From positions 1 through 58,677 of the forward strand of contig JAIYAO010000009.1 of assembly GCA_027488965.1 (NCBI GenBank): a stretch of 58,677 nucleotides of DNA. The letters run 5' to 3'. Made by a program: the position numbers and the translations under genes. This DNA comes from Alphaproteobacteria bacterium. GTDB lineage: Bacteria > Pseudomonadota > Alphaproteobacteria > Caulobacterales > Aquidulcibacteraceae. The notes below the pieces were generated by a model. The model saw nothing but the letters and a program-made list of their open reading frames with translations, was not told the DNA's origin and did no database searches. Positions 1 through 58,677 of this stretch are shown piece by piece. How positions within the stretch are numbered: the stretch's first letter is position 1; the number at the start of each line of letters is the position of its first letter.

Positions 1-2127
1 GCTGCGGCGGACCGGCCCGCCATCGACCTGATGGAGCGCCTGTTCGACTGCGCGAACCTGTCAGGCGCCGTCCTCGACCGCGACCTGCGGTTCGTCTGGG
101 TCAGCGAGAGCTGGACCAGCAATTTCATGCTCGATCCGCGCGCGCTGCTGGGCCGGCCCATCCATGAGGCCATCCCGCTGCTGCCGGCGCACTGGCGCGA
201 AGCCTACCGGAAGGCGCTTGCGGGCGAGAAGACGCACACGGCGAAGGACTTCTACATCCGCCCTGCGGACGGCAAGCGTGCGTGGGTGCGCTGGGATGTC
301 GGCCCGTGGCGCGATCGCGATGGCGCCGTCGCCGGAGTCATCATCGTCGGCGAGGATGCGAGCGCGCTGGTGGACGCCCAGCACGCCAGCGAACGCAACG
401 CGGAACGGGCCACGCTCGCCCTCGCCATGGCCAACGCCGCGGTGTGGGAGGCCGACGTCGCCCGCGATACCGTCTGGGTCTCCCCCGGCATGCGCGACAT
501 CCTGGGCCGCGACTTGCCCGACACCCCGTCGGAGTACGATTTCGGCTGGGTCCACCCCGAAGAGCGCGACGCCGTGCGCGCGCGCCTCGGCGCGATGCTT
601 GAACGGCCGGAGCGTCAGGATTTCGAGACCCGCATCGTGCGCCCCGACGGGGAGGTGCGCTGGGTGCGCAACGTCGTCGAGGCGCGCACCGGCCGCTCGG
701 GGAGGCTGGAGCGCCTGCTCTGCCTCACGGTGGACATCACCGCGCGCAAGCGGGCCGATGAGAATCTCCTGCGCGCCATGGCGCGCGTGGAAGCCGCCGC
801 CGCGAACCGCCAGGCGCTCCTGCATCGGCTGGGCCACGAGACAGGCGTACCCAACGGACCGCGCGCCAGCGACTTCGCAAGCCTCGAAGAGCGGTTCGAT
901 GGACTGTTGACCGAAATCGGCGCACGCGACGAAGCGCTCGCCGCGCTGTTCGACGATCTCACCCGCGCCAGGGCGGCTGCGGAGGAGGCCAATGTCGCCA
1001 AGTCTCAGTTCCTCGCCAACATGAGCCACGAGCTGCGGACGCCGCTCAACGCCGTCATCGGCTATGCGGAGCTGCTGGAAGAAGAACTCGCCGTCATCGC
1101 CCACGAAAGCGGGCAGGACGATCTCCGTCGCATCCAGACCGCCGCGCGTCAGCTGCTGTCCCTCATTAACGAGATTCTCGACCTGTCGAAGATCGAGGCG
1201 GGCCGCGTGGAGATCGACGAGGCCGAAACCGATTTCGCGGCGCTGGCGCACGAGACTGCCGAACTGGTCGCCCCGGCGGCCCAAAAGAACGGGAACACGC
1301 TGAGCATCAACGTGATGCCGGATCTGCCGCCTGGTCTGGCCGACGCCGGCAAGCTGCGCCAGTGCCTCGCCAATCTCCTCGCCAACGCCGCGAAGTTCAC
1401 GCTTGACGGCTCAGTGATGCTGGACGTGCGCGTGCGCGCGGATGGTGTGGCAGGCCCGGTGATCGCGTTCGAAGTGTCGGACACGGGCATCGGCATGTCC
1501 GACGAGCAGATGGCGCGCCTGTTCGAGCCGTTCATGCAGGCCGACGCCACCACCACGCGCCGGTTCGGCGGCACGGGACTTGGTCTTGCGATCACGCGCC
1601 GCCTTGCGCGCGCCATGGGCGGCGACGTCACTGCGCAAAGCGCGCCGGGCGAGGGCTCGCGCTTCACCCTGGAACTTCCCCTGAAGTCCGCATCCGGCGC
1701 GCCGAAGGAGACGTCGGCCGTCTCGCCCGCGCGCTTCGACGAAGGCGGCGTGCTGCTGGTGATCGAGGACGAGCCGAGCGCGCGCGACCTGCTGCGTCGC
1801 CAGGCCCCGGGCCGCTTCCAGCTGTGCGAGGCGCGCACGGGCGTCGAGGCGCTGGCCGCCGCACGCGCGCTGGGGCCGGACGCCATCGTGCTCGACATCG
1901 GCCTGCCGGACATGTCCGGTTGGGATGTGCTGGAGGCGCTCAAGGCCGATCCGGGCACGTCCGAGATTCCCGTCATCGTACTGACCGGAATCGGAGACCG
2001 GCGCGAGGCTCTGGCGCGCGGCGCAGTCGCGCACTTCACCAAGCCCGCAGACCGCAGCGTGCTGTTCGATGCACTCAACGCCGCCATCGCGCAGTCCGCG
2101 GCGTCCTCAACCAAGCTTGAAATCTAG
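1..2127 (+). CDS. Hybrid sensor histidine kinase (PAS-PAS-HisKA-HATPase-REC), possibly 5'-truncated
   Basis: Signal-transducing kinase that should autophosphorylate on His and pass the phosphate to its own receiver or to the orphan receiver encoded next. Numbering from the first in-window ATG (31): two PAS-like sensor domains at about 1-115 and 125-240, a coiled linker, the HisKA box [11 protein letters not shown] with H333, an HATPase with N box near 448, DTGIGMS near 484 and GGTGLGLAI near 513, then a receiver from about 573 with acceptor D622 (VLDIGLPD), a Thr switch (VLTGIG) and a Lys (FTKPAD). No transmembrane helix is visible, so it is probably cytoplasmic. The frame stays open to base 1 and the ATG at 31 has no clear Shine-Dalgarno, so the true start may lie upstream of the window. 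The kinase core closely resembles the one at 15302-16717. Confidence 0.9.
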
Positions 2128-2136
2128 GAGACCGAC

Positions 2137-2502
2137 ATGCGTGTGCTCATCGCCGAAGACAATCCGGAAAACCTCGACATGCTGCGCAGGCGCCTGGAGC
2201 GGCGCGGCTTTGCGGTGTTCGCCGCGCAGGACGGACAGGCGGCCATCGCCATGACCAACGAGGTGCGGCCCGACATCGTCTTGATGGACGTGAGCATGCC
2301 GGTGCTGTCGGGCCTTGAGGCCACGCGCGCAATCCGCGGCCAGGCGGCGGTGGCGAAAACACCGATCATCGCGCTCACCGCACACGCCATGGACGGCGAC
2401 CGCGCCCGCTGCCTCGAAGCCGGCTGCGACGCCTACGCCACCAAGCCGGTGGACCTGCCCAGCCTGATCGCCACGATGGAACGGCTGGTTCCCGCAGCCT
2501 GA
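2137..2502 (+). CDS. Single-domain response regulator (CheY/DivK-like)
   Basis: A 121-residue stand-alone receiver with no output domain. It has the acidic pocket (AEDN near residue 8), phospho-acceptor D51 in VLMDVSMP, the switch Thr in ALTAHAM and the conserved Lys in ATKPVD. It starts 9 bases after the hybrid kinase stop, so the two are co-transcribed and the kinase, or its receiver through a phosphorelay, is the likely partner. The ALTAHAM and TKPVD signatures are those of receivers that accept phosphate from hybrid kinases, as in DivK-type regulators. It is not called divK because that gene's usual neighbours are absent. Output is presumably by protein-protein contact. Confidence 0.9.
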   Translation: MRVLIAEDNPENLDMLRRRLERRGFAVFAAQDGQAAIAMTNEVRPDIVLMDVSMPVLSGLEATRAIRGQAAVAKTPIIALTAHAMDGDRARCLEAGCDAYATKPVDLPSLIATMERLVPAA

Positions 2503-2611
2503 TCCAGAGGGCGCCGATTGCCGCCGGGGCGCTCCGGCTTGCAATCCCTTGCCCGGCGCTTCTAGGGTCTTCCCCAACGGGCCACGCGTCGGCCGAACGG
2601 GAGGAACCCTC

Positions 2612-4462
2612 ATGCTTTCAATGAAGAAGGCGCGCTGGCTTGCCGCCGCCGCCGTTGTGGCCCTCGCCGCCTGCGCCACCCAAGGCGCCGCCCGGAGCGA
2701 CGCGGCGCCCGTTTCGGCCTCCGCTGCGGCGGCCGCGCCGTCGAAGCCGTCGGCCCCGGCCTTTGTCGCCGCCGCAGAAGCCGAACTTGAAGCGCTGGCC
2801 GAAGAGGCCGGCCGCGCCGACTGGATGCGCCAGACGAACATCACCTACGACACGAACTGGATCGCGGCGCGCGCGAACGCGCGCATCACGGAGCGCGCCT
2901 CCGCGCTGGCCAAGGAAGCCGCCGCCTACGACACAGCCGGGCTCGACCCCGTGGTGGCCCGCAAGCTGGAGCTCATGAAACGGGGTCTCACGCTGCCGGC
3001 GCCGGCGCGCGCGGGCGCCGCCCAGCAGATGGCCGACATCGCCACCAAGATGGAGGAAACCTACGCGACGGGCAGTTTCGACCTCGCGGGCAATAAGATC
3101 GATCTTGAGGAGGCCAGCAAGCAGATGGCCACGTCGCGCGATCCCGCGCGTCTCGCGCAGCTGTGGCAGGGCTGGCACTCGATCTCGCCGCCCATGCGCG
3201 CGGATTACGCGCAACTCGTCTCCCTCGCCAACGAAGGCGCGAAGGAGCTTGGGTATGCCGATACGGGGGCGCTGTGGCGTTCGAAGTACGACATGCCGGC
3301 CGATGCCTTCGCGGCGGAGACCGATCGTCTGTGGAGCCAGGTGGAGCCGCTCTACAAGCAAGTCCATTGCTACACGCGCCAGCGGCTCAACGCACGCTAC
3401 GGCGATGCGGTGCAGGCCAAGACCGGCCCGATCCGCGCCGACCTGCTGGGCAACATGTGGGCCCAGCAATGGGGCAACATCTACGACATCGTCGCCCCCC
3501 GCGGCGCCACGCAGGGCGTCGATCTCACGCAGCGCCTCGTGGCCAACCGCTACGACGCCACGAAGATGGTCAGGACGGGGGAGGGCTTCTTCAGCTCCCT
3601 CGGATTCGCCCCACTGCCGGAGACGTTCTGGCAGCGGTCGATGATCACGCGTCCGCAGGGCCGCGACGTGGTGTGCCATGCCTCCGCCTGGAACATCGAC
3701 AACCGCGAAGACATCCGCATCAAGATGTGCACGCAGGTGAACGGGGAGGATTTCCAGACCGTCCACCACGAGCTTGGCCACAACTACTATCAGCGCGCCT
3801 ACAAGGATCAGTCCTTCATCTTCAAGGACGGCGCCAACGACGGCTTCCACGAAGCCATCGGCGACATGGTCGCGCTGTCGATCACGCCGGAATACCTGCG
3901 CCAGATCGGCCTCGTGCGCACCGTGCCGGATGCGTCGGCCGATACGGCCCTGCTGCTGCGCATGGCGCTCGACAAGGTGGCGTTCATGCCGTTCGGCCTG
4001 CTGGTCGATAAGTGGCGCTGGCAGGTGTATTCCGGCCAGGCGACGCCGGAGACGTACAATGCCGCGTGGTGGAAACTGCGCACGCAGTATCAGGGCATCG
4101 CACCGCCCGGGGGCGCGCGTCCCGCCGATGCGTTCGATCCGGGCGCCAAGTATCACGTGCCGGCCAACGTGCCCTACATGCGCTACTTCCTCAGCCACAT
4201 CCTGCAGTTCCAGTTCTACCGCGCCGCTTGCCAGCAGGCCGGCTGGACCGGGCCGCTGCACCGCTGCTCGATCTACGGCGACAAGGCCGTGGGCGCGAAG
4301 TTCGATGCGATGCTGAAGATGGGCCAGTCGCGCCCGTGGCCGGAGGCGCTGGAAGCCTTCACCGGCCAGCGCGAGATCGACGCCAGCGCCGTCGCCGACT
4401 ACTTCAAGCCGCTGCAAGGCTGGCTTGAGGAACAGAACCGCGGGCAGACCTGCGGCTGGTGA
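2612..4462 (+). CDS. M2 family (angiotensin-converting-enzyme-like) peptidyl-dipeptidase, lipoprotein
   Basis: Zinc metallopeptidase expected to release dipeptides from peptide C-termini in the periplasm. The zinc site is HELGH at residues 386-390 with the third ligand E414 in GFHEAIGD; the 24-residue gap from H390 to E414 matches the M2 family. The length (616 aa) also fits a single-domain ACE homologue. The start at 2612 follows GGGAGGAACC and gives a hydrophobic leader ending in LAACAT, a lipobox, so the mature protein is probably membrane-anchored. The longer reading from 2549 would bury this leader. An Ala/Pro/Ser-rich spacer (about residues 28-50) separates anchor from enzyme. It lies alone between a two-component pair and a secreted cyclase. 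Confidence 0.9.
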   Translation: MLSMKKARWLAAAAVVALAACATQGAARSDAAPVSASAAAAAPSKPSAPAFVAAAEAELEALAEEAGRADWMRQTNITYDTNWIAARANARITERASALAKEAAAYDTAGLDPVVARKLELMKRGLTLPAPARAGAAQQMADIATKMEETYATGSFDLAGNKIDLEEASKQMATSRDPARLAQLWQGWHSISPPMRADYAQLVSLANEGAKELGYADTGALWRSKYDMPADAFAAETDRLWSQVEPLYKQVHCYTRQRLNARYGDAVQAKTGPIRADLLGNMWAQQWGNIYDIVAPRGATQGVDLTQRLVANRYDATKMVRTGEGFFSSLGFAPLPETFWQRSMITRPQGRDVVCHASAWNIDNREDIRIKMCTQVNGEDFQTVHHELGHNYYQRAYKDQSFIFKDGANDGFHEAIGDMVALSITPEYLRQIGLVRTVPDASADTALLLRMALDKVAFMPFGLLVDKWRWQVYSGQATPETYNAAWWKLRTQYQGIAPPGGARPADAFDPGAKYHVPANVPYMRYFLSHILQFQFYRAACQQAGWTGPLHRCSIYGDKAVGAKFDAMLKMGQSRPWPEALEAFTGQREIDASAVADYFKPLQGWLEEQNRGQTCGW

Positions 4463-4476
4463 GGCCACCTGCATAC

Positions 4477-4500
4477 CCCTCTCCCGCGGACGGGAGAGGG
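4477..4500. terminator. Perfect 10-bp hairpin, REP-like or terminator
   Basis: CCCTCTCCCG (4477-4486) and CGGGAGAGGG (4491-4500) form a perfect stem around the loop CGGA, 14 bases after the M2 peptidase stop. It is followed by TTGTGG with no long T run, so it could be a terminator, an mRNA-stabilising hairpin or a dispersed REP-like palindrome. Confidence 0.5.
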
Positions 4501-4554
4501 TTGTGGCCGGCGGCCAGGCGCGCCACAGTCCCGAAAACGACGGGGAGAGGCGCC

Positions 4555-5484
4555 ATGAAGCTGATCGCTGCGACGGTTGTCGCCATGGCGTTGTGCGCCA
4601 CTGCGGGCGCGCAGGAGTGGTATCCGTCGCCCTACGGGGCGGACGACACGATCGGCGCCGCCAACAACCTGTCTCCCGCCACCACCAGGTCCGCCGCCGA
4701 CCTCGTCCGGCAAGGGAAGGTTTATGCGCTGGGCGTGGTCACGGGGCCGAACACGCCGGCCTATCCGCCGCGCTGGTCGCGGATGACGATCACACAATCC
4801 AACGACGGCACGGGCCCGGTGATCGGCGCCAATCAGGTCACGGCCAACGACGATCTGCTCACCACCTATCTCGGGATCGGCACGCAGCTCGACGGGCTTG
4901 GGCACATCGGCGTCAACCACCGCTACTACAACGGCGCCCGCGCGCAGGACTTCGTCACGCCGGGCGGCCTGAAGAAGTACGGCACGCACGACATCCCGCC
5001 CATCGCCACGCGCGGCGTGCTGCTGGACATGACGAAGCACTATCGCGCGAACCCGGTGGCGCCCGGCACGGCGTTCAATCGCGCCGAGATCGAAGCGGCT
5101 GCAGCGGCCGCGCGCGTGCGCATCGGCAGGGGGGACGTGGTGATCTTCCACACAGGCTATCTCGCCATCGCCGCCAGCGATCCGGCCGGCTACATCGCCC
5201 GCCAGCCCGGCCTCGGCAAGGAGGGCGCAAACCACCTCGCGGACCTCGGCGTGGTGGCCATCGGCGCCGATACGGCGGCGCTCGAGGCGATCCCGTTCGA
5301 AAAGGCGGAGGAGCCGTACATCGTCCACCAGACGCTGCTGGCGCGGCGCGGCGTTTACATTCTCGAGGGCCTCAATACGGCCCAGCTCGCCGCAGACGGC
5401 GCCACGACGTTCTTCTTCGTCCTCGGCCAGCCGCGGTTCGAGGGCGCCGTTCAGATGGTGGTCAATCCCATCGCCATCCGGTGA
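4555..5484 (+). CDS. Secreted cyclase-family hydrolase (kynurenine formamidase-like, PF04199)
   Basis: Metal-dependent hydrolase of the cyclase family, whose members open or close amide or ester bonds (arylformamidases, some antibiotic and isatin hydrolases). The start at 4555 follows GGGGAGAGG and gives a signal peptide of about 19 residues ending near ATAGAQ, so the enzyme is exported. The diagnostic metal region reads GTQLDGLGH (around residues 106-114), with Gln where many members have the first His (GTHxD); this GTQxDGLGH form occurs in a recognised subgroup. Later DVVIFHTGY fits the family's second conserved segment. Its end is only 6 bases from the end of the convergent monooxygenase. 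The substrate cannot be told from sequence. Confidence 0.8.
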   Translation: MKLIAATVVAMALCATAGAQEWYPSPYGADDTIGAANNLSPATTRSAADLVRQGKVYALGVVTGPNTPAYPPRWSRMTITQSNDGTGPVIGANQVTANDDLLTTYLGIGTQLDGLGHIGVNHRYYNGARAQDFVTPGGLKKYGTHDIPPIATRGVLLDMTKHYRANPVAPGTAFNRAEIEAAAAAARVRIGRGDVVIFHTGYLAIAASDPAGYIARQPGLGKEGANHLADLGVVAIGADTAALEAIPFEKAEEPYIVHQTLLARRGVYILEGLNTAQLAADGATTFFFVLGQPRFEGAVQMVVNPIAIR

Positions 5485-5490
5485 TGCGGG

Positions 5491-7278
5491 CTACGTGACG
5501 TCCATGCCGTCCAGCGCGCCTGCGGCGCGCCACGCCTCCAGCACCTTCACGAAGGCGATGGGCCCTGCGCCGTAGGGCCCGTCCTGCTCGCTGCGCTCGG
5601 CGGGCTTGCCCTCGTTGTTGTAGTACCCCGGCGTGCATTCCTCGAGGAACTTGCGGCGCAGCACGGCGAGGGACTTGATCGTCTCCACCCATTGCGCCTC
5701 GCCCGCCGCGGACGGCTCCACGGTGCGGGCCTGCCTGTCCACGCAATGGCGCACGATCCAGGCCACGTGGCGGGCCTGCTCGTTCAGCATGTGGGGGAAG
5801 TTCACCGCAAAGCCCGACTGCGCATTCTGGAAAATGAAACAGTTGGGGAATCCGCGCGTGGTCAGACCGTGCAGCGTGCGCATGCCGCCTTTCCATTTTT
5901 CGGTTAGCGACTGGCCGTCGCGGCCGTAAAGCTCATAGCCAGAGCGCCGCGTGTACTCGGTGCCCACTTCGAAGCCCGTGGCGTAGATCAGGCAGTCCAG
6001 CGCGTACTCCTTGCCGTCCACCACCACGCCCCGCGGCGTGATCGCGTCGACGCCGCGCCCGCCGGTGTCCACCAGCGACACGTTCGCCCGGTTGAACGTG
6101 GCGAGATACTCGTCATGGAAGCAGGGGCGCTTGCAGAATTGCCGGTAGTACGGCTTGAGCGCCTCGGCCGTCCGCGGATCGGCCACGACGGCGTCCACGC
6201 GAGCGCGGATTTGCTCCATCTTCCGGAAGTCCGCCAGTTCGGCCATCTCGGCCATCTGCTCGGGCGTCATGGCGCGCCGGTCGGCGTTGGCCATGATCAG
6301 CAGATTGCGGATGATGTCGGTCCACCCGTCGGCGACGAGGTCCTCCTTCTGGAAGCCGCCGGAGACGAGCACGTTGAAATTGTCCATGCGCGCCTGCTGC
6401 CAGCCAGGCTGCAGCGACTGCGCCCACGCGGGGTCGGTGGGCCGGTTGTTGCGCACGTCGATGGAGGAGGGCGTGCGCTGGAAGACGTAGAGGCGCCTGG
6501 CGCTTGCGCCGAGATGGGGCACGCACTGCACGGCCGTGGCGCCGGTGCCGATGATGCCCACGACCTTGTCGGCCAGCCCGTCGAGGCCGCCGTCCGATGA
6601 GCCGCCGGTGTAGTCGTAGTCCCAGCGGCTGGTGTGGAAGGAGTGGCCCGCAAAGCTCTCCACGCCCGGGATGCCCGGCAGCTTGGGCCGGTGCAGCGGG
6701 CCATTGGCCATGCAGACGAAGCGCGCGCGCATGGCGTCGCCGCGGTTGGTGAACACCGTCCAGCGCGCGGCGGCTTCGTCCCAGCGCAACTCGGTGACTT
6801 CGGTCTGGAAGCAGGCGTTGTCGTAGAGGCCGAAGTATTCGCCGATGGCGCGGCTGTGGGCGAGAATTTCCGGCGCGCGGGAGTACTTCTCCTTCGGGAC
6901 GTACCCGATCTCTTCCAGTAGCGGCAGGTAGATGTAGCTCTCCACATCGCATGCGGCGCCCGGATAGCGGTTCCAGTACCAGGTCCCGCCGAAGTCCCCG
7001 CCCTTCTCGATGACGCGCACATCCGTGACGCCCGCCTCCTTGAGCCGCGCCGCGGCCAGCAGGCCGCCGAAACCGCCGCCGATCACCACCCCCTCGACGT
7101 CGTCGGTCAGCGGCGCGCGGGCGAAGCCCGGGGGCACGTAGGGGTCCTCAAGATAGCGGGCGAAATCGCCGGCGAGATTGCGGTACTGGGCGTTGCCGTC
7201 GGCGCGCAGGCGCCGGTCGCGCTCGGCGCGGTACTTCTCGCGCAGGGTTTCTGGGTCGAAGTCGAGGTCGGTCGTCAT
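5491..7278 (-). CDS. Flavin-containing Baeyer-Villiger-type monooxygenase
   Basis: FAD- and NADPH-dependent oxygenase that probably inserts oxygen into a ketone to give an ester or lactone. The FAD Rossmann motif GGGFGG is at residues 67-72, the Baeyer-Villiger fingerprint FxGxxxHxxxW is [11 protein letters not shown] at 210-220, and the NADPH Rossmann motif IGTGATA is at 244-250. The fingerprint ends in W-D, as in cyclohexanone-monooxygenase-type enzymes. At 595 aa with an N-terminal extension of about 60 residues it resembles the larger bacterial members. It is divergent from msrA across a 117-bp gap containing a short AT-rich spot (GAGTATATACAC) that could be part of a promoter. No steroid, cyclic-ketone or ester-hydrolase pathway genes adjoin it. 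Confidence 0.9.
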
Positions 7279-7395
7279 GTGTCCTGCCCTTCACGCCGTA
7301 ACCCGCGTGTTGGGTGTGGAGTATATACACGCCGGCCTGCGGCGCACCGGCGCCGTGGCGGAAACCGGACGTCTCCGGCTGTCGTATGGGAAGTC

Positions 7396-8013
7396 ATGAA
7401 ACGGATTATCGCGCTCCTCGCCCTCCTGGTCGCCGCCTGCGGCGCCCAGCCCGCCCAGTCCCAGCCCGCCGCCAAGGCCGCTCAGCCCGTGGGCGCAGTG
7501 CAGGAAGCTGTGTTCGCCGGCGGCTGCTTCTGGTGCGTGGAGCACGATTTCAAGGCCGTGCCCGGCGTCATCGACGTGCTCTCCGGCTACACGGGCGGTC
7601 ACCTCGCCAATCCCACCTACCAGGACGTGATCACCGAAACGACGGGCCACTTCGAGGCCGTGCGTGTGCGGTTCGATTCGGGACGCATCAGCTATCGCCA
7701 GCTGGTGGATCGCTACTGGCGGCTGATCGATCCCACCGACGACGGCGGCCAGTTCTGCGATCGCGGTCCGAGTTACCGTTCCGCCATTTTCGTAACCCCC
7801 GCCCAGCGCGCCGATGCGGAGGCCAGCAAGGCGGCGCTCGCGGCGTCCAATCGCCTGACGGCGCCGGTGGTCACCGAGGTCCTGCCCCTCGCCACGTTTT
7901 ACCCGGCGGAGGAATACCACCGCGACTACGCGAAGAAGAACGCGCTCCGCTACAACACGTACCGCGCGGGCTGCGGCCGCGATGCGCGCCTGCGGGCGGT
8001 GTGGAAGAGCTGA
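7396..8013 (+). CDS. msrA: Peptide-methionine (S)-S-oxide reductase MsrA, lipoprotein form
   Basis: Reduces methionine-S-sulfoxide in oxidised proteins. The catalytic motif GCFWC is present with nucleophile C44; further family blocks include SGYTGG, HFEAVRV and YHRDY. The start at 7396 gives a leader with lipobox LVAAC (C15), so this copy is probably exported and membrane-anchored and would repair envelope proteins; most MsrA are cytosolic. At 205 aa, minus a 30-residue leader and spacer, the core matches the usual length. The longer frame from 7279 would hide the leader. The next gene, MltA, is also an envelope lipoprotein 81 bases downstream on the same strand. Confidence 0.95.
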   Translation: MKRIIALLALLVAACGAQPAQSQPAAKAAQPVGAVQEAVFAGGCFWCVEHDFKAVPGVIDVLSGYTGGHLANPTYQDVITETTGHFEAVRVRFDSGRISYRQLVDRYWRLIDPTDDGGQFCDRGPSYRSAIFVTPAQRADAEASKAALAASNRLTAPVVTEVLPLATFYPAEEYHRDYAKKNALRYNTYRAGCGRDARLRAVWKS

Positions 8014-8094
8014 CGGCGCCTGCAGCCGCCATTTCCGTCGGCGGCGTCAAACCCTTACAACGCCGGGTCCGTTTCCGGTGTCTGAGGTTTGTCC

Positions 8095-9393
8095 ATGATC
8101 GTTCGCTGCGTCGCCGCCGCCGCCTTGTTCGCTTTCGTGACCGCCTGCGCCTCCACATCGACGAAACCGCCGGTCAGCGCGCCGCCCGTCACGCGCCCTG
8201 CGCTGGAGGAGCCGGCGTTCACGCTGCGCCCCGCCAGCTTCTCGGCGCTGCCTGGGTGGGCAGGGAGCGATCCCCGCCCCGCGCTGGAGGCGTTCCGCCG
8301 GTCCTGCGCCGCGCGGGCGCGCCGGGAGGATGCCGTCCCGCTGGGCCGCGGCGCGCCCTATGGCGGCACGGTCGCGGACTGGCGCGCGCCTTGCGCCGCT
8401 GCGCAGTCCGCCACGGACGCACGGACCTTTTTCGAACAGGCCTTCACACCTCATGAGGTGGTGGCCCGGGCCGATCAGATGCGCCGCATCACGGGCTACT
8501 ACGAACCGGTGGTCGAGGCGCGGCGTTCGCCGCAGCCGGGCTTCGAGGAGCCGTTCCTCTCCCGCCCCACCGACGTGGTCGGGATCGATCTCTCGGCGTT
8601 CGACGATGCGGCCGACATCTCCGAGACCATCACGGAAGACGTGATGAAGGCGCTTGCGCCCGTACTGCCCGACGCCACGGAGGCGCAGGCGTCGACGACG
8701 CTCGACGAGCGTCTCGAGCGCCGGTTTCGCACGCCGATCTGGGGCCGACTAACGGCGGATCGCAAGGTCGTGCCGCTGCCGGCGCGGGCCGGTATCGACA
8801 GGACGGCCGGCGTGCTCGGCTACGCCCGCGCCTGCGATGTCTATGACGTGCAGGTGCAAGGTTCGGCGCGCGTGCGCTTCGAGGACGGCGAGTCCATGCG
8901 CATGGCGTACGCGGCGCAGAACGGCTGGAAGTGGGCCTCCATCTATCCGCAACTGCGCGACCGGGGTGCGGCCAGCGCCACCAAGGACGGCGTGTGCCAG
9001 TATCTCGCAGCACAGCCGCCCGAAGGCGTGCGCGCGGCGATGAACCTCGATCCCAGTTACGTGTACTTCTCGCTGGAGCCCATCGGCGATCCGGCCGCCG
9101 GCCCGCGCGGCGCGCAGGGCGTGTCGCTGACCCCTCTGGGCTCCATCGCCGTCGATCCCGCCGCGCACCCGTACGGCGCCGTGCTGTTCGTGGCGGCGGA
9201 GAACGGCCTCAACCGGCTGCTTGTGGCGCAGGACACCGGCGGCGCCATCCGCCGCGGCCCGCTGCGGGGCGATGTGTTCTTCGGCACAGGGCCGGATGCG
9301 GGAGCGGCGGCCAGCGCACAAAACGCGCCGGCGCAGTTCTGGACGCTGCTGCCGAACGGGCTGGGCGCGCAGCGGATCTCGATGAACGAGTAG
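8095..9393 (+). CDS. mltA: Membrane-bound lytic murein transglycosylase A (MltA), lipoprotein
   Basis: Cleaves glycan strands of peptidoglycan with formation of 1,6-anhydro-muramic acid. Visible are the MltA domain (RITGYYEPVVEARR; YDVQVQGSARVRFEDG) and the C-terminal 3D domain, whose aspartates appear in VAQDTGGAI and RGDVFFGTG; the 3D Asp is the catalytic acid in this family. The start at 8095 gives a leader ending in VTACAS (lipobox), anchoring the protein in the outer membrane. The length, 432 aa, is typical of alphaproteobacterial members. A hairpin follows the stop. Confidence 0.95.
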   Translation: MIVRCVAAAALFAFVTACASTSTKPPVSAPPVTRPALEEPAFTLRPASFSALPGWAGSDPRPALEAFRRSCAARARREDAVPLGRGAPYGGTVADWRAPCAAAQSATDARTFFEQAFTPHEVVARADQMRRITGYYEPVVEARRSPQPGFEEPFLSRPTDVVGIDLSAFDDAADISETITEDVMKALAPVLPDATEAQASTTLDERLERRFRTPIWGRLTADRKVVPLPARAGIDRTAGVLGYARACDVYDVQVQGSARVRFEDGESMRMAYAAQNGWKWASIYPQLRDRGAASATKDGVCQYLAAQPPEGVRAAMNLDPSYVYFSLEPIGDPAAGPRGAQGVSLTPLGSIAVDPAAHPYGAVLFVAAENGLNRLLVAQDTGGAIRRGPLRGDVFFGTGPDAGAAASAQNAPAQFWTLLPNGLGAQRISMNE

Positions 9394-9398
9394 CTGTC

Positions 9399-9430
9399 AT
9401 TTCGGCATGGCCGCACGCCGAGCCCGAAAT
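9399..9430. terminator. Hairpin between convergent mltA and DUF4337 genes
   Basis: ATTTCGG (9399-9405) pairs with CCGAAAT (9424-9430) around an 18-base loop. It lies in the 44-base gap between two convergent genes, a usual place for a bidirectional terminator; the U tract is poor. Confidence 0.4.
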
Positions 9431-9437
9431 CAAGAAA

Positions 9438-10010
9438 TCACCCCAGCCACGCAAACAGCATCTGCATGTTGAACGGCCGGCCCAGCATGGCCGCAAGGCC
9501 GAACACGAATCCGCCGGCGGCCGGCAGCATGGCGAACCAGTAGAGCCAGTGCACGCCCGAGAGAGTCGCCACCGCCAACAGCGTGATGGCGATGGCCATC
9601 AGCGCGTCGGAGAGATCGTAGTGGTCGCCCAGCAGGTTGAGGCGGTCGTAATCGGTCTCCGCGCCTTCCGCGCGCGCGCGTGTGTCCTTCAGGCGGGCGC
9701 GGATGCGGTCGATCTCGGCCTTCTGGGCTGTGATCTCCGGGGCGATGCGGGCGGCTTCCTCCGGCGCCGCTGTGCGGGAGAGGCGCTCCAAGTGCGCCAG
9801 CTCATAGGTTGCCATGTCCTCGCGCACGCGCACCGCCTGGTACCACGCCCAGCCGTTGTTGCGCTCCGCCTGGGCCTGCTGCATCGCCTCGGCCACATTG
9901 CCGCTCTTGATCGCCGCAAAGGCGATGAAGCTGGCGAGGATGGCGATGGTCAGCGCCACCCGGTTGGCGAAGGGGTCGCTTGCCCGCTCGGGCGCGTCGA
10001 TGTCGGCCAT
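9438..10010 (-). CDS. DUF4337 membrane protein
   Basis: Inner-membrane protein of unknown function matching the DUF4337 family layout: an N-terminal helix (RVALTIAILASFIAFAAIKSG), the conserved SGN-x-AEAMQQAQAERNN-x-WAWYQA segment, a long charged helical stretch containing alternating Lys/Arg/Glu (probably coiled coil), and two C-terminal hydrophobic helices. The start at 10010 is chosen over the ATG at 10028 because GGAGG lies 6-7 bases upstream. 190 aa. It is divergent from the acyl-CoA dehydrogenase. No role can be inferred from the neighbours. Confidence 0.8.
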   Translation of the reverse strand: MADIDAPERASDPFANRVALTIAILASFIAFAAIKSGNVAEAMQQAQAERNNGWAWYQAVRVREDMATYELAHLERLSRTAAPEEAARIAPEITAQKAEIDRIRARLKDTRARAEGAETDYDRLNLLGDHYDLSDALMAIAITLLAVATLSGVHWLYWFAMLPAAGGFVFGLAAMLGRPFNMQMLFAWLG

Positions 10011-10119
10011 GGTGTCCTCCCGCGGCACGCCCGATAGCAGGTTCGCGCCCGGGCGGGGAGGGCCCGTGGAGCCGGCGCGCCGGCTTGCCGATTTCCCGCG
10101 AAACCCCTAGCTGAACCCC

Positions 10120-11259
10120 ATGTCCATCCTCACCGAAGACCAGCGCCTGATCCAGGACACCGCCCGCCAGTTCGCGTTCGATCGCCTGCGTCCCAACGCG
10201 GCGAAATGGGACCGCGGGCACATCTTCCCGCGCGAGACGATCCGCGAGGCTGCGGCCCTTGGGTTCGCGGGAATCTACGTGCAGGAGGACGTGGGCGGGT
10301 CCGCACTCGGGCGGCTTGATGCCGCACTGGTGTTCGAACAACTCGCCCGCGGCTGCGTGGCGACGTCCGCCTTCATCTCGATCCACAACATGGCGTCGTG
10401 GATGGTCGACAGGTTCGGCAACGAAGAGCAGCGCCAGCGCTGGCTACCGAAGCTCACGGCGATGGACCTGATGGCGAGCTACTGCCTCACGGAGCCGGGC
10501 TCCGGCTCCGATGCGGCGGCGTTGCGCACCACCGCGCGCAAGGACGGCAACAGCCACTACGTGCTGAACGGCACGAAGGCCTTCATCTCCGGCGCGCCGG
10601 AGAACGACATCTACGTCTGCATGGTGCGCACGGGCGAGGCGGGTGCGAAGGGCATCTCCACCTTCGTGGTGGAAAAGGGCACGCCCGGCCTCTCGTTCGG
10701 CAAGCTGGAAGACAAGATGGGCTGGAACGCCCAACCCACCGCGCAGGTGATCTTCGAGGACTGCCGCGTGCCGGCGGAGAACCGCCTGAACGACGAAGGC
10801 TACGGCTTCAAGATCGCGATGATGGGGCTCGACGGGGGGCGGTTGAACATTGCGGCGTCCTCTCTCGGCGGGGCGCAGGATGCGTTCGAACGCGCGCTGG
10901 CCTACGCGCAGGAGCGTAAGGCCTTCGGCAAGGCCATCGCCGATTTCCAGGCCACGCAGTTCAAGCTCGCGGACATGGCCACCGATCTCGAAGCCGCGCG
11001 GGTGTTCCTCTATGAAGCCGCCGCGCGCCTCGACGCCGGCGATCCCGAAGCCACCAAGTTCTGCGCCATGGCCAAGCGCTTCGTCACCGATGCGGGCTTC
11101 CGCGTCGCCAACGAGGCGCTGCAGATCCACGGCGGCTACGGCTATCTTGCGGACTACGAAGTGGAGCGCATCGTCCGCGACGTGCGCGTGAATCAAATCC
11201 TCGAAGGCACCAACGAGATCATGCGCGTGATCATCGCGCGGGAGTTGATGCGGGGGTAG
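10120..11259 (+). CDS. Acyl-CoA dehydrogenase, probably isobutyryl-CoA (short/branched chain) type
   Basis: FAD enzyme that introduces the alpha-beta double bond into acyl-CoA. Signature 1 is YCLTEPGSGSDAAALRT near residue 125; signature 2 is QIHGGYGYLADYEVERIVRD, followed by the ILEGTNEIMR block carrying the likely catalytic Glu. Length (379 aa) and the ITEDQ-to-F-A-x-x-R-L N-terminus fit the isobutyryl-CoA dehydrogenase group. A 3-hydroxyisobutyryl-CoA hydrolase-like gene 3 kb downstream supports valine catabolism as the pathway, but other short-chain acyl-CoA substrates are possible. The gene starts at the ATG at 10120 with a weak Shine-Dalgarno. Confidence 0.9.
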   Translation: MSILTEDQRLIQDTARQFAFDRLRPNAAKWDRGHIFPRETIREAAALGFAGIYVQEDVGGSALGRLDAALVFEQLARGCVATSAFISIHNMASWMVDRFGNEEQRQRWLPKLTAMDLMASYCLTEPGSGSDAAALRTTARKDGNSHYVLNGTKAFISGAPENDIYVCMVRTGEAGAKGISTFVVEKGTPGLSFGKLEDKMGWNAQPTAQVIFEDCRVPAENRLNDEGYGFKIAMMGLDGGRLNIAASSLGGAQDAFERALAYAQERKAFGKAIADFQATQFKLADMATDLEAARVFLYEAAARLDAGDPEATKFCAMAKRFVTDAGFRVANEALQIHGGYGYLADYEVERIVRDVRVNQILEGTNEIMRVIIARELMRG

Positions 11260-11274
11260 GGGCGGTCCCTTAGT

Positions 11275-11311
11275 CAGCGCTTCGCGCTGGTAGCTCCCCC
11301 GTTGGGGGAGC
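11275..11311. repeat. REP-like double hairpin
   Basis: Two adjacent perfect hairpins: CAGCGC-TTC-GCGCTG (11275-11289) and GCTCCCCC-GTT-GGGGGAGC (11293-11311). The layout (a CAGCG hairpin followed by a GCTCCCCC hairpin) is that of dispersed extragenic palindromes common in alphaproteobacteria. It lies 15 bases after the acyl-CoA dehydrogenase stop and at the 3' side of the AT-richer HNH gene. Confidence 0.7.
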
Positions 11312-11342
11312 ACGCGCGACCCAGCCGACGGTTCTGAAGCGA

Positions 11343-12251
11343 CTAGGGATCGCGAAAAGCCATCGCCTCTTCGCCGGTGTTGAGGTCGTGGCAATAACCA
11401 AAGGGCCGAAAATCAATCGCTAGAGCCGTAAAGTGGACCCTGTACGCAAGCGATCCGAATAGGCGGACTTGTATCACGGCGTGCGGTTTGTTGCCTTCAA
11501 ATGCGATCCCGTGAAAGGGTTCATACGTCCGGTCCTGTGTAATCATTGCCTCGACATTGAAGCACGGAGAGGAGGCATCGCCCTCCAAAAGTGTCCTCCG
11601 GATGTCGTTCAGCGGCGGCTTGTCTTCCAGCATCGCCGCCCCAAAGCTCAGTACAGAGAACTCGTAGGCAGTCTTCAAGGCGACTAGAGGCGTAAGCGTT
11701 TCGCCGCTAGTAAAGTCGGGGCCGATCTCGAAGGTGGGCTGACTGATGGCGACAACTGCACCGCCCATGTCAACGGGCTCGCCTTCAGGCGAACTCAAAT
11801 AGTGTCTCCAAGAGTTCTCAATCTCACTTGAGGAAACTCCAGCCTTATTGAGCATGCCGCGAACGATCCGCTCGGCGTCATGATTTGCCGCCCAAAGAGA
11901 ATCATTTAGGCGCAACGTTTGCGCGCGCACCTCACCGCTTCGGAACACTCCGGGCAGCCTTACTCCACTAGCGCTTAGCACGTACTTCTGACCCTCCTCA
12001 ATTCGCGCAAACAGATCTGGAAGGGCTGACTTCAACGCATGAATTGCAAGCCTAATCGCGGGGTCGAACTTTGCCTTTGTCTCAAAGGTGTGCCCAAATT
12101 GGTCGTTGCACGACTTACACAATGAGGACGTTGTCAGAACGCCGCCGAGTGCTTTAGGGATTACGTGCTCAGAGCAGAAGAAGCCAACATTTGAGCCTGG
12201 TGGGCTTTTTAGGCAGACAATGCAGCGATCCACGATACGTGGCAAATCCAT
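11343..12251 (-). CDS. HNH endonuclease-domain protein, likely horizontally acquired
   Basis: A zinc-ribbon HNH nuclease domain fills the N-terminus: CxxC at C10/C13, the SEHVIPKALGG block with H29, then CKSCN (C45, C48, N49) and QFG, a pattern of HNH_5-type nucleases. Residues 60-302 match no family I know; they contain several predicted strands and no membrane segment. Base composition is strikingly different: many AT-rich codons (tta, aaa, tct, ata) where all neighbours are strongly GC-rich, which points to recent transfer. It is a lone gene with no methylase, transposase or integrase beside it, flanked by a REP-like repeat at its 3' end and the DUF72 gene 6 bases upstream of its start. 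A defence role is possible but not shown. Confidence 0.75.
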   Translation of the reverse strand: MDLPRIVDRCIVCLKSPPGSNVGFFCSEHVIPKALGGVLTTSSLCKSCNDQFGHTFETKAKFDPAIRLAIHALKSALPDLFARIEEGQKYVLSASGVRLPGVFRSGEVRAQTLRLNDSLWAANHDAERIVRGMLNKAGVSSSEIENSWRHYLSSPEGEPVDMGGAVVAISQPTFEIGPDFTSGETLTPLVALKTAYEFSVLSFGAAMLEDKPPLNDIRRTLLEGDASSPCFNVEAMITQDRTYEPFHGIAFEGNKPHAVIQVRLFGSLAYRVHFTALAIDFRPFGYCHDLNTGEEAMAFRDP

Positions 12252-12257
12252 TGCTAC

Positions 12258-13043
12258 TCACCCCACCTTCCCTTGCAGCGCCATCGCGGCCGCGGGGTTC
12301 TTCTCCTTCGCGCCGGCGATCATGTAGACGAACACGTCGCGCGGCTTGCCGTCGCTTAGGGGCGCGTCCGCATACTGCAGGTCTGCCGGGGCCTCGCCCT
12401 TCGCCCAGGCCTTCGCCACGCGCGCCCATTTCTCCAGGGCCTTCGGCGCATAGCCGTTCGTGTACTTCGCCGCCGTATCCTGCAGCCGTGCGTAGACAAA
12501 ATCCGCTGTCAGGTCGGCGAAGGCGGGGAACTTGTCGTCGTCGGCGTAGACGATCGCCACCTTGTGCTTCTTCGCCAGCGCCACGAAAGCGGGCGTGCGG
12601 AAGCTTTCGTGGCGCGCCTCCAGTGCGTGGCGCAGCCTCAGCTTGCCGAGTTTCGCCGGCAGCAGCGCAAGAAATGAGTCGATGTCTTCGGCATCGAATT
12701 TCTTCGTACCCGCCAGCTGCCACAGGATGGGGCCGAGCTTGGGGCCAAGCTCCTCCACGCCGCTTGCCAGAAACCTTTCGATGGACTCGCCCGCGCTCCC
12801 CAGCACCTTGCGGTTCACCGCGAACCGGTTGGCCTTCAGCGCGAACACGAAGTCATCGGGCGTCTCGTCGGCCCATTTGCGGAAGGTGGGCGGCTTGAAC
12901 GTGGAGTAGAAGGTGCCGTTGACCTCGATGGTGCGCAGCGCGCGGCTGGCGAAGCCGAGCTCCTTCGCCGCCGACAGGCCGGGCGGATAGAAGTTGTTCT
13001 TCCACGGCTCGTAGGTCCAGCCGCCGACGCCCACCCGGATCAT
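12258..13043 (-). CDS. DUF72 family protein
   Basis: TIM-barrel-like protein of the conserved DUF72 family (YecE-type), function unknown. It has the family N-terminus RVGVGGWTYEPWKNNFYPPG, then VNGTFYSTFKPPTFRKWADETP and the LGPILWQL block, and the C-terminal segment VFVYMIAGAKEKNPAAA. The start at 13043 places the GxxGW motif close to the N-terminus as in homologues; ATG at 13055 is an alternative because the purine run GAGGCGGG is very close to 13043. 261 aa. Its start region overlaps that of the divergent glycerophosphodiesterase only if longer starts are used. Confidence 0.85.
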   Translation of the reverse strand: MIRVGVGGWTYEPWKNNFYPPGLSAAKELGFASRALRTIEVNGTFYSTFKPPTFRKWADETPDDFVFALKANRFAVNRKVLGSAGESIERFLASGVEELGPKLGPILWQLAGTKKFDAEDIDSFLALLPAKLGKLRLRHALEARHESFRTPAFVALAKKHKVAIVYADDDKFPAFADLTADFVYARLQDTAAKYTNGYAPKALEKWARVAKAWAKGEAPADLQYADAPLSDGKPRDVFVYMIAGAKEKNPAAAMALQGKVG

Positions 13044-13090
13044 CCCGCCTCGCATTGCCGCTGTCACAAACCGACTGTACGCCAGCGCCC

Positions 13091-14164
13091 ATGCCGGGCA
13101 AGACAGACGCACTCTCGATCACACGCCGCACGGCGCTGGCCGGCGCTGTGGCGGCCTGCGCGACCATGCCGGAGACGTCGGTGAAGCCAGCCGGGAAGCC
13201 CATCGTCATCGCCCATCGCGGCGCCAGCGGCGAACGGCCCGAGCACACCGGCAGCGCCTATAGCCGCGCGATCCTGCAGGGCGCAGACTACATCGAACCC
13301 GACCTCGTGCTCACCAGGGACGGCGTTCTCGTGTGCCGCCACGAGAACGAGATTTCCGGCACGACGGACGTGGCCCAGCGCACGGAATTCGCCGCGCGCC
13401 GCACCACCAAGGTGATCGACGGCGAAAGCATCACCGGCTGGTTCACCGAGGATTTCACGCTTGCGGAGATGAAGATCCTGCGTTGCCGGGAGCGCCTGCC
13501 CCAGCTGCGCCCCGCCAACACCGCCTTCGACGGCAGCGAGGCCATCCCGACGTTCGACGAGGTGCTCGACATCGCCGCCGCCGCGGGCCGTCCTGTGGGC
13601 GTCTATCCCGAAACCAAGCACCCGGCCTACTTCGACAGCCTGGGCCTTTCCCATGATGGGCCATTGCTGGCGGCGCTCGCCCGGCGGGGGTTCACGACCG
13701 CGGACGCGCCCGTGTTCATCCAGTCCTTCGAGGTGGGCAACCTGGAGCGCCTGGCCGGCGGCACCGGCGTGCGCCTCGTGCAACTGGCGTCCGGCGCGGG
13801 CGGCCCCGCCGACCGGCCCGGCCTCCGCTATGCAGACATGCTGGGCGACGCGGGCCTCGCGGCCATCGGGCGGTATGCACACGGCATCGGCGTGGAGAAG
13901 GCCCTCGTCGTCCCGCGCACCGCCGAGGGCGCCTCCGGGCCGCCCACCGATCTCATCGCCCGCGCCCACGCCGCCGGGCTGCTGGTCCATGCGTGGACCT
14001 ACCGGGCCGAGAACCACTTCCTCCCGGCCGAACTGCGCCGCGGCGGCACGCCGGTCGACCACGGCGACCTCGCCGCCGAGATTCGCCAGCACCTCGCGCT
14101 CGGCCTCGACGGCCTCTTCTGCGACTTCCCCGCCATCGCCGTGGCGGCTAGAGACGGCGCATGA
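13091..14164 (+). CDS. Glycerophosphodiester phosphodiesterase (GlpQ type), exported
   Basis: Hydrolyses glycerophosphodiesters to glycerol-3-phosphate and an alcohol, a periplasmic lipid headgroup salvage step. The catalytic region is HRGASGERPEHT (near 41-52), then YIEPDLVLTRDGVLVCRHEN with the metal-binding E-x-D and a catalytic His, and PVGVYPETKH. The start at 13091 yields a leader with twin arginines (ITRRTALAGAV) and a VAAC lipobox, suggesting Tat export and a lipid anchor. The upstream ATG at 13055 would lengthen the leader by 12 residues. Its stop overlaps the next start by 4 bases (ATGA), so the two are translationally coupled although their biochemistry is unrelated. 357 aa. Confidence 0.9.
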   Translation: MPGKTDALSITRRTALAGAVAACATMPETSVKPAGKPIVIAHRGASGERPEHTGSAYSRAILQGADYIEPDLVLTRDGVLVCRHENEISGTTDVAQRTEFAARRTTKVIDGESITGWFTEDFTLAEMKILRCRERLPQLRPANTAFDGSEAIPTFDEVLDIAAAAGRPVGVYPETKHPAYFDSLGLSHDGPLLAALARRGFTTADAPVFIQSFEVGNLERLAGGTGVRLVQLASGAGGPADRPGLRYADMLGDAGLAAIGRYAHGIGVEKALVVPRTAEGASGPPTDLIARAHAAGLLVHAWTYRAENHFLPAELRRGGTPVDHGDLAAEIRQHLALGLDGLFCDFPAIAVAARDGA

Positions 14165-15246
14165 CCGATGACATCATCGCCCGCGTGAAGGGCCGCCTCG
14201 GCTGCATCACGCTCAACCGGCCCGCCGCGCTGCACGCACTCAACTCGCCCATGTGCCTGGCGATGACGGAGGCGCTGCTGGCCTGGCGCGACGACCCCGC
14301 GATCACCACGGTTCTGGTGGATCACGCGGAGGGCACACGCGGGTTCTGCGCCGGCGGCGACATCCGCATGCTGGCGGAAAGCGGTGCGAAGGATGGCGTC
14401 GAGGCGCGCGCGTTCTTCCACGCAGAGTACAGGCTCAACCATCTGATCCACGTGTACCCCAAACCCTATGTGGCGCTGATCGACGGCGTGACCATGGGCG
14501 GCGGTGTCGGCATTTCCGTGCACGGGCAGTTTCGCGTGGCGACGGAGCGCACGACGTTCGCAATGCCGGAGACCGGCATCGGCCTGTTTCCCGACGTGGG
14601 CGGCGGGTGGTTCCTGCCGCGCCTCCCGGAGCGGGAGCTTGGCACGTGGCTCGCGCTCACCGGTGCGCGGCTGAAGGGGCAGGAATGCGTCACGGCCGGG
14701 ATCGCCACGCACTTTGTCCCATCCGAGCTGCTGGGCGCCGTGCGCGCCCAGGTCGCCGGCGCTGCGGACACACACGATCCGCGCAGCGCGATCGGGTCGG
14801 GTCTTGATGCGCTCTGCGAAGCCACGCGCAAACCCATCGTGCCGGCGCCGGGCGCGCTTGTCCCGTTGTTCGGCTTCGACACCGTCGAGGAGATTTTCGC
14901 CGCCCTGGCCGGCGCCGCTGGCACTGACGGCGACGGCTGGCCGCAGCAGCAGCTGGCGACACTGCGCAGCAAGTCGCCCCAGACGCTGAAGGTGGCGCTC
15001 CGCCAGATCCGCGCCGGCGCGCGATGCGCCACCTTCGCGGAAAACATGGCCATGGAGTACCGCATCGGCGCCCGCGTCGTGCAACGCCATGATTTTCTGG
15101 AAGGCGTGCGCGCCGTCATCATCGACAAGGACAACGCGCCGCACTGGTCGCCGGACACCCTGGAGGGGGTTACGGAGGCGATGCTGGACGCCATTTTCGC
15201 GCCGCTGCCGGCAAATGAAGAGTGGACGCCGCTCCCGGGCGCGTGA
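14161..15246 (+). CDS. Enoyl-CoA hydratase/isomerase family protein, likely 3-hydroxyisobutyryl-CoA hydrolase
   Basis: Crotonase-fold enzyme. The oxyanion-hole motif GFCAGGDIRML (F62-C63-A64-G65-G66-D67) and DGVTMGGGVGIS, together with MPETGIGLFPDVGGGWFLPRL, are the hallmarks of the HIBCH branch, which hydrolyses 3-hydroxyisobutyryl-CoA in valine degradation; the 361-aa length (simple hydratases are near 260) also fits. It pairs functionally with the acyl-CoA dehydrogenase at 10120. It starts by ATGA overlap with the phosphodiesterase gene. Automated pipelines would often call it only 'enoyl-CoA hydratase'. Confidence 0.88.
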   Translation: MTDDIIARVKGRLGCITLNRPAALHALNSPMCLAMTEALLAWRDDPAITTVLVDHAEGTRGFCAGGDIRMLAESGAKDGVEARAFFHAEYRLNHLIHVYPKPYVALIDGVTMGGGVGISVHGQFRVATERTTFAMPETGIGLFPDVGGGWFLPRLPERELGTWLALTGARLKGQECVTAGIATHFVPSELLGAVRAQVAGAADTHDPRSAIGSGLDALCEATRKPIVPAPGALVPLFGFDTVEEIFAALAGAAGTDGDGWPQQQLATLRSKSPQTLKVALRQIRAGARCATFAENMAMEYRIGARVVQRHDFLEGVRAVIIDKDNAPHWSPDTLEGVTEAMLDAIFAPLPANEEWTPLPGA

Positions 15247-15301
15247 GGCTTCCTTAAGGAGGGGCCTGCTAGCCTGCAGACCACTTCATCAAGTCCGGTC
15301 C

Positions 15302-16717
15302 ATGACGTTCCTTACCGAAATGCGAACAGAACCGGCAGGCGCGACCTCGTCCGCCGGCGTGGATGCGCTCGCGATCCATGCCCAGTCCGAGCGCGAGGAC
15401 GCGGGGCGGGCGCTGATGCGACTGCCGGTCACGGTGGTCGTCTCCGGTTTCCTGTTTGCGTTGGTCGGGACGCTGGAGGGCGTCGTCTGGCTGGCCGTGG
15501 TGCTGACGCTGGAGGGCGTCAGCTTCTGGACTCGTGGCCAGACAGTGCTCGCTCCCGCCACGGCCCGCGCGGTGCAGCTTGCGGCCACGGGCGGGGTGTC
15601 GGTGTGCTGGGTGGCGCATGCTTTGCTGCTGTGGCGCACGGGCAACGAGATCGCGCACATCGCGGCGATCATGGATCTCTTCTCCGTTGCGCTCTACGGG
15701 GCCATCGGCGCCCAGAAGGATCGACAGCTCCTGCCGATCCTGCTCGGCCCGCCGCTGCTTACGCTGTCGGTGCTGCTGATCGGGTTTTCGTGGCAGCATG
15801 CGCCCTGGCCGACGGCGACGATCGCCACGCTGGGGGCCATCGGGGCGTGCGTCACCATCGTGCTCAACGCGCTGGCCCTGCATCGGTCCGATCGCGCGCT
15901 TGTCACGGCGAATGCCGCGCTCGACGCCGAACGCCGCGCCCTCGACGCCCGCGTGCGCGCCCGCACCGCGGAGCTGTCGCAGGCGACAGAGGCGGCGCAG
16001 GCCGCCAGCCGCGCCAAGTCCGCATTCGTCGCCACCATGAGCCACGAACTGCGCACGCCGCTGAACGCCGTGATCGGCTACGCTGAGCTGCTGGAAGAAG
16101 ACCTCCGCTCAAACACCGCAAACGCGCGCCCCGACGATGCCGCACGCATCGCCCGCGCCGCGCGTGAACAGCTGGCGATGATCAACGATGTCCTGGATCT
16201 GTCGAAGATCGACGCCGGGCAGATCTCGATCCATCCGGCCGACACAGACCTGCGCGCACTGCTCGACAGCGTCGTCGCTGCGATCGCGCCGCTGGCCCAG
16301 GCCAACGGCAACACAGTGACGCTCGACGTCGACGACGAGGTAAGCCGGCTGGTGACCGACGCTGCGCGGCTGCGCCAGTGCCTTGTCCATATCGCCGGAA
16401 ATGCCGCCAAGTTCACCGCGGCCGGCGAGGTCCGCATCATTGCGCGCCTGTCCGGCGCCAAACGGGAACGCCGGCTCGAGATACGCGTGTCGGACACCGG
16501 TTGCGGGATATCGCCCGCGCAGCAGTCAAGCCTCTTTGAACCCTTCGTGCAGGGCGATTCCAGCGCCGGGCGGGCGTTCGGCGGGGCAGGGCTGGGTCTT
16601 GCCATCACACGCCGTCTTGTCACGCTGCTGGGCGGGGGCGTGGCGCTGGAGAGCAGCAGTGCGTCGGGATCGACGTTCCTGCTGCAGTTGCCGTTGATCT
16701 ATCCCGCGGCGCGATAG
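15302..16717 (+). CDS. Membrane-anchored sensor histidine kinase
   Basis: Six or so hydrophobic segments in residues 40-200 (from LPVTVVVSGFLFALVG to TIATLGAIGACVTIVLNAL) form a membrane sensor; a short coiled coil follows, then HisKA with H248 in [11 protein letters not shown] and an HATPase domain with DTGCGIS and GGAGLGLAI. There is no receiver domain and no response regulator nearby, so the partner is elsewhere. The HisKA segment is nearly identical in pattern to that of the hybrid kinase at 1-2127 (both have [20 protein letters not shown], and ILDLSKI or VLDLSKI), pointing to a paralogous family. The start at 15302 is preferred to an ORF extension that overlaps the upstream gene. 471 aa. 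Confidence 0.9.
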   Translation: MTFLTEMRTEPAGATSSAGVDALAIHAQSEREDAGRALMRLPVTVVVSGFLFALVGTLEGVVWLAVVLTLEGVSFWTRGQTVLAPATARAVQLAATGGVSVCWVAHALLLWRTGNEIAHIAAIMDLFSVALYGAIGAQKDRQLLPILLGPPLLTLSVLLIGFSWQHAPWPTATIATLGAIGACVTIVLNALALHRSDRALVTANAALDAERRALDARVRARTAELSQATEAAQAASRAKSAFVATMSHELRTPLNAVIGYAELLEEDLRSNTANARPDDAARIARAAREQLAMINDVLDLSKIDAGQISIHPADTDLRALLDSVVAAIAPLAQANGNTVTLDVDDEVSRLVTDAARLRQCLVHIAGNAAKFTAAGEVRIIARLSGAKRERRLEIRVSDTGCGISPAQQSSLFEPFVQGDSSAGRAFGGAGLGLAITRRLVTLLGGGVALESSSASGSTFLLQLPLIYPAAR

Positions 16718-17250
16718 TCCGCCCCGAAGGCGCGGAACGGCTGGGGCACGTTGAGGGCGGCCGCGCCCGGCACAGCCGGAGGCGGTGTCGCCCTGGCCTG
16801 CTGGCGCGACAGGATTGGGGTGTGGGACTTGTAGATGTCCTGCTCGATCTCCGCCCGGCGGCGCGGATCTGGGATCGCCATCAGGTGGATCTCGGCGGCG
16901 CCAAGCGCCTGTGCTGCGCCCCACACGTCATGGCGGGCAAGGCTTTCCGCAAAGCTTGCCGTCTGGGCGATGTACAGGCTGATGGGCCCTCCGGCCTCCA
17001 TCGTCGGATAGTCGCCCGGCTTCACGAACATGTAGACGCCGCCCACCGGCTCCCATGCCCGCTTCGAGCGCGCCACGTCGAACTCGTACCAGCGGCCGCT
17101 TGCGCCTTGCCAGGAAAAGATCACGCGCCCGTCTCCGAATTGCCCCGGCCGCCAAGGGCCGCTCCACCGGTCAAAAGTACGGTGAGTCGTGGGAGAGACC
17201 AGAGGCGTGGGTTTCGGTCCGGTGAACAGCGCGTGGAACGCGATGACCAA
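16699..17250 (-). CDS. Degenerate GIY-YIG-like domain protein
   Basis: Not a named gene. Reading from the middle: a strand-rich stretch SWQGASGRWYEFDV, then GGVYMF (the 'GIY' strand), ISLYIAQTASF (the 'YIG' strand with Ala for Gly), ESLARHD with Arg-His, an alternating GAAEIHLM strand, and RRAEIEQDIYKSHTP where the Glu matches the metal-binding Glu of GIY-YIG nucleases. The terminal Asn usually seen is replaced by Ser or Gln. The order and spacing match small GIY-YIG-like proteins of unknown role common in Proteobacteria; activity is doubtful. The C-terminal 35 residues are Ala/Pro-rich. The start is uncertain: TTG at 17250 lacks a Shine-Dalgarno. Its end overlaps the 3' end of the convergent kinase gene by 19 bases. 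Confidence 0.6.
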   Translation of the reverse strand: MVIAFHALFTGPKPTPLVSPTTHRTFDRWSGPWRPGQFGDGRVIFSWQGASGRWYEFDVARSKRAWEPVGGVYMFVKPGDYPTMEAGGPISLYIAQTASFAESLARHDVWGAAQALGAAEIHLMAIPDPRRRAEIEQDIYKSHTPILSRQQARATPPPAVPGAAALNVPQPFRAFGADYRAAG

Positions 17251-17319
17251 TCTGTCAGAATGCTGTGGACAGGGGCGGCCCGCGCCAACGCAAGGCTGGT
17301 GCAGGCCGCAGGCCCGGGC

Positions 17320-17526
17320 TCACTGCTCGTACTTGAAACTCACGCGCAGCTTGGTGCGGTAGGATTCAATCTCGCCCTTGTCGGACAGCGTGATGTCCTG
17401 CGCGACCACCTCTGCGACGCGCAGGTCCCGCAGCGAGGTGGCGGCGGCGGCCAGCGCCGCGCGGGCGGCGTCTTCCCAGCTCTTGGTGCTTGTGCCGATG
17501 ATGTCGGTGACGCGATAGACGCTCAT
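17320..17526 (-). CDS. Dodecin family flavin-binding protein
   Basis: A 68-residue protein matching dodecin throughout: VYRVTDIIGTSTKSWEDAA, AAATSLRDLRVAEV and the final strand YRTKLRVSFKYEQ. Dodecins form hollow 12-mers that store or buffer flavins in the cytoplasm. The Trp in SWEDA is the residue that stacks on the flavin in known dodecins. GGAGGAG sits 4 bases before the ATG. It is the third gene of a minus-strand group, 80 bases after the VWA-like gene. Confidence 0.92.
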   Translation of the reverse strand: MSVYRVTDIIGTSTKSWEDAARAALAAAATSLRDLRVAEVVAQDITLSDKGEIESYRTKLRVSFKYEQ

Positions 17527-17606
17527 GGGGCTCCTCCATGTTGTGGTGTTTTGCCCGCGTCGATTGGCGACCCGAATGGTCGCAACGTCAAAGGAAATCG
17601 CGCGCG

Positions 17607-18398
17607 TCAGCGATCCCAGGCGATGCGCGCGGCGCCCGTTTCATCGAAGTAGGGCCCCCAGAACGATTGTCTTGCCGCCTCCTGCACTGCACCGCGGTCG
17701 CGGCGCTCCAGCACGACGACGCGGACGTCAACGTCAGACAGATCGGGCGCGGTGCGCAGCGCGCCGGCCGCGGTCCGGTAAGAGTCCCACGACTGTCCGG
17801 GCGCGTAGAGCGTAAAGCGCCCGGGCGTGTGCTGGAGGAGATCGCTCACGACGACGAGGCGTCGCCCCGCGCCCGTGAACGCGGGATCGGCGGCAGCGGC
17901 GGCCAGGCCCTCCACGATGGGGGAGCCGTCAGCGCCGCGCGCGCCCTTCGCCGCCGACAACGCCGCCTCCAGCGGTTCGTCGAAGCGGTCCGCCTTGAGC
18001 CTCTCAAGCTTCGCCACGTTCTCCCAGAGCGGGTTGGCGGACAGGCGGTCGCCTGCGGTGCATGCAGAGAACAGTTCTCGGGGCGCCTGGTCGGCGTCGG
18101 GCCGCAGGGTCAGCACCGTCAGCCGGCCCCAGCGCGGCAGGCGCGCCGCTTCATCCAGGGCAACGGCCTTCAGGCGCCGCTGGTGGCGCACGTCGAGCCG
18201 GTCGGTGGCGTCCACGAGAAGAAGCGTGTGGGCCGGCGCAGCGCGGTCCCTCAGGCACAGGGTTTCGGCGTCGAATGCGGGCGTGCCGAGCATCGCGGCG
18301 GCGGCCCCCACGCCGCCAAGGACCAGCACTGTGGCGAAGATCAGCGCAAGGCCGAGGAGGTCCTGCCGCCGCCGTCGCGCCGCACGCCGCCCCTTCAC
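17607..18398 (-). CDS. VWA-like membrane-anchored protein of unknown function
   Basis: A positively charged N-terminus (residues 1-12) and one hydrophobic helix (about 13-37) precede a domain with the look of a von Willebrand A fold: TLLLVDATDRLD (residues 58-69; a degenerate MIDAS with D63 and T65), a long central helix, RRLVVVSDLLQHT and DVRVVVLERRD. It starts at GTG 18398, overlapping the upstream membrane-protein stop by 4 bases (GTGA), so the two are almost certainly made together. The 'VSDLLQ' strand is the most distinctive part. 263 aa; not recognised as a named gene. Topology suggests the domain is periplasmic, but the charges before the helix could also hold it inside. Confidence 0.65.
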   Translation of the reverse strand: MKGRRAARRRRQDLLGLALIFATVLVLGGVGAAAAMLGTPAFDAETLCLRDRAAPAHTLLLVDATDRLDVRHQRRLKAVALDEAARLPRWGRLTVLTLRPDADQAPRELFSACTAGDRLSANPLWENVAKLERLKADRFDEPLEAALSAAKGARGADGSPIVEGLAAAAADPAFTGAGRRLVVVSDLLQHTPGRFTLYAPGQSWDSYRTAAGALRTAPDLSDVDVRVVVLERRDRGAVQEAARQSFWGPYFDETGAARIAWDR

Positions 18399-19720
18399 GG
18401 GCGCCCGCCTTCCAGCCGTTCGGCGGCGTCCTGCAACGCGCGGATCAGCTCCCCGATCTCGCGGTTCGCAGCGGCCTGCGCCGCAGAAAAGGCGGCCTTC
18501 GCCTCCTCCAGCAGTGCGCCTGCGGGCGCAAGCACATCGGGCGGCGGTGCGGGCGGTGAGGGCGGCGTGAGGAAGGCGCGGGGCGGCGCGCCCGCGCGAT
18601 GGGCGGCGTTCTCCTGGCGGTAGAGGGCGACAAGCGCGAGATGCGTGGCCGCCAGCGCCCGAAGCTTCGCATCAATATCGACGATGCGGGCGGCGGCCGT
18701 GTCGTAGTCGGCCAGCATGCGCGCCACCGCGGCCTGACGATCGTCCACGCGCGCGTTGATCTTCTCGATGACGGGATCGACCACGGCATGCATCTCGTCG
18801 GCGACCTCGTCCATCGCGTCGCGGAACTCGGCCTCGGCGTCCTGTGCGTGCCGCTCGAACTTGCCGTAGCCGGGATAAGCCTCGCCGAACTTGGTGGCCC
18901 CCTCATAGAGCGCCATCAGGAACACGATTCCGCCCAGCATGATGAGCGTGATCGATGGCCCGGTGGCGAGCAGGCCTGCCCACGAGGTGGCGTCCGCGGA
19001 GTCCGGGGCGATCTCGGACTCGGCGCGCCACCACGCCATGAACAGGTTGAACCCGGCGGCGACGGCGATGGCGAGCGCGGTGGCGCCATAGCCCATGGCC
19101 TTCGCCACCGGGCGCGCGTGGGTGGTGTAGCGGACGCCGAAGAAGCCGCCGAGAAAGCCCAGAACGGCATTGAGCGCGCTCATGACGATGGCCGTCACGT
19201 ACCCGTTGACCAGCCCTGTTTCGTTCACCGATGCAAAGATCGGCGCGCTGGCGATGGCCTCCACCGCCATGAGCGCCACCAGCAGGCCCGTGGAGAGGAT
19301 GGAGGACTCCGGCAGCTTTGCGCCGAACACGCGCTCTTCGATGCGCCGGAACGTTTCCACGTCCGCGCGCTCGGCGGCGGCGCGGGCGCGCAGCGCCGCA
19401 AGCTCGCTGCGCCGGCGCGTCTCGATCTGCGCCAGCGGCAGGCGCGACTGACCGGTCAGCAACGCGAAGTCCGCCGCGGGCGGCGCATACCGGCGCAGCA
19501 GGGTTTCCAGCCGCTGCGCAACACCAATGCGCTCGGCGAGCAGCGGCGCGCACTCGGCATCGACGGCGGCCTGGATTTCGGCTTCGGCGTCGGCAGCGAG
19601 ATCGTCGTCGCCCGGCCGTCCGGCGGCGGCGTCTGCGCGCGCCCGGCGCTTCACGCCAAGGCGGCGCTCCAGCGATGCAGCGAGCGCAGTCGTGCTTGCG
19701 GTTGGCGCCAGCGCCGCCAT
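18395..19720 (-). CDS. Four-helix membrane protein with flanking coiled coils and PGYG motif, unknown function
   Basis: 441 aa, not recognised as a named family. Residues 1-135 are charged and helical, likely coiled coil (heptad-like runs around 95-130). Four hydrophobic helices lie at about 141-164, 172-197, 208-231 and 253-275. Just after the last is AYPGYGKFER (PGYG at 283-286), a motif I associate with a set of unnamed island-borne membrane proteins. Residues 290-380 are again coiled coil, followed by a Pro-rich linker and an amphipathic C-terminus. The start at 19720 has GGGAG 7 bases upstream. It is translationally coupled to the VWA-like gene. The shape (membrane hub with two long cytoplasmic arms) suggests a scaffold, channel or sensor. 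Confidence 0.65.
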   Translation of the reverse strand: MAALAPTASTTALAASLERRLGVKRRARADAAAGRPGDDDLAADAEAEIQAAVDAECAPLLAERIGVAQRLETLLRRYAPPAADFALLTGQSRLPLAQIETRRRSELAALRARAAAERADVETFRRIEERVFGAKLPESSILSTGLLVALMAVEAIASAPIFASVNETGLVNGYVTAIVMSALNAVLGFLGGFFGVRYTTHARPVAKAMGYGATALAIAVAAGFNLFMAWWRAESEIAPDSADATSWAGLLATGPSITLIMLGGIVFLMALYEGATKFGEAYPGYGKFERHAQDAEAEFRDAMDEVADEMHAVVDPVIEKINARVDDRQAAVARMLADYDTAAARIVDIDAKLRALAATHLALVALYRQENAAHRAGAPPRAFLTPPSPPAPPPDVLAPAGALLEEAKAAFSAAQAAANREIGELIRALQDAAERLEGGRP

Positions 19721-19769
19721 GTCCGTCTCCCACCCAGGACCAGCGCACTCAAGCAAACCTGCGGCGTTG

Positions 19770-19785
19770 CGCCAAGCGTTTGGCG
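19770..19785. promoter_or_regulatory. Inverted repeat between divergent genes
   Basis: CGCCAA-GCGT-TTGGCG lies in the 101-base gap between the start of the membrane/VWA group (minus) and the IMPase gene (plus). It could be an operator. A T6 run follows on the plus strand, so a hairpin role is also possible. Confidence 0.3.
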
Positions 19786-19821
19786 TCGCCTTTTTTGCGC
19801 GCGATGGGCTAAGAGGGCGCG

Positions 19822-20574
19822 ATGACGTCCCCCGATCTTTCCGCCCTGCTCGATCTCGCCCAGCGGGCCGCCGCGCGCGCCGGCGCCGCCCTCGTCGCCG
19901 AACGCGCGGCGTGGCGCTCGGTGGAGGCGGAGGAGGGGCGCGAGGTCAAGCTGCGGGCGGACCGATACGCCGAACGGCTCATCATCGACATGCTTCAGGC
20001 GGAGACGCCGTTTCCGATCCTGTCGGAAGAAGTGGGCTGGGTGGCAGGCGCCGACGGCGGCGATATCTGGGCCGTCGATCCGCTCGACGGCAGCGTGAAT
20101 TACGCCCAAGGCTTTCCGCACTGGGGCGTCTCCGTGGCGCTGGTGCGGGCCGGGCGGCCTGTGCTGGGCGTGATCGACTGTCCGATGCTGGGTGAGGTGT
20201 ATGCGGGCGTGGTGGGCGAAGGCGCCACGCTGAACGGCGTCCCGATCATCGTGTCCGTCACGCACGAGCCCGCACGCGGCATCCTGATGACGGGCATCCC
20301 CGCGCGCGCCGCGACGGATGGGGAAGCGATGGCGGCGCTCCAGGCGCGTCTGTTGCGATGGCGCAAGGTGCGGATGATCGGCTCGGCCGCCTGTGCGCTC
20401 GCCTATGTGGCGGCGGGGAAGGCCGATGCGTATCACGAGACGGGCGGCATGCTCTGGGACGTGGCCGGCGGCTGCGCCATCGTGGAGGCCGCGGGCGGGC
20501 GGGTGGACATCTCCGCCGATGCGCTGGACCGCCCGCTGGACGTACGCGCGGGCAACGGGCTGATCGAACTCTAA
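19822..20574 (+). CDS. Inositol monophosphatase family protein
   Basis: Mg-dependent phosphatase of the IMPase/FBPase superfamily. Metal ligands appear as E70 (SEEVGW), D86 and D89 in WAVDPLDGSVN, and the late WD motif in GGMLWDVAGG (about 211). 250 aa, typical. Possible substrates are inositol-1-phosphate, histidinol-phosphate or 3'-phosphoadenosine nucleotides; the DPLDGSVNY variant is shared by several subgroups, so no finer call is made. It is divergent from the membrane/VWA group and ends 10 bases before a strong hairpin. Confidence 0.88.
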   Translation: MTSPDLSALLDLAQRAAARAGAALVAERAAWRSVEAEEGREVKLRADRYAERLIIDMLQAETPFPILSEEVGWVAGADGGDIWAVDPLDGSVNYAQGFPHWGVSVALVRAGRPVLGVIDCPMLGEVYAGVVGEGATLNGVPIIVSVTHEPARGILMTGIPARAATDGEAMAALQARLLRWRKVRMIGSAACALAYVAAGKADAYHETGGMLWDVAGGCAIVEAAGGRVDISADALDRPLDVRAGNGLIEL

Positions 20575-20583
20575 GCTGCGGAG

Positions 20584-20607
20584 CGTCCCGGAGTTTCCTC
20601 CGGGACG
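20584..20607. terminator. Bidirectional hairpin terminator
   Basis: CGTCCCGGAG (20584-20593) and CTCCGGGACG (20598-20607) make a perfect 10-bp stem with loop TTTC, placed midway between the convergent IMPase and RcnB-family genes. No U tract, so efficiency is uncertain. Confidence 0.6.
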
Positions 20608-20628
20608 TCCAAGCCCTTCATCGCGATG

Positions 20629-21105
20629 TCAGTTGCCGAGCGCGAGGCCGAGGATCACACCGGTGGCGACGCCGACCAGCAGGTATTCGCCGCGGTCGTC
20701 ACGGACCCAGTGTGCGCCGCGGGGCGGAGGCGCCAGGCGGTGGTAGCGATAGTCCACCGGGCGGTAGGCCTCGCGGTAGTAGCCCGGCAGGCGGTCGCCC
20801 CGGCGCCACTGGCGATAGTCGGCGCGGAAATCGCGGCGGCTGTGGTAGGCCTGCGGCGGCGGGCCGTAGTACCAGGTCCTGCCGAGGTAGTACCCGTTGT
20901 GGACGCGGCGATCATAGCGATGGCCGTCGCGATAGCCCTCGCGGTAGGCGCGCCGTTCGTCCCGGCGGTCGTCCCGGTCGTCGTAGTCGCGGTCGTAGCG
21001 ATCGTAACGGTCATAGTGATCGTTGGGGCGGGCCGAGGCTTCGGTCGCCGCCAGCGGCGCGCCGAGCGCGAGCGCTGTCATCGATGCGATCAGAAAGCGT
21101 TTCAT
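20629..21105 (-). CDS. RcnB family secreted protein
   Basis: Exported 158-aa protein with a cleavable signal peptide (MKRFLIASMTALALG to about residue 25, SARP) and a low-complexity region very rich in Asp, Arg and Tyr (about 27-75), then the RcnB core: WRRGDRLPGYYR, YRLAPPPRGAHWVRDD-type segment and the terminal ATGVILGLALG helix. RcnB of E. coli is a periplasmic protein linked to nickel/cobalt homeostasis; most alphaproteobacterial paralogues have no assigned role. No RcnA exporter adjoins it, so a metal function is not asserted. Confidence 0.85.
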   Translation of the reverse strand: MKRFLIASMTALALGAPLAATEASARPNDHYDRYDRYDRDYDDRDDRRDERRAYREGYRDGHRYDRRVHNGYYLGRTWYYGPPPQAYHSRRDFRADYRQWRRGDRLPGYYREAYRPVDYRYHRLAPPPRGAHWVRDDRGEYLLVGVATGVILGLALGN

Positions 21106-21266
21106 GTCAGTACTCCTTCAGGTCCGTCGCTCTCGGCGAAGTTACGCGTGAGAGCAGGTCAATGTTTCCCCTGCTTGACCGCGATGATCGGTGAAGGCGC
21201 CTGAATGCAGACTGAATGTGCGGCGGCGTTGCTTGAACGATTGTTCAGGTTGCTGCGGCGGGCGCG
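21106..21266. other. 161-bp intergenic region upstream of RcnB-family gene
   Basis: The region holds the promoter of the RcnB-family gene and the 3' flank of nadE. Visible inverted repeats are TGAAC-GATT-GTTCA (21234-21247) and GCAGG with CCTGC around 21155-21176. Either may be an operator or an mRNA hairpin. No small ORF with a convincing ribosome-binding site is seen. Confidence 0.35.
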
Positions 21267-23294
21267 TTACTTCAGTTGCGCGATCTGTTCCAGCCACAGT
21301 TTCGCCGCGGCGTCCGAGGGCGCGCGCCAGTCGCCGCGGGGGGACAGCGCGCCGCCGGCCAGGATCTTCGGCCCGTTGGGCATGGCGGAGCGCTTGAACT
21401 GGCTCGTCTCGAAGAAGCGGCGCGCAAACACCGTAAGCCACCGGATGATCTCGGCGCGGGTGAAGGCGCGGCGCTCGGCGTCGGGCAGGCCCTCTGGCCA
21501 GGCGCCGGCGGCGACGTCCGCCCACGCGTGCTCGGCGAGATAGGCGATCTTGTCGGGCCGGAAGCCCCAGCGCAGCGTGTAGTAGAGAAAGAAGTCGTGC
21601 AGCGCGTACGGGCCGATGGCGGCCTCCGTGCTCTGCAGAGCGCCGTCTGCGCCGGCGGGGACCAGTTCCGGTGAGATCTCCGTATCGAGGATCGCCAGCA
21701 GCAGCCGGGATGCCTCGGCGCCGAACGCGCCGCGCCGCGCGTTCCATCGGATCAGATGCTGGATCAGCGTCTTGGGCGCGCCGGCGTTCACGTTGTAGTG
21801 GGACATGTGATCGCCCACGCCGTACGTGCACCAGCCCAGCGCAAGCTCCGACAGATCCCCTGTGCCCAGCACAAGCGCGCCGCGCTGGTTGGCCAGCCGG
21901 AAGAGGTAGTCGGTCCGCAGGCCCGCCTGCACATTCTCGAAGGTCACGTCGTACACCGGCTCGCCCTTCGCGGCAGGGTGGCCGATGTCGGCCAGCAGTT
22001 GCCGGGCGGCGGGGCGGATGTCGATTTCCTCGAACGCGGCGCCGAAGACGTGGGCAAGGGCTACGGCGTTCGCCTTGGTGGCGGCGGTGGTGGCGAAGCC
22101 CGGCATCGTGAACGCGAGGATCTGGCTGCGCGGCAGGCCCAGCGTGTCCATGGCGTTGGCCGCCACGATCAGCGCCTGCGTGGAGTCGAGACCGCCGGAG
22201 ACGCCCAGCACAAGCGCCCCGGTCTTCGTCGCCTCCAGCCGTTGCGTGAGGCCGCGCACCTGAATGTTGTAGGCTTCGTAACAATCGCTATCGAGGCGGG
22301 CGGGGTCGTCCGGCACGAAGGGGAAGCGCGCGATGGTCCGACGCAGCGCGAGTTTCTGTTTCGGCGCCGTGAAGGCGAACGGGACGGTGCGGAAGCGCGC
22401 CGTCGCCAGCGCCTGCGTGTCGCGCCAGGTGGACAGCCGCATGCGCTCCTGGCGCAGCATGTCGAGGTCGATGTCGGCGGCGCAGAACTGCGCGGCGCGA
22501 GGAAAGCGGTCGGACGCGGCGAGGCGTTCGCCCAGCTCGTGGACGGTGGCCTGCCCGTCCCATGCGAGATCGGTGGTGGACTCGCCCGGGCCGGCCGCGG
22601 AGAACACGTAGGCGGCGGCCAGACGGCTGGATTGCACCGCGCAGAGCATGTCGCGGTGCGCCGCCTTGCCGATCACGGCGTCGGACGCCGAAAGGTTCAG
22701 CAGGACTTTGGCGCCTGCCAGCGCGCCGTCGATGCTCGGCGGATGGGGGGCCCAGAGATCCTCGCAGATCTCGATGTGGACGGTGAAATCCGGCGCCGTA
22801 TCGGCCTGGAACAGCAGGTCGACGCCGAACGGCGCGAATGCGCCGGCCACCGTGATGGTCTGCCCCACGATGCCCGCGCCGCTGGCGAAATGGCGCTTCT
22901 CGTAGAACTCGCGATAGTTCGGCAGGTAGGTTTTGGGTACGACGCCCAGCACCGCGCCGTCCTTGATCGCCACCGCGCAGTTGAACAGCCGGTCCCCGAA
23001 GCGCAGCGGCGCACCGACCACCAGGAGGCAGTTGAGGCCGGCGCTGTCGGCGGCCAGCGTTGCCAGCGCCGCATTCGCTTCGTCGAGAAGCGCGTCCTGA
23101 AACAGCAGGTCGTCGATGGCGTAACCCGTCAGTCCCAGTTCGGGAAAAACCGCCACGGCGGCGCCGTCCGCCGCGCACGCGCGTGCGAGCGCCAGTGTGG
23201 CGGCGGCATTGGCCGCAGGATCGGCCGGCCGGACCACGGGGGTCGCGGCGGCGACCCGCACGAAGTTGTGGGCGTAGGGGGAGGCGGCCTTCAT
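21267..23294 (-). CDS. nadE: Glutamine-dependent NAD+ synthetase
   Basis: Catalyses the last step of NAD synthesis, amidating nicotinic acid adenine dinucleotide. The N-terminal nitrilase-type glutaminase domain shows the Glu-Lys-Cys triad in FPELGLTG (E52), VVPKTYLP and HIEICEDLW; the C-terminal synthetase has the ATP pyrophosphatase loop SGGLDST near residue 365 and the [15 protein letters not shown] block. 675 aa, as for two-domain bacterial enzymes that take ammonia from glutamine. The start at 23294 matches homologues. No NAD salvage genes adjoin. Confidence 0.96.
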
Positions 23295-23386
23295 CGCCTC
23301 TATGTAAGCGGCATTCGCCGGGGCGCGCGACTGCCAGGGTAAAGTTTAGGCCACGGCCGCGGGAATCTGGCAGGATTGAGGGGCAA

Positions 23387-24007
23387 ATGCCCGGACTGTT
23401 TCCCCACCTGCCGCTCTTTCTCGACCTCGCGGGCCGGGCCGCCGTGCTGCTCTCGGGCGATGCCGGGCTCGCCCCCGTGGCGCGGCGCCTGCTCGATTCC
23501 GGGGCGGGGGTCAAGGTGGTGCATCCGGAGATGTCGGGGGAGATGGCGGCGCTGGCGCCCTCGGCCCGCCTTGTCCGGCGTCGCTGGCGGACCGCCGACC
23601 TGTCGGACGCGGCGCTGGTGGCGGCAGGTCTGCGGGAGCCTCGTCTCGTCCAGGCGCGGGCGGCGGCGCGCGCCGCGGGCGCGATGTTCACCACCGGCGC
23701 CGAGGGCGATCCCTCCGGCATTAGTTTCGGCGCGGCGGTTAGCTGGGGGCCGGTGGCGATCGGGGTCTCGGCGTCCGGCCTGGCTGCGGGTCTCGGCGAA
23801 GCGGTGGCGCGGCGCCTGGAGGCGGCGGCGCCGGCGGGATACGGCGGGTTTCTCGCGGCGGCGGCGCGCGCGCAGGAGCTTGTGACACGCGCGCTGCCGT
23901 TTCCCGCGACGCGCGAATCTTTCTGGCGCGAGGCGGCGGCGGCGGCCTTCGATGCGGCCTCGAACGACTGGGACGCCTGGATCGCGCAGCGACTGCCGCC
24001 CGCCTGA
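23387..24007 (+). CDS. Degenerate siroheme synthase N-terminal (precorrin-2 dehydrogenase-like) protein
   Basis: The opening LPLFLDLAGRAAVLL, the LLDSGAGVKVVHPE strand and the ISFGAAVSWGPVAIGVSASGLAAGL block align in order with Met8/CysG N-terminal domains that oxidise precorrin-2 and chelate iron. Key features are eroded: the NAD loop VVGGGxVAxRK reads LLSGDAGLAPVARR, the ATxxxxVN segment is lost, and the conserved DDP reads GDP. So it may bind a tetrapyrrole or nucleotide without the original chemistry, or be decaying. 206 aa. The start at 23387 is the ATG nearest the fold; the frame is open further upstream into the antisense of nadE. No cysteine-, nitrite- or cobalamin-pathway genes are near. 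Confidence 0.65.
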   Translation: MPGLFPHLPLFLDLAGRAAVLLSGDAGLAPVARRLLDSGAGVKVVHPEMSGEMAALAPSARLVRRRWRTADLSDAALVAAGLREPRLVQARAAARAAGAMFTTGAEGDPSGISFGAAVSWGPVAIGVSASGLAAGLGEAVARRLEAAAPAGYGGFLAAAARAQELVTRALPFPATRESFWREAAAAAFDAASNDWDAWIAQRLPPA

Positions 24008-24244
24008 TGCGGATCGCCGCGCGCGGTGTGGCGAGGCGGACACGCGGCGCCTGCGCGCACGGTCATGTTCAAGCTGTCACTCGACCCTTTCTTTCGACGC
24101 AGATAGAAGCGGGGTGTGTGCGTGGTCCGGGGAGGATTCGCACGCCGGCGGGGTGGACGCGGCGGTTAACCGGATGCGAACGCGGCGAACCCCACCAGCC
24201 AACGGAATTGTGTACCGGCGCATGGCGCCGACAGGAGGGATTGC
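24008..24244. other. Intergenic region upstream of TonB-dependent receptor
   Basis: This 237-bp gap should hold the receptor promoter. The only clear element is the Shine-Dalgarno AGGAGG at 24233-24238, 6 bases before the ATG. No palindromic Fur-like box or convincing sigma-70 pair could be picked out by eye. Confidence 0.4.
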
Positions 24245-26677
24245 ATGTCGCGCAACAGGTTCTGGCTCTTCACCGCCGCTGCAGCGGCCGCAATCGCCGC
24301 CAACGGTCAGGCGCAGGCGCAGGAGACCGGCGATGAAATCATCGTGACCGCCACGAAACGCGAAACTGCGCTCCAGGACGTGCCGATCGCTGTCACGCCC
24401 GTCACCGCCGAGCTGATCCAGAATTCCGGCATCCGCGACCTGCAGGACCTCACGTCCGTCGCGCCGTCGCTCCAGTTCAACGTGTCGGAAAACGAGACCT
24501 CGGCCACCGCCCGCCTGCGCGGCATCGGCACGCAGGGGTCGAACCCCGGCCTTGAATCCGCGGTGGGCATTTTCGTCGACGGCGTCTATCGCGCGCGCAA
24601 CGGCGTGGCGCTGACGGATCTGGGCGAAATCGCCCAGATCGAAGTGCTGCGTGGACCGCAGGGCACGCTGTTCGGCCGCAATACATCGGCCGGCCTGATC
24701 ACCGTCACCACCGCAGCGCCGGATCTCGACGAGTTCGGCGCGGACCTCGAAGTCACCTACGGCGACTACAACGAGCAGCGGATCGCGGGCAGCGTCTCGG
24801 CGCCCATCGTGGAAGGCAAGCTGGCGGCCCGACTCTTCGGCGCCGTGGCCAAGCGCGACGGTTTCATCGACGTCATCGGCCCCACGGGCGCGCGCAGCGA
24901 CCAGAACACCCGTGACGTATGGACCGTGCGCGGCCAGGTGGCTTGGGAGATCACCCAGGACATCGACCTGCGCCTGATCGCCGACTATTCGGAGCGCGAC
25001 GAAACCTGCTGTGCGGCCAAGATCTACAACCCGCGCCTCCTGAACGGCGCGACGAACGCCACCTTCCCGCCGGCGACGGCGCCGGCCATCGCGTCGCTGG
25101 GCGGCTACGGCCCGGGCGGCGTCGGCGCGCTCGGCAGCGGCGACATCGGCGACCGCTTCGGCTTCCAGAACCGGCCCATCCCGCAGCGCGTGGAGGACAT
25201 GGGCGTCTCCGCGGAGCTGAACTGGGACATCGGCAACATCACGGTCACCTCGGTGTCGGCCTATCGCGACTGGTCCTACGATCAGGGTCAGGACAGCGAC
25301 TTCTCCGGCGTGGACATCTGGTATCGGCCGGGCAACGACGTGAACGGCTTCTCCTTTGAGACGCTGACCCAGGAGTTCCGCGTGGCGGGGCAGCTCGGAC
25401 CCGTGGACTGGCTGGTGGGCGCCTACTACGCCGACGAACTGCTGAAGCGGAAGGACACGCTTGTCCTTGGTACGCAGTATCAGGACTACTTCAATGCGCT
25501 GACGATCGGTTCGCTCACGGGCGCGCCTTTCAACCTCTCGCTGGGCACTGCAGCCACCACGGCCGCCGGCATCACGGCCGGCCTCGTCGCTGCGGAGGGC
25601 GCGGGCCAGCGCGACATGCACAAGCAGAACGGTCAGTCGATCGCGCTGTTCACGCACAACATCTGGTCCGTGGACGAGAAGACCGACCTGACCATCGGCC
25701 TCCGCTACACGGAGGAGGAAAAGCGGATCAACTCGTCCTTCTTCACGCCGTACAGCGGCGCGGCTTCGGCTGCGGCGCTCACGGGCGTGGGGGCGAACTT
25801 CGCGGCCTTTTACCGCTTCCCCTGGCTGCGCAGCGATCTCGACGGCGTCGGGTTCAACCGCAAGCGCACCGAAGAGGAATTCTCCGGCGTGGTCTCGGTG
25901 CGGCGTGAGTTCGCCGACGACTTCAGCGCCTACGCCTCGTACTCGCGCGGCTACAAGGGCGGCGGCTTCAACCTCGACAGGGACTTCGACACCGACTCCT
26001 CCTTCGCGGGCGAGTTCGTCGATGCCTTCGAGATCGGCGCAAAGACGCGCTGGCTGGATGGCAACCTGATCGTCAACGTCGCGTCGTTCTGGAACAAGTA
26101 CCAAGACTACCAGCTCAACCGCTTCGACGGCATTTCCTTCGTGGTCACCTCGATCCCGGAAGTGACCAGCCAGGGCGTCGAGACCGACATCATCTGGAAC
26201 CTGCCCATCGACGGCCTGTCCCTGCAGGGGGGCGCCGCCTACACCGAGGCCGAGTACGGCGACAACACCGGCTGGGCCACGCCCGCCAACGGCCTCTCCC
26301 GTCTGCCGGGGTCGCGTCTCACCAACGCGCCGCTGTGGACGGCCACGAACGCGGTGACGTACGAGACCCCGCTGTTCGGCGGCGCCGCTCTGGGCCTCAT
26401 CCACGTGGATGCCCGGTACGTGTCGTCCCAGGCCACTGCGTCGGACCTGAACCCCACCAAGATCCAGCCGGAGTACACGCTGGTGAACGCCCGCGTGGGC
26501 CTGTCCTCGGCCAACGAGCGGATCTCGCTCGAACTCTGGTCGCGCAACGTGCTCGACGAGGAGTTCATCCAGATCGGCTTCGACCAGCCGCTGCAGGCGC
26601 CCGGCAACCCCGTCGCCTTCGGAGCCTTCCTGGGCGACCCGCGGACCTACGGCGCCACGCTCCGCCTCCAGTACTGA
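24245..26677 (+). CDS. TonB-dependent outer-membrane receptor
   Basis: Outer-membrane beta-barrel that takes up a ligand using TonB energy. A signal peptide (MSRNRFWLFTAAAAAAIAA to about residue 27, AQAQE) leads to a plug domain with EIIVTATKRE, LQDVPIAVTPVTAELI, RLRGIGTQG and the canonical IEVLRGPQGTLFGRN loop near 135-150; the remaining 600 residues are barrel ending in a C-terminal aromatic (RLQY). No N-terminal signalling extension, so no FecR-type regulation is implied. The plug style resembles receptors for carbohydrates, aromatic compounds or siderophores in sphingomonads and caulobacters; the ligand is unknown. An adjacent EF-hand lipoprotein faces it. Confidence 0.93.
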   Translation: MSRNRFWLFTAAAAAAIAANGQAQAQETGDEIIVTATKRETALQDVPIAVTPVTAELIQNSGIRDLQDLTSVAPSLQFNVSENETSATARLRGIGTQGSNPGLESAVGIFVDGVYRARNGVALTDLGEIAQIEVLRGPQGTLFGRNTSAGLITVTTAAPDLDEFGADLEVTYGDYNEQRIAGSVSAPIVEGKLAARLFGAVAKRDGFIDVIGPTGARSDQNTRDVWTVRGQVAWEITQDIDLRLIADYSERDETCCAAKIYNPRLLNGATNATFPPATAPAIASLGGYGPGGVGALGSGDIGDRFGFQNRPIPQRVEDMGVSAELNWDIGNITVTSVSAYRDWSYDQGQDSDFSGVDIWYRPGNDVNGFSFETLTQEFRVAGQLGPVDWLVGAYYADELLKRKDTLVLGTQYQDYFNALTIGSLTGAPFNLSLGTAATTAAGITAGLVAAEGAGQRDMHKQNGQSIALFTHNIWSVDEKTDLTIGLRYTEEEKRINSSFFTPYSGAASAAALTGVGANFAAFYRFPWLRSDLDGVGFNRKRTEEEFSGVVSVRREFADDFSAYASYSRGYKGGGFNLDRDFDTDSSFAGEFVDAFEIGAKTRWLDGNLIVNVASFWNKYQDYQLNRFDGISFVVTSIPEVTSQGVETDIIWNLPIDGLSLQGGAAYTEAEYGDNTGWATPANGLSRLPGSRLTNAPLWTATNAVTYETPLFGGAALGLIHVDARYVSSQATASDLNPTKIQPEYTLVNARVGLSSANERISLELWSRNVLDEEFIQIGFDQPLQAPGNPVAFGAFLGDPRTYGATLRLQY

Positions 26678-26704
26678 TCCGCGCCCCGCAAGGGCTGGAA
26701 TGAA

Positions 26705-26732
26705 GACGCCCCGGTCGCAAGGCCGGGGCGTC
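26705..26732 (+). terminator. Strong hairpin after TonB-dependent receptor
   Basis: GACGCCCCGG (26705-26714) pairs with CCGGGGCGTC (26723-26732) around TCGCAAGG, followed by GTTCGTATTT. The stem is 10 bp and perfect, 27 bases after the receptor stop. Confidence 0.7.
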
Positions 26733-26756
26733 GTTCGTATTTGCTGGCGCTTGGCG

Positions 26757-27287
26757 CTACCGGCGTGGTGGCCGACCGCCTGGGGGCGGGCCGTCGCCGG
26801 CTTCCCGCGCGCCGGGCCGACGCACGGGCTCTGGCAGGCGTTCGCTCATGTCGGGGCGGCGCAGGGCGCCGTCCTTGTCCGCGTCGAACTGGTCGAATTT
26901 CGTGAGGATCGCGGCGGCGAACTCCGCTGCGGTGATTTCGTTGTTCACGTTCGTGTCGAAGGCCAGCCGGTAGGGGCCCAGGTTGGGCCCGCCGAGGGCG
27001 CGGGCGGACCACGTGGCGAACTGGATCGGCGTCAACACAGCGGCGCCTTCCGCAGCGCGCTTCCATTCCGCCTCGGCGCCGGCCTGCGCTTCGGCCCTGG
27101 TGGTGATGTAGTCCCTGTCGGCGTCGAACTGCACGAAGAGCAGGGATGCGCCCGTGAGAAACACAGACTGCCGGTAGGCCGCGCCGAGCGGCGCCTGCTC
27201 CCCAGCCGGCGGCCCGCCGCGCCCTGGCCCGCCGGCGCAGGCGGCAAGGGCGGCTGCGGCAGCAAAGAGGGCTATGGATCGCTGCAT
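26757..27287 (-). CDS. EF-hand domain lipoprotein
   Basis: 176-aa exported protein. The start at 27287 gives a leader ending in LAACAG (lipobox). Three EF-hand-type loops are visible: DADRDYITTRAE (around 55-66), DTNVNNEITAAE (around 112-123) and DADKDGALRRPD (around 133-144); each has acidic or Asn ligands at positions 1, 3 and 5, and the first two end in the Glu at position 12. The third ends in Asp. The C-terminus is Arg/Pro/Gly-rich. It probably binds calcium in the periplasm. It converges with the TonB receptor gene across the hairpin. The frame runs on upstream for 424 codons but that part is antisense to the NDUFA9-like gene. Confidence 0.75.
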   Translation of the reverse strand: MQRSIALFAAAAALAACAGGPGRGGPPAGEQAPLGAAYRQSVFLTGASLLFVQFDADRDYITTRAEAQAGAEAEWKRAAEGAAVLTPIQFATWSARALGGPNLGPYRLAFDTNVNNEITAAEFAAAILTKFDQFDADKDGALRRPDMSERLPEPVRRPGAREAGDGPPPGGRPPRR

Positions 27288-27452
27288 GCGTGGTCTCCGG
27301 ACTGTGGCCGCCGCCTGTCTGGCCCGGCGATGTTGCACGTTAATGTCGCGGCGGCGGGGTCGCCACGGGGCCGCATGGACAAGCGTCGCGGCCACCCGCA
27401 TACCCCCGCCCCATAAACGTCCCCCTGAGTGCGTGGCCGAAAAGGCAAAGAG

Positions 27453-28439
27453 ATGGCAGCGGACGATCTGATCGTCGTGTTCGGCGGCTCCGGCTTCATC
27501 GGCCGCCATGTGATCAAGGCGCTGGCGCGGCGCGGCTTCCGGGTGCGAGCGCCCATGCGCCGTCCCCACCTCGGCCAAGAGCTGCGGGTGCTGGGCGATG
27601 TGGGCCAGATTCACCTCATGCAGGCCAACGCGCGGTTCCCGGAGTCCATCGCCCGGGCGATGGAGGACGCCACCGGCGTGGTCAACCTGCTGGGCGTCCT
27701 GCATGAACAGGGCAAACAGACGTTCCAGGCCATCCACGTGGACGCCACCGTCGCCATCGCCGAGGCGGCCAAGGCCTCGGGCGTCACGCGGTTCGTGCAG
27801 GTGTCGGCCATCGGCGCCGACCCCGCCAGCAAATCCGCCTACGGCCGTACGAAGGGCGAGGCCGAAGCTGCGCTTCGCCAGCGCATCCCCACCGCCACCA
27901 TCCTGCGCCCGTCCATCGTGTTCGGCGCCGAGGACAGCTTCTTCAACCGCTTTGCGGAGATGGCGAAGTTCGCACCCGCCCTGCCGCTCATCGGCGGCGG
28001 CAAATCGAAGTTTCAACCAGTGCATGTGCAGGACGTGGCCGATGCGGTGGTCGCTGCGCTGACGCGGCCGGAGGCAGCGGGGCGCACCTACGAACTGGGC
28101 GGGCCGCGGACGTACACCTTCCGCGAGCTTCTGGACTTCATCCTGCTGACCATCGACCGCAAGCGCCCCTACGCGCCGCTGCCGTTCTTCCTCGCCGAGG
28201 CGATGGGCGGCGCCATGGCGTCGACGCTGAACGCCATCCCTGTGATGGCGCCGCCGCTGACGGGCGATCAGGTGCGGATGCTGAAGCAGGACAACGTCGT
28301 CGGCATCTCCGGCGAGAAGGGCGTGGGGACCATCGCCGATCTCGGCGTTGCCCCGCTGGAGAGCATCGAATCGATCGTGCCGACCTATCTGTGGCGCTTC
28401 CGTCCGTACGGCCAGTTCCAGACGCGCCAGACGCCGTAG
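27453..28439 (+). CDS. Complex I NDUFA9-like NAD(P)-binding protein
   Basis: Atypical short-chain dehydrogenase with the Rossmann motif GGSGFIGRHV near residue 12 and the segments VVNLLGVLHEQGKQTFQ, VQVSAIGADPASKSAYGRTKGEAE and TILRPSIVFGAEDSFFNRFAEM, which are characteristic of the NDUFA9 branch found in mitochondria and alphaproteobacteria. In mitochondria NDUFA9 is an accessory complex I subunit with a tightly bound NADPH; the bacterial homologue's role is less clear. 328 aa. The start at 27453 follows AAAGAG. It is encoded away from the nuo genes. Confidence 0.88.
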   Translation: MAADDLIVVFGGSGFIGRHVIKALARRGFRVRAPMRRPHLGQELRVLGDVGQIHLMQANARFPESIARAMEDATGVVNLLGVLHEQGKQTFQAIHVDATVAIAEAAKASGVTRFVQVSAIGADPASKSAYGRTKGEAEAALRQRIPTATILRPSIVFGAEDSFFNRFAEMAKFAPALPLIGGGKSKFQPVHVQDVADAVVAALTRPEAAGRTYELGGPRTYTFRELLDFILLTIDRKRPYAPLPFFLAEAMGGAMASTLNAIPVMAPPLTGDQVRMLKQDNVVGISGEKGVGTIADLGVAPLESIESIVPTYLWRFRPYGQFQTRQTP

Positions 28440-28458
28440 GTCCCCAGAGCAGGCGCGC

Positions 28459-29538
28459 CTAATGCGCGTGGGGTCGCGGTCGCAGGGCGCTTTCCATCCG
28501 CGCCCAGCCATCGCGCACCAGTTTCTCCATCGGCTCCTCCAGCATGCGCGACGCCGCAACGCCGACGATGGCTACGCCCACGTAAGTGGCCGCCAGTAAA
28601 GGCACGATCACCGCAGGGCTGGTGATATCGAGCGCAAGCACGATCTTGTTGGCGGCCTGCGTGAGGAAGTAGTGCGTCAGATAGATGGTGAAACTGGCGT
28701 TCGCCAGCGTGTCGCGCAGGCGGCTGCGGTGTACGGCGCCGGCGCGCTCCAGCAGGATGGCCGCCACCACGACGCAGCCGGCCAGCACCGGACCGATGAA
28801 GCGCGGATTGACCCCCGGCAGAAGCACATCGCGGAGCGTGACAGTGACCAACGCCGCGACGCCCATGGCCAACAGCGCGGGCTTGAACCATGCCGGCAAC
28901 GGTTGTGGGACGATGGTGTGGCGGACATGCAGCCACCACGTGCAGAGCAGAATGCCCGCGACGAAGGAGAACAGGCGCGGCTGCGTGAAGAACGCAAGGA
29001 CGACGTCCTTCGGCTGGAACAGAAGGCCTGCGAGGGCAAGCGCCGTCAGGATGCCAGCTGTCGCCAGCCATGCCCGGGCGCCGGCGAACTTCAGCGAAAG
29101 CGCATGGATCGCCATGTAGAAGACGAAAAGGTTCATGGTCCATCCCACGAACACGATCGGATAGACGCGGTCGGGGGACTTTTCATACGGGATGAAGAAC
29201 ATCGACTTCAGGAACGTCTCGGGCGTCACCACAGTCGTCATGAAGAGCGCGGGCACAGCGAGCGCCAGCAGCGAAACCACGATCGTCATGAACCAGTAGA
29301 ACGGCACCAGGCGCGACATGCGCCGCCCGATGAATCCGAGCGGCGAGCGCGGCCGCAGGGCGTGCGTGTAGGCGATCAGGAACGCGCTGACGAGGATGAA
29401 GCCGTCGATGCTTATGTAGGTCAGCGGAGAAACGAACTGCCACACGCCGAGGACGAGAAAAATCGGCTCCAGGTGGGCGGTCACCACCATGAAGGTAAAC
29501 AGCACGCGCAAAGTCTGGATATTGAACAGCACGTCCAT
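28459..29538 (-). CDS. Membrane acyltransferase (acyltransferase-3/OafA-like)
   Basis: About ten hydrophobic helices and the family marks: an early His in VVTAHLEPIF, RRMSRLVPFYWF (the RxxRLxPxY-type motif), and a conserved SISPAVIVPLLAATY-like C-terminal region. Such enzymes transfer acetyl or succinyl groups to surface sugars, lipids or peptidoglycan. The start at 29538 (ATG after CCGGAG) begins at the first membrane helix; the ATG at 29592 would add 18 polar residues. 359 aa. No sugar-biosynthesis genes are next to it; the LPS glycosyltransferases lie 15 kb away. Confidence 0.88.
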   Translation of the reverse strand: MDVLFNIQTLRVLFTFMVVTAHLEPIFLVLGVWQFVSPLTYISIDGFILVSAFLIAYTHALRPRSPLGFIGRRMSRLVPFYWFMTIVVSLLALAVPALFMTTVVTPETFLKSMFFIPYEKSPDRVYPIVFVGWTMNLFVFYMAIHALSLKFAGARAWLATAGILTALALAGLLFQPKDVVLAFFTQPRLFSFVAGILLCTWWLHVRHTIVPQPLPAWFKPALLAMGVAALVTVTLRDVLLPGVNPRFIGPVLAGCVVVAAILLERAGAVHRSRLRDTLANASFTIYLTHYFLTQAANKIVLALDITSPAVIVPLLAATYVGVAIVGVAASRMLEEPMEKLVRDGWARMESALRPRPHAH

Positions 29539-29634
29539 GTCTCCGGTGAGCCCGTAGGGTGATGGATCGCGACCTGTCTGTCGTGCGCGCACGTCTCTTG
29601 CGCGAACGACGGGGGCGTTAATGTTAAGGCTGTG

Positions 29635-30084
29635 TCAGGTCTCGACGGCCAGATGCATGGCGCGGAAGCCGTGGGCGTCCGCCAGCCTCTCGCAAATCTT
29701 CGCGCGATGGCAGATGCGCCAGTCATGCTCCAGACACAGCAGGCAGGTGCGTCCGCCCTGCGCGACGAGCGACGCGTGCGCAAGCGCGAGATGCGCCTCC
29801 GGGCGATCGAGCGCGTCATCGACGATCGTCCAGAAGGTTTCCATGTCGCCGGCGCGGTGCGCCGCACGCCCCGCTTTCGGCGTGCCCAGCGCCTTCATGT
29901 GCTGGTAGCCGATGCCGGCGACGGCGAGGTTTGCCTTCAACATGGTCTTGGAGAAGCCCGCGCGGCGCGAAGCCGGCAGCTCGCGCACGTCGATCACCGT
30001 GTCTACGCCTGCGTCCTGCAGCGCGGCCAGCAGCGCCGCAAAGCCTGCGCGTTCGTAGCCGATGGTGAAGATCTCCGGCGTCAC
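29635..30084 (-). CDS. DUF488 family protein
   Basis: 149 aa, starting at GTG 30084 with the family opening EIFTIGYERAGF, then TVIDVRELPASRRAGFSKTML and the C-terminal cysteine cluster LLCLEHDWRICHRAKICERL, which is the DUF488 signature (C-x-E-x-x-CHR). Function is unknown. Its start overlaps the uppP stop by 4 bases (GTGA), so it is translationally coupled to undecaprenyl-diphosphate recycling; whether this matters functionally is unclear. The continuous frame above 30084 is antisense or out-of-frame reading of uppP. Confidence 0.88.
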   Translation of the reverse strand: MTPEIFTIGYERAGFAALLAALQDAGVDTVIDVRELPASRRAGFSKTMLKANLAVAGIGYQHMKALGTPKAGRAAHRAGDMETFWTIVDDALDRPEAHLALAHASLVAQGGRTCLLCLEHDWRICHRAKICERLADAHGFRAMHLAVET

Positions 30085-30893
30085 GCCAGCCCGAGCCCGA
30101 TCAGCACCAGCAGAAATGCGCCCATGCCGATGCGGTACCACGCAAAGGGCCCGAAGCCCGCGCGCGAGACGAACTCGAGGAACGGTTTCACCACCACCAG
30201 CGCTGCGAAGAACGCCGCCACGAAGCCCACCGCGATCACCACCAGCCGTTCCGCGGTCACGGTCTGGGTTTGGAGTTGCATCAGGTCGTGCACGAAGGCC
30301 GCCGCCATCGTCGGCATCGCAAGGAAGAAGGAGAACTCCGCCGCCGCGCGCCGGTCTAGGCCCAGGGCCAGCGCGCCGATGATCGTGCCTCCGGAGCGCG
30401 ATACGCCGGGAATGAGCGCCAGCGTCTGGAAGATGCCGATACCGATGGCGCGTACGAAGGGCGTCTTCTCCGCCTCCATCACCGTCGGCGCCGGGCGGAA
30501 GCGTTCGATGAGCAGCATCACGATGCCGCCCAGGATGAACGCCCACGCAATGACGGCGAGCGATTCCTGCAGCACCGTTTTCACGTAGTCCGCCAGGAAC
30601 AGTCCGGCCACCAGCGCCGGCAGGAACGCCGCCACGATCAGCAACGCAAACCGGCGCGCCTCGGGCTTCGTGGGCAGGCCCACCACCGTGTCGATGATCT
30701 TCGCGCGATAGAGCCACATCACCGCGAGGATGGATCCGAACTGGATCATCACGGTGAACACCTTGCCCTCGTCCTCGAAGCCCAGCAGCCGCTCGCCCAG
30801 CAGGAGGTGGGCGGTGGACGAGATCGGCAGGAACTCCGTCAGGCCCTGGACGATGCCCAGAACGAGGGCCTTGAGCAGAACGAGGGGGTCCAT
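30081..30893 (-). CDS. uppP: Undecaprenyl-diphosphatase UppP (BacA family)
   Basis: Integral membrane phosphatase that recycles undecaprenyl diphosphate to the monophosphate carrier for peptidoglycan and O-antigen; over-production gives bacitracin resistance in other bacteria. The family motifs are LGIVQGLTEFLPISSTAHLLL near residue 10 and PGVSRSGGTIIGALALGL near 165, with about eight hydrophobic helices. 270 aa from the ATG at 30893, matching the family. The frame's 30 upstream residues are not conserved-looking. Downstream it overlaps the DUF488 gene. Confidence 0.95.
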   Translation of the reverse strand: MDPLVLLKALVLGIVQGLTEFLPISSTAHLLLGERLLGFEDEGKVFTVMIQFGSILAVMWLYRAKIIDTVVGLPTKPEARRFALLIVAAFLPALVAGLFLADYVKTVLQESLAVIAWAFILGGIVMLLIERFRPAPTVMEAEKTPFVRAIGIGIFQTLALIPGVSRSGGTIIGALALGLDRRAAAEFSFFLAMPTMAAAFVHDLMQLQTQTVTAERLVVIAVGFVAAFFAALVVVKPFLEFVSRAGFGPFAWYRIGMGAFLLVLIGLGLA

Positions 30894-31103
30894 CGGCAGG
30901 TCCTTGGCGGCGGTCTTGGGGCGCAGGCAGGCGTGTGTGCCATAGGCCCTGAGTCTGTGCGAGACCGGGCCGCCGGCGCCCAAACAGGATGCAAGAAGCC
31001 TGCATGTGGCAGTATAGCTGCCTTATAGACGAAAAATTACCTTGCGATTGGCGACATTTATCCGTATCGGCGCGTTCTTGTGGCCGATATGGGCCCGACG
31101 GGG
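30894..31103. promoter_or_regulatory. Divergent uppP / gltD control region
   Basis: 210-bp gap between divergent starts. It is AT-rich compared with its surroundings around 31008-31060 and contains the inverted repeat GGCAG-TATAG-CTGCC (31008-31022) followed by CTTATAGACGAAAAATTACC. This is the likely promoter/operator zone for the glutamate synthase operon; no known regulator box is identified. Confidence 0.4.
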
Positions 31104-32552
31104 ATGATCGTGGCCGAACGCATGCTCAAATTCGTCTCCGTCGATCGGGGACCGCCGGAGAAGCGGGCGTCCAAGGCGCGCAAGACCGATTTCGAAGAAA
31201 TCTACGCCGAGATCGCCCACCGCAAGGCCGAGGAGCAGGCCTCCCGCTGCTCCCAGTGCGGCGTGCCTTTCTGTCAGTCTCACTGCCCTTTGCAGAACAA
31301 TATCCCGGACTGGCTTCGGCTCACCGCCGAGGGCCGCCTGCAGGAGGCCTATGAAGTTTCGGCCGCCACCAACCTCATGCCCGAGATCTGCGGGCGCATC
31401 TGCCCGCAGGACCGCCTGTGCGAGGGCAACTGCGTCATTGAACAGTCCGGCCACGGCACGGTGACCATCGGCGCCATCGAGAAGTACCTGACCGAGACCG
31501 CCTGGAGCGAGGGCTGGGTCGCCCCGCTCGAACCGTTGCGGGAGCGGGAGGGGCATGTGGGCATCGTCGGCGCGGGCCCGGCGGGTCTCGCCGCCGCGGA
31601 GGTGCTCCGCCGCAAGGGCTACGCCGTGACTGTCTATGACCGCTATGACCGCGCCGGCGGCCTGCTGATCTACGGCATCCCCAACTTCAAGCTGGAGAAG
31701 GATGTGGTGGCGCGCCGCGTGGCGCGGCTGGAGGCGGGCGGCGTCCGGTTCGTGCTGAACTGCGAAGTCGGCCGCGACGTGACGTTCGAGGCGCTGCGCC
31801 GCAAGCACGACGCGGTGCTGATCGCCACCGGCGTCTACAAGGCCAAGGATCTGGGCGTGCCCGTGGGCGCCGCCAAGGGCGTGCTCGCGGCGATGGATTT
31901 CCTCACCGCCGCCAACCGCGTCGGCCTCGGCGACACTGTCGAGGCCTTTGCGTCGGGCGCGCTGGACGCTAAGGGCAAGCGCGTGGTCGTGATCGGCGGC
32001 GGCGATACGGCCATGGACTGCGTGCGCACGGCCGTGCGCCAGGGCGCCAAGTCCGTCACCTGTCTCTACCGGCGCGACCGCGCGAACATGCCGGGCTCCG
32101 CCACCGAGGTGAAGAACGCCGAGGAGGAGGGCGTCCACTACGAATGGCTGGCGGCGCCCAAGGCGATCCTCGGCGATGCGAAGAAACTGAAGGGCGTGCG
32201 CGCCGTGCGCATGCGTCTGGGCGCGCCGGATCTCAGCGGTCGCCAGGCGCCGGAAGAAGCGCCCGACAGCGAATTCGACGTGCCCGCCGACCTCGTCATC
32301 AAGGCGCTGGGATTCGATGCCGAGGACCTGCCGAAGCTGTGGGACGAACCGTACCTGAAGCTCACCCGCTGGGGCACGGTGAAGATCGACGAACGCACCT
32401 TCGCCACCGCGCTGCCGGGCGTGTACGCCGCCGGGGACATCGTGCGCGGCGCGTCGCTCGTTGTCTGGGCCATCCGCGAAGGCCGGGACGCCGCCGAGGG
32501 TATCCACGCGATGCTCAAGGAACGCGCCGGCGCGCGCATCGCCGCGGAATAG
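31104..32552 (+). CDS. gltD: Glutamate synthase (NADPH) small subunit
   Basis: FAD/iron-sulfur subunit that passes electrons from NADPH to the large subunit for glutamate formation. N-terminal cysteine clusters CSQCGVPFCQSHCPL and CGRICPQDRLCEGNC carry 4Fe-4S sites; GAGPAGLAAAEVL binds FAD and VIGGGDTAMDCVR binds NADPH; the C-terminus has YAAGDIVRGASLVVWAI. The start is unsettled: GTG 31080, ATG 31104, GTG 31110 or ATG 31122; 31104/31110 gives the (V)AERMLKFV opening usual in alphaproteobacteria and has ACGGGG upstream. First gene of gltD-GFA-gltB. Confidence 0.94.
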   Translation: MIVAERMLKFVSVDRGPPEKRASKARKTDFEEIYAEIAHRKAEEQASRCSQCGVPFCQSHCPLQNNIPDWLRLTAEGRLQEAYEVSAATNLMPEICGRICPQDRLCEGNCVIEQSGHGTVTIGAIEKYLTETAWSEGWVAPLEPLREREGHVGIVGAGPAGLAAAEVLRRKGYAVTVYDRYDRAGGLLIYGIPNFKLEKDVVARRVARLEAGGVRFVLNCEVGRDVTFEALRRKHDAVLIATGVYKAKDLGVPVGAAKGVLAAMDFLTAANRVGLGDTVEAFASGALDAKGKRVVVIGGGDTAMDCVRTAVRQGAKSVTCLYRRDRANMPGSATEVKNAEEEGVHYEWLAAPKAILGDAKKLKGVRAVRMRLGAPDLSGRQAPEEAPDSEFDVPADLVIKALGFDAEDLPKLWDEPYLKLTRWGTVKIDERTFATALPGVYAAGDIVRGASLVVWAIREGRDAAEGIHAMLKERAGARIAAE

Positions 32553-32562
32553 GAGAGGCGCC

Positions 32563-32974
32563 ATGAAGACCGGAGGGTGCCTGTGCGGCGCAGTCCGCTT
32601 CGTCGGGAAAGGCGAGGCGTCGGGCGTGCATGTCTGCCATTGTGCGCAATGCGCGCGCTGGTCCGGCGGGCCTGCGTTGTGCGTCGAGTTCGATGGCGGC
32701 GTCGACATTGCCGGCCAGGTCACGTGGTTTGCGAGTTCGGACTGGGCCGAGCGCGGATTTTGCGGCGCGTGCGGCAGCACCCTGTTCTATCGGCTGAAGG
32801 ACGGCAGCTACATCAACGTCGGCACGGGCTTCCTCGATGACCGCAGCGATCTGGCGCCCATCGACCAGCACATATTCATCGACCACAAGCCGCCATTCTA
32901 CGAATTCGCCGATGCTGCCCCCCGGCTGACGGGCGAGGAATTCCTCAGGCAGCTCGAGGCGGGACAGGAACAAG

Positions 32975-32982
<8 letters not shown>
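32563..32982 (+). CDS. GFA family (glutathione-dependent formaldehyde-activating enzyme-like) protein
   Basis: Small zinc protein with the GFA cysteines: GGCLCGAVRF (C6, C8), HVCHCAQCARWSG and RGFCGACGSTLFYR. The family includes proteins annotated as S-(hydroxymethyl)glutathione synthase, but most members, including this one, have no proven activity. The start at 32563 follows AGGAGAGGCGCC. It lies between gltD (10-base gap) and gltB (8-base overlap, ATGTCTGA), so it is translated with glutamate synthase. 139 aa. No formaldehyde dehydrogenase gene is in the window. Confidence 0.88.
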
Positions 32983-37519
<4,537 letters not shown>

Positions 37520-37521
37520 GC

Positions 37522-37549
37522 CTGCGCCGCCCGGTCAGGGGCGGCGCAG
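37522..37549. terminator. Strong bidirectional terminator between gltB and M1 aminopeptidase
   Basis: CTGCGCCGCCC (37522-37532) and GGGCGGCGCAG (37539-37549) form a perfect 11-bp stem with loop GGTCAG, followed by TTTCCTC. It sits in the 35-base gap between convergent genes. Confidence 0.75.
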
Positions 37550-37554
37550 TTTCC

Positions 37555-40230
37555 TCAGTTGGTGGCGGACAGCGCGGCGGCCAGTTCGCCGCCGTTGGCT
37601 GCGCGCGCGGCTGCGCACCGTGCGATGCGCTCCTCCGTCTGGGCCAATGCGCGTTCGTAGCCAGGGGCCTTGGCGGCATTCGCCTCAAACAGCGCCTTCA
37701 GCGCCTTGCGCGCGTCCTCGCTGCACAGCCCGCGCCCGAAGTTCGGCGCGGTCTGTCCCGCCAGTCCGCCGGGCAGGCGGGCAATCATGGCGTCGAAGCG
37801 GGTGGACATCAGCGTGAAGGCCGTCTGCGTGGCCGTTTCGGCGTCCTGCGCAGCGCTCAGGGCGCGCCGCATCTGCGAACCCGTGAATGGCGCAGCCAGC
37901 ACGGCGTCCGTGAACGCGGCCTGGTCTTCAGCCCGGGGCGCGCGCGCCAGCGCCGCCAGCGCCTCCGACTGGAACTGCGAATCGGTCGTCGATTTCGCGG
38001 CATCCAGCAGCTTGGCGAAGAACGCCGGTCCGCCGTCCTCCACACCCACGATGAACGCCACGCCGCGCACGTCCGCGCCCACGGGCGCGCCGCGCGTCAG
38101 TCCAAGCGTGGCGGACGCGCCCGCAAGCAGGCGCTTGCGCAGGGCAGGGTCGCGGCCGCCCAGCGCCAGCAGGCGGGTGATGGCGGCCGCTGTCGCGCGC
38201 TCGGATGGCGAGGCGCGGCCGGTGAGTGCGGTCTCCACGCCCGGGCGGCCGAACGCAGCGCGCACCCAGGCCGCGTAGGAGTCCTTCGCGGCGTCGGTCT
38301 CGACGACGGGCGCCAGACGCGCGGCGACGGTCGCCGCCTGACGGCGGACCGCCAGATCGGCGGCGCCGGCGCCGGCCTCCACCATGCGCAGCAGCAGGGA
38401 TGCCGACGCACGGTCCGCCATGAAGCTTGCGTGTAGGCTGTCGAGAGCGGCGATCTGCTCGCCCGGCGCCATGCGGCGGAAGTTGGCGACGAGCGCCGTC
38501 CACCCGCGTTCGTCGAGGCTGTAGCGGTAATAGCCCGCGCCGTCGGCGTTGGGCGAGACAAACGCGGGGCATGCGCCCGTGAGCATGGTCTCGCTCTCCA
38601 CCTCCTTGAGCACCGCGCAGGTTTTCGCAGGACCGCCCGTGAGGCCATAGGTCGAGGCGCAGAACGGCGCCGTCCACTGGCGCCGCTCCAGCGAGGCGCC
38701 GAGCGGCTGGTAGACGCCCTGCGTCACCCGCGCGCGCGGGAGGCCGCCATCGGCGGGGCAGTCGATGCGCACCTCGAGCAGCGGCACGTGGCTGCGATCG
38801 GTGAAGGAGGCGAGAGCGGTGACGATCTCGGGGTTCTTCGCGCCCTGTCCCAGCGATTCGAAGAAGTCCTGCGATGTGGCCACGCCCAGCGGGAAGCGCC
38901 GCATGTGCGTGCGCACGCCTTCCCGGAAGGCCTCTTCGCCGAGGTAGCTTTCCGCCATCGCCAGCACGCCGCCGCCCTTGTCGTAGGTGATGCGGTCGAA
39001 GGCGTCCTCGATGTCGCTTTCGCGCACGATCGGTTCGCGGATGCGCCGCGCGGCGGCGAGGCTGTCATCTTCCATGGCTGACAGCGCACGCAGTTGCGTC
39101 TCGCGATCGAACCCGCCGTCCGGGAACACCGCCTTGGCGGCCTTGTAGCTCATCCACGTGGCGAACGCTTCGTTCAGCCAGATGTCGTCCCACCAGGCGG
39201 GGGTCACGTAGTCGCCGAACCATTGGTGCGCGAGTTCGTGGGCGTGGGTGGTGATGACGTTGCGCTGCTGCGATACCGGCGCGCTTGCCGTCATCAGGAT
39301 CGCCTGTTCGGCGTAGATGATCGCTCCGGCGTTCTCCATCGCGCCCGCTGCGAATTCGGGCGCGGCGATGAAGTCGAGCTTGTCGTAAGGGTACGGCGTG
39401 TCGAAGTACTCTTCGAAGTAGGTGACGATCTCGGCGGTGATCCCGAGGGCGTAGCGGGTCTGTTCGCCCTTGCCCTTCACGGCGACGCCGCGCATCGGCA
39501 CGGCGTTCTTGCGGATGGCGTTGGGCGCCAGAACCGGGCCTTCCACCACATCGTACGGGCCGACGGCGAAGGCGATGAGGTAAGTTGGCAGCGGCAGGGT
39601 GGTGGCGAAGGTGTGGCGCACGAGGCCCTCGCCCGCGGGCTCCGCTTTCGTCTCGGACGTGTTGGCGATGACGGTGTCGCCGGCCCGCGCGGTGACCGAG
39701 ACGTCGTAGGTCGTCTTGTAGCCGGGCTGGTCGAAGCCGGGGAACGCGCGGCGTGCGTCGATCGCCTGGAACTGGGTGACGGCGTATTTCTCGCCGCCGC
39801 TTTCGCTGTGATAGAGGCCCGCGGCGTCGTCGCCGAAGGGGGCGTCGTAGGCGAAGGCGAGCGTGGCCTCTCCGGCAGGTGCCTCGCGCGCGAGGACGAT
39901 CTCGGCGAAGCCCTCGCCGTTCTCGGTGTACGTGGCCGCGATCGCCGCGCCCGTCGAGGGCGTCAGCGTGGCTGCGGACACCGCCAGGTTCTTGCCGTGG
40001 ATCCAGAATGTCTTGGTCGGCTTGTCGAGGGCGAGCTTGATCTTCGCGTCGCCCTGGAAGCGCTCCTGGCGGGGGTCGATGGTCAGGTCGAGCGTGTAGT
40101 GCAGCGGGGCCACGCCCGGGAGCAGCTTTCCATCCGCGCCCGGCTTTGCCGCCGGCGCCGCACACGACGCCAGACACGCGAGCGCCACGAGCGCCGCCGT
40201 CATCCCACCCGTCTTCCGACCACGACTCAT
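37555..40230 (-). CDS. M1 family aminopeptidase, lipoprotein
   Basis: Zinc aminopeptidase of the aminopeptidase N/ERAP type. The exopeptidase motif GAMEN is in AAGAMENAGAI, the zinc site is HELAHQW with the second Glu in NEAFATWM 18 residues on; an ERAP1-like helical C-terminal domain follows. The start at 40230 has GGGGAGAG upstream and gives a leader with lipobox LASCA, so it is exported and anchored, unlike cytosolic PepN. 891 aa. An exported M2 peptidase elsewhere in the window suggests this organism feeds on peptides in the periplasm. Confidence 0.93.
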   Translation of the reverse strand: MSRGRKTGGMTAALVALACLASCAAPAAKPGADGKLLPGVAPLHYTLDLTIDPRQERFQGDAKIKLALDKPTKTFWIHGKNLAVSAATLTPSTGAAIAATYTENGEGFAEIVLAREAPAGEATLAFAYDAPFGDDAAGLYHSESGGEKYAVTQFQAIDARRAFPGFDQPGYKTTYDVSVTARAGDTVIANTSETKAEPAGEGLVRHTFATTLPLPTYLIAFAVGPYDVVEGPVLAPNAIRKNAVPMRGVAVKGKGEQTRYALGITAEIVTYFEEYFDTPYPYDKLDFIAAPEFAAGAMENAGAIIYAEQAILMTASAPVSQQRNVITTHAHELAHQWFGDYVTPAWWDDIWLNEAFATWMSYKAAKAVFPDGGFDRETQLRALSAMEDDSLAAARRIREPIVRESDIEDAFDRITYDKGGGVLAMAESYLGEEAFREGVRTHMRRFPLGVATSQDFFESLGQGAKNPEIVTALASFTDRSHVPLLEVRIDCPADGGLPRARVTQGVYQPLGASLERRQWTAPFCASTYGLTGGPAKTCAVLKEVESETMLTGACPAFVSPNADGAGYYRYSLDERGWTALVANFRRMAPGEQIAALDSLHASFMADRASASLLLRMVEAGAGAADLAVRRQAATVAARLAPVVETDAAKDSYAAWVRAAFGRPGVETALTGRASPSERATAAAITRLLALGGRDPALRKRLLAGASATLGLTRGAPVGADVRGVAFIVGVEDGGPAFFAKLLDAAKSTTDSQFQSEALAALARAPRAEDQAAFTDAVLAAPFTGSQMRRALSAAQDAETATQTAFTLMSTRFDAMIARLPGGLAGQTAPNFGRGLCSEDARKALKALFEANAAKAPGYERALAQTEERIARCAAARAANGGELAAALSATN

Positions 40231-40343
40231 GCATCTCTCCCCTGGCGCGCCCACAGTTGGCCACTTGGGTGGCGCGCCCGGCGGGGCTATCGCATCCTGC
40301 AGGCGGCGGCGGCAAGCGTGCAACCCACGGGGAGACTGGCGGC

Positions 40344-41465
40344 TTGGACGGTTCGCGGCACAAGGTCACCAAGGTCGGGCTTGCCGCGCACGCCCGCGCG
40401 CTGGGCTTCGACGCCGTCGGCGTGGCCGACGCCACGGCGGGCTGGGCCGGCGGGGCGCAGCTGGAGGCGTTCATTGCGCTGGGGCGCCATGGCGACATGG
40501 CCTGGCTCGCCGCGGAGGCGCACCGGCGCGCACACCCCACGCACCTCTGGCCGGACGCGAAGAGCGCCGTGATGGTGGGGCTGTCCTATGCGCCGCCTTT
40601 CGATCCGCTGACGCTGCTGCACAACCGCACGCACGCGGCAGTCTCCGTCTATGCCGCGCGGCGGGACTACCACGACGTGATCAAGGGCAGGCTGAAGGAG
40701 CTGGGCCAGTGGATCGCCCGTGAGACCGGTGCGGGGGTGAAGGTGTTCGTCGACACCGCGCCGCTGATGGAAAAGCCGCTGGCGCAGCGGGCCGGCGTCG
40801 GCTGGCAGGGCAAGCACACCAACCTCGTCTCGCGCACGCACGGCTCGTGGCTCCTGCTGGGCGCCATCCTCACCGAGGCCGTGCTTCCTGCGGATGTGGC
40901 GGAAGAGGACCACTGCGGCTCCTGTCGCGCCTGTCTCGATGTGTGTCCCACCGATGCGTTCCCGGGGCCGTACCAGCTCGATGCCCGCCGTTGCATCGCC
41001 TACCTCACCATCGAGCATGCCGGGCCCATACCCACGGAGTTCCGCGGCGCCATCGGCAACCGTGTGTTCGGGTGTGACGATTGCCTCGCGGTGTGTCCGT
41101 GGAACAAGTTTGCGGCCGCGGCGGCGGACCACAAGCTGGCCTTGCAGGAGGAGCTTGTGGCCCCGCCGCTCGCCGAGTTGGCCGCGCTTGATGACGCTGC
41201 TTTCCGGGCGCGGTTCGCCGGCACGCCGGTCAAGCGTACGGGCCGCGCGCGCGTGCTGCGCAATGTGATGATCGCGATCGGCAATTCGGGGGATGCGGCT
41301 CTGGCCGCGGCGGCGCAGGCGCGGCTTGGGGACGAAAGCCCGCTGGTGCGCGGTGCGGCGGTGTGGGCGTTGCGGCAACTGCTTGACCCCAGCCGATTCG
41401 CGCGGCTCAAGCAGGACCACGCGGACGCCGAATGCGACCCGCAGGTCCAGGGGGAGTGGACGTGA
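40344..41465 (+). CDS. queG: Epoxyqueuosine reductase QueG
   Basis: Last step of queuosine tRNA modification: cobalamin-dependent reduction of epoxyqueuosine. Two ferredoxin-like 4Fe-4S motifs, [13 protein letters not shown] (about 191-203) and [10 protein letters not shown] (about 244-253), and the C-terminal HEAT-like repeats ([14 protein letters not shown]) identify it, along with [20 protein letters not shown]. There is no in-frame ATG near the family N-terminus; TTG at 40344, after GGGGAGACTGG, gives a start matching homologues (373 aa). It overlaps mtgA by 4 bases (GTGA). The 5' leader overlaps nothing; the M1 gene is divergent. Confidence 0.93.
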
Positions 41466-42502
41466 GCACCGAAGAGCCGCCGCCGGAAGCCCCCCGCAAA
41501 CCCAGCACCGGCTATCTGGCCGAGGGCTTCCACGATCTGCGCGCGCGGGCGAAGCGGGCCACGCAGGGGTCCTGGCTGCTGCGTGCGCTGGCGGCGGTGC
41601 TGGTGGTCACGGTGATCATTCCCGTGCTGTGGGTGCTCATCTACGGCTTCATCGAGGCGCCGGGCACGCTGCTGATGGCGCAGCGCACCCGTGAGGGGGA
41701 GGAGATCCGGCGCGACGCGGTGCCCATGTCGCGGATTTCGCCGCATCTGGTGCGCGCCGTGATCGCCGCGGAAGACGCCCGATTCTGCCAGCACAGCGGC
41801 TTCGACGTGGAGGCCATCGAGAAGGCCGTGAAGTACAATGAGCGCGCCAAGAAGCGCGGCTCGCAGAAGCGGCGCGGCGCCTCCACCATCAGCCAGCAGA
41901 CCGCCAAGAACCTGTTTCTCTGGCCCGCGCGCTCCTGGGTGCGCAAAGGGCTGGAGGTCTACTTCACGTTTCTGATCGAGGCGGTCTGGCCGAAGCGGCG
42001 GATCATGGAGGCCTACCTGAATGCCGCCGAGTGGGGCGATGGCGTGTTCGGCGCCGAGGCCGCCGCCCAGGCCCGGTTCGGCAAGTCCGCCGCCGATCTC
42101 ACCGCGCAGGAAGCTGCGCGCCTCGCCGCCGTGCTGCCCAGCCCCAACAAGTGGAACCCGGTATCGCCCGGCCCGTACGTGCGCGGACGGGCTCGCGCCA
42201 TCGTGGCGCGGGCTTCGGTGGTGCGTTCGGAAGGGCTGGCTGCCTGTGTGCTGGGCAAGGAACGCGCGCCGCCGCGGCCCGGCAAGCGCAAGAGCGAGAC
42301 CCCGCAGGAACTCCCGCCGTTGCCCGAAGCCCCGCCGGAGCTTGCGCCACCGGAAGAGGGGGCTCCGGTCGAGGCCGCAGCACCCGCGCCGGAAGGGGAG
42401 GCCCCCGCCCCCGAAGCCCTGCCGCTCGACACACCCGTGCTCACGGAACAGCCGCCGTTGGAAGCGCCGGCGGATGCGCCCCCGGACGCGCCGCCGCAGT
42501 AG
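41462..42502 (+). CDS. mtgA: Monofunctional biosynthetic peptidoglycan transglycosylase, with long Pro/Ala/Glu tail
   Basis: GT51 glycosyltransferase that polymerises lipid II into glycan strands. One N-terminal membrane helix ([21 protein letters not shown], about 37-60), catalytic Glu in [14 protein letters not shown] (about 103), and the signature blocks [21 protein letters not shown] and [20 protein letters not shown]. It starts at GTG 41462 after GGGGGAG. The last 75 or so residues (from about 275) are almost wholly Pro, Ala, Glu and Leu, an unusual disordered extension absent from typical MtgA of 230-260 aa. 346 aa. Confidence 0.93.
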
Positions 42503-42513
42503 CTTCAGGTGGC

Positions 42514-43161
42514 TTACGGCGCGCGTCCCAGACGCTGCGCGTCGCGGGCCTGGCCGAGGGAGACGAGGGCGTCGATGTTGCGCGGCTCCAGCCGGGCGGC
42601 CTCCTCGGCGTCCTTCACCGCCAGATCGAACGCGCTGCGCTTCATCCGTGCGGTGGCGCGCAGCATCAGCGCGAGAACGTCGGCGGGGCGCTTGTCCAGC
42701 GCGGCGGACAGATCCTCTTCGGCGCGGGCGTAGTCATTGAGCATGGCGTAGGCGCGGGCGCGGTCGATCAGGGCGTCGGGGTGTTGGTCGGACATGCGCA
42801 CGGCGTGGTTGAAGGCTTCACGCGCACGCTCTCCGTTGCCCACCAGAAGCCAGGCGTTGCCGGCCTGGGAGTAGGCGTCGAGGCGGTTGTCCTCGGGCCA
42901 GCCCTGATCCCCCGCCAGCGTCTCGAACCGGCGCGCCGCCTCATCCAGCCGCCCCAGCTTCACCATGGCCTGCGCGGCGCACCAGCGGGCCTCGCGGGCC
43001 TTCTCCTCGTGCGCCCAAGCCATGGCCTCTTCGTAGCCTGCGGCAGGGTCGGTCTCGACGCGGGCGATGCAGGCGTCGAGGCGCGCCTGGTCGGCGGGGG
43101 CGGCGGCGATGGCGGGTGTGGCGGCGGCCAGAACTTGCGCAATGGCGAAGGCTATGGACAT
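42514..43161 (-). CDS. Secreted TPR-repeat protein
   Basis: 215-aa exported protein: signal peptide (MSIAFAIAQVLAAATPAIAA) followed by helical repeats with TPR character, e.g. GRLDEAARRFETLAGDQGWP, NAWLLVGNGERAREAFNHAVRM, ARAYAMLNDYARAEEDLSAALDKRP and FDLAVKDAEEAARLEPRN. The start at 43161 is preferred to an upstream ATG at 43224 because it begins with the signal peptide. TPR proteins act as scaffolds; no partner is indicated. It converges with mtgA (11-base gap) and is divergent from the epimerase gene. Confidence 0.8.
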   Translation of the reverse strand: MSIAFAIAQVLAAATPAIAAAPADQARLDACIARVETDPAAGYEEAMAWAHEEKAREARWCAAQAMVKLGRLDEAARRFETLAGDQGWPEDNRLDAYSQAGNAWLLVGNGERAREAFNHAVRMSDQHPDALIDRARAYAMLNDYARAEEDLSAALDKRPADVLALMLRATARMKRSAFDLAVKDAEEAARLEPRNIDALVSLGQARDAQRLGRAP

Positions 43162-43215
43162 GGGGAACAGGCTCCGGACGCGGCGCAGCGATTGGCCGAG
43201 GGACAAGGCAAGACC

Positions 43216-44046
43216 ATGGCGCAACGGCTACTCTGTCTTGGCTACGGTTATGTGGCGGCGACGCTGGCCAAGGGGCTGGCGGCGCAGGGGTGGGAGATCG
43301 TGGGAACCTATCAGCGCACCGCGCCGGCGGGTATCCATGCGCTGCCATTCAGGGATGGCGTGGCGTCCGCGGATCTCCTCGCCGAAGCCAGGCGCGCGGA
43401 CGCCGTACTGGCCTCGATCCCGCCGGGGGAGGCAGGCGATCCCGGCCTGCGGGGCCTGGCCGACGATCTCGCGCGGCCTGGCGTCTGGCTCGGCTACCTC
43501 TCCACGACGGGGGTGTACGGGGACCGGGATGGCGCCTGGGTGACGGAGGAGGACGCCCCCAACCCCAGCCACGAAACGCCGGCCCGCCGGGTGGCTGCGG
43601 AGGCGGGATGGCGTGCGCTGGGCGCACAGGTGTTTCGGCTGCCGGGCATCTACGGTCCCGGCCGCAGCGCCTTCGATCGCCTGCGCGCCGGCGATGCCCG
43701 GCGCGTGGTGAAACCCGGGCTCGTCCTGTCGCGCGCGCACGTGGAGGACATCGCCGCGGCGCTCGCCGCCTCGATCGCGCGGCCCGATCCAGGCCGCATC
43801 TACAACGTCTGCGACGATGAACCCGCACCCCCTCAGGATGTGATCACACACGCAGCGCGACTGCTGGGCATCGATCCGCCGCCGGAAATCCCTTTCGCCA
43901 GCGCCCAGCTGCCGCCCGCGGCGGCGCGCTTCTACACCGACAACCGCCGCGTCTCGAACGCCCGCGCGAAGGCGGAGCTCGGCTGGTCGCCGCGCTATCC
44001 CACTTACCGGGAAGGGCTGGCGGCCATCCTCGCCGCAGGAGGCTAG
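43216..44046 (+). CDS. NAD-dependent epimerase/dehydratase family (SDR) protein, YeeZ-like
   Basis: Extended SDR-type protein, 276 aa: dinucleotide loop RLLCLGYGYVAATLAKGL at the N-terminus, STTGVYGDRDG (serine/tyrosine region), FRLPGIYGPGRSAFDRLRAG and the C-terminal WSPRYPTYREGL. The GYGYV loop in place of GGTGF and the short size match the YeeZ-like subgroup of unknown substrate. The ATG at 43216 follows AAGGCAAGACC. The longer frame upstream overlaps the divergent TPR gene and mtgA and is not real. Confidence 0.87.
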   Translation: MAQRLLCLGYGYVAATLAKGLAAQGWEIVGTYQRTAPAGIHALPFRDGVASADLLAEARRADAVLASIPPGEAGDPGLRGLADDLARPGVWLGYLSTTGVYGDRDGAWVTEEDAPNPSHETPARRVAAEAGWRALGAQVFRLPGIYGPGRSAFDRLRAGDARRVVKPGLVLSRAHVEDIAAALAASIARPDPGRIYNVCDDEPAPPQDVITHAARLLGIDPPPEIPFASAQLPPAAARFYTDNRRVSNARAKAELGWSPRYPTYREGLAAILAAGG

Positions 44047-44804
44047 GCGCCCAGCTCCCGGCACAGCGTCGCCACCGTCTCGATGAGCAGGGCGATGTTT
44101 TCGGGTGTGGAGAGGCGGTGGTCGCCGTTCTTGATGAAGGTGGTGCGCACGTCCTCGCTCTCCAGCTGCTCGGACAGCTCAAGCGAGTGTCCCCAAGGCA
44201 CGTCGGGATCGAGCTGGCCGTGCAGGATGCGGACGGGGCCGGCGAACGGGATGGGGCCGTCGAGCAGGAGATGCGCGCGGCCGTCCTCGATCAGCGCGCG
44301 CGTGATCGGCACGGGGCCGCCATAGGCGGAAGGGCGCAGCCACTGGCCCTTCTTCATGATGGCCGTCCGCGCCGCCTCCGTCAGTTCGGGCCACATCAGG
44401 CGTTCCGTGAAGTCCGGCGCCGGCGCGATCAGCACCATGCCCTTCACGCGGTCCGGCCGCGCGCGCGCCGCCAGCAGCGCACTCCAGCCGCCCATGGAGG
44501 ACCCCACGAGCACGAGCGGGCCCTCGGTCAGCCCGTCGATCACCGCCAGCGCGTCCTCGAGCCACCGCCCGATCGTCCCGTCCACGAACGCGCCCTTGGA
44601 GCGACCCGTGCCCGCATAGTCGAACCGCAGGAACGCCTGTCCCGCGCCCTCGGCCCACGCGTGCAGCGCCTCTGCTTTGGTCCCGCTCATGTCGGACGCG
44701 TAGCCGGACAACCACACAAGCGTCGGGTCCCTGCCTGCGCTGCGCTGGAAGGCCAGCGCCACGCCTCGCGGGCCGTCATGCGCTTCAACGAGGCCAAGGG
44801 GCAT
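44043..44804 (-). CDS. Alpha/beta hydrolase
   Basis: Serine hydrolase of unknown substrate, 253 aa. Visible are LVWLSGYASDMSG (oxyanion-hole side), FDYAGTGRSKG, the nucleophile elbow GSSMGGW (Ser near 112), LHGQLDPDVPW with the acid and GDHRLSTPEN with the catalytic His. The pattern is close to the BD-FAE/YqiA-like and palmitoyl thioesterase ABHD10-like group. The start at 44804 is preferred to 44861. It converges with the epimerase, overlapping it by 4 bases, and is divergent from the glycosyltransferase gene. Confidence 0.87.
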   Translation of the reverse strand: MPLGLVEAHDGPRGVALAFQRSAGRDPTLVWLSGYASDMSGTKAEALHAWAEGAGQAFLRFDYAGTGRSKGAFVDGTIGRWLEDALAVIDGLTEGPLVLVGSSMGGWSALLAARARPDRVKGMVLIAPAPDFTERLMWPELTEAARTAIMKKGQWLRPSAYGGPVPITRALIEDGRAHLLLDGPIPFAGPVRILHGQLDPDVPWGHSLELSEQLESEDVRTTFIKNGDHRLSTPENIALLIETVATLCRELGA

Positions 44805-44866
44805 GGACGTGGTCCTCCGGCCCGGCGGGCGATGCTGGACTTGGTCCCCGAAATGCGCCAAGCGCC

Positions 44867-46051
44867 TTGCGCGTGCAACAGCAGGGACAGTTCGCGGTGC
44901 TCCAGGTGACGCCGGCGCTCGATGCGGGCGGCGTGGAGCGCACCACCATCGAGATCGCCGAAGCGGTGACCCGCGCCGGCGGCCGCGCTCTGGTGGCCAG
45001 CCGCGGCGGGCGTCTCGAGGGCGAGCTCGCGGACGTCGGCGGCGAACTCGTCGCCATGCCGCTGGACACCAAGAACCCGCTCGCCATCCTCGCCAATATC
45101 GGCCGGCTGGCGACCCTTGGCCGAGAGGCGCGCGTGTCGTTGATCCATGCGCGCTCCCGCGCGCCGGCGTGGAGCGCGTTGTTCGCGGCGCGGCGCCTCG
45201 GCGTGCCGTTCGTCACCACCTATCACGGCATCTACAACGGCAACGGCGGCCTCAAGCGCTTCTACAACAGCGTAATGGCCCGCGGGGACTTGGTCATCGC
45301 CAACTCGGACTACACCCGGGCGCATGTGATGAAGGTGCATGGCGTGGCGGCCGACCGCGTGGTCTCCATACCCCGCGGCGTGGATCTCGCGCGGTTCGAT
45401 CCTGCGCAGGTGACGCCGGAGCGTGTCGCGGCCATGCGCCACCTTTGGGGCGTGGCCGCCAACGATGGCCGGCCCATCGTGCTGCTGCCGGGACGGCTCA
45501 CCCGCTGGAAGGGCCAGGCCGTGTTGATCGAGGCCGCGGCACTGATGGAGAAGGCGCAGCCAGGGGCGGCGCTCTACGTGCTGGCCGGCGATTCGCAGGG
45601 TCGCGCGGAATATGTGGCGGACCTGCACGAACTCGCGCGCAAGTCGGGCGTTCAGTCCTGCGTGCGGATTGTGGGCCATCTTGTGGACATGCCGGCGGCG
45701 CTGGCGGCGGCGACGGTGGCGGTGTTCCCGTCCACCGACGCCGAAGCGTTTGGTCGGGCCGCCGTGGAGGCGCAGGCCATGGGCGTGCCGGTCGTGGCGT
45801 CCGCCCTCGGCGGTCTGGCCGAGACCATCGTGGACGGCGAGTCCGGCCTGCTCGTGGCGCCGGGCGACGCCGTGGCTCTCGCGGCTGCGGTCAAGCGCCT
45901 GCTGGCGCTCACCCCCGAACAGCGCCAAGCCATGGGGGCGACGGGCGCGGCCCGGGTCCGTGCACGTTACTCCGTCGGTGCGTTGCAGGTCGCGACACTT
46001 GCCGTATACGAACGGGTGCTGGCGCAGAAGGGAGCAAGGGATCGGCGATGA
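44867..46051 (+). CDS. Glycosyltransferase family 4 protein
   Basis: Retaining GT-B glycosyltransferase, 394 aa. The N-terminal acceptor domain opens with VLQVTPALDAGGVERTT; the donor domain has LLPGRLTRWKGQAVLIEA and the EX7E motif in FPSTDAEAFGRAAVEAQAMGVPVV. The start is TTG 44867 or GTG 44873; no ATG is in frame nearby. It overlaps the next gene by 4 bases (ATGA). With the GT9 gene it probably builds LPS core or another surface glycan. Confidence 0.9.
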   Translation: MRVQQQGQFAVLQVTPALDAGGVERTTIEIAEAVTRAGGRALVASRGGRLEGELADVGGELVAMPLDTKNPLAILANIGRLATLGREARVSLIHARSRAPAWSALFAARRLGVPFVTTYHGIYNGNGGLKRFYNSVMARGDLVIANSDYTRAHVMKVHGVAADRVVSIPRGVDLARFDPAQVTPERVAAMRHLWGVAANDGRPIVLLPGRLTRWKGQAVLIEAAALMEKAQPGAALYVLAGDSQGRAEYVADLHELARKSGVQSCVRIVGHLVDMPAALAAATVAVFPSTDAEAFGRAAVEAQAMGVPVVASALGGLAETIVDGESGLLVAPGDAVALAAAVKRLLALTPEQRQAMGATGAARVRARYSVGALQVATLAVYERVLAQKGARDRR

Positions 46052-47085
46052 TCCTGCGTCGCAAGCCAATGACCGAGGGGGCCGACCCCCCGTCGCCCCA
46101 GGCCAGGAAGGTGCTGGTGATCAAGCTTGGGGCGCTGGGGGATTTTGTACAGTCCCTGGCGGCGGCCAAGGTGATCCGCGAGTACCACGTGGGCGCCCGC
46201 ATCACGCTGCTGACGACGCCGCCCTTCGAGGCCTTCGCCAAGGCCTGCCCGGACTTCGACGTGGTGGAGTCCGACGGCCGCGAGCGCGACCCCCAGGCTG
46301 TGGCCCAGATGGTCCAGCGCCTGCGCGCCGCCAAGTACGACATGGTCTACGACCTCCAGACATCGGGCCGCACCGGCAACTACTTCCAGGGCCTGCGCCC
46401 GTGGCCGCCGCTGTGGTCCGGCATCGCGCCCGGCTGTTCGCACCCCCACTCCAACCCCGACCGCGAGACCATGCACACCCTGGACAGGCTGGCCGACCAG
46501 CTGTTCTGGGCGGGCATCGGGCCCCCCTATGCGCCGGGCGAGGCGCCCTTGCCGGACCTGTCGTGGGTGCGGATGGCCCAGCGCGACCCGCCGCGGCTGC
46601 AGCCGGCCTACTTCGGCATCAAGGGCCCCTTCGGCCTGATGATCCCCGGCGCCTCCGCGCACCGGCCGGAGAAGCGCTGGCCCGCGGAGCGCTACGGCGC
46701 GCTGGCCAGGCGCATCGCCGACCGCGGCGTCACCCCCGTGGTCATCGGCGCCAAGGACGAGACGGAGGCCGCCGCCGCCATCGCCAAAGTCGAGCCGCGC
46801 GTCCGCAACATCGTCTCGCGCACGGACTTCTTCCAGCTCGCCGCCCTGGCCGAGCGGGCCGCCTTCGCCGTGGGCAACGACACGGGGCCCATGCACATCG
46901 CCGCCGCCGCCGGCGCGCCCTGCGTGGTGCTGTTTTCCTCGGACTCCGACCCCGCCCGGGTCTGCCCGCGCGGGCGCGGCGGCGTGATGGCCATGACCGC
47001 CGGCAGCCTGGCGGACCTCGACGTCAAGCCGGTGGAGCAGGCCATCGGAAATGTCGGCGGATTCGCCCAAAGAGGCGCTGCGTGA
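46048..47085 (+). CDS. Glycosyltransferase family 9 (heptosyltransferase-like) protein
   Basis: 345 aa; opens after a short tail with KVLVIKLGALGDFVQSLAAAKVIRE, the GT9 signature, then GLMIPGASAHRPEKRWPAERYGALA and VGNDTGPMHIAAAAGAPCVVLF, the donor-binding block of ADP-heptose:LPS heptosyltransferases. Probably adds heptose or a related sugar to lipid A-core on the inner face of the membrane. The start at 46048 is by ATGA overlap with the GT4 gene. The long frame upstream of 46048 is another reading of the GT4 gene. Confidence 0.92.
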   Translation: MILRRKPMTEGADPPSPQARKVLVIKLGALGDFVQSLAAAKVIREYHVGARITLLTTPPFEAFAKACPDFDVVESDGRERDPQAVAQMVQRLRAAKYDMVYDLQTSGRTGNYFQGLRPWPPLWSGIAPGCSHPHSNPDRETMHTLDRLADQLFWAGIGPPYAPGEAPLPDLSWVRMAQRDPPRLQPAYFGIKGPFGLMIPGASAHRPEKRWPAERYGALARRIADRGVTPVVIGAKDETEAAAAIAKVEPRVRNIVSRTDFFQLAALAERAAFAVGNDTGPMHIAAAAGAPCVVLFSSDSDPARVCPRGRGGVMAMTAGSLADLDVKPVEQAIGNVGGFAQRGAA

Positions 47086-47165
47086 TGGCGCCGGGCCTCA
47101 AAACACTATATCTTGTTGACGGTTGGGGGCCCATGCGCCGCCGGCCGTTTCAGGCAACCGAACCC

Positions 47166-47171
47166 AGGAGG
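47166..47171 (+). promoter_or_regulatory. infC Shine-Dalgarno that sets an AUA start
   Basis: AGGAGG at 47166-47171 is 5 bases before ATA 47177 but 20 bases before the first in-frame ATG (47192), so it decides for the non-canonical start. Confidence 0.7.
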
Positions 47172-47176
47172 AGAGT

Positions 47177-47716
47177 ATAGTACGTCGTCCCATGGCAGCG
47201 CCGCCCCCCTCGAAAGATGGGCCGCGCGTGAACGATGAGATCCGCGCCTTCCGCGTGCTCCTCATCGATGAAGCCGGCGAGAAGCAGGGAGAGATGCCCA
47301 CGTCGGCCGCCCTGGAAGCCGCGCAGGAAGCCGGCCTCGATCTCGTCGAGGTCGCCCCGAACGCTGAGCCGCCCGTGTGCAAGATCATGGACTACGGCAA
47401 GTTCCGCTTCGAGGAACAGAAGAAGAAGGCGGCCGCGCGCAAGAACGCCAAGGCCGTGGAAATCAAGGAAATCAAGGTCCGCCCCGGCATCGACGAGCAC
47501 GATCTCGAAGTGAAGACCCGCGCCATGGAGCGCTTCTTCGAGGAGGGCGACAAGGTGAAGGTCACGCTGCGTTTCCGCGGCCGCGAGCTTGCGCACACCT
47601 ACCTCGGCATGCAGGTGCTGGACCGGGTCCGCGCCAAGTTCGAAGGCATCGCCAAGGTGGAGCAGGAGCCCCGCTTCGAAGGCAAGCAGGTCATCATGGT
47701 GATGGCCCCGCGCTGA
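47177..47716 (+). CDS. infC: Translation initiation factor IF-3, likely AUA start
   Basis: IF-3 binds the 30S subunit and checks start codons and the initiator tRNA. N domain: [24 protein letters not shown] and [30 protein letters not shown]; linker; C domain: [40 protein letters not shown]. From ATA 47177 the protein is I-V-R-R-P-M-A-A-P, matching alphaproteobacterial IF-3 openings (M-x-RRP-F/M), and 179 aa. From ATG 47192 it would be 174 aa and lack a usable Shine-Dalgarno. IF-3 genes are known to use rare starts (AUU in E. coli) for autoregulation. rpmI and rplT, usually next, are 4.3 kb away. Confidence 0.93.
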
Positions 47717-47731
47717 GCGGGCGCGCTTTTT
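47709..47731 (+). terminator. Short GC stem with T5 at the end of infC
   Basis: CGCGC (47709-47713) and GCGCG (47721-47725) can pair around TGAGCGG, followed by CTTTTT. The stem overlaps the last infC codons. If used, it cuts infC from downstream genes. Confidence 0.4.
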
Positions 47732-47818
47732 GTACATCGTTTTCGACGGTGTACGGATGCGCCGCCGGCAACGTACAAACCGGGTCGGACGTGTACAAAA
47801 CGCCGGGCGGTGTACAAA
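47731..47818. repeat. Array of five GTAC motifs at about 20-bp spacing
   Basis: GTAC occurs at 47732, 47751, 47773, 47793 and 47812 (steps of 19, 22, 20 and 19 bases); the last three are GTACAAA, with TGTACAAA in the last two, and the first is TGTACA. Two helical turns apart, they would present the motif on one face of the DNA. No gene overlaps. It could be an operator array. Confidence 0.55.
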
Positions 47819-47884
47819 CCGCGGCGCTTGTTTCCTGCTGATCGCGAGTTCGGTGCGCTACGGCCGACGGGTGCGGAACACCTT

Positions 47885-47953
47885 GGAGCATGGACGACCT
47901 CGTCCATGCCTCTCCCTCCAAAAACCTGACGCGGACGAGGTCGTCCGCGCTCC
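47885..47953. repeat. Bipartite palindromic element, copy 1
   Basis: Left arm GCATGGACGA-CC-TCGTCCATGC (47888-47909), right arm GCGGACGA-GG-TCGTCCGC (47931-47948), with outer GGAGC (47885) and GCTCC (47949-47953) as inverted ends. The arms are related to each other (GGACGA cores). A second copy is at 56847-56908. Confidence 0.7.
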
Positions 47954-48069
47954 ATTTTATGTTTGTCGTCCTGGCCCCGCGCGCGCCTTCATCGCGGCGG
48001 TGCTGGGAAAGGGTTAGCCAGCGCACCCTGCTCGATGACTCCGAGGAACGCCGCCCGGCGAAAACCCCG

Positions 48070-48537
48070 TCACCCTCCCGGCATCTGGCAGCGCTGGGCT
48101 TCGAAGCGCGTGCCCAGCGCCTGCATGCGCGCCATGTCGAGCCCGCGGGTGGCGTTGAGTGCGCCGGACAAGCCCCGTTCGGCGTAAGCCTGATTGCGGG
48201 GCGCGTTGGCTGCGGCGGTGGCGTCCAGCTCTCGGCCCTTCGCACTGTTCGCCACGCACGCCGCAACGACGCCGGCGCTGCATGCGAGTGAACTGGCAGT
48301 CATGCCCGGCGCAGCGGCGGCGGCGGCATCCCGTTGCTGGCGTATGTCGTTCGCGCCGCGTTGCATGTCCGACACATAGTTCGGATCGAACTGGCTCTTC
48401 ATCAGCTGCCCGGCGGTCATCATCTCCGCCGACATCTGCGCACAGGTCATGCTCTCGACGGGTGCGAGCGTTTGACCCGAAGCCACGGGAGCCATCGCGA
48501 CCGTTATCGCCAACGCGATCGACGCTACTATTCTCAT
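48070..48537 (-). CDS. Secreted protein of unknown function
   Basis: 155 aa. A signal peptide (MRIVASIALAITVAMAPVASG, cleavage near residue 22) leads to an Ala- and Met-rich helical protein with four cysteines (C32, then three close together in LACSAGVVAACVANS, and one near the C-terminus in AQRCQMP). No family recognised. First of the genes that separate infC from rpmI; its composition matches the host. Confidence 0.6.
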   Translation of the reverse strand: MRIVASIALAITVAMAPVASGQTLAPVESMTCAQMSAEMMTAGQLMKSQFDPNYVSDMQRGANDIRQQRDAAAAAAPGMTASSLACSAGVVAACVANSAKGRELDATAAANAPRNQAYAERGLSGALNATRGLDMARMQALGTRFEAQRCQMPGG

Positions 48538-48659
48538 GTCGTGCTCCCAGGATGCGCCGCCAGCGTGCCCTTACAACGGGACCTCTATAGTTGCCGGATG
48601 TCAGTGGTTTGACGGCGTGATGGCGTTGCCGATTCTGTATCCTGCGTTAGGCTTCGGCG

Positions 48660-49103
48660 ATGCCCACTGCCTCCGGCTACTCCGGCACGCCGCTCCTGAA
48701 GAAGCTCGGCTACGACGCGGTCGCCGCGAAGGGCGGGCGGGCGTTGCTGATCGGGGCCGAGAAGGGGCCGGATGAGCTCGTTGCGTTTGACGGGTTCGGC
48801 GAGCGCAAGCTGGCGAAAGCGGGGGCGCGGCTTCCTGCCGGCCCGTTTCACCTGATCCACGTGTTCGAGACCGACTTCGAAAAACTCCGCACCACGTTGC
48901 CGCTGATGCGGGCGCGTCTGGCGCCGGCGGGCATGATCTGGGTGTCGTGGCCGAAGAAGGCGTCGAAAGTCCCCACCACGATCACCGAGGACCTGATCCG
49001 CGCCGCAGCCCTGGGCCCCGGCGGTCTGGTGGACGTGAAGGTGTGTGCGGTGGATGCGGTGTGGAGCGGGCTGAAGCTCGTCATCCCGGTGGCGCAGCGG
49101 TGA
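48660..49103 (+). CDS. DUF3052 family protein
   Basis: 147 aa. The opening GYSGTPLLKKLGYDA, the VFETDFEKLRTTLPLMRARLAPAGMIWVSWPKKASK block and the C-terminal LVDVKVCAVDAVWSGLKLVI are characteristic of DUF3052, a small alpha/beta fold of unknown role common in Proteobacteria and Actinobacteria. The ATG at 48660 lacks an obvious Shine-Dalgarno. It is the only plus-strand gene in the inserted block and converges with the alternative oxidase gene. Confidence 0.85.
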   Translation: MPTASGYSGTPLLKKLGYDAVAAKGGRALLIGAEKGPDELVAFDGFGERKLAKAGARLPAGPFHLIHVFETDFEKLRTTLPLMRARLAPAGMIWVSWPKKASKVPTTITEDLIRAAALGPGGLVDVKVCAVDAVWSGLKLVIPVAQR

Positions 49104-49110
49104 CGTTGAT

Positions 49111-49129
49111 TTCCCCGCTTGCGGGGGAA
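49111..49129. repeat. TTCCCCGC-TT-GCGGGGGAA palindrome, copy 1
   Basis: Inverted repeat with a one-base bulge, in the gap between the convergent DUF3052 and alternative oxidase genes. It resembles the perfect copy at 50542-50561, 1.4 kb away. Confidence 0.5.
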
Positions 49130-49196
49130 GGGCTCGCGCAACAGCACGAGGCGATGGCCCCCGCCCACGTCACCGCGCAGCCTGATCCGTCACGAT

Positions 49197-49886
49197 TTAC
49201 CCCTGCGCGCCGCTCGGCTGCTGGCCGCCCGGCGAAGCCGCCTCGACGCGTCCGGCTCTTGCGCCCACCAGCTCGTCGGCGAACTGGTGGTTGACGTCGC
49301 GGTGGCCGGCTTCGTCCGCGCGCACCGCCACGATCACGTCGCGCAGGCGCGCATCGGCGGGGAGGCCCCAGTACGTGATGGCGATGTCGGGGGCGCGCGG
49401 ATTTTCGGCGGCGCCGCTGTCGATCTCCGCGAGGTAGGCGGTGTAGCTGACCACGGCCTCTTCCTCGAAGTATCCCACCAGCCGGTGCGCCGTGCGCGGG
49501 GACAAAAGATAGAGCGCGAAAAAGGCGTTGAAGAAGATGCCCTGCGCCAGCAGCACCAGCGCGCGTTCGAAGGCGTTCGGCTGGGCCACGGCGATGAACG
49601 TCATGAGGTGCATGCGTTCGTTTTCCGCCTCGTCCAGCAGCGTCTTGATCCACCCGCGGTCGTCTTCCATTCGCCGGAGGCTGCGGAGATGGTTGAGCAT
49701 GCCCCCGACCATGCCCGGGACGGCCGCCACCGTTTCAAGCACCACCGCGCGGTGGCCGTAGCGCTTGTTGAAGAAGGTATCGGCGAAGAACCGCAGGAGT
49801 CGCGTCAGCCCCAGGGCGATGCGGTCCGACAGATCCGCCGGCGTGTGGTGCGCTCTCAGATTGCAGGCATCGGACGGGCGGCGCAT
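49197..49886 (-). CDS. aox: Alternative oxidase (cyanide-insensitive ubiquinol oxidase)
   Basis: Interfacial membrane diiron enzyme that oxidises ubiquinol and reduces oxygen to water without proton pumping. Diiron ligands fit the AOX pattern: E51 ([10 protein letters not shown]), E90 and H93 (EAENERMHL), E141 (YFEEEAV), E192 and H195 (RADEAGHRD). The 39-residue step from E51 to E90 equals that in the trypanosomal enzyme (E123 to E162). 229 aa; it lacks the eukaryotic targeting extension and the regulatory Cys, as in other bacterial AOX. The start at 49886 has AGGAGGAGTC upstream. AOX is patchily distributed in bacteria and suggests transfer. A superoxide dismutase gene lies 1.3 kb away. Confidence 0.93.
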
Positions 49887-50047
49887 GACTCCTCCTTGTC
49901 GCCAGGGCGCGACGGCCATCCGACATCGCGCGCCCATGCGCGCCAGAGGGACCCGGATGATGCCCTATGAGATAGCGCGACGACGCCCGCTTTCTCTGGG
50001 ACACGTTGCCGCTTCGAAAGCCGCCACGGGCCGCAGACCGAACGTGG

Positions 50048-50377
50048 TCACGTGAGTGCGCCGAACTGGAACGCCGCATAGGCTGCAAGCCAGACCGTCG
50101 TGTAGACGGCGATGACGCCGGGCCTGTCCTTCAGGGGATTGGGCAGGCCCTCCCGCCGGTCGGGCGCCACCAGCAATGAAAGTCCCGTGGCGGCGGCCAA
50201 CAGTCCCACCAGGCCCGTGGCGAGGAAAAGCGCTTCGCCGATCAGGTCCGCGGTGGTCGCCCCGGGCTGAAAGAAACCAATAACCGGCAGGAACGAGACG
50301 AGCGCCCATGCCGACGCCACAGGCACATTGTAGCTCCAGACCAGCAGCTTTCTGACGTCGAGACGTACGGGGGGCAT
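50048..50377 (-). CDS. Small membrane protein (three helices), unknown function
   Basis: 109 aa, starting at ATG 50377. Hydrophobic segments at about 12-33 (VWSYNVPVASAWALVSFLPVIG), 42-66 (IGEALFLATGLVGLLAAATGLSLLV) and 88-106 (AVYTTVWLAAYAAFQFGAL). No family recognised. It lies 162 bases upstream of the alternative oxidase start on the same strand and may be co-expressed. Confidence 0.55.
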   Translation of the reverse strand: MPPVRLDVRKLLVWSYNVPVASAWALVSFLPVIGFFQPGATTADLIGEALFLATGLVGLLAAATGLSLLVAPDRREGLPNPLKDRPGVIAVYTTVWLAAYAAFQFGALT

Positions 50378-50541
50378 CACTTCACTTTCGGGAAACCAAC
50401 GGGATCGCGGGCGCGCTATTGAACTCGCGCGGTGGGTACGGTCCGGGTTGCGCGGCGGATGGGGCGCGGCATGAGGCATCGCGCCGCAAGATGTGTCGGC
50501 CGGCGGCCCCTCTGCGGCGCTCTCGCTGCGCGCGCGCCGCT

Positions 50542-50561
50542 TTCCCCCGCTTGCGGGGGAA
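50542..50561. repeat. TTCCCCCGC-TT-GCGGGGGAA palindrome, copy 2
   Basis: Perfect 9-bp inverted repeat with a TT loop in the 247-base gap between two small membrane protein genes. The copy at 49111-49129 differs by one base in the left arm. Confidence 0.6.
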
Positions 50562-50584
50562 GAAAGATGTGCGGACGCAGTCAG

Positions 50585-50624
50585 GCGTGCGCGTGCGCGT
50601 GCGCCTGCGCGTGCGCGTGCGCGC
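50585..50624. repeat. GTGCGC tandem tract with Z-DNA potential
   Basis: Forty bases made of GCGT/GCGC units in 6-base periods, alternating purine-pyrimidine except for one CC at 50604-50605. It abuts the stop codon of the minus-strand gene that ends at 50625. Confidence 0.7.
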
Positions 50625-51074
50625 TCAGCGCATCTTCGTTTCCTGCCGGGCCAGCAGATAGAGGCTCACCAGGAACACCACCGACGAGATCGCCAGCCCC
50701 GCATAGTTGCCCCAGACCACCGCGTCCGGGTTGGCGCCGAGGTAGTTGGCGACGCTTACCCGCGCCTCGTCCACCCAGGACTGCACGTAGGGCGTGCCCG
50801 CCGCGGCGGCGGCGCGGGCCTGTTCGCTCACCTCGCCCGGCAGGGCGGGCGCGGCCTCCACCGGCGGCGCGAACCCCAGCATGCTGGAGACCGCCACCCG
50901 GTTGATGGGGGGAAAGCGCTCGGGCGCGTTGGTCACGTGGGCCAGGAACGCCACGAAGAAGAGCCCGGACGTGCCGACGCTGAACCGCGAGCCGAGCAGC
51001 GTCTGCGCCGCCCCGGCCAGCCAGCCCGGCGTCCGGCCGAGCGCCGAAAACGTCTCCTGCACGATGGACGCCAT
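50625..51074 (-). CDS. Membrane protein of unknown function
   Basis: 149 aa from ATG 51074. One hydrophobic stretch near 28-48 (SRFSVGTSGLFFVAFLAHV), an Ala/Pro-rich middle and a C-terminal helix (AVVWGNYAGLAISSVVFLVSLYLLAR). No known family. The upstream ATG at 51128 is rejected because it reads through the spacer from the SOD gene. It lies between SOD and the other small membrane gene, all on the minus strand. Confidence 0.55.
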   Translation of the reverse strand: MASIVQETFSALGRTPGWLAGAAQTLLGSRFSVGTSGLFFVAFLAHVTNAPERFPPINRVAVSSMLGFAPPVEAAPALPGEVSEQARAAAAAGTPYVQSWVDEARVSVANYLGANPDAVVWGNYAGLAISSVVFLVSLYLLARQETKMR

Positions 51075-51173
51075 CGAGGTCTCCCGCTCCCGCCCCGGAC
51101 TATAGGTCCGGAAGGGCGGGAGCGGCAATCGCGGGCGTCCGCCCGCGCGAAACCGGGCTAGCCGAAGGTCACG

Positions 51174-51776
51174 TTAGCCAAGGTTCTGGGCCGCGAAGTC
51201 CCAGTTGATCAGCTTGTCCAGCACGGCGTCCACGTGGGCTTCGCGTTGGTGCTGGTAATCGAGGTAGTAGGCGTGCTCCCACACGTCGATGGTCAGCAGC
51301 GGCGTCGCGGAGGTGGTCAGCGGGGTCTCGGCGTTGGGGGTCTTGGCGATGGCGATCTTGCCGTCCTGTTCCACGAGCCAGGCCCAGCCGCTGCCGAACT
51401 GGGCGAGTGCGGCCGCCTTCAGCGCCGCGCGGCAGGCGGCGAAGTCCCCGAAGGAGGCGTTGATGGCGTCGGCCAGCTTGCCCGTGGGGGCGCCGCCGCC
51501 GTTGGGCTTCAGGCCCTTCCAGTAGAAATCGTGGTTCCACGTCTGGGCCGCGCTGTTGAACAGGGGGGCCCTGGACGCATCCCCCGCCAGCTTCACCACC
51601 AGCTGCTCCAGCGAGAGGTCCGCCAATTCGGGCAGGCCTTCCAGGGCGGTGTTCATGCGGGTGACGTAGCCGGCGTGGTGCTTGCCGTAGTGGAAGGAGA
51701 TGGTCTGGGCGGAAATGACGGGCGCCAGCGCGCTCTCGTCCCACGGGAGGGCCATCAGCTTGTGCGGTGCGGACAT
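51174..51776 (-). CDS. sodB: Superoxide dismutase, probably iron type
   Basis: Dismutates superoxide to peroxide and oxygen. Metal ligands are in [13 protein letters not shown], the [13 protein letters not shown] block and [12 protein letters not shown]. Gln in AAQTWNH is the position that marks iron enzymes (manganese enzymes have Gly there). 200 aa from ATG 51776; no signal peptide, so cytoplasmic. Last gene of the block separating infC from rpmI. Its presence beside AOX fits an oxidative-stress theme, but the genes are not clearly one operon. Confidence 0.95.
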
Positions 51777-52001
51777 GGGAAATTCTCCGGGCTCACGGGA
51801 TGAACGCACGGGGTGCGGCCGGGGTTGCCCAGCCCCCGGCAGTGGGGCGTCTTGCTAGCGGGGCCACGCCGGCCTGTACAGCGGGCTGCGGCTATGTTAC
51901 CTGCCCCACCCTTCGGCGCGCCCGGCCCAAAGCCATGCCGTGGCGCGCTCTGACTGCCAGCCTCCGCCGTTTACGGTCGATAGGGGCTCATGGAGAGCGA
52001 A

Positions 52002-52211
52002 ATGGCCAAACAGAAGCTCAAGACCAAGAGCGGCGTGAAGAAACGCTTCAAGCTCACGGCATCGGGCAAGGTGATGGCCGGCGTCGCCGGCAAGCGCCAC
52101 CGCCTCATCAGCCACAACGGCAAGTACATCCGCCAGAACCGCGGAACTGCAGAACTCGCGAAGCCCGATGCGGATCGCGTGAAACTGTGGATCCCCTACG
52201 GCCTCAACTGA
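52002..52211 (+). CDS. rpmI: 50S ribosomal protein L35
   Basis: Small basic protein with the L35 pattern KLKTKSGVKKRFKLTASGKV, GKRHRLISHN and the WIPYGLN end (69 aa). The start at 52002 (MAKQKLK) is preferred to ATG 51990. First gene of rpmI-rplT, which normally follows infC directly; here a 4.3-kb block intervenes. Confidence 0.95.
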   Translation: MAKQKLKTKSGVKKRFKLTASGKVMAGVAGKRHRLISHNGKYIRQNRGTAELAKPDADRVKLWIPYGLN

Positions 52212-52225
52212 GCGGAGATTGACCG

Positions 52226-52588
52226 ATGGCGCGCGTGAAACGCGGCGTGACGGCGCATGCCCGTCACAAGAAAGTACTCGATCAGGCGAAGGGCTATTAC
52301 GGCCGTCGCAAGAACACCTTCCGCGCGGCCAACGCCGCGGTGGAGAAGGCCGGCAAGTACGCCTACCGGGATCGCAAGGTGAAGAAGCGCACGTTCCGCG
52401 CGCTCTGGATCCAGCGCATCAACGCGGCGGTGCGTGCCGAGGATGCAGGCCTCACCTACTCGCGATTTATCGACGGGCTCCTGAAGGCCGGCGTGATCGT
52501 CGATCGCAAGGTGATGGCGGACCTCGCCATGAACCAGCCGGAAGCCTTCAAGGGGCTCGTGGACAAGGCTCGCGCCGCACTGGCGTGA
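52226..52588 (+). CDS. rplT: 50S ribosomal protein L20
   Basis: 120 aa; [27 protein letters not shown] and [21 protein letters not shown] are the L20 hallmarks. It starts 15 bases after rpmI. L20 represses the infC-rpmI-rplT mRNA in E. coli through a pseudoknot; with infC detached here, such control could act only on rpmI-rplT. Confidence 0.97.
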
Positions 52589-52600
52589 GACCGGCCGCTC

Positions 52601-52689
52601 CCTCGTCCGTCGACAAGCTCAGGACGAGGGCCCCCGAGACAGTCTCCGACATCTCAACGGCCTCATCCTGAGCTTGTCGAAGGATGAGG
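52601..52689. repeat. Paired REP palindromes, rplT-pheS gap
   Basis: CCTCGTCC (52601-52608) pairs with GGACGAGG (52622-52629), and CCTCATCCT (52661-52669) with AGGATGAGG (52681-52689). Both loops contain GTCGACAAGCTC-type sequence or its reverse complement (GAGCTTGTCGA). This is the common alphaproteobacterial dispersed palindrome, present here in a head-to-head pair. Confidence 0.75.
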
Positions 52690-52721
52690 CCGTATGCGCG
52701 GCCTCCGGTCTGGAAGCTGCC

Positions 52722-53795
52722 ATGAGCGATCTCGCAACCCTTGAAGCGGACCTCTCCGCCCGCATCGTCGCCGCGACGGACGAAGCGTCCCTCGACGCCA
52801 TCCGCGTGGACGCGCTCGGCAAGCAGGGCGCGATCTCGGGCCTGATGAAGACGCTGGGGACGATGTCCCCCGAAGAACGCCAGGCCATGGGCCCGAAGCT
52901 CAACGGCCTGAAGGACCGCATCGGCGAAGCCATCGTGACGAAGAAGGCGCAGCTCGCGGAAGCGGCGCTGGAGGCGAAGCTCGCGGCCGAGAAGGTCGAC
53001 GCCTCGCTGCCGCCGCCGGCCGTGCGCACGGGCGCCATCCACCCCGTCAGCCACGTGATGGAGGAACTGGCGCGCATCTTCGGCGAGATGGGCTTTGCGC
53101 TGGAGGAAGGCCCCGACATCGAGACCGACTTCCACAACTTCACCGCGCTCAACTTCCCGCCCAAGCACCCGGCGCGGGACATGCACGACACGTTCTTCCT
53201 GAACGCCACCGACGAGATGGGCCAGCGCAAGGTGCTGCGCACGCACACCAGCCCCGTGCAGGTGCGCACCATGCTGAAGCAGAAGCCGCCGATCCGGATG
53301 ATCTGCATGGGTCGCACCTATCGCAAGGATTCCGACGCCACCCACACGCCCATGTTCCACCAGATCGAGGGCCTCGTCATCGACGAGGTGACCACCATGG
53401 CGGACCTGAAGGGCACGCTGATGGCGTTCATCAAGGCCTACTTCGAGATCGACGACGTGCGCGTGCGCTTCCGTCCGCACCACTTCCCGTTCACCGAACC
53501 GAGCGCGGAAATGGATGTGGGCTGCGATCGCAGCGGTGGATCGGTGAGGATCGGCACGGGCGACGACTGGCTCGAAATCCTCGGCTGCGGGATGGTGCAT
53601 CCCAACGTGCTGCGCGCCTGCGGCCTCGACCCCGAAGTGTACCAGGGCTACGCCTTCGGCATGGGAGTCGATCGCCTCGCCACGCTGAAGTACGGCATGC
53701 CCGACCTGCGCGATTACTTCGCCGCCGATGTGCGCTGGCTGAAGCACTACGGCTTTAGCCCGTATCTGCTGCCCGGACTTGCGGGAGGGTTGTGA
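52722..53795 (+). CDS. pheS: Phenylalanyl-tRNA synthetase alpha subunit
   Basis: Class II synthetase alpha chain with an N-terminal coiled-coil arm (residues 1-80), motif 1 ([19 protein letters not shown]), motif 2 ([10 protein letters not shown]...[23 protein letters not shown]; in pieces) and motif 3 ([17 protein letters not shown]-like, here [15 protein letters not shown]). 357 aa. Start 52722 avoids reading into the REP pair. Confidence 0.97.
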
Positions 53796-53815
53796 TGCAG
53801 CCGGTGCGTCCCGAA

Positions 53816-53901
53816 CCCCTCACCCTGAGCCTGTCGAAGGGCGAGGGGCCTGCACCGGCAGTGCCGCCAATCCCCATCCTTCGACAGGCTCAGGATGAGG
53901 G
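53816..53901. repeat. Paired REP palindromes, pheS downstream gap
   Basis: CCCCTC-ACCCT...AGGGCGAGGGG (53816-53848, imperfect) and CCCCATCCT...AGGATGAGGG (53872-53901) with loops GAGCCTGTCGA and its reverse complement. Same family as the pair at 52601-52689; the two pairs bracket pheS. Confidence 0.75.
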
Positions 53902-53961
53902 TGGGAGAGCGGTTATTCGCGCGCCGCCGGCTGAAAGCCGGCGGTTCGGCGGGCGCACGCC

Positions 53962-54447
53962 ATGATTGACCTCTCCGCCATCCTCCCGCAGCTCGTGCTC
54001 GCATTCAGCGGGGCGCTGTTCGGCGCGCTGCTCGGCGGTGCGGTGAGCTGGACGCGCGCACGCCGCGAGCGGCGCCTGAACCTCACGCTCGCGCTGTACG
54101 CGGAGTTCGGCGCGCCGGAGTTCAACCGCATCCGCATCGTGGCGCACGAAGCGCTGACTGGCGAGGCGAATCTGCCCGCCGCCTACGCGCAGGCCACGGG
54201 CGAAGCGCGCGAGGCGATCTATTCCATCGTGCACTTCTGGGAGAAGGCCGCGTTGCTGATGCGCGCGGACGCCGTGGACGGCGCGCTGATGGCGCGGTTC
54301 TTCGGGCAGTACGCCCGCTGGTGGCAGGATCTCCTGTGTCGCGGCGCGGCGGCGCAGGACCCCGAGTGGGGGCAGACCGTGCAGGACATGGACTGGCTGT
54401 TCCGGCGGCTGACGCGCAAGGGCCAGGGCAGGGGATCACGTCGATGA
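53962..54447 (+). CDS. Single-helix membrane protein inserted between pheS and pheT
   Basis: 161 aa; an N-terminal hydrophobic segment ([22 protein letters not shown], residues 7-28) is followed by an Arg-rich turn ([13 protein letters not shown]) and a soluble helical region. The layout resembles DUF4760-type proteins, but I would not assign the family. Its stop overlaps the pheT start by 4 bases (ATGA), so pheT translation is coupled to it. It has no known link with tRNA charging. Confidence 0.65.
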
Positions 54448-56840
54448 AGTTCACCGTTTCCTGGCTGAAGGATCACCTCGAAACCACCGCCACCACCGAC
54501 GAGATCGTGGCGGCCATGACCATGGCCGGCCTCGAGGTGGAGGAGGTGATCGATCCGGGCGCGAAGCTTGCGGCGTTCTCCGTGGCCAAGATCGTGGAGG
54601 CCGTGCAGCACCCCAACGCCGATCGCCTGCGCGTGTGCCAGGTGGACACGAAGGACGGCCGCAAGGAGATCGTCTGCGGCGCGCCGAACGCGCGCGCGGG
54701 CCTCGTCACCATCTACGCGCCCATCGGCGCCTACGTGCCCGGCATCGGCGTGACGCTGGAGGCGCGGCCGGTGCGCGGCGTGGTGTCCAACGGCATGCTG
54801 TGCTCCGGCGCTGAGCTTGAGGTGGACGGCGACGCCGACGGAATTCTGGAGCTTGACCTGAAGCTGGCGGTGGGCACGCCCGCCGCGCAGGCGCTGGGCG
54901 TCGCCGATGCGGTCATCGATTTCGAAGTCACGCCCAACCGGCCCGACTGGCTGGGCGTGGCGGGCATCGCGCGCGATCTGGCGGCCGCCGGCGTCGGCCG
55001 GCTCACCACCCGCGGCGTCACGCCCGCGCCGGCGCGCATCGTCTCGCCGGTGCGCGTGGCGACGGAAGATGAAAGCGCGTGCCCGGTGTTTGCGGCGCGC
55101 CTCGTGCGCGGCGTGCGCAACGGCCCGTCGCCCGCGTGGCTGCAGCAGCGGCTCAAGGCCATCGGCATCAAGCCGCGCAGCGCGCTGGTGGACATCACCA
55201 ACTTCCTCTGCTTCGACCGCGCCCGCCCGCTGCATGTCTACGATGCGGCGAAGCTGAAGGGCGTGGTGCGCGCGCGTCTCGGCAAGGCCGGCGAAAGCTT
55301 CGCGGCGCTCGACGGCAAGACCTACGCCGTCACCCCCGAGATGTGCGTGATCGCCGACGACAACGGTGTGCTCGGCCTCGGCGGCGTCATCGGCGGCGAG
55401 AGCAGCGGCTGCTCGGAGCAGACCACGGACGTACTCATCGAAAGCGCGCTGTTCGATCCGCTGCGCATCTTCCAGACAGGACGCGCCACCGGCATCAACA
55501 CCGATGCGCGCTACCGCTTCGAGCGCGGCGTCGATCCGGGCTTCATCGTGCCGGGGCTCGATCTCGCGACGCGCATGGTGCTGGAGCTGTGCGGCGGCCT
55601 CGCTTCGGAAGAGATGGTGGCCGGAAAAATCCCTGGGCCGCCGGCGCCGGTGATCTTCGATCTCGACCGCGTGCGCACCCTGGCGGGCCTCGATGTGAAA
55701 CCGCCGCGGGTGCGCGCGATCCTGAAGGCGCTGGGCTTTGAGTCCGAGGCGCACGAAGGCTCGTTCGCCAAGCGCATCATCGTGCAGCCGCCCTCGTGGC
55801 GCAGCGACGTGCAGGGCCGCGCGGACATCGTGGAGGAAGTCGCGCGCATCGAAGGCTACGACAAGCTGCCCGCCAATGATCCGCCCCGCGCGACGGGCTA
55901 CCGTGCGCCGGCCGCCAGCGTCGGCGAAAGCCGCGCCCGCATCGCGCGCCGTGCGCTCGCGGGGGCGGGCTATCTGGAATGCGTCACGTGGAGCTTCTGC
56001 GAGAAGAAGCATGCGGCGCTGTTCGGCGGCGGCGCGGAGGCGCTGCTGCTGGCGAACCCCATCGCGTCCGATCTCGATTGCATGCGGCCTTCGGCGCTGC
56101 CCAACCTGCTGCGCGCCGCGCAGCGCAATCTCGATCGCGGCCACGGCGACGCGCTGCTGTTCGAGGCCGGCCCCGCGTGGACGGGCGCCGACGAGACCGG
56201 CCAGAGCCGCACCGTCGCCGCCATCCGCCAGCCGCGCCCGCAGCGGCACTGGCAAGGCGCGCCCGCGCCCGATCTCTACGCCATGAAGCGCGATTGCATG
56301 CTCGTGCTGTCGGCCATCGGCGCGCCGATGACTGCGCTGATGGCGGGCCCCGCGGCCGCCCCCTGGCAGCATCCGGGCCGTGGCGGGTCGCTGAAGATCG
56401 GCAATCGCGTGGTCGCTGCGTTCGGCGATGTGCACCCGCGCATCCTCGCCGGCCTCGATGTGGATGGCCCGGCGCTGGCGTTCGAGATCTTCGTCGATCT
56501 GTTGCCGCCGCCGCGCGCGAAGGCCACGCGCGAGAAGCCGGCGCTGGAAAAGATCGATCTCATGCCGTTGTCGCGCGACTTCGCGTTCGTGGTTGATGAC
56601 GCCGTCGCCGCCGCCGATCTCGTGCGCGCCGCCTACGGCGCCGACAAGACGCTCATCGAGGACGTGGCGCTGTTCGATGTCTATCGCGGGCCGGGCGTGG
56701 CTGAAGGGAAGAAGTCCCTCGCCATCGAGGTGCGCCTGCAGCCGCGCGAAAAGACGCTGGCGGATGCGGAGATCGAAGCCGTGAGCAGCAAGATCGTGGC
56801 GAGCGTGGCGAAGGCCACCGGCGGCGTCCTGCGGGGATAA
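54444..56840 (+). CDS. pheT: Phenylalanyl-tRNA synthetase beta subunit
   Basis: 798 aa. Domains in order: N-terminal [15 protein letters not shown], tRNA-binding domain with the [13 protein letters not shown] block near 53, B3/B4 editing domain (about 210-380), B5 domain, core synthetase-like domain and the ferredoxin-fold anticodon-binding domain at the C-terminus ([39 protein letters not shown]). Forms an alpha2-beta2 enzyme with PheS. Start 54444 is by overlap with the upstream small gene. Confidence 0.97.
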
Positions 56841-56846
56841 GCGCAT

Positions 56847-56908
56847 GGAGCATGGACGACCTCGTCCATGCATTTGGCTGCACACGCGGGCGGGGTCGCC
56901 CGCGCTCC
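56847..56908. repeat. Bipartite palindromic element, copy 2
   Basis: The left arm is identical to copy 1 over 25 bases (56847-56871, starting GGAGCATGGACGA). The right arm is a diverged hairpin, GCGGGCG-GGGT-CGCCCGC around 56886-56902, ending in GCTCC (56904-56908). It lies between pheT and the convergent dehydratase gene. Confidence 0.7.
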
Positions 56909-56911
56909 GGA

Positions 56912-57856
56912 CTAACCCGCCAAAACTTTTGCGGCCACGTCCCGGTCCACGTTCGCGCCGCACAGGATCACGGCGGTCTTGCCGGTGGTGCGCTCCTTCA
57001 GCGCCGCGGCGAGGGACGCGGCGCCGGCGCCTTCGCTCATGTTGTGGGTGTCCTCGTGGAGGATGCGCATGGCCTCGGCGATTTCCTCGTCGGTGACGGA
57101 CACGATGCGCGCTGCGCCCTTGCGGATCGCGGCGAGGGCGTCCGGGTTCGGCACGCGCACGGCGAGGCCATCGGCGAACGTGTCGGCGCGCGGCGTCTCG
57201 ATCACGCGATCGGCCATGAACGAGCGCAGGTAGGCGTCGGCGCGGTCGCTCACCACGCCCACGATCTTCGTCGGCAGGCCGAACAGGTCGCGCACCGCGA
57301 TCACCGCGCAGATGCCGGAGCCGAGGCCGATGGGCACGTACACCGTCTCGATGTCGGGGTGCGCGCCGAACAGCTCCACCGCGTAGGTGGCCACGCCCGC
57401 CACGAGATCGGGATGGAATGACGGCGCATAAAGCAGGCCGCGCTGACGGGCCATGTGCTCGGCGTGCGTGCGCGCTTCGTCGAAGTCGGCGCCGTGCTCC
57501 ACGAGGTCGGCGCCGTACGCGCGCATGGCGGCGTTCTTCTCGCGGGAATTGCCGTGCGGCACCACGACGGTGACAGGCAGGCCCACGCGGCCTGCGGCGA
57601 AGGCAAGGCTCTGGCCGTGGTTGCCGCGCGTGGCGGTGATGAGGCCGGGGATCTTCGGCTCCCGCTCCCGCAGGCGCGACAGGTACACGAGGCCGCCGCG
57701 CACCTTGAAGGCGCCGGTGGGGCAATGGTTCTCGTGCTTGACGACGATGCCGCGCCCCGCGCGTTGCGACAGCAGCGGCCACAGGTAGGCCGGCGTCGGC
57801 CCGAACACGGACCGGACGATGGACCAGGCGTCGTCGAGATCGCGGCGCGCGATCAC
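56912..57856 (-). CDS. Threonine dehydratase-like PLP enzyme
   Basis: Fold-type II PLP enzyme, 314 aa. The PLP lysine is in TGAFKVRGG; TRGNHGQSLAFAA binds the phosphate or substrate, and the glycine loop GLGSGICAVIA follows. It lacks the C-terminal ACT domain of biosynthetic IlvA and is the size of catabolic threonine/serine dehydratases and 3-hydroxyaspartate dehydratases. The substrate is not certain. It starts at GTG 57856, overlapping the upstream gene's stop (GTGA). Part of gapR-57853-dehydratase, all minus. Confidence 0.88.
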   Translation of the reverse strand: MIARRDLDDAWSIVRSVFGPTPAYLWPLLSQRAGRGIVVKHENHCPTGAFKVRGGLVYLSRLREREPKIPGLITATRGNHGQSLAFAAGRVGLPVTVVVPHGNSREKNAAMRAYGADLVEHGADFDEARTHAEHMARQRGLLYAPSFHPDLVAGVATYAVELFGAHPDIETVYVPIGLGSGICAVIAVRDLFGLPTKIVGVVSDRADAYLRSFMADRVIETPRADTFADGLAVRVPNPDALAAIRKGAARIVSVTDEEIAEAMRILHEDTHNMSEGAGAASLAAALKERTTGKTAVILCGANVDRDVAAKVLAG

Positions 57857-58194
57857 GTCTCGTCCTCGGGCTTGTCCTTCGCCCACGGCGGCGGCTTGCG
57901 CTTGAAGCTGGAGCGGGCGCGCGGTTTTTCGCCGTCGCCCTTGCCGCGGGCCTTCTGCTCGATCTCGCGGAGCTTCTGGGCCTGCAGCACCGACAGCGCC
58001 TCCTCGGGCCGGCCCTTGCCGAGGTCGGCGAAGGCGGAGCCGAACTTGTCGAGACGGGATTCCACTTCGGTGAGAAACTCCTGCTCCCAGCCGCTGTAGT
58101 CCGGCGGCGATTCCGCCTCGGTCTGCAGGGCGGCGAGGCGGCGGACCCGCTTCAGCGCCTTGCGGGTGCGTTTGGGATCGACCTCGCGGGGCAT
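57853..58194 (-). CDS. Small charged protein of unknown function
   Basis: 113 aa, rich in Lys, Arg and Glu. The N-terminal part (DPKRTRKALKRVRRLAALQTE) and the middle (WEQEFLTEVESRLDKFGSAFADL) look helical; the C-terminus (KPRARSSFKRKPPPWAKDKPEDET) is basic and disordered. I know no named family, though similar proteins are common in alphaproteobacteria. It lies 16 bases after gapR and overlaps the dehydratase start; ATG 58194 is chosen over TTG 58203. Confidence 0.65.
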   Translation of the reverse strand: MPREVDPKRTRKALKRVRRLAALQTEAESPPDYSGWEQEFLTEVESRLDKFGSAFADLGKGRPEEALSVLQAQKLREIEQKARGKGDGEKPRARSSFKRKPPPWAKDKPEDET

Positions 58195-58210
58195 GGCCCG
58201 CAAGGGCCTA

Positions 58211-58501
58211 TCAGATTTCGCCCAGCGCCGCGAGGTAGAGGTCGAGGATCTGCTCCTGCTCGGCGCGTTCGGCGCGGTCCTGCTTCCGCAGCGCCACCAC
58301 CTTGCGCATGATCTTGGTGTCGAAGCCGGTGGATTTGGCCTCGCCGTACACTTCCTTGATGTCGGCGGCGACGGTGGCCTTTTCTTCTTCGAGCTTCTCG
58401 ATGCGGGCGATGAGCTGGCGCAGGCGTTCCTGGGCGCTCTGCGTCAGCGATTGCGGCGCCACCTCCTCGGAGGCGATGAATGATCCTGCGTCGTCCGGCA
58501 T
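58211..58501 (-). CDS. gapR: GapR family (DUF2312) nucleoid-associated protein
   Basis: 96 aa, with the DUF2312 core [55 protein letters not shown] and the invariant [12 protein letters not shown] end. Caulobacter GapR forms dimers/tetramers that clamp overtwisted, AT-rich DNA and help topoisomerases during replication; the protein is nearly confined to alphaproteobacteria. First gene of a minus-strand trio. This is one of the best taxonomic markers in the window. Confidence 0.93.
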
Positions 58502-58552
58502 GGGAACCCCGTTAGCATCGTTTCGGAGTCGAGACTTAGAGCGATTCGGGGG

Positions 58553-58677
58553 TCAGTCTTCCCGGAGAACGGAAGGGAGATCGCGTGCGCCGTGAATTGC
58601 GCGAATAAGCCTGATTTCCCCTTCGTCCACAGAGTAGAAAAGCAGGTATCCGAACTGCCGGACGACGATTGAACGAA
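58553..58677 (-). CDS. ParE/RelE-type toxin, C-terminal part only
   Basis: Reading the minus strand from the window edge gives 41 codons ending at TGA 58553: VRQFGYLLFYSVDEGEIRL, then IRAIHGARDLPSVLRED. This is the typical end of ParE/RelE-family toxins of type II toxin-antitoxin systems (YLLFYxV, I-R-x-x-H-G-A-R-D). The N-terminus and the expected upstream antitoxin lie outside the window. Target (gyrase or ribosome-bound mRNA) cannot be told. Confidence 0.8.
   Translation of the reverse strand, partial: RSIVVRQFGYLLFYSVDEGEIRLIRAIHGARDLPSVLRED

Follow-up and report, generated by a model that had tools for sequence, protein, structure and literature searches.

A conserved, probably coupled gene pair for a predicted four-helix membrane protein and a VWA-fold protein, with motor-like operon partners in relatives

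The window, i.e., the whole 58,677-nucleotide stretch of DNA that was analysed, carries two overlapping genes, here called A and B, whose coordinates are collected in Table 1 together with those of other features discussed below. Their GTGA overlap likely leads to translational coupling, and the same -4 arrangement is seen again in many loci of the A-B family. The first-pass annotation had described this overlap, a product A with four membrane helices, a PGYG motif behind the last of them and long arms, and a single-helix product B with a VWA-like domain bearing the motifs VDATD and VSDLL. Hydropathy and AlphaFold agree with this picture of A, and the fold of B was confirmed by structure prediction and comparison.

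Table 1. Coordinates of the features in the window and at related loci
Feature	Locus	Coordinates	Strand	Remarks
Gene A	window	18395..19720	minus	441 aa from ATG 19720; predicted inner-membrane protein
Gene B	window	17607..18398	minus	263 aa from GTG; predicted single-TM protein with VWA-fold domain
A stop/B start overlap	window	18395..18398	minus	4 bases, GTGA
Small conserved gene downstream of A-B	window	16702..17130	minus	family size about 110-143 aa
Gene for repeat-rich protein	window	20629-21105	minus	158 aa
Diverged B	L148 (G015)	5998-6738		A gone from the space ahead of B
Joint deletion in A-B	L186 (G018:C1:2252000-2266000)	about 7223-7885		A start joined to B end
D with C-terminal SNase fusion	L082	8953-10419		
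D with C-terminal SNase fusion	L083	2714-4726		
D with C-terminal SNase fusion	L085	3885-5519	minus	
D with C-terminal SNase fusion	L144	7950-9716		
Separate SNase gene by ABCD	L002	11286-11981		
Separate SNase gene by ABCD	L003	10852-11595	minus	
Separate SNase gene by ABCD	L086	10060-10560		
Separate SNase gene by ABCD	L140	7665-8594	minus	
Separate SNase gene by ABCD	L141	3801-4523		
Separate SNase gene by ABCD	L142	8276-9022	minus	

Hydropathy places the transmembrane (TM) helices of A at about 145-163, 178-196, 212-230 and 250-268. The AlphaFold models were built with the window proteins plus relatives from public contigs as input, and that of A is all helical (pLDDT 85.0, pTM 0.61), with long helices flanking the membrane part at 44-78 and 85-135 before it and at 285-374 and 398-437 after it. 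Charge and hydropathy predict an N-in/C-in topology, which would leave the coiled-coil arms in the cytoplasm. The PGYG motif lies just past TM4 and mostly reads DPYPGYG among the relatives, 25 of which share the invariant residues E154 (in TM1), G169 and R232. The model gave no Foldseek match below 1e-3, the sequence found no family at E 1 in NCBIfam, PADLOC or Pfam, and a comparison with phage families (PHROGs) returned weak noise only. The assignment of A as a TolQ/ExbB/MotA protein was rejected, as there is no sequence alignment (hhalign E 0.024 across 11 columns against the stator profile); the structural Z against TolQ/ExbB chains reaches only 7-8, which is background level for helical models.

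Protein B has one TM helix at residues 14-32, LLGLALIFATVLVLGGVGA, and its VWA domain is predicted from charge and hydropathy to face the periplasm. The model (pLDDT 85.4, pTM 0.79) matched TFIIH, BatB and integrin I domains among others in Foldseek (E 9e-5), and the top VIA-align rows were mostly VWA-fold domains with Z of 10.8-12.2, the best one covering 152 residues at 3.2 A, so that the modelled domain clearly resembles a Rossmann-like VWA fold. The earlier description of this domain as degenerate stands in part only: D63 of VDATD, S/T65 (T65 in the window), S159 and D186 of VSDLL are retained in all 25 aligned relatives, and it is the fifth MIDAS position (67) that is lost, which leaves four of the five positions of DxSxS...T...D. 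The MIDAS-like site may bind metal. C48 and C113 are invariant in the same 25 relatives and probably form a disulfide. B resembles the integrin-I, Rpn10 and BatB-type VWA domains in fold and MIDAS topology but differs from them in its two invariant cysteines and in the absence of a sequence match, since no VWA Pfam model or PDB sequence was hit and nothing appeared at E 1 in NCBIfam, PADLOC or Pfam.

Within the order, 83 of 200 genomes encode B, and A lies directly upstream of it on the same strand in 59 of 61 alphaproteobacterial loci (one duplicate included), therefore the A-B pair is a real conserved module and not a product of chance. The adjacency was found both ways, with A matches adjoining B and B matches adjoining A; homologues of A were present in 23 of 61 related genomes. 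The two B loci that have no adjoining A are L148, in which A is missing, and L096, a weak match. At a wider scale, B was found in 18 of 385 genomes of the class and in 18 of 398 genomes of the phylum, the matches outside the class being weak. The homologues are thus mostly not alone, neither protein matches a known housekeeping family, and both families are undescribed in Pfam, NCBIfam and PADLOC, which makes the module new in the libraries searched and upholds the initial proposal of a conserved, probably coupled two-gene envelope module.

In the window's family, the pair occupies one conserved chromosomal place, flanked by an inositol-monophosphatase gene and, on the other side, by a small conserved gene. 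One deletion in the single-contig genome G018 took the bulk of A together with the beginning of B and left the same neighbours intact, which indicates that the pair is dispensable there; the junction is a natural double loss. B is also broken in two draft genomes, which may be an assembly error. The conserved chromosomal position, the lack of a PADLOC match and the loss in a relative speak against the link to genomic islands or defence that had been suggested for the window, and we rejected the window as an island of either kind. There are plasmid-borne relatives, but these have a four-gene version that includes a motor-like pair.

It is uncertain whether the small downstream gene is part of the A-B module. 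It is kept adjoining A-B in the window's family, where a close form occurs in 25 genomes, nearly all with B, and its product has the conserved motifs WQGxSGRWYEF...GGxYMFVKP...LARHDxWxAA, while none was found next to the further A-B and ABCD loci that were inspected. Its product matches no Pfam or PDB family, and a GIY-YIG nuclease, suggested by inspection of the sequence, was dropped for want of backing from either. The small gene is better conserved than A or B and has up to three matches per genome in the window's family. Another gene of the window encodes a protein that has many DRYDRDYDDRDD-type repeats and possibly a signal peptide.

Profiles for all four genes identified 19 ABCD loci (18 distinct), in which C and D come after A-B, on chromosomes and plasmids, the latter in Paracoccus, Rhizobium, Microvirga and Tistrella, and one further ABC(D) locus is cut by a contig end. 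D, whose best PADLOC match is ZorB2 (1.7e-33), also matches the NCBIfam ZorB2 model (1.6e-17) and the solved ZorB-type chain PDB 8vvi (2e-12), and it usually carries an OmpA-type domain; three D proteins of the alignment have this part replaced. Its TM helix starts with LGLTxAExxLLL, and the Glu of TxAE is invariant where MotB and ZorB have an Asp. The ZorB residue is D24 (PMC11890865). C has four TM helices by hydropathy in the clearest case, and its TM3-TM4 region aligns with a TolQ/ExbB/ZorA-like profile over 65 columns (hhalign E 2.7e-4); it matches PADLOC ZorA2 at 1.5e-6, and T79 and T110 are invariant. The match of C to stators is weak in single sequences and full-length searches are partly coiled-coil signal. 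The C core did not align with E. coli TolQ/ExbB alone, so that the richer stator profile was needed, and a search of PDB sequences gave nothing useful. Judged by their sequences, C looks like a ring subunit of the TolQ/ExbB/ZorA type whose coiled-coil tail would be cytoplasmic, and D like a single-TM, axle-type subunit of the MotB/ZorB kind. A and C as paralogues were rejected, the hhalign comparison of their profiles giving nothing.

The AB-only arrangement is frequent in the order, and 39 A-B loci have no adjacent stator genes. No ZorB-like gene adjoins A-B in the window, and the search of its genome (G000; rated 100 percent complete, in 200 contigs) with the C profile returned nothing. A second search for C detected all four positive controls and gave no match in the 23 AB-only genomes that it covered in the order, that of the window among them. 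D elsewhere in G000 was considered and rejected, as two weak matches to the D profile cover the OmpA-type region only. The best reading is that the window holds a motorless A-B form. On the midpoint-rooted B tree, 18 ABCD rows fall into one clade with the ABC row and a single AB row, and the whole tree needs three label changes; the support at the clade base is modest.

We hypothesize, with a probability of roughly 0.5, that A and B make up the scaffold and transducer half of a motor-driven envelope machine that is as yet undescribed and is present in the window in a motorless form. A and B would form an inner-membrane complex in which the metal-binding-type VWA domain of B, tethered in the periplasm by its one helix and braced by the disulfide, binds an envelope partner, and the four helices and cytoplasmic coiled-coil arms of A could pass the state of B across the membrane. 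Many relatives would couple the pair to a proton-driven motor with C as the ring and D as the axle, the OmpA-type domain of D binding peptidoglycan and a staphylococcal-nuclease (SNase) domain being often fused to D or encoded adjacent. The binding of A to B, the binding of metal and the transmission of a signal or force are inferred from the coupling, the fold and the operon partners. The likeliest task of A-B would be envelope surveillance or mechanical tethering. The pair could also be a purely structural tether, in which the VWA domain grips a partner in the periplasm, the peptidoglycan or the outer membrane and A ties it to a scaffold on the cytoplasmic side with no signalling, C and D having been added later in the relatives. 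A VWA fold with a MIDAS-like site fits adhesion or complex assembly, the AB-only form is frequent in the order and has one fixed place in the window's family, and the AB and ABCD forms split almost cleanly on the B tree, yet A, with an invariant Glu in TM1 and long arms in the cytoplasm, exceeds the needs of a simple anchor, and we regard such a passive role as rather unlikely.

The motor could instead be borrowed, i.e., A-B in the window's lineage would use a general motor, TolQR or ExbBD, and still transduce proton-motive force. TM-tethered vWA proteins next to TolQ/TolR-like motors have been published and proposed as force transducers (PMC12204202), and the relatives have motor-like genes of their own adjoining A-B. 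No link to tol or exb genes was seen, however, and the TM helix of B has neither the SHLS motif/His nor, lacking any Asp, the trans-pore Asp which mark the two published vWA families (PMC12204202), so that we give this variant very little credence. B shares with those transducers a single TM helix, a predicted periplasmic VWA domain and, in the relatives, adjoining motor-like genes; it differs in that the four-TM coiled-coil A replaces the TPR protein or second vWA gene and in that motor genes are missing from the form in the window.

The Pfam SNase domain is present in 3 of 11 D proteins, and with a profile built in this analysis SNase was found in 10 of 19 ABCD loci (one duplicate), fused to D in four and encoded nearby in six, on either side and either strand of the operon, compared with 0 of 39 AB-only loci. 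The Fisher p of 1.8e-6 for ABCD against AB is a guide only, the loci not being independent. We tentatively suggest, at somewhat less than even odds, an undescribed proton-driven trans-envelope machine composed of the scaffold A, the transducer B, the ZorA-like C and the ZorB-like D with a periplasmic nuclease, which would handle or destroy DNA at the envelope and whose A-B core could live without the motor. A related proposal is defence against phage or incoming DNA, with the motor sensing envelope damage, as proposed for Zorya (PMC11890865), the nuclease cutting in the periplasm, and the pair of the window being a remnant or reduced version. The closeness of D to ZorB and of C to ZorA, the fused or adjacent SNase, the patchy spread and the carriage on plasmids would suit it. 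However, neither A nor B is recognized by a PADLOC model, the annotated plasmid neighbourhoods show transport, metabolic and hypothetical genes with no evident defence island, and the pair keeps a fixed chromosomal place in the window's family, with no SNase nearby. We therefore judge this account improbable as a whole; a defence role is possible for the ABCD-SNase form and unsupported for the pair of the window.

Proton-driven 5:2 motors, namely TolQR, ExbBD, MotAB and ZorAB, act via different partners. If our main reading is true, A-B-C-D adds to them a motor that works through a VWA transducer and a four-TM scaffold, in many cases together with a nuclease on the peptidoglycan side, and the motorless form is a natural way to tell the role of the A-B core from that of the motor. 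The similarity to the TolQR, ExbBD and MotAB stators lies in TM3-TM4 of C and in the TM helix and OmpA-type domain of D, whereas A is unaligned to the stator profile. C of the relatives is like ZorA in its ring-type TM helices and cytoplasmic coiled-coil tail, D is like ZorB in its single TM helix and OmpA-type domain, and a nuclease is often associated as in Zorya. In contrast to Zorya, the window has neither C nor D, its A and B have no PADLOC match at E 1, the fused SNase lies on the predicted periplasmic side of D and does not correspond to the cytoplasmic ZorE or ZorD, and the D helix carries Glu in place of Asp. Because B is devoid of the marker TM residues and the window of stator genes, membership in the vWA transducers or in Zorya fails; the working principle, an envelope-spanning complex that is motor-coupled in relatives, may still be common to both. 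Our literature search found no other Zorya-like, SNase-OmpA or vWA-motor operon of such make-up besides PMC12204202, and the strongest of the new results is that relatives link A-B with a motor pair of the Zorya/MotAB kind and with a nuclease. Outside the class, weak B-like VWA proteins (L133, L134, L136, L137 and L138) are encoded in operons that also hold genes for a lipoprotein-like protein of the OmpA type and for a membrane protein of 520-550 aa that is unlike A.
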